Origin: Deltaproteobacteria bacterium | GTDB lineage: Bacteria > DRYD01 | Length of the DNA stretch: 7,988 nt | NCBI GenBank assembly: GCA_028276365.1 | Contig: JAPYWL010000052.1 | Coordinates: forward strand, 1 to 7,988 | Direction of reading: 5' to 3' | Shown here: positions 1-7,988 of the stretch, in pieces | Layout: each line of letters starts with the position of its first letter | Position numbering within the stretch: the first letter of the stretch is position 1 | Notes under the pieces: model-generated | Seen by the model: the letters and a program-made list of their open reading frames with translations, nothing else | Told to the model about the DNA's origin: nothing | Database searches by the model: none | Translations under genes and position numbers: made by a program

Positions 1-25
1 AAAATATATTTCATCTAAAATATAT
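1..25 (-). terminator. Possible AT-only hairpin downstream of the Ycf45-like gene
   Basis: ATATATTT (4-11) and AAATATAT (18-25) are perfect 8-bp inverted copies with a 6-nt loop. On the minus strand they are followed by T residues at the window edge. The hairpin begins 15 bases past the stop codon. An all-A-T stem is weak and the following T tract is cut off, so this is only suggestive. Confidence 0.3.
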
Positions 26-40
26 CTTATTTTTATTCAG

Positions 41-1603
41 CTATTTAATTTTTTTATTATTAAAAATAATAATTTTTTTATCTTTTTCTTGATAAATTAA
101 AGAATATTTTTTTATTAAATCTACTAAATACTCTTTTTCTTGGTCATTTTTTAAATTAATTTCTATATGATCTAAATTTCTTGAATAAAGTTCATTTATT
201 TTTTCTTCAAAATTTTTAACCAATTCTTCTAAATCTGAATATTTTTCGTCGTCTTTAGAAACCATTTTATCTAACATTTTTGAAATCTGGGTAAATGTAT
301 TGCTTCTTACTGTGAATATATTATCTGCAAGATTTTTTAGATTAGGATTTTTTAGAATTCTTTTTTCTATTTCACTTTTTTTAGATTTTAAAGTAAGTAT
401 AGCATCTGCTTGATTTAGATCTAATACTACACTTATAGGTAAATCTAAGTTATAAATAGCTTTTTGTATTCTATCTATGCTAACTGCAAATGGAAATACT
501 TTTAAATTAGTTTTTAATACTTTTTCTTCCTCTTTAGTTTCTATATCTCCCTTTGTATATGGTTTAATTTGATTTTTACTTTGATTTTGATTTTGATTTT
601 CTTTAGAAGGATATTCTTTTAAAATAATAAATGAATCTTTATCTCTTTTTCTTATTTCAGGAGTAATTTCAATCCCTCTTAACAAGTTATCAACAACAAA
701 TGCCACATCTTTATGGATAGCAAATACATCTCTATCTCTTATTTCAATTAATATTTCAAAAGTAGGGGGATTTTTTCTTTCTAATACAGTTTTTTGAGTA
801 CCTCTTCTTTTGGCTTCTTCATCACTTAAAATAACAGCCTGGATTCCACCAACTAAATCTGATAAAGTAGGATTCATAATTATGTTTTCTAAAGTATTTC
901 CATGGGCTGTAGCTATTAATTGGACTCCCCTTTCTGCAATTGTCCTTGCAGCATACGCTTCTTCTAATGTCCCCATTTCATCTATTATTATAACCTCTGG
1001 CATATGGTTTTCTACTGCTTCTATCATTACTTTATGCTGGAATTCAGGTGAAGGTACTTGCATCCTTCTAGCTCTACCTATGGATGAATGTGGTATATCT
1101 CCATCTCCTCCTATTTCGTTAGAAGTATCTACTATAACTACACGTTTCTTCATTTCATCATTTAGAACTCTTGCTACTTCCCTTAAAATAGTGGTTTTTC
1201 CTACTCCAGGCTTCCCTAATATTAACACACTTTTATTTAATTTAATATAATCCATAATAACATTAGCAGCACCATATACAGCTCTACCTACTCTACATGT
1301 TAGACCTACTATTTTACCATGTCTATTTCTTATTGCAGATATTCTATGTAAAGTTCTTGGAATTCCTGCCCTGTTATCTTTCCCAAACTCTCCAATCCTT
1401 TTTACTACATACTCTATATCATCATACATAATTTCTCTTGAAGATATTATTTCAAAATCATTATGAAATCTTATTTCTGGAGTTCTACCTACGTCCATTA
1501 CTATTTCTATAATATCATTAACCTTAGGATGCTTTTCTACTTTAGAAGATATAAAGGGAGGCAAAACATCTATTAATAACTGTAATTCCTTTTCTATTTC
1601 CAT
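41..1603 (-). CDS. Ycf45-type AAA/P-loop ATPase with degenerate C-terminal R3H domain
   Basis: This 520-aa protein belongs to the Ycf45 group of R3H-domain ATPases known from cyanobacteria and plastids, related to the SpoIIIAA-type P-loop ATPases. The cellular role of the family is not settled. The N-terminus (MEIEKELQLLIDVLP, then IIEIVMDVGRTPEIRF) fits the family and supports the ATG at 1603. The ATPase core has Walker A GKPGVGKTT (130-138), DTSNEIGGDGDIPH (159-172), Walker B VIIIDEMGTLEEA (204-216) and ATAHG (231-235). NQNQNQSKNQ (336-345) is a linker. A second domain (about 370-447) has AVSIDRIQKAIYNLDLPI, DLNQADAILTLKSK and FTVRSNTFTQI. The last 60 residues align with the R3H domain, but the Arg and His of the motif fall on Lys490 and Val494. 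No secretion signal or membrane segment is seen. It is last of the visible genes. Confidence 0.92.
   Translation of the reverse strand: MEIEKELQLLIDVLPPFISSKVEKHPKVNDIIEIVMDVGRTPEIRFHNDFEIISSREIMYDDIEYVVKRIGEFGKDNRAGIPRTLHRISAIRNRHGKIVGLTCRVGRAVYGAANVIMDYIKLNKSVLILGKPGVGKTTILREVARVLNDEMKKRVVIVDTSNEIGGDGDIPHSSIGRARRMQVPSPEFQHKVMIEAVENHMPEVIIIDEMGTLEEAYAARTIAERGVQLIATAHGNTLENIIMNPTLSDLVGGIQAVILSDEEAKRRGTQKTVLERKNPPTFEILIEIRDRDVFAIHKDVAFVVDNLLRGIEITPEIRKRDKDSFIILKEYPSKENQNQNQSKNQIKPYTKGDIETKEEEKVLKTNLKVFPFAVSIDRIQKAIYNLDLPISVVLDLNQADAILTLKSKKSEIEKRILKNPNLKNLADNIFTVRSNTFTQISKMLDKMVSKDDEKYSDLEELVKNFEEKINELYSRNLDHIEINLKNDQEKEYLVDLIKKYSLIYQEKDKKIIIFNNKKIK
581..598. repeat. Three tandem copies of a hexamer (TTGATT)
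   Basis: Three perfect TTGATT units on the plus strand encode Asn-Gln repeats (residues 336-341) in the linker after the ATPase domain of the Ycf45-like protein. Because the unit is six bases, gain or loss of copies would change linker length without shifting the frame. Confidence 0.8.
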
Positions 1604-1613
1604 AATTCTTATT

Positions 1614-1665
1614 TGCTGGGATATTTATTTGCCGCTTTTCTTACCCCCCACCAGCACATAGGGGT
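1614..1665 (-). promoter_or_regulatory. GC-rich structured leader in front of the Ycf45-like gene
   Basis: This gap of 78 bp stands out for C and G runs in an AT-rich region. Read on the minus strand, TGCTGG (1656-1651) can pair with CCAGCA (1619-1614). The CCCC at 1664-1661 can instead pair with the G6 run at 1649-1644. The two folds partly compete, as in switching leaders. It ends about 10 nt before the ATG at 1603, which lacks a Shine-Dalgarno. It matches no riboswitch class I can recall; this is structure by eye only. Confidence 0.35.
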
Positions 1666-1672
1666 TTTTTTT
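1643..1672 (+). terminator. Terminator-like hairpin with T8, oriented to the plus strand
   Basis: On the plus strand ACCCC (1643-1647) can pair with GGGGT (1661-1665) around a 13-nt loop, followed by an unbroken T tract (1665-1672). That is the layout of an intrinsic terminator for rightward transcription, against all genes here. On the minus strand the tract is an A8 before the hairpin, with no T run after it, so it would not stop the operon. Confidence 0.35.
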
Positions 1673-1681
1673 AATCTTTAT

Positions 1682-2641
1682 TTACATTATCATTATATAA
1701 TATATAACTAGCCATATTATAATAATTAATTGAATGAAAAAAAATAACGATATCCCTAAAAATAATTTATTTTTTAATAAGGAAAATATAGGTAATCTTT
1801 GGGGTTCAATATCTGTTGTCTCTTTATATAAAATTTCGTATAACTTTTTCTCAAATTCCTTAAATGTTCTATATCTATTATGTGAGCTATAAGCTAAATT
1901 TTTTTCTAAAACCCTCGAAAGTTCTATACTAATTAAGGAATTTAATGTTATAGCCGGTGGAAATATGAAAGGATCATCTCTTAAATATGGCGGAACTTTA
2001 GTTATAAATTCATACATAATGGCACATATAATATAGATAAAACTTGATTGATTTATCATTGATATTTTATCATCTAAAAATTCAGGAGGAATATACCCAA
2101 AGGTCCCAATAAAATAATTTTGATTTACTCCATCATCATTAATTAAATCCATTAATTTATTTACACTAAAAGAGAGTATTTTTATAATTCCATTTCTCTC
2201 TATTATTATATTTTCTGGATTAAGATCAATAAATCTTATTAGATCTTTTTCATAAAAATACTTAACTATTTCTAATAATTGTAAACCTAATTTAATAGCT
2301 TTGACAGTAGAAGAACTAAAATTAGAGGAATATATAACTTCTTTTAGTAAACTACCATTTAAGTACTCTGTTACTACTATTAAATAATCTTTATCTATAA
2401 AATAATCACTTATTTTACCTATTTTCTCGTAAACCACTTTTGATAGATTAGCTAATGTAAAAAAAAGGTTGTTTATAAAATTTTTTGAAGTATTAATTAA
2501 TAATATTTGATGAACTAACCAAAAATTACCAGGAAATCTTGTATCCTCAGCTTTGTATATATTATATTCGTTTTCCACTTTATATAATCCTTCTATCCTG
2601 TATCTATTATTAAGTATTGAACCTCTGTTATATTTTTCCAT
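1682..2641 (-). CDS. Ser/Thr kinase-like protein with degenerate active site (predicted pseudokinase), C-terminal membrane anchor
   Basis: This 319-aa protein has the overall layout of a bacterial PknB-type (Hanks) kinase without extracellular domains. Residues 11-47 (NNRYRIEGLY...AEDTRFPG...WLVHQIL) match the N-lobe, DYFIDKDYLIVVTEYLNGSLL (79-99) the hinge region, IDLNPENIII (138-147) the catalytic loop, and GTFGYIPPEFL (179-189) the P+1/APE segment. Several essential residues are changed: the glycine loop has no GxGxxG, the VAIK Lys is His44, the helix C Glu aligns with Thr62, HRD is FID (137-139), the catalytic-loop Lys is Asn141, and DFG is SFS (157-159). A single hydrophobic helix at about 293-317 ends the protein, so the kinase-like domain should face the cytoplasm. 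The gene begins 24 bp after gatB and has no clear Shine-Dalgarno. Loss of catalysis is inferred; a scaffold or sensor role is possible. Confidence 0.88.
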   Translation of the reverse strand: MEKYNRGSILNNRYRIEGLYKVENEYNIYKAEDTRFPGNFWLVHQILLINTSKNFINNLFFTLANLSKVVYEKIGKISDYFIDKDYLIVVTEYLNGSLLKEVIYSSNFSSSTVKAIKLGLQLLEIVKYFYEKDLIRFIDLNPENIIIERNGIIKILSFSVNKLMDLINDDGVNQNYFIGTFGYIPPEFLDDKISMINQSSFIYIICAIMYEFITKVPPYLRDDPFIFPPAITLNSLISIELSRVLEKNLAYSSHNRYRTFKEFEKKLYEILYKETTDIEPQRLPIFSLLKNKLFLGISLFFFIQLIIIIWLVIYYIMIM

Positions 2642-2644
2642 TTT

Positions 2645-2683
2645 AGATTATTTAATCAAGTTTGATTAAATTTTAGATAATCT
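2645..2683. repeat. Long inverted repeat over the gatB stop codon, in front of the pseudokinase gene
   Basis: Positions 2650-2659 (ATTTAATCAA) and 2662-2671 (TTGATTAAAT) are perfect 10-bp inverted copies with a 2-bp centre. Outside them AGATT (2645-2649) and AATCT (2679-2683) can pair too, with a 7-nt bulge on one side. The gatB stop codon (2666-2668) is inside the element, which ends only a few bases before the next ATG (2641). There is no T run, so it is not a typical terminator. It could tune translation of the next gene or bind a protein. Confidence 0.5.
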
Positions 2684-4156
2684 GTTTAGTATAATATTTT
2701 TTACTGTTTCTGGTTTAGCTTTGGATTTAACTTCTTTCATAACCTGACCTATTAAAAATGATAATGCTTTTTCTTTCCCTTCTTTATAATCCTTTACAGC
2801 TTGAGGATTATTAGCTAAAACTTTTTCTATTACTTCATTAACTAAATTTAGATCCTCTTTTATTAATAAATTATTATCTTCTAAATATTTATTTATATTT
2901 GTTTCTTTTTTAACTAAATTAAGTAAATGATCTTTTAGATTGATAGTATTTATTTCCTTATTTATTATCAAAGTAATAAGTGTAGAAATATTTTTAGGTG
3001 ATAAACTACTAATATCTATTAATTTTTCATTTAGTAAATAAGCTAAGTAAGTTTTAAAAAATTTGGAAACTTCTTTGTAAATGTTTACATTATTTAAATT
3101 GTTACTAATTAAATTAATAACTTCATTGTAGATATCATTTAATTCTTTTGGTTCTAATAAAAACATAATTTCTTCATGACTTAGATCATTTTGTAAATAA
3201 AAAATATAGTAATTTAGTGGAGTTTTTCCTTTAAATGAGAAGTTATTTATTATATTTTCATTTAAATTTAAGGGTAATAAATCGGGTTCAGGGAAATATC
3301 TATAATCATGTGATTCTTCTTTAGAACGCATAGAGTAGGTAGATTGGTTTTTTTCATCCCAACCCCTTGTTTCTTGGATTATTTCTTTACCCTCCTTTAT
3401 TAAATTGTATTGCCTTATTGTTTCATAAACTAATGCTTTATATAAAAATCTAAATGAATTTATATTCTTTACTTCTACTTTAACTCCTAAGTTTGATGAG
3501 TTTTTGGGTTTTAAAGATATATTAGCATCGCATCTTAAACTACCTTCTTCCATTTTAACATCACTTATATTAGTATATAAAGCAGTTAATCTTAGTAAAT
3601 ATAAGAATTCAACTGCTTCCTCAGGGGAATTTATTACAGGTTCTGTAACTATTTCAATTAACGGCACTCCTGCACGATTATAGTTTAACAACGTCCAATT
3701 AGCTTCTCTTAAATTATCTCCCCCTATATGAATAGATTTTCCTGTGTCTTCTTCTAAGTGGATTCTCCTTAAATAAACATATTTATTAGCTTTAGGTAAA
3801 AATAAATGCCCCTTTAAAGCTAAAGGTAAATCATATTGTGAAATTTGATAGTTTTTTGGCATATCTGGATAAAAATAGTTTTTTCTATCAAATTTACTGT
3901 ACTTTTGAATTTCACAATTTAAAGCAGAAGCAAATCTTATAAAATACTCTATAGCTTGGAAATTAATAACTGGTAATGAACCAGGCAACCCTAAACATAC
4001 CGGACATACATTCTTGTTTGGTTCTAGTGTAAATTCATTTTTACAATTACAAAATAATTTTTTTTCAGTAGATAATTCTATATGTACTTCTAAACCTATA
4101 ATGATATCATATTCTTTTTGAATTTCCTGTATGCTAATATTTTCTGTTATTTTCAT
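2666..4156 (-). CDS. gatB: Aspartyl/glutamyl-tRNA amidotransferase subunit B
   Basis: GatB is the tRNA-binding and kinase subunit of GatCAB, which converts Glu-tRNA(Gln) and/or Asp-tRNA(Asn) to the amidated forms in the cytoplasm. At 496 aa it is slightly longer than the usual 475-480, with a few extra N-terminal residues. It shows YDIIIGLEVHIEL (16-28), a four-Cys metal site (C36, C38, C51, C54), CPVCLGLPGSLPV, and the family signature RKNYFYPDMPKNYQISQYD (91-109). DYRYFPEPDLLPL follows mid-protein, and the C-terminal YqeY-like tail domain has NNPQAVKDYKEGKEKALSFL near 449-468. No truncation or missing motif is seen. Neither gatA nor gatC is in the window, so the complex is encoded at more than one place. 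It probably heads a transcript from the promoter at 4223-4251 that may continue into the kinase-like gene 24 bp downstream. Confidence 0.98.
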   Translation of the reverse strand: MKITENISIQEIQKEYDIIIGLEVHIELSTEKKLFCNCKNEFTLEPNKNVCPVCLGLPGSLPVINFQAIEYFIRFASALNCEIQKYSKFDRKNYFYPDMPKNYQISQYDLPLALKGHLFLPKANKYVYLRRIHLEEDTGKSIHIGGDNLREANWTLLNYNRAGVPLIEIVTEPVINSPEEAVEFLYLLRLTALYTNISDVKMEEGSLRCDANISLKPKNSSNLGVKVEVKNINSFRFLYKALVYETIRQYNLIKEGKEIIQETRGWDEKNQSTYSMRSKEESHDYRYFPEPDLLPLNLNENIINNFSFKGKTPLNYYIFYLQNDLSHEEIMFLLEPKELNDIYNEVINLISNNLNNVNIYKEVSKFFKTYLAYLLNEKLIDISSLSPKNISTLITLIINKEINTINLKDHLLNLVKKETNINKYLEDNNLLIKEDLNLVNEVIEKVLANNPQAVKDYKEGKEKALSFLIGQVMKEVKSKAKPETVKNIILNRLSKI

Positions 4157-4166
4157 TTTAAATAAT

Positions 4167-4173
4167 CCCCCTT
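4167..4173 (-). promoter_or_regulatory. Ribosome binding site of gatB
   Basis: AAGGGGG on the minus strand lies 10 nt before the gatB ATG. It is the only convincing purine-rich Shine-Dalgarno at a normal distance in the window, and it supports the start at 4156. Confidence 0.6.
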
Positions 4174-4208
4174 AATTAATTTAAGTTTTAGTAATTAAAA
4201 GTGAGCTA

Positions 4209-4241
4209 ATTTACAGGTAATAAATATATCCCACTGTAAAT
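4209..4241. repeat. 8-bp inverted repeat straddling the gatB promoter (possible operator)
   Basis: ATTTACAG (4209-4216) and CTGTAAAT (4234-4241) are perfect inverted copies separated by 17 bp. One arm falls in the -35/-10 spacer and the other on the expected start point, with the -10 hexamer between them. Because most of it would not be transcribed, a DNA-binding dimer site fits better than an RNA hairpin. Confidence 0.45.
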
Positions 4242-4251
4242 ATTTTGTCAT
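4223..4251 (-). promoter_or_regulatory. Sigma70-like promoter for gatB and downstream genes
   Basis: On the minus strand the -35 is ATGACA (4246-4251, 5 of 6 to TTGACA) and the -10 is TATATT (4223-4228, 5 of 6 to TATAAT), with an exact 17-bp spacer. Transcription would begin near 4216, giving a leader of about 60 nt before the gatB ATG at 4156. This is the best promoter I found in the window. Confidence 0.55.
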
Positions 4252-4267
4252 GTCTTTATCAATTTTT

Positions 4268-4903
4268 TTAAAAAGGATCATTACCAGAACTTCCCCCTCT
4301 TCCTCCTTGAGCAGAACTACTACAAGGACCCATATATACTAATAATAATACTAAATCACTAAACTTATTATCAAAATCTAAATCAAAAAAAGCTAAATAT
4401 TCATCTTTTTCTTTATGTTTAAATATCATTATATATTTGTTATCTAAATTTGAATTTATAATAATTCTATCACTCTTATTAGATAAAATAAAAGATAAAG
4501 AGAAGGGAAGGGCTTCAAATTTTGTAGGGTTTTGTGTAGTTATAAAGTATGTTTCAATGTTTTTTGTTTCACCTTGTAAAGGAATTTTATTAAAGAGTTT
4601 ATAAAAATTTATTGAAGCATTTTGAAGATTCTTTAAATCAGGAATTAATCCTATTTCTATCTCTTTGTTTTTTAAAGTTTTAGATTTTTTGGGTAAATCA
4701 TAAATGGAATAAACTGTAATTATAACATATTTACCTGGTTCTAAAGAAGATTGATAATAATTGTAATTTTTTAATTTTTCTTTTATTTTTTGAGGAATTC
4801 CATTAGGAGTCGGTAAAATACCACCAAACGTATTTAAACCTATTAATAAAAACAATAAAATACTTAATAATTTGAAGATTTTGTTTAATTTTGTATTCCA
4901 CAT
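4268..4903 (-). CDS. Secreted or membrane-anchored protein with Asp-rich loop and Gly/Ser tail, function unknown
   Basis: This 211-aa protein has no family I can name. Residues 1-9 are basic, and about 10-28 form a hydrophobic segment (LLSILLFLLIGL) typical of a signal peptide or N-terminal anchor, so the rest should lie outside the membrane. The middle (about 50-165) looks beta-rich. Near the end, FFDLDFDNKFSDLVLLL (172-188) has Asp at 174, 176, 178 and 183. This DxDxDN....D layout resembles calcium-binding loops and recalls the 'D.DfnDLvf' element of DUF4114-like surface proteins. The tail from Cys194 is CSSSAQGGRGGSSGNDPF, flexible and unlike an LPXTG or PEP-CTERM sorting signal. Gaps of 131 and 111 bp on either side suggest its own transcript. 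The ATG at 4903 has only a weak upstream AAG; see the misplaced Shine-Dalgarno at 4932-4939. Confidence 0.8.
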   Translation of the reverse strand: MWNTKLNKIFKLLSILLFLLIGLNTFGGILPTPNGIPQKIKEKLKNYNYYQSSLEPGKYVIITVYSIYDLPKKSKTLKNKEIEIGLIPDLKNLQNASINFYKLFNKIPLQGETKNIETYFITTQNPTKFEALPFSLSFILSNKSDRIIINSNLDNKYIMIFKHKEKDEYLAFFDLDFDNKFSDLVLLLVYMGPCSSSAQGGRGGSSGNDPF

Positions 4904-4931
4904 CTTTATTCTTAAAATACTTATTTATTAA

Positions 4932-4939
4932 CTCCTTCT
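4932..4939 (-). promoter_or_regulatory. Misplaced strong Shine-Dalgarno-like AGAAGGAG
   Basis: On the minus strand AGAAGGAG is the best anti-16S match in this gap, yet it lies 28 nt before the ATG at 4903, too far for normal initiation. No ATG, GTG or TTG occurs at usable distance. An in-frame ATA (4922-4924) is 7 nt away and would add seven residues before the Met. Either this is chance, or initiation uses a rare start codon. Confidence 0.3.
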
Positions 4940-4963
4940 TTTTTATTATTATTTTATAAAAAA

Positions 4964-4983
4964 TGAAATTCCTTTTTATTTCA
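4964..4983. repeat. Short inverted repeat upstream of the 211-aa gene
   Basis: A perfect 6-bp inverted repeat, TGAAAT (4964-4969) and ATTTCA (4978-4983), has an 8-nt spacer. It lies about 60 bp upstream of the ATG at 4903, where a promoter would be expected. A TTGAAA-like -35 overlaps it on the minus strand, but no well-spaced -10 follows. It could be an operator or chance. Confidence 0.25.
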
Positions 4984-4994
4984 AAGTTCTACTT

Positions 4995-5023
4995 AAAAAA
5001 GAAGATTTTAAATTTAAATATCT
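4995..5023 (-). terminator. Possible AT-rich intrinsic terminator after tsaE
   Basis: On the minus strand, 12 bases past the tsaE stop, a 21-nt imperfect inverted repeat (5003-5023, ends AGAT and ATCT, two internal mismatches) is followed by a short spacer and a run of six T (4995-5000). The stem is almost all A-T, so it would be weak. In a genome this AT-rich such patterns also arise by chance. Confidence 0.3.
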
Positions 5024-5034
5024 ATTTACAAGGA

Positions 5035-5910
5035 TTAAAGATTATTAAAGATTGAATTATTAAAATGTAAAGTTAATACTCTACTACTTTGATTTATATA
5101 TTCTAAATTGATTATAACAAAATTGTTTTTATTTATATTTTTTAAGTAAAACTCTAAAGTTAATTTATTAGCCCATTCAACTAAGTTTATGGTATCATTG
5201 TTTTGTAAATATTGAATAAAATCTAACTCTTTTTCTAAATTAATAGTTTCATAGTTTTCTAATCGATATAGATCCCAATGAATAATATTTAAATTATCTA
5301 TTTTAAATTTATTCATAATACTGAAAGTAGGACTGTTAGTCTTATCAATAATTGATTTAATAAATGTAGTTTTTCCAGCTCCTAAATCCCCTGTAAATAA
5401 AATATTAAAATACCCTAAATTTCTTATATTTTGCTTTATTAAATTAGAAATATCTAAAGCAAGCAATTTTGTTTGCTCTATATTCTTTAAATAAAATATA
5501 TAATAGTTACTAAAATATGGATAAATATTTAAATTTGTATTTATTTTAATCTTTTTTTTAGCTTTTAAAAAAGATATATCAATTTTTTTAATATTTTTTT
5601 TATAAAATAAAAATGGAGTTAAATAATAAAAATCTTGATTTTTGTTAAAGATTAAATCTGATATTAAAATAAACCCATTTTTAATATACTCTTTTTTATT
5701 TTTATAAACTATTTTTGATTTAACTAAGAAATAAGCATTTATTACGTCTTGTATTTTAGTGGTTAGAGTTTCTGTATTTGTATCGAAAAAATAAGGTCTT
5801 ACCTCTAAATCTAAGAAATTTTCTATATTTACATTATTATCATATATATCCCAAACTAAAAAATTTGAAAAATCAGATTCTTGTAAATCTTTTATTTTTT
5901 TAGATATCAT
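5035..5910 (-). CDS. tsaE: TsaE (tRNA t6A biosynthesis ATPase) with an extra N-terminal domain
   Basis: TsaE is the P-loop ATPase that works with TsaB and TsaD to add threonylcarbamoyl to A37 of ANN-decoding tRNAs. The TsaE domain covers about residues 145-291. It has the Walker A GDLGAGKTT (174-182), SPTFSIMN (193-200), HWDLYRLE (211-218) and LVEWANKL (243-250), all in the usual order. Typical TsaE is about 140-165 aa, so the 291-aa length reflects about 145 additional residues at the N-terminus. That part contains FLVWDIYDNN near 17-26 and LDLEVRPYFF near 33-42. It faintly recalls a family of small uncharacterised bacterial proteins with a VWEF...TTVRP pattern, but I cannot name it. There is one continuous frame with no sign of a frameshift. 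The chosen ATG at 5910 lacks a good Shine-Dalgarno. The TsaE part is very sure; the role of the extension is unknown. Confidence 0.93.
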   Translation of the reverse strand: MISKKIKDLQESDFSNFLVWDIYDNNVNIENFLDLEVRPYFFDTNTETLTTKIQDVINAYFLVKSKIVYKNKKEYIKNGFILISDLIFNKNQDFYYLTPFLFYKKNIKKIDISFLKAKKKIKINTNLNIYPYFSNYYIFYLKNIEQTKLLALDISNLIKQNIRNLGYFNILFTGDLGAGKTTFIKSIIDKTNSPTFSIMNKFKIDNLNIIHWDLYRLENYETINLEKELDFIQYLQNNDTINLVEWANKLTLEFYLKNINKNNFVIINLEYINQSSRVLTLHFNNSIFNNL

Positions 5911-5941
5911 AATGCTTAAAATTATTGATAAAAAATAGAAA

Positions 5942-7282
5942 CTATAATTTGTTTACTTCATTAATAAATTCATAAAGTTTCTTTTGTAAATTTTCATAAT
6001 CAGTAGTTAAAGAAATCCCCCCTAAAACTATTCCTTTAACTCCTATTTCATATAGAATTTTTATATCCTTAGGCTCTATCAATTTTTGAGTAGGTATCAA
6101 TATAGGAATTGGGGAATTATTTACTAATTTTGAGTAATTTAAAATGTCTTCTAAGGTTAATTTAAAACCATATTGTGATTTATCTATAATGGAAGCTTCT
6201 ATTGCTGAGATTTTTAAAAAATCCAAAATTTCTAATTCCTCTTTATTTAAAACTCTATTAATAGCTACTACTTTTTCTACACTTTTTGGTATACGTAAGT
6301 AATAAGTCGTAAATGAATCCATAAATATATCAATAAAATCTACATAAGTATTTAATTCAATATGATTTATTTCTTCTAATTCTTCTTTAATATGTCCAGG
6401 TACTAAACCAACAGTTATATTAGGATTTTCTAATAATATATTTATTATATTTTCTTTTTCCTCTTCCCAACTCTTAAACTTATAATTACTTACTGGGTGA
6501 GTTATATTAATATGAAATTTAATTATATTTATATTATTTTTTATAAGAATATTTAGTAATTTAGGATCGCTATTAAAAGGAGATAAAATAATAGAAAACT
6601 TATTTTTCTTTAGTTTATAACTTAATTTTTTATTTTCCAAAGTAGGTATTATATCATAGCTACCTACTTTTAAATCTAATTTTATATTTTTTACCTGATT
6701 AATTTCTTCAGCTTTTACTATATCATCTAATATACTTTTTTTACTTTCTTTTTCTAATTTATCTAAAAAAACTGATATTCCTGAATATTCTATATTGTAA
6801 AATATCTTTTGAATTAGTTCTTTGACTTTTAAAGGGTAAGAAACTAACAATTTATATTCCCCAATTTTTTCTTTTATATCTAAATAAGCCGCTTTATCTA
6901 AAATGTAAGCACTTACTATATAACTAAAATCGCTATCTTTTTTTATTATAAATATATTTAATTTTTTAGCTTGATAAGGATTTAAGATTTTATTATATTC
7001 AACTAATTTATTTATATTTTCATCTAAATTTAGTTCATCAAGATCTATATAGTTTACTTCTTTAAAAAGGGATTTTATGGTTTTGTCATTAGCTACAAAA
7101 ATAGTATATAGTTCTAAAAACCTTTCTTGGGAAAATAACTTTAATACACTTTCTTCATTAATTTTTTCTAGGCTTTGATTTACTTTCTTTAAAAAATTAT
7201 TTACTACTTTTTTTTCTTCTTTTTGTAATAAATTATTTTTGATTATAAATTCTAAAAAAGAATAATAATAATTTTGCAGCAT
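5942..7282 (-). CDS. Two-domain protein: degenerate GspE/MshEN-type N-terminal module plus TIM-barrel-like domain, function unknown
   Basis: I do not recognise this 446-aa protein as a named enzyme. Residues 1 to about 165 resemble the N-terminal domain of type II secretion/type IV pilus ATPases. There is a helical pair (FLEFIIKNNLL at 9-19), then NYIDLDELNLD near 77-87 and a mixed alpha/beta segment matching the 'fiDLdel.ld' and 'fpi...l.va' pattern. The c-di-GMP contact motif RLG...G of MshEN is not kept (SFLE at 8-11, Asn17). Residues of about 220-446 alternate strands and helices like a (beta/alpha)8 barrel: IILSPF, IIKFHIN, ITVGLVPG, VDFIDIF, PIPILIPT and a final GVKGIVLGGIS resembling a C-terminal phosphate-binding loop. 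There is no signal peptide or membrane segment and no ATPase domain. It starts 10 bp after accD and ends 31 bp before tsaE, consistent with one operon. No clear Shine-Dalgarno precedes the ATG. The domain calls are by eye. Confidence 0.75.
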   Translation of the reverse strand: MLQNYYYSFLEFIIKNNLLQKEEKKVVNNFLKKVNQSLEKINEESVLKLFSQERFLELYTIFVANDKTIKSLFKEVNYIDLDELNLDENINKLVEYNKILNPYQAKKLNIFIIKKDSDFSYIVSAYILDKAAYLDIKEKIGEYKLLVSYPLKVKELIQKIFYNIEYSGISVFLDKLEKESKKSILDDIVKAEEINQVKNIKLDLKVGSYDIIPTLENKKLSYKLKKNKFSIILSPFNSDPKLLNILIKNNINIIKFHINITHPVSNYKFKSWEEEKENIINILLENPNITVGLVPGHIKEELEEINHIELNTYVDFIDIFMDSFTTYYLRIPKSVEKVVAINRVLNKEELEILDFLKISAIEASIIDKSQYGFKLTLEDILNYSKLVNNSPIPILIPTQKLIEPKDIKILYEIGVKGIVLGGISLTTDYENLQKKLYEFINEVNKL

Positions 7283-7292
7283 TAAAATTAGT

Positions 7293-7988
7293 TTATAGCT
7301 TTATTTTATAAAAATAAAAAGAATTTATAAATTTTAATAAAGTATTTGGGATATTATGTCTATGAACTATATTATCAATAAGTCCATATTTTAAACAGAA
7401 TTCAGCGGTTTGAAAATCTGGTGGTAATTTTTGTTTAATTGTTTGTTCGATAACTCTTTGTCCTGCAAATCCTATTAGTGCTCCTATTTCGCTAAGAATA
7501 ATATCTGCTATACCTACAAAACTGGCAGCAACTCCTCCTGTAGTTGGATGTGTTATAACATTTATAAAAGGTATCCTGTTTTTATTTAGTAATTTAATAG
7601 CAGATACAGTTTTAGCCATTTGCATTAATGAGATTATACCTTCTTGCATTCTTGCTCCACCTGATGAAGAAAAAATAATTAATGGGGTATCATTTTTTAA
7701 GGCATACTCAGAAATCAATGCTATTTTTTCTCCTACAACGCTTCCCATTGATCCTCCCCTAAAATTAAAATCCATTACCCCTACACTAACTTTATATCTA
7801 TTTTTATCTCCTTTTAAGTATCCGTATCCTACTATAATAGCATCTACTAAATTAGTTTTTGTTTGATCTTCTTTTAATTTTTTTGAATAATCTTCAAAAT
7901 TTAAAAAATCTTTAGGATAAATATCTTTATATAATTCAACAAAATCATCAAATGTGATTTTTATTCTATAATAAGCATTTATATTAAA
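7293..7988 (-). CDS. accD: Acetyl-CoA carboxylase carboxyltransferase subunit beta, 5'-truncated by the window edge
   Basis: AccD is the beta half of the carboxyltransferase that moves CO2 from carboxybiotin to acetyl-CoA, giving malonyl-CoA for fatty-acid synthesis in the cytoplasm. The frame stays open from the stop at 7293 to the window end, giving 231 visible residues. The first Met in frame (7775) is internal: the 71 residues before it read as AccD, with RIKITFDDF, a DFLNFEDY stretch and LVDAIIVG. Diagnostic motifs follow: DFNFRGGSMGSVVGEKI, SSSGGARMQEG, HPTTGGVAAS and RVIEQT. The missing part would hold the N-terminal four-Cys zinc finger, so its presence cannot be checked. One oddity is GQRVIEQT where most AccD proteins have GPRVIEQT. 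The stop lies 10 bp before the next gene, so the two are probably cotranscribed. The identity is secure; only the start is unknown. Confidence 0.96.
   Translation of the reverse strand, partial: FNINAYYRIKITFDDFVELYKDIYPKDFLNFEDYSKKLKEDQTKTNLVDAIIVGYGYLKGDKNRYKVSVGVMDFNFRGGSMGSVVGEKIALISEYALKNDTPLIIFSSSGGARMQEGIISLMQMAKTVSAIKLLNKNRIPFINVITHPTTGGVAASFVGIADIILSEIGALIGFAGQRVIEQTIKQKLPPDFQTAEFCLKYGLIDNIVHRHNIPNTLLKFINSFYFYKIKL

Follow-up and report, generated by a model that had tools for sequence, protein, structure and literature searches.

What task would fall to a protein that carries the docking domain of a secretion or pilus motor without the motor itself, and that bears an enzyme-like barrel in its place? 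This question is raised by gene X, a 446-residue open reading frame on the minus strand (positions 5942–7282) of the window, i.e., the whole 7,988-base stretch analyzed, which is one entire contig of a genome in 124 contigs. The MshEN/T2SSE_N domain attaches the GspE and PilB motors to the inner-membrane platform and to regulators, and MshEN domains are chiefly known from motor ATPases and as c-di-GMP receptors. A sequence-only reading of this DNA had noted in gene X an unusual fusion of a GspE/MshEN-type module to a TIM-barrel-like domain; predicted structures match both halves, and this anatomy, a MshEN-like domain followed by a barrel and devoid of an ATPase, is well supported.

The reality of gene X is indicated by its reading frame, its orthologues and the purifying selection acting on it. 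Orthologues are present in all six genomes of the window's family, the five others being 37–74% identical; one of these runs off its contig, and another is disrupted in its N-terminal half. The phylum sample comprised seven genomes, namely these six and G006, which belongs to another family of the same order; gene X was not found in G006, the sole genome of that other family and 73% complete. The named relatives of the source genome are MAGs, one of them labelled Candidatus Calescibacterium, a hot-spring lineage (PMC4791363). Compared with the nearest relative, the whole gene gives dN 0.15 and dS 0.78 (dN/dS about 0.19), the N-terminal domain dN 0.15 and dS 0.72 (about 0.21), and the barrel dN 0.13 and dS 0.90 (about 0.14); the linker (residues 166–215; positions 6638–6787, minus strand) evolves fast, with a dN/dS of about 0.47, i.e., under weaker purifying selection than either domain, and is modelled with low confidence (pLDDT under 50). 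The AlphaFold model of the full-length protein has a mean pLDDT of 73.5, the domains scoring higher. The low dN/dS values of the two domains indicate that both are maintained by selection, and thus that X is a real fused gene, the join not being an assembly artefact. The disrupted copy lies on contig C71 (L015 3737-4893) of genome G004, a genome 71% complete: an internal deletion, a stop and a change of frame interrupt its N-terminal half, whereas its barrel remains open throughout and could start at a GTG. This break could represent either decay or poor assembly.

The N-terminal domain, residues 1–165 (positions 6788–7282, minus strand), adopts in prediction the MshEN/T2SSE_N fold. Folded alone by AlphaFold, with an alignment of six orthologous sequences, it reached a mean pLDDT of 91.5 and a pTM of 0.85; a helical part (about residues 2–72) precedes an alpha/beta part (about 76–162), so that the two-subdomain MshEN architecture, a four-helix bundle plus a three-stranded alpha/beta part, is present in the predicted structure. 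Foldseek against the PDB returned at ranks 1–22 exclusively N-terminal domains of MshE, PilF, PilB, XpsE, EpsE and GspE or models of pilus machines, PilF and PilB being those of Thermus and X. citri, respectively. VIA-align placed the same kinds of proteins at ranks 1–17, with Z scores from 11.3 to 7.0 over up to 138 residues, and the first unrelated fold scored only Z 4.0.

At the sequence level the relationship is far less visible. The Pfam model PF05157 (T2SSE_N) did not match X at E<=1, and in the window's genome it matches GspE only; neither Pfam nor NCBIfam returned a significant hit for either half when X and its relatives were searched, and sequence searches of the PDB with X gave no match. 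Profile comparison by hhalign with a set of 32 GspE N-terminal domains, taken from related and distant genomes, aligned residues 75–161 with an E value of 1.5e-4 and a probability of 51.5%; none of 59 column shuffles reached this value (best 3.5e-3), and six windows from the ATPase part, together with the barrel alignment, gave E values of 0.15 or worse. With shallow alignments, five sequences against five, the probability was 0.4%. An N-terminal domain profile searched against 192 genomes recovered X itself and three matches at E 0.005–0.009 outside its family, which were judged to be due to chance. Thus, structure and profile are in accord and the sequence signal alone is borderline; Pfam and NCBIfam being silent on X, the MshEN assignment rests on the predicted structure and a modest profile score. 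The proposal that residues 1 to about 165 are of the pilus/secretion ATPase N-terminal type is therefore borne out by fold and, weakly, by profile.

The ATPase that normally follows such a domain is missing, as the sequence-only reading had it: Pfam finds no T2SSE match in X, and a TIM barrel occupies the C-terminal half in place of a RecA-like ATPase with a Walker A motif. The loss of the c-di-GMP contacts, also claimed from the sequence, holds against the published motif, which PMC5013675 gives as a tandem of the 24-residue pattern RLGxx(LVI)(LVI)xxG(LVI)(LVI)xxxxLxxxLxxQ, together with a relaxed form. Neither copy, even in this relaxed form, is present in the four X proteins examined; in a global alignment, the motif I positions of X are occupied by S8 for Arg, F9 for Leu, L10 for Gly, N17 for the second Gly, K24 and N28 for two Leu, and L31 for Gln. 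The relaxed motif was also not found in those GspE products adjoining X that were examined; its absence from X is thus unremarkable by itself. Relatives encode a second GspE/PilB-type protein (L098 2445-4169, L097 5144-6868) which, unlike the product of the X-adjacent gspE, appears to retain the tandem motif, e.g., LIGQVLVEKGLISHEILNTALDYQ. Six matches to GGDEF proteins are found in the window's genome, and a gene for a GGDEF-EAL protein is found three genes beyond X in the G002 genome.

The C-terminal half, residues 216–446 (positions 5945–6637, minus strand), is predicted as a (beta/alpha)8 barrel, and not as another fold, on the grounds of the AlphaFold model and structure matches. The model contains eight beta/alpha units between residues 230 and 445, with strands at 230, 253, 290, 316, 336, 360, 394 and 417 and helices between them; among the matches listed, the best are phosphate-binding TIM barrels, headed by the TrpA homologue BX1 (Z 21.4, rmsd 2.7 over 224 residues, 10% identity). 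The barrel is not considered a TrpA, since only the fold matches, at 10% identity, and neither Pfam nor NCBIfam gave a TrpA match at E<=1. By sequence, it belongs instead to an unnamed family of stand-alone proteins of about 225–265 residues, for which no Pfam or NCBIfam model was found. Members occur in an Eremiobacterota MAG and four further genomes of other families, in every genome examined of two small uncultured phyla, and on plasmids of Rhizobium, Sinorhizobium, Neorhizobium and Deinococcus, the annotated copies being called "hypothetical protein". Twelve residues are invariant in all 26 family members (in X numbering, S234, K255, H257, H262, A340, E362, A363, Y371, D379, P397, Q399 and G421), and further ones are nearly so. 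X is 24–33% identical to the stand-alone members aligned and retains all 12, an indication that the active site of its barrel is intact.

The genes that surround the stand-alone barrels point to carbohydrate uptake. On the plasmids of Rhizobium, Sinorhizobium and Deinococcus the barrel is found with a LacI regulator, an FAD-dependent oxidoreductase and a sugar ABC transporter; in G342 its neighbours include a solute-binding protein as well as genes that resemble, by inspection only, those of a permease and an oxidoreductase. Other stand-alone barrels adjoin DUF4127 and FAD_oxidored genes, and clusters of a barrel with DUF4127 and an FAD-dependent oxidoreductase recur in distant phyla (L042 6782-11305, L043 7052-11575, L062 6097-9492), those of L042 and L043 additionally containing an MtnA-type gene; a literature search on DUF4127 found no paper. 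An MtnA-type gene lies directly beside the stand-alone barrel in four genomes. MtnA is present in all seven genomes of the window's phylum and lies off the contig of X in all six that carry X. A role in methionine salvage, which could be read from the MtnA adjacency in one other phylum, is not adopted, because MtnA and X are on separate contigs and other barrels are found beside sugar transporters.

Upstream of gene X itself, the gene order is conserved. The 3′ part of accD (positions 7293–7988, minus strand; Pfam Carboxyl_trans), cut by the contig end, precedes X, with 10 bp between its stop and the ATG of X in the ORF list of the window. The first 127 bases of contig C6 repeat the final 127 of the window exactly, and C6 carries the start of accD and an intact gspE; given this exact overlap, the order gspE-accD-X holds in the window's own genome. 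Wherever contigs of the window's family show the region, the three genes follow one another in this order, in both genera, accD and X being separated, or overlapping, by a few to 15 bases, and the gene before accD is an intact gspE/pilB ATPase gene. In G006, the gspE on contig C24 has no accD after it within the short contig. On the 3′ side of X, tsaE follows in the window's genus and a glycosyltransferase and an aconitase in the other; since the order after X differs between the genera, gspE-accD-X is the conserved unit. The tsaE gene (positions 5035–5910, minus strand; Pfam TsaE 2.6e-21), which follows X only in the window's genus, is thus outside it. Its product has about 140 extra N-terminal residues, the Pfam TsaE match covering residues 142–252, and a similarly long protein is encoded in a relative of the same genus (L012 6743-7627). 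Further along, at 4268–4903 on the minus strand, lies the gene of a secreted-looking protein of 211 residues, which has a CSSSAQGGRGGSSGNDPF tail and is matched by no Pfam model; a homologue follows tsaE in the same relative (L012 7713-8351). The pairing of X with accD, to which the sequence-only reading had drawn attention, therefore stands as a conserved adjacency; it was however incomplete, the unit being gspE-accD-X with an intact ATPase gene upstream. Indeed, since gspE precedes accD, accD as the only functional partner of X is set aside.

The explanation preferred here, which on the sequences and models we judge an even call, is that X catalyses a reaction of a sugar or sugar phosphate and carries a domain with which it docks at the pilus/secretion platform. 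The barrel would be a catalyst of the isomerase, epimerase or lyase type, and the N-terminal domain would act as a protein–protein docking module bringing it to the platform, through a GspE-binding GspL/PilM-like partner, a PilZ-like protein or GspE itself; assembly of the machine and a step of carbohydrate metabolism would thereby be placed together, and any effect of c-di-GMP on X would be indirect only. We infer the substrate, the partner and the regulatory direction; the sugar context of the stand-alone relatives, together with the conserved barrel residues, is taken to favour an enzyme, and the gspE-accD-X operon suggests that metabolism may be linked directly with the surface machinery. 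Two observations speak against a docked enzyme: X lies beside a fatty-acid gene, a neighbour that does not directly point to sugar metabolism in this lineage, and the N-terminal half is broken in G004 but the barrel frame is intact, so that docking may be dispensable there, unless the break is an assembly error.

A tentative variant, possible although rather unlikely, is that X is a metabolic input module, the barrel sensing or processing a sugar-phosphate and the MshEN domain competing or pairing with GspE at the platform. If this were true, the activity of the pilus or secretion machine would track carbon status, and type IV pili or type II secretion would be controlled through a MshEN fold devoid of c-di-GMP binding.

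Similarly unlikely is a purely regulatory X, the barrel of which would bind a sugar-phosphate-like ligand without relevant catalysis while the MshEN-like domain signals to GspE or to the platform, which would make X the metabolic equivalent of control by c-di-GMP. Such a regulator would be well placed in an operon with gspE, its N-terminal domain being an ATPase-free copy of the docking domain of the motor, and another input would be useful to adjoining GspE products that lack the relaxed c-di-GMP motif; however, the retention of all the family's invariant residues fits a working enzyme better. Equally doubtful is that X is a soluble metabolic enzyme which captured an old MshEN domain solely for oligomerization or stability, its position near gspE being a relic and the surface machinery playing no part. 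The divergence of the N-terminal domain to below Pfam detection and the G004 copy, broken in this domain and open in the barrel, would be expected from this history, but purifying selection on the N-terminal domain is clear (dN/dS about 0.21) and the order gspE-accD-X is retained in both genera. Finally, a cooperation of X with AccD, in which it would adapt or regulate acetyl-CoA carboxylase and provide the link to lipid metabolism raised by the sequence-only reading, is very improbable: accD does adjoin X in every genome where the region is visible, be it by the 10-bp gap, by a few bases or by an overlap, but Pfam, NCBIfam and structure matches show no likeness of either domain to a carboxylase subunit or a biotin domain, and the barrel relatives of other phyla are not beside accD in the neighbourhoods examined.

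Returning to the docked enzyme, the presence of an ATPase-free, motif-less MshEN domain with an apparently intact enzyme in a motor operon points to a docking role of this domain that can be separated from ATP hydrolysis as well as from the sensing of nucleotides. X also exposes an enzyme-like family of "hypothetical proteins" whose members are repeatedly found together with sugar transporters across several phyla.

Compared with known systems, X shares with the MshEN/T2SSE_N domain (PF05157) of MshE, PilB/PilF, XpsE and GspE the two-part fold over 165 residues, is in the same register as the GspE domain by the borderline profile alignment, and shares its operon with the gene of a true GspE; it differs in being devoid of the ATPase and of both c-di-GMP motifs, and in having diverged below Pfam detection. 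TrpA, thiamin phosphate synthase, ribulose-phosphate 3-epimerase and KGPDC have a fold like that of the X barrel, with Z scores of about 19–21 for TrpA and its homologue BX1; the identity with these and other phosphate-binding TIM barrels is, however, about 10%, and no Pfam or NCBIfam match supports a closer relationship. The stand-alone barrels of Rhizobiaceae, Deinococcus and uncultured phyla have the whole barrel and its 12 invariant residues in common with X, but they have no N-terminal domain and occur in contexts of sugar uptake or of DUF4127, FAD-oxidoreductase and MtnA, whereas X is a fusion. Fusions of MshEN to domains other than the motor ATPase are already known, the partners including glycosyltransferase, REC, HD-GYP, CheA, CheX, cyclase and kinase domains (PMC5013675); the main text of that paper names no TIM-barrel fusion, the literature searched yielded no description of a barrel partner, and the barrel of X adds to the partners given there. 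The closest parallels for the N-terminal domain itself are those of XpsE, likewise without the c-di-GMP motif (PMC5013675), and of Xanthomonas citri PilB, in which the motif is lost and one face binds PilZ, with a separate face for PilM by comparison with the GspE-GspL and EpsE-EpsL structures (PMC8389850). Like X, these proteins have a MshEN fold devoid of the motif, which in PilB serves protein docking; in XpsE and PilB, however, it is joined to a motor ATPase, and in X to an enzyme-type barrel.
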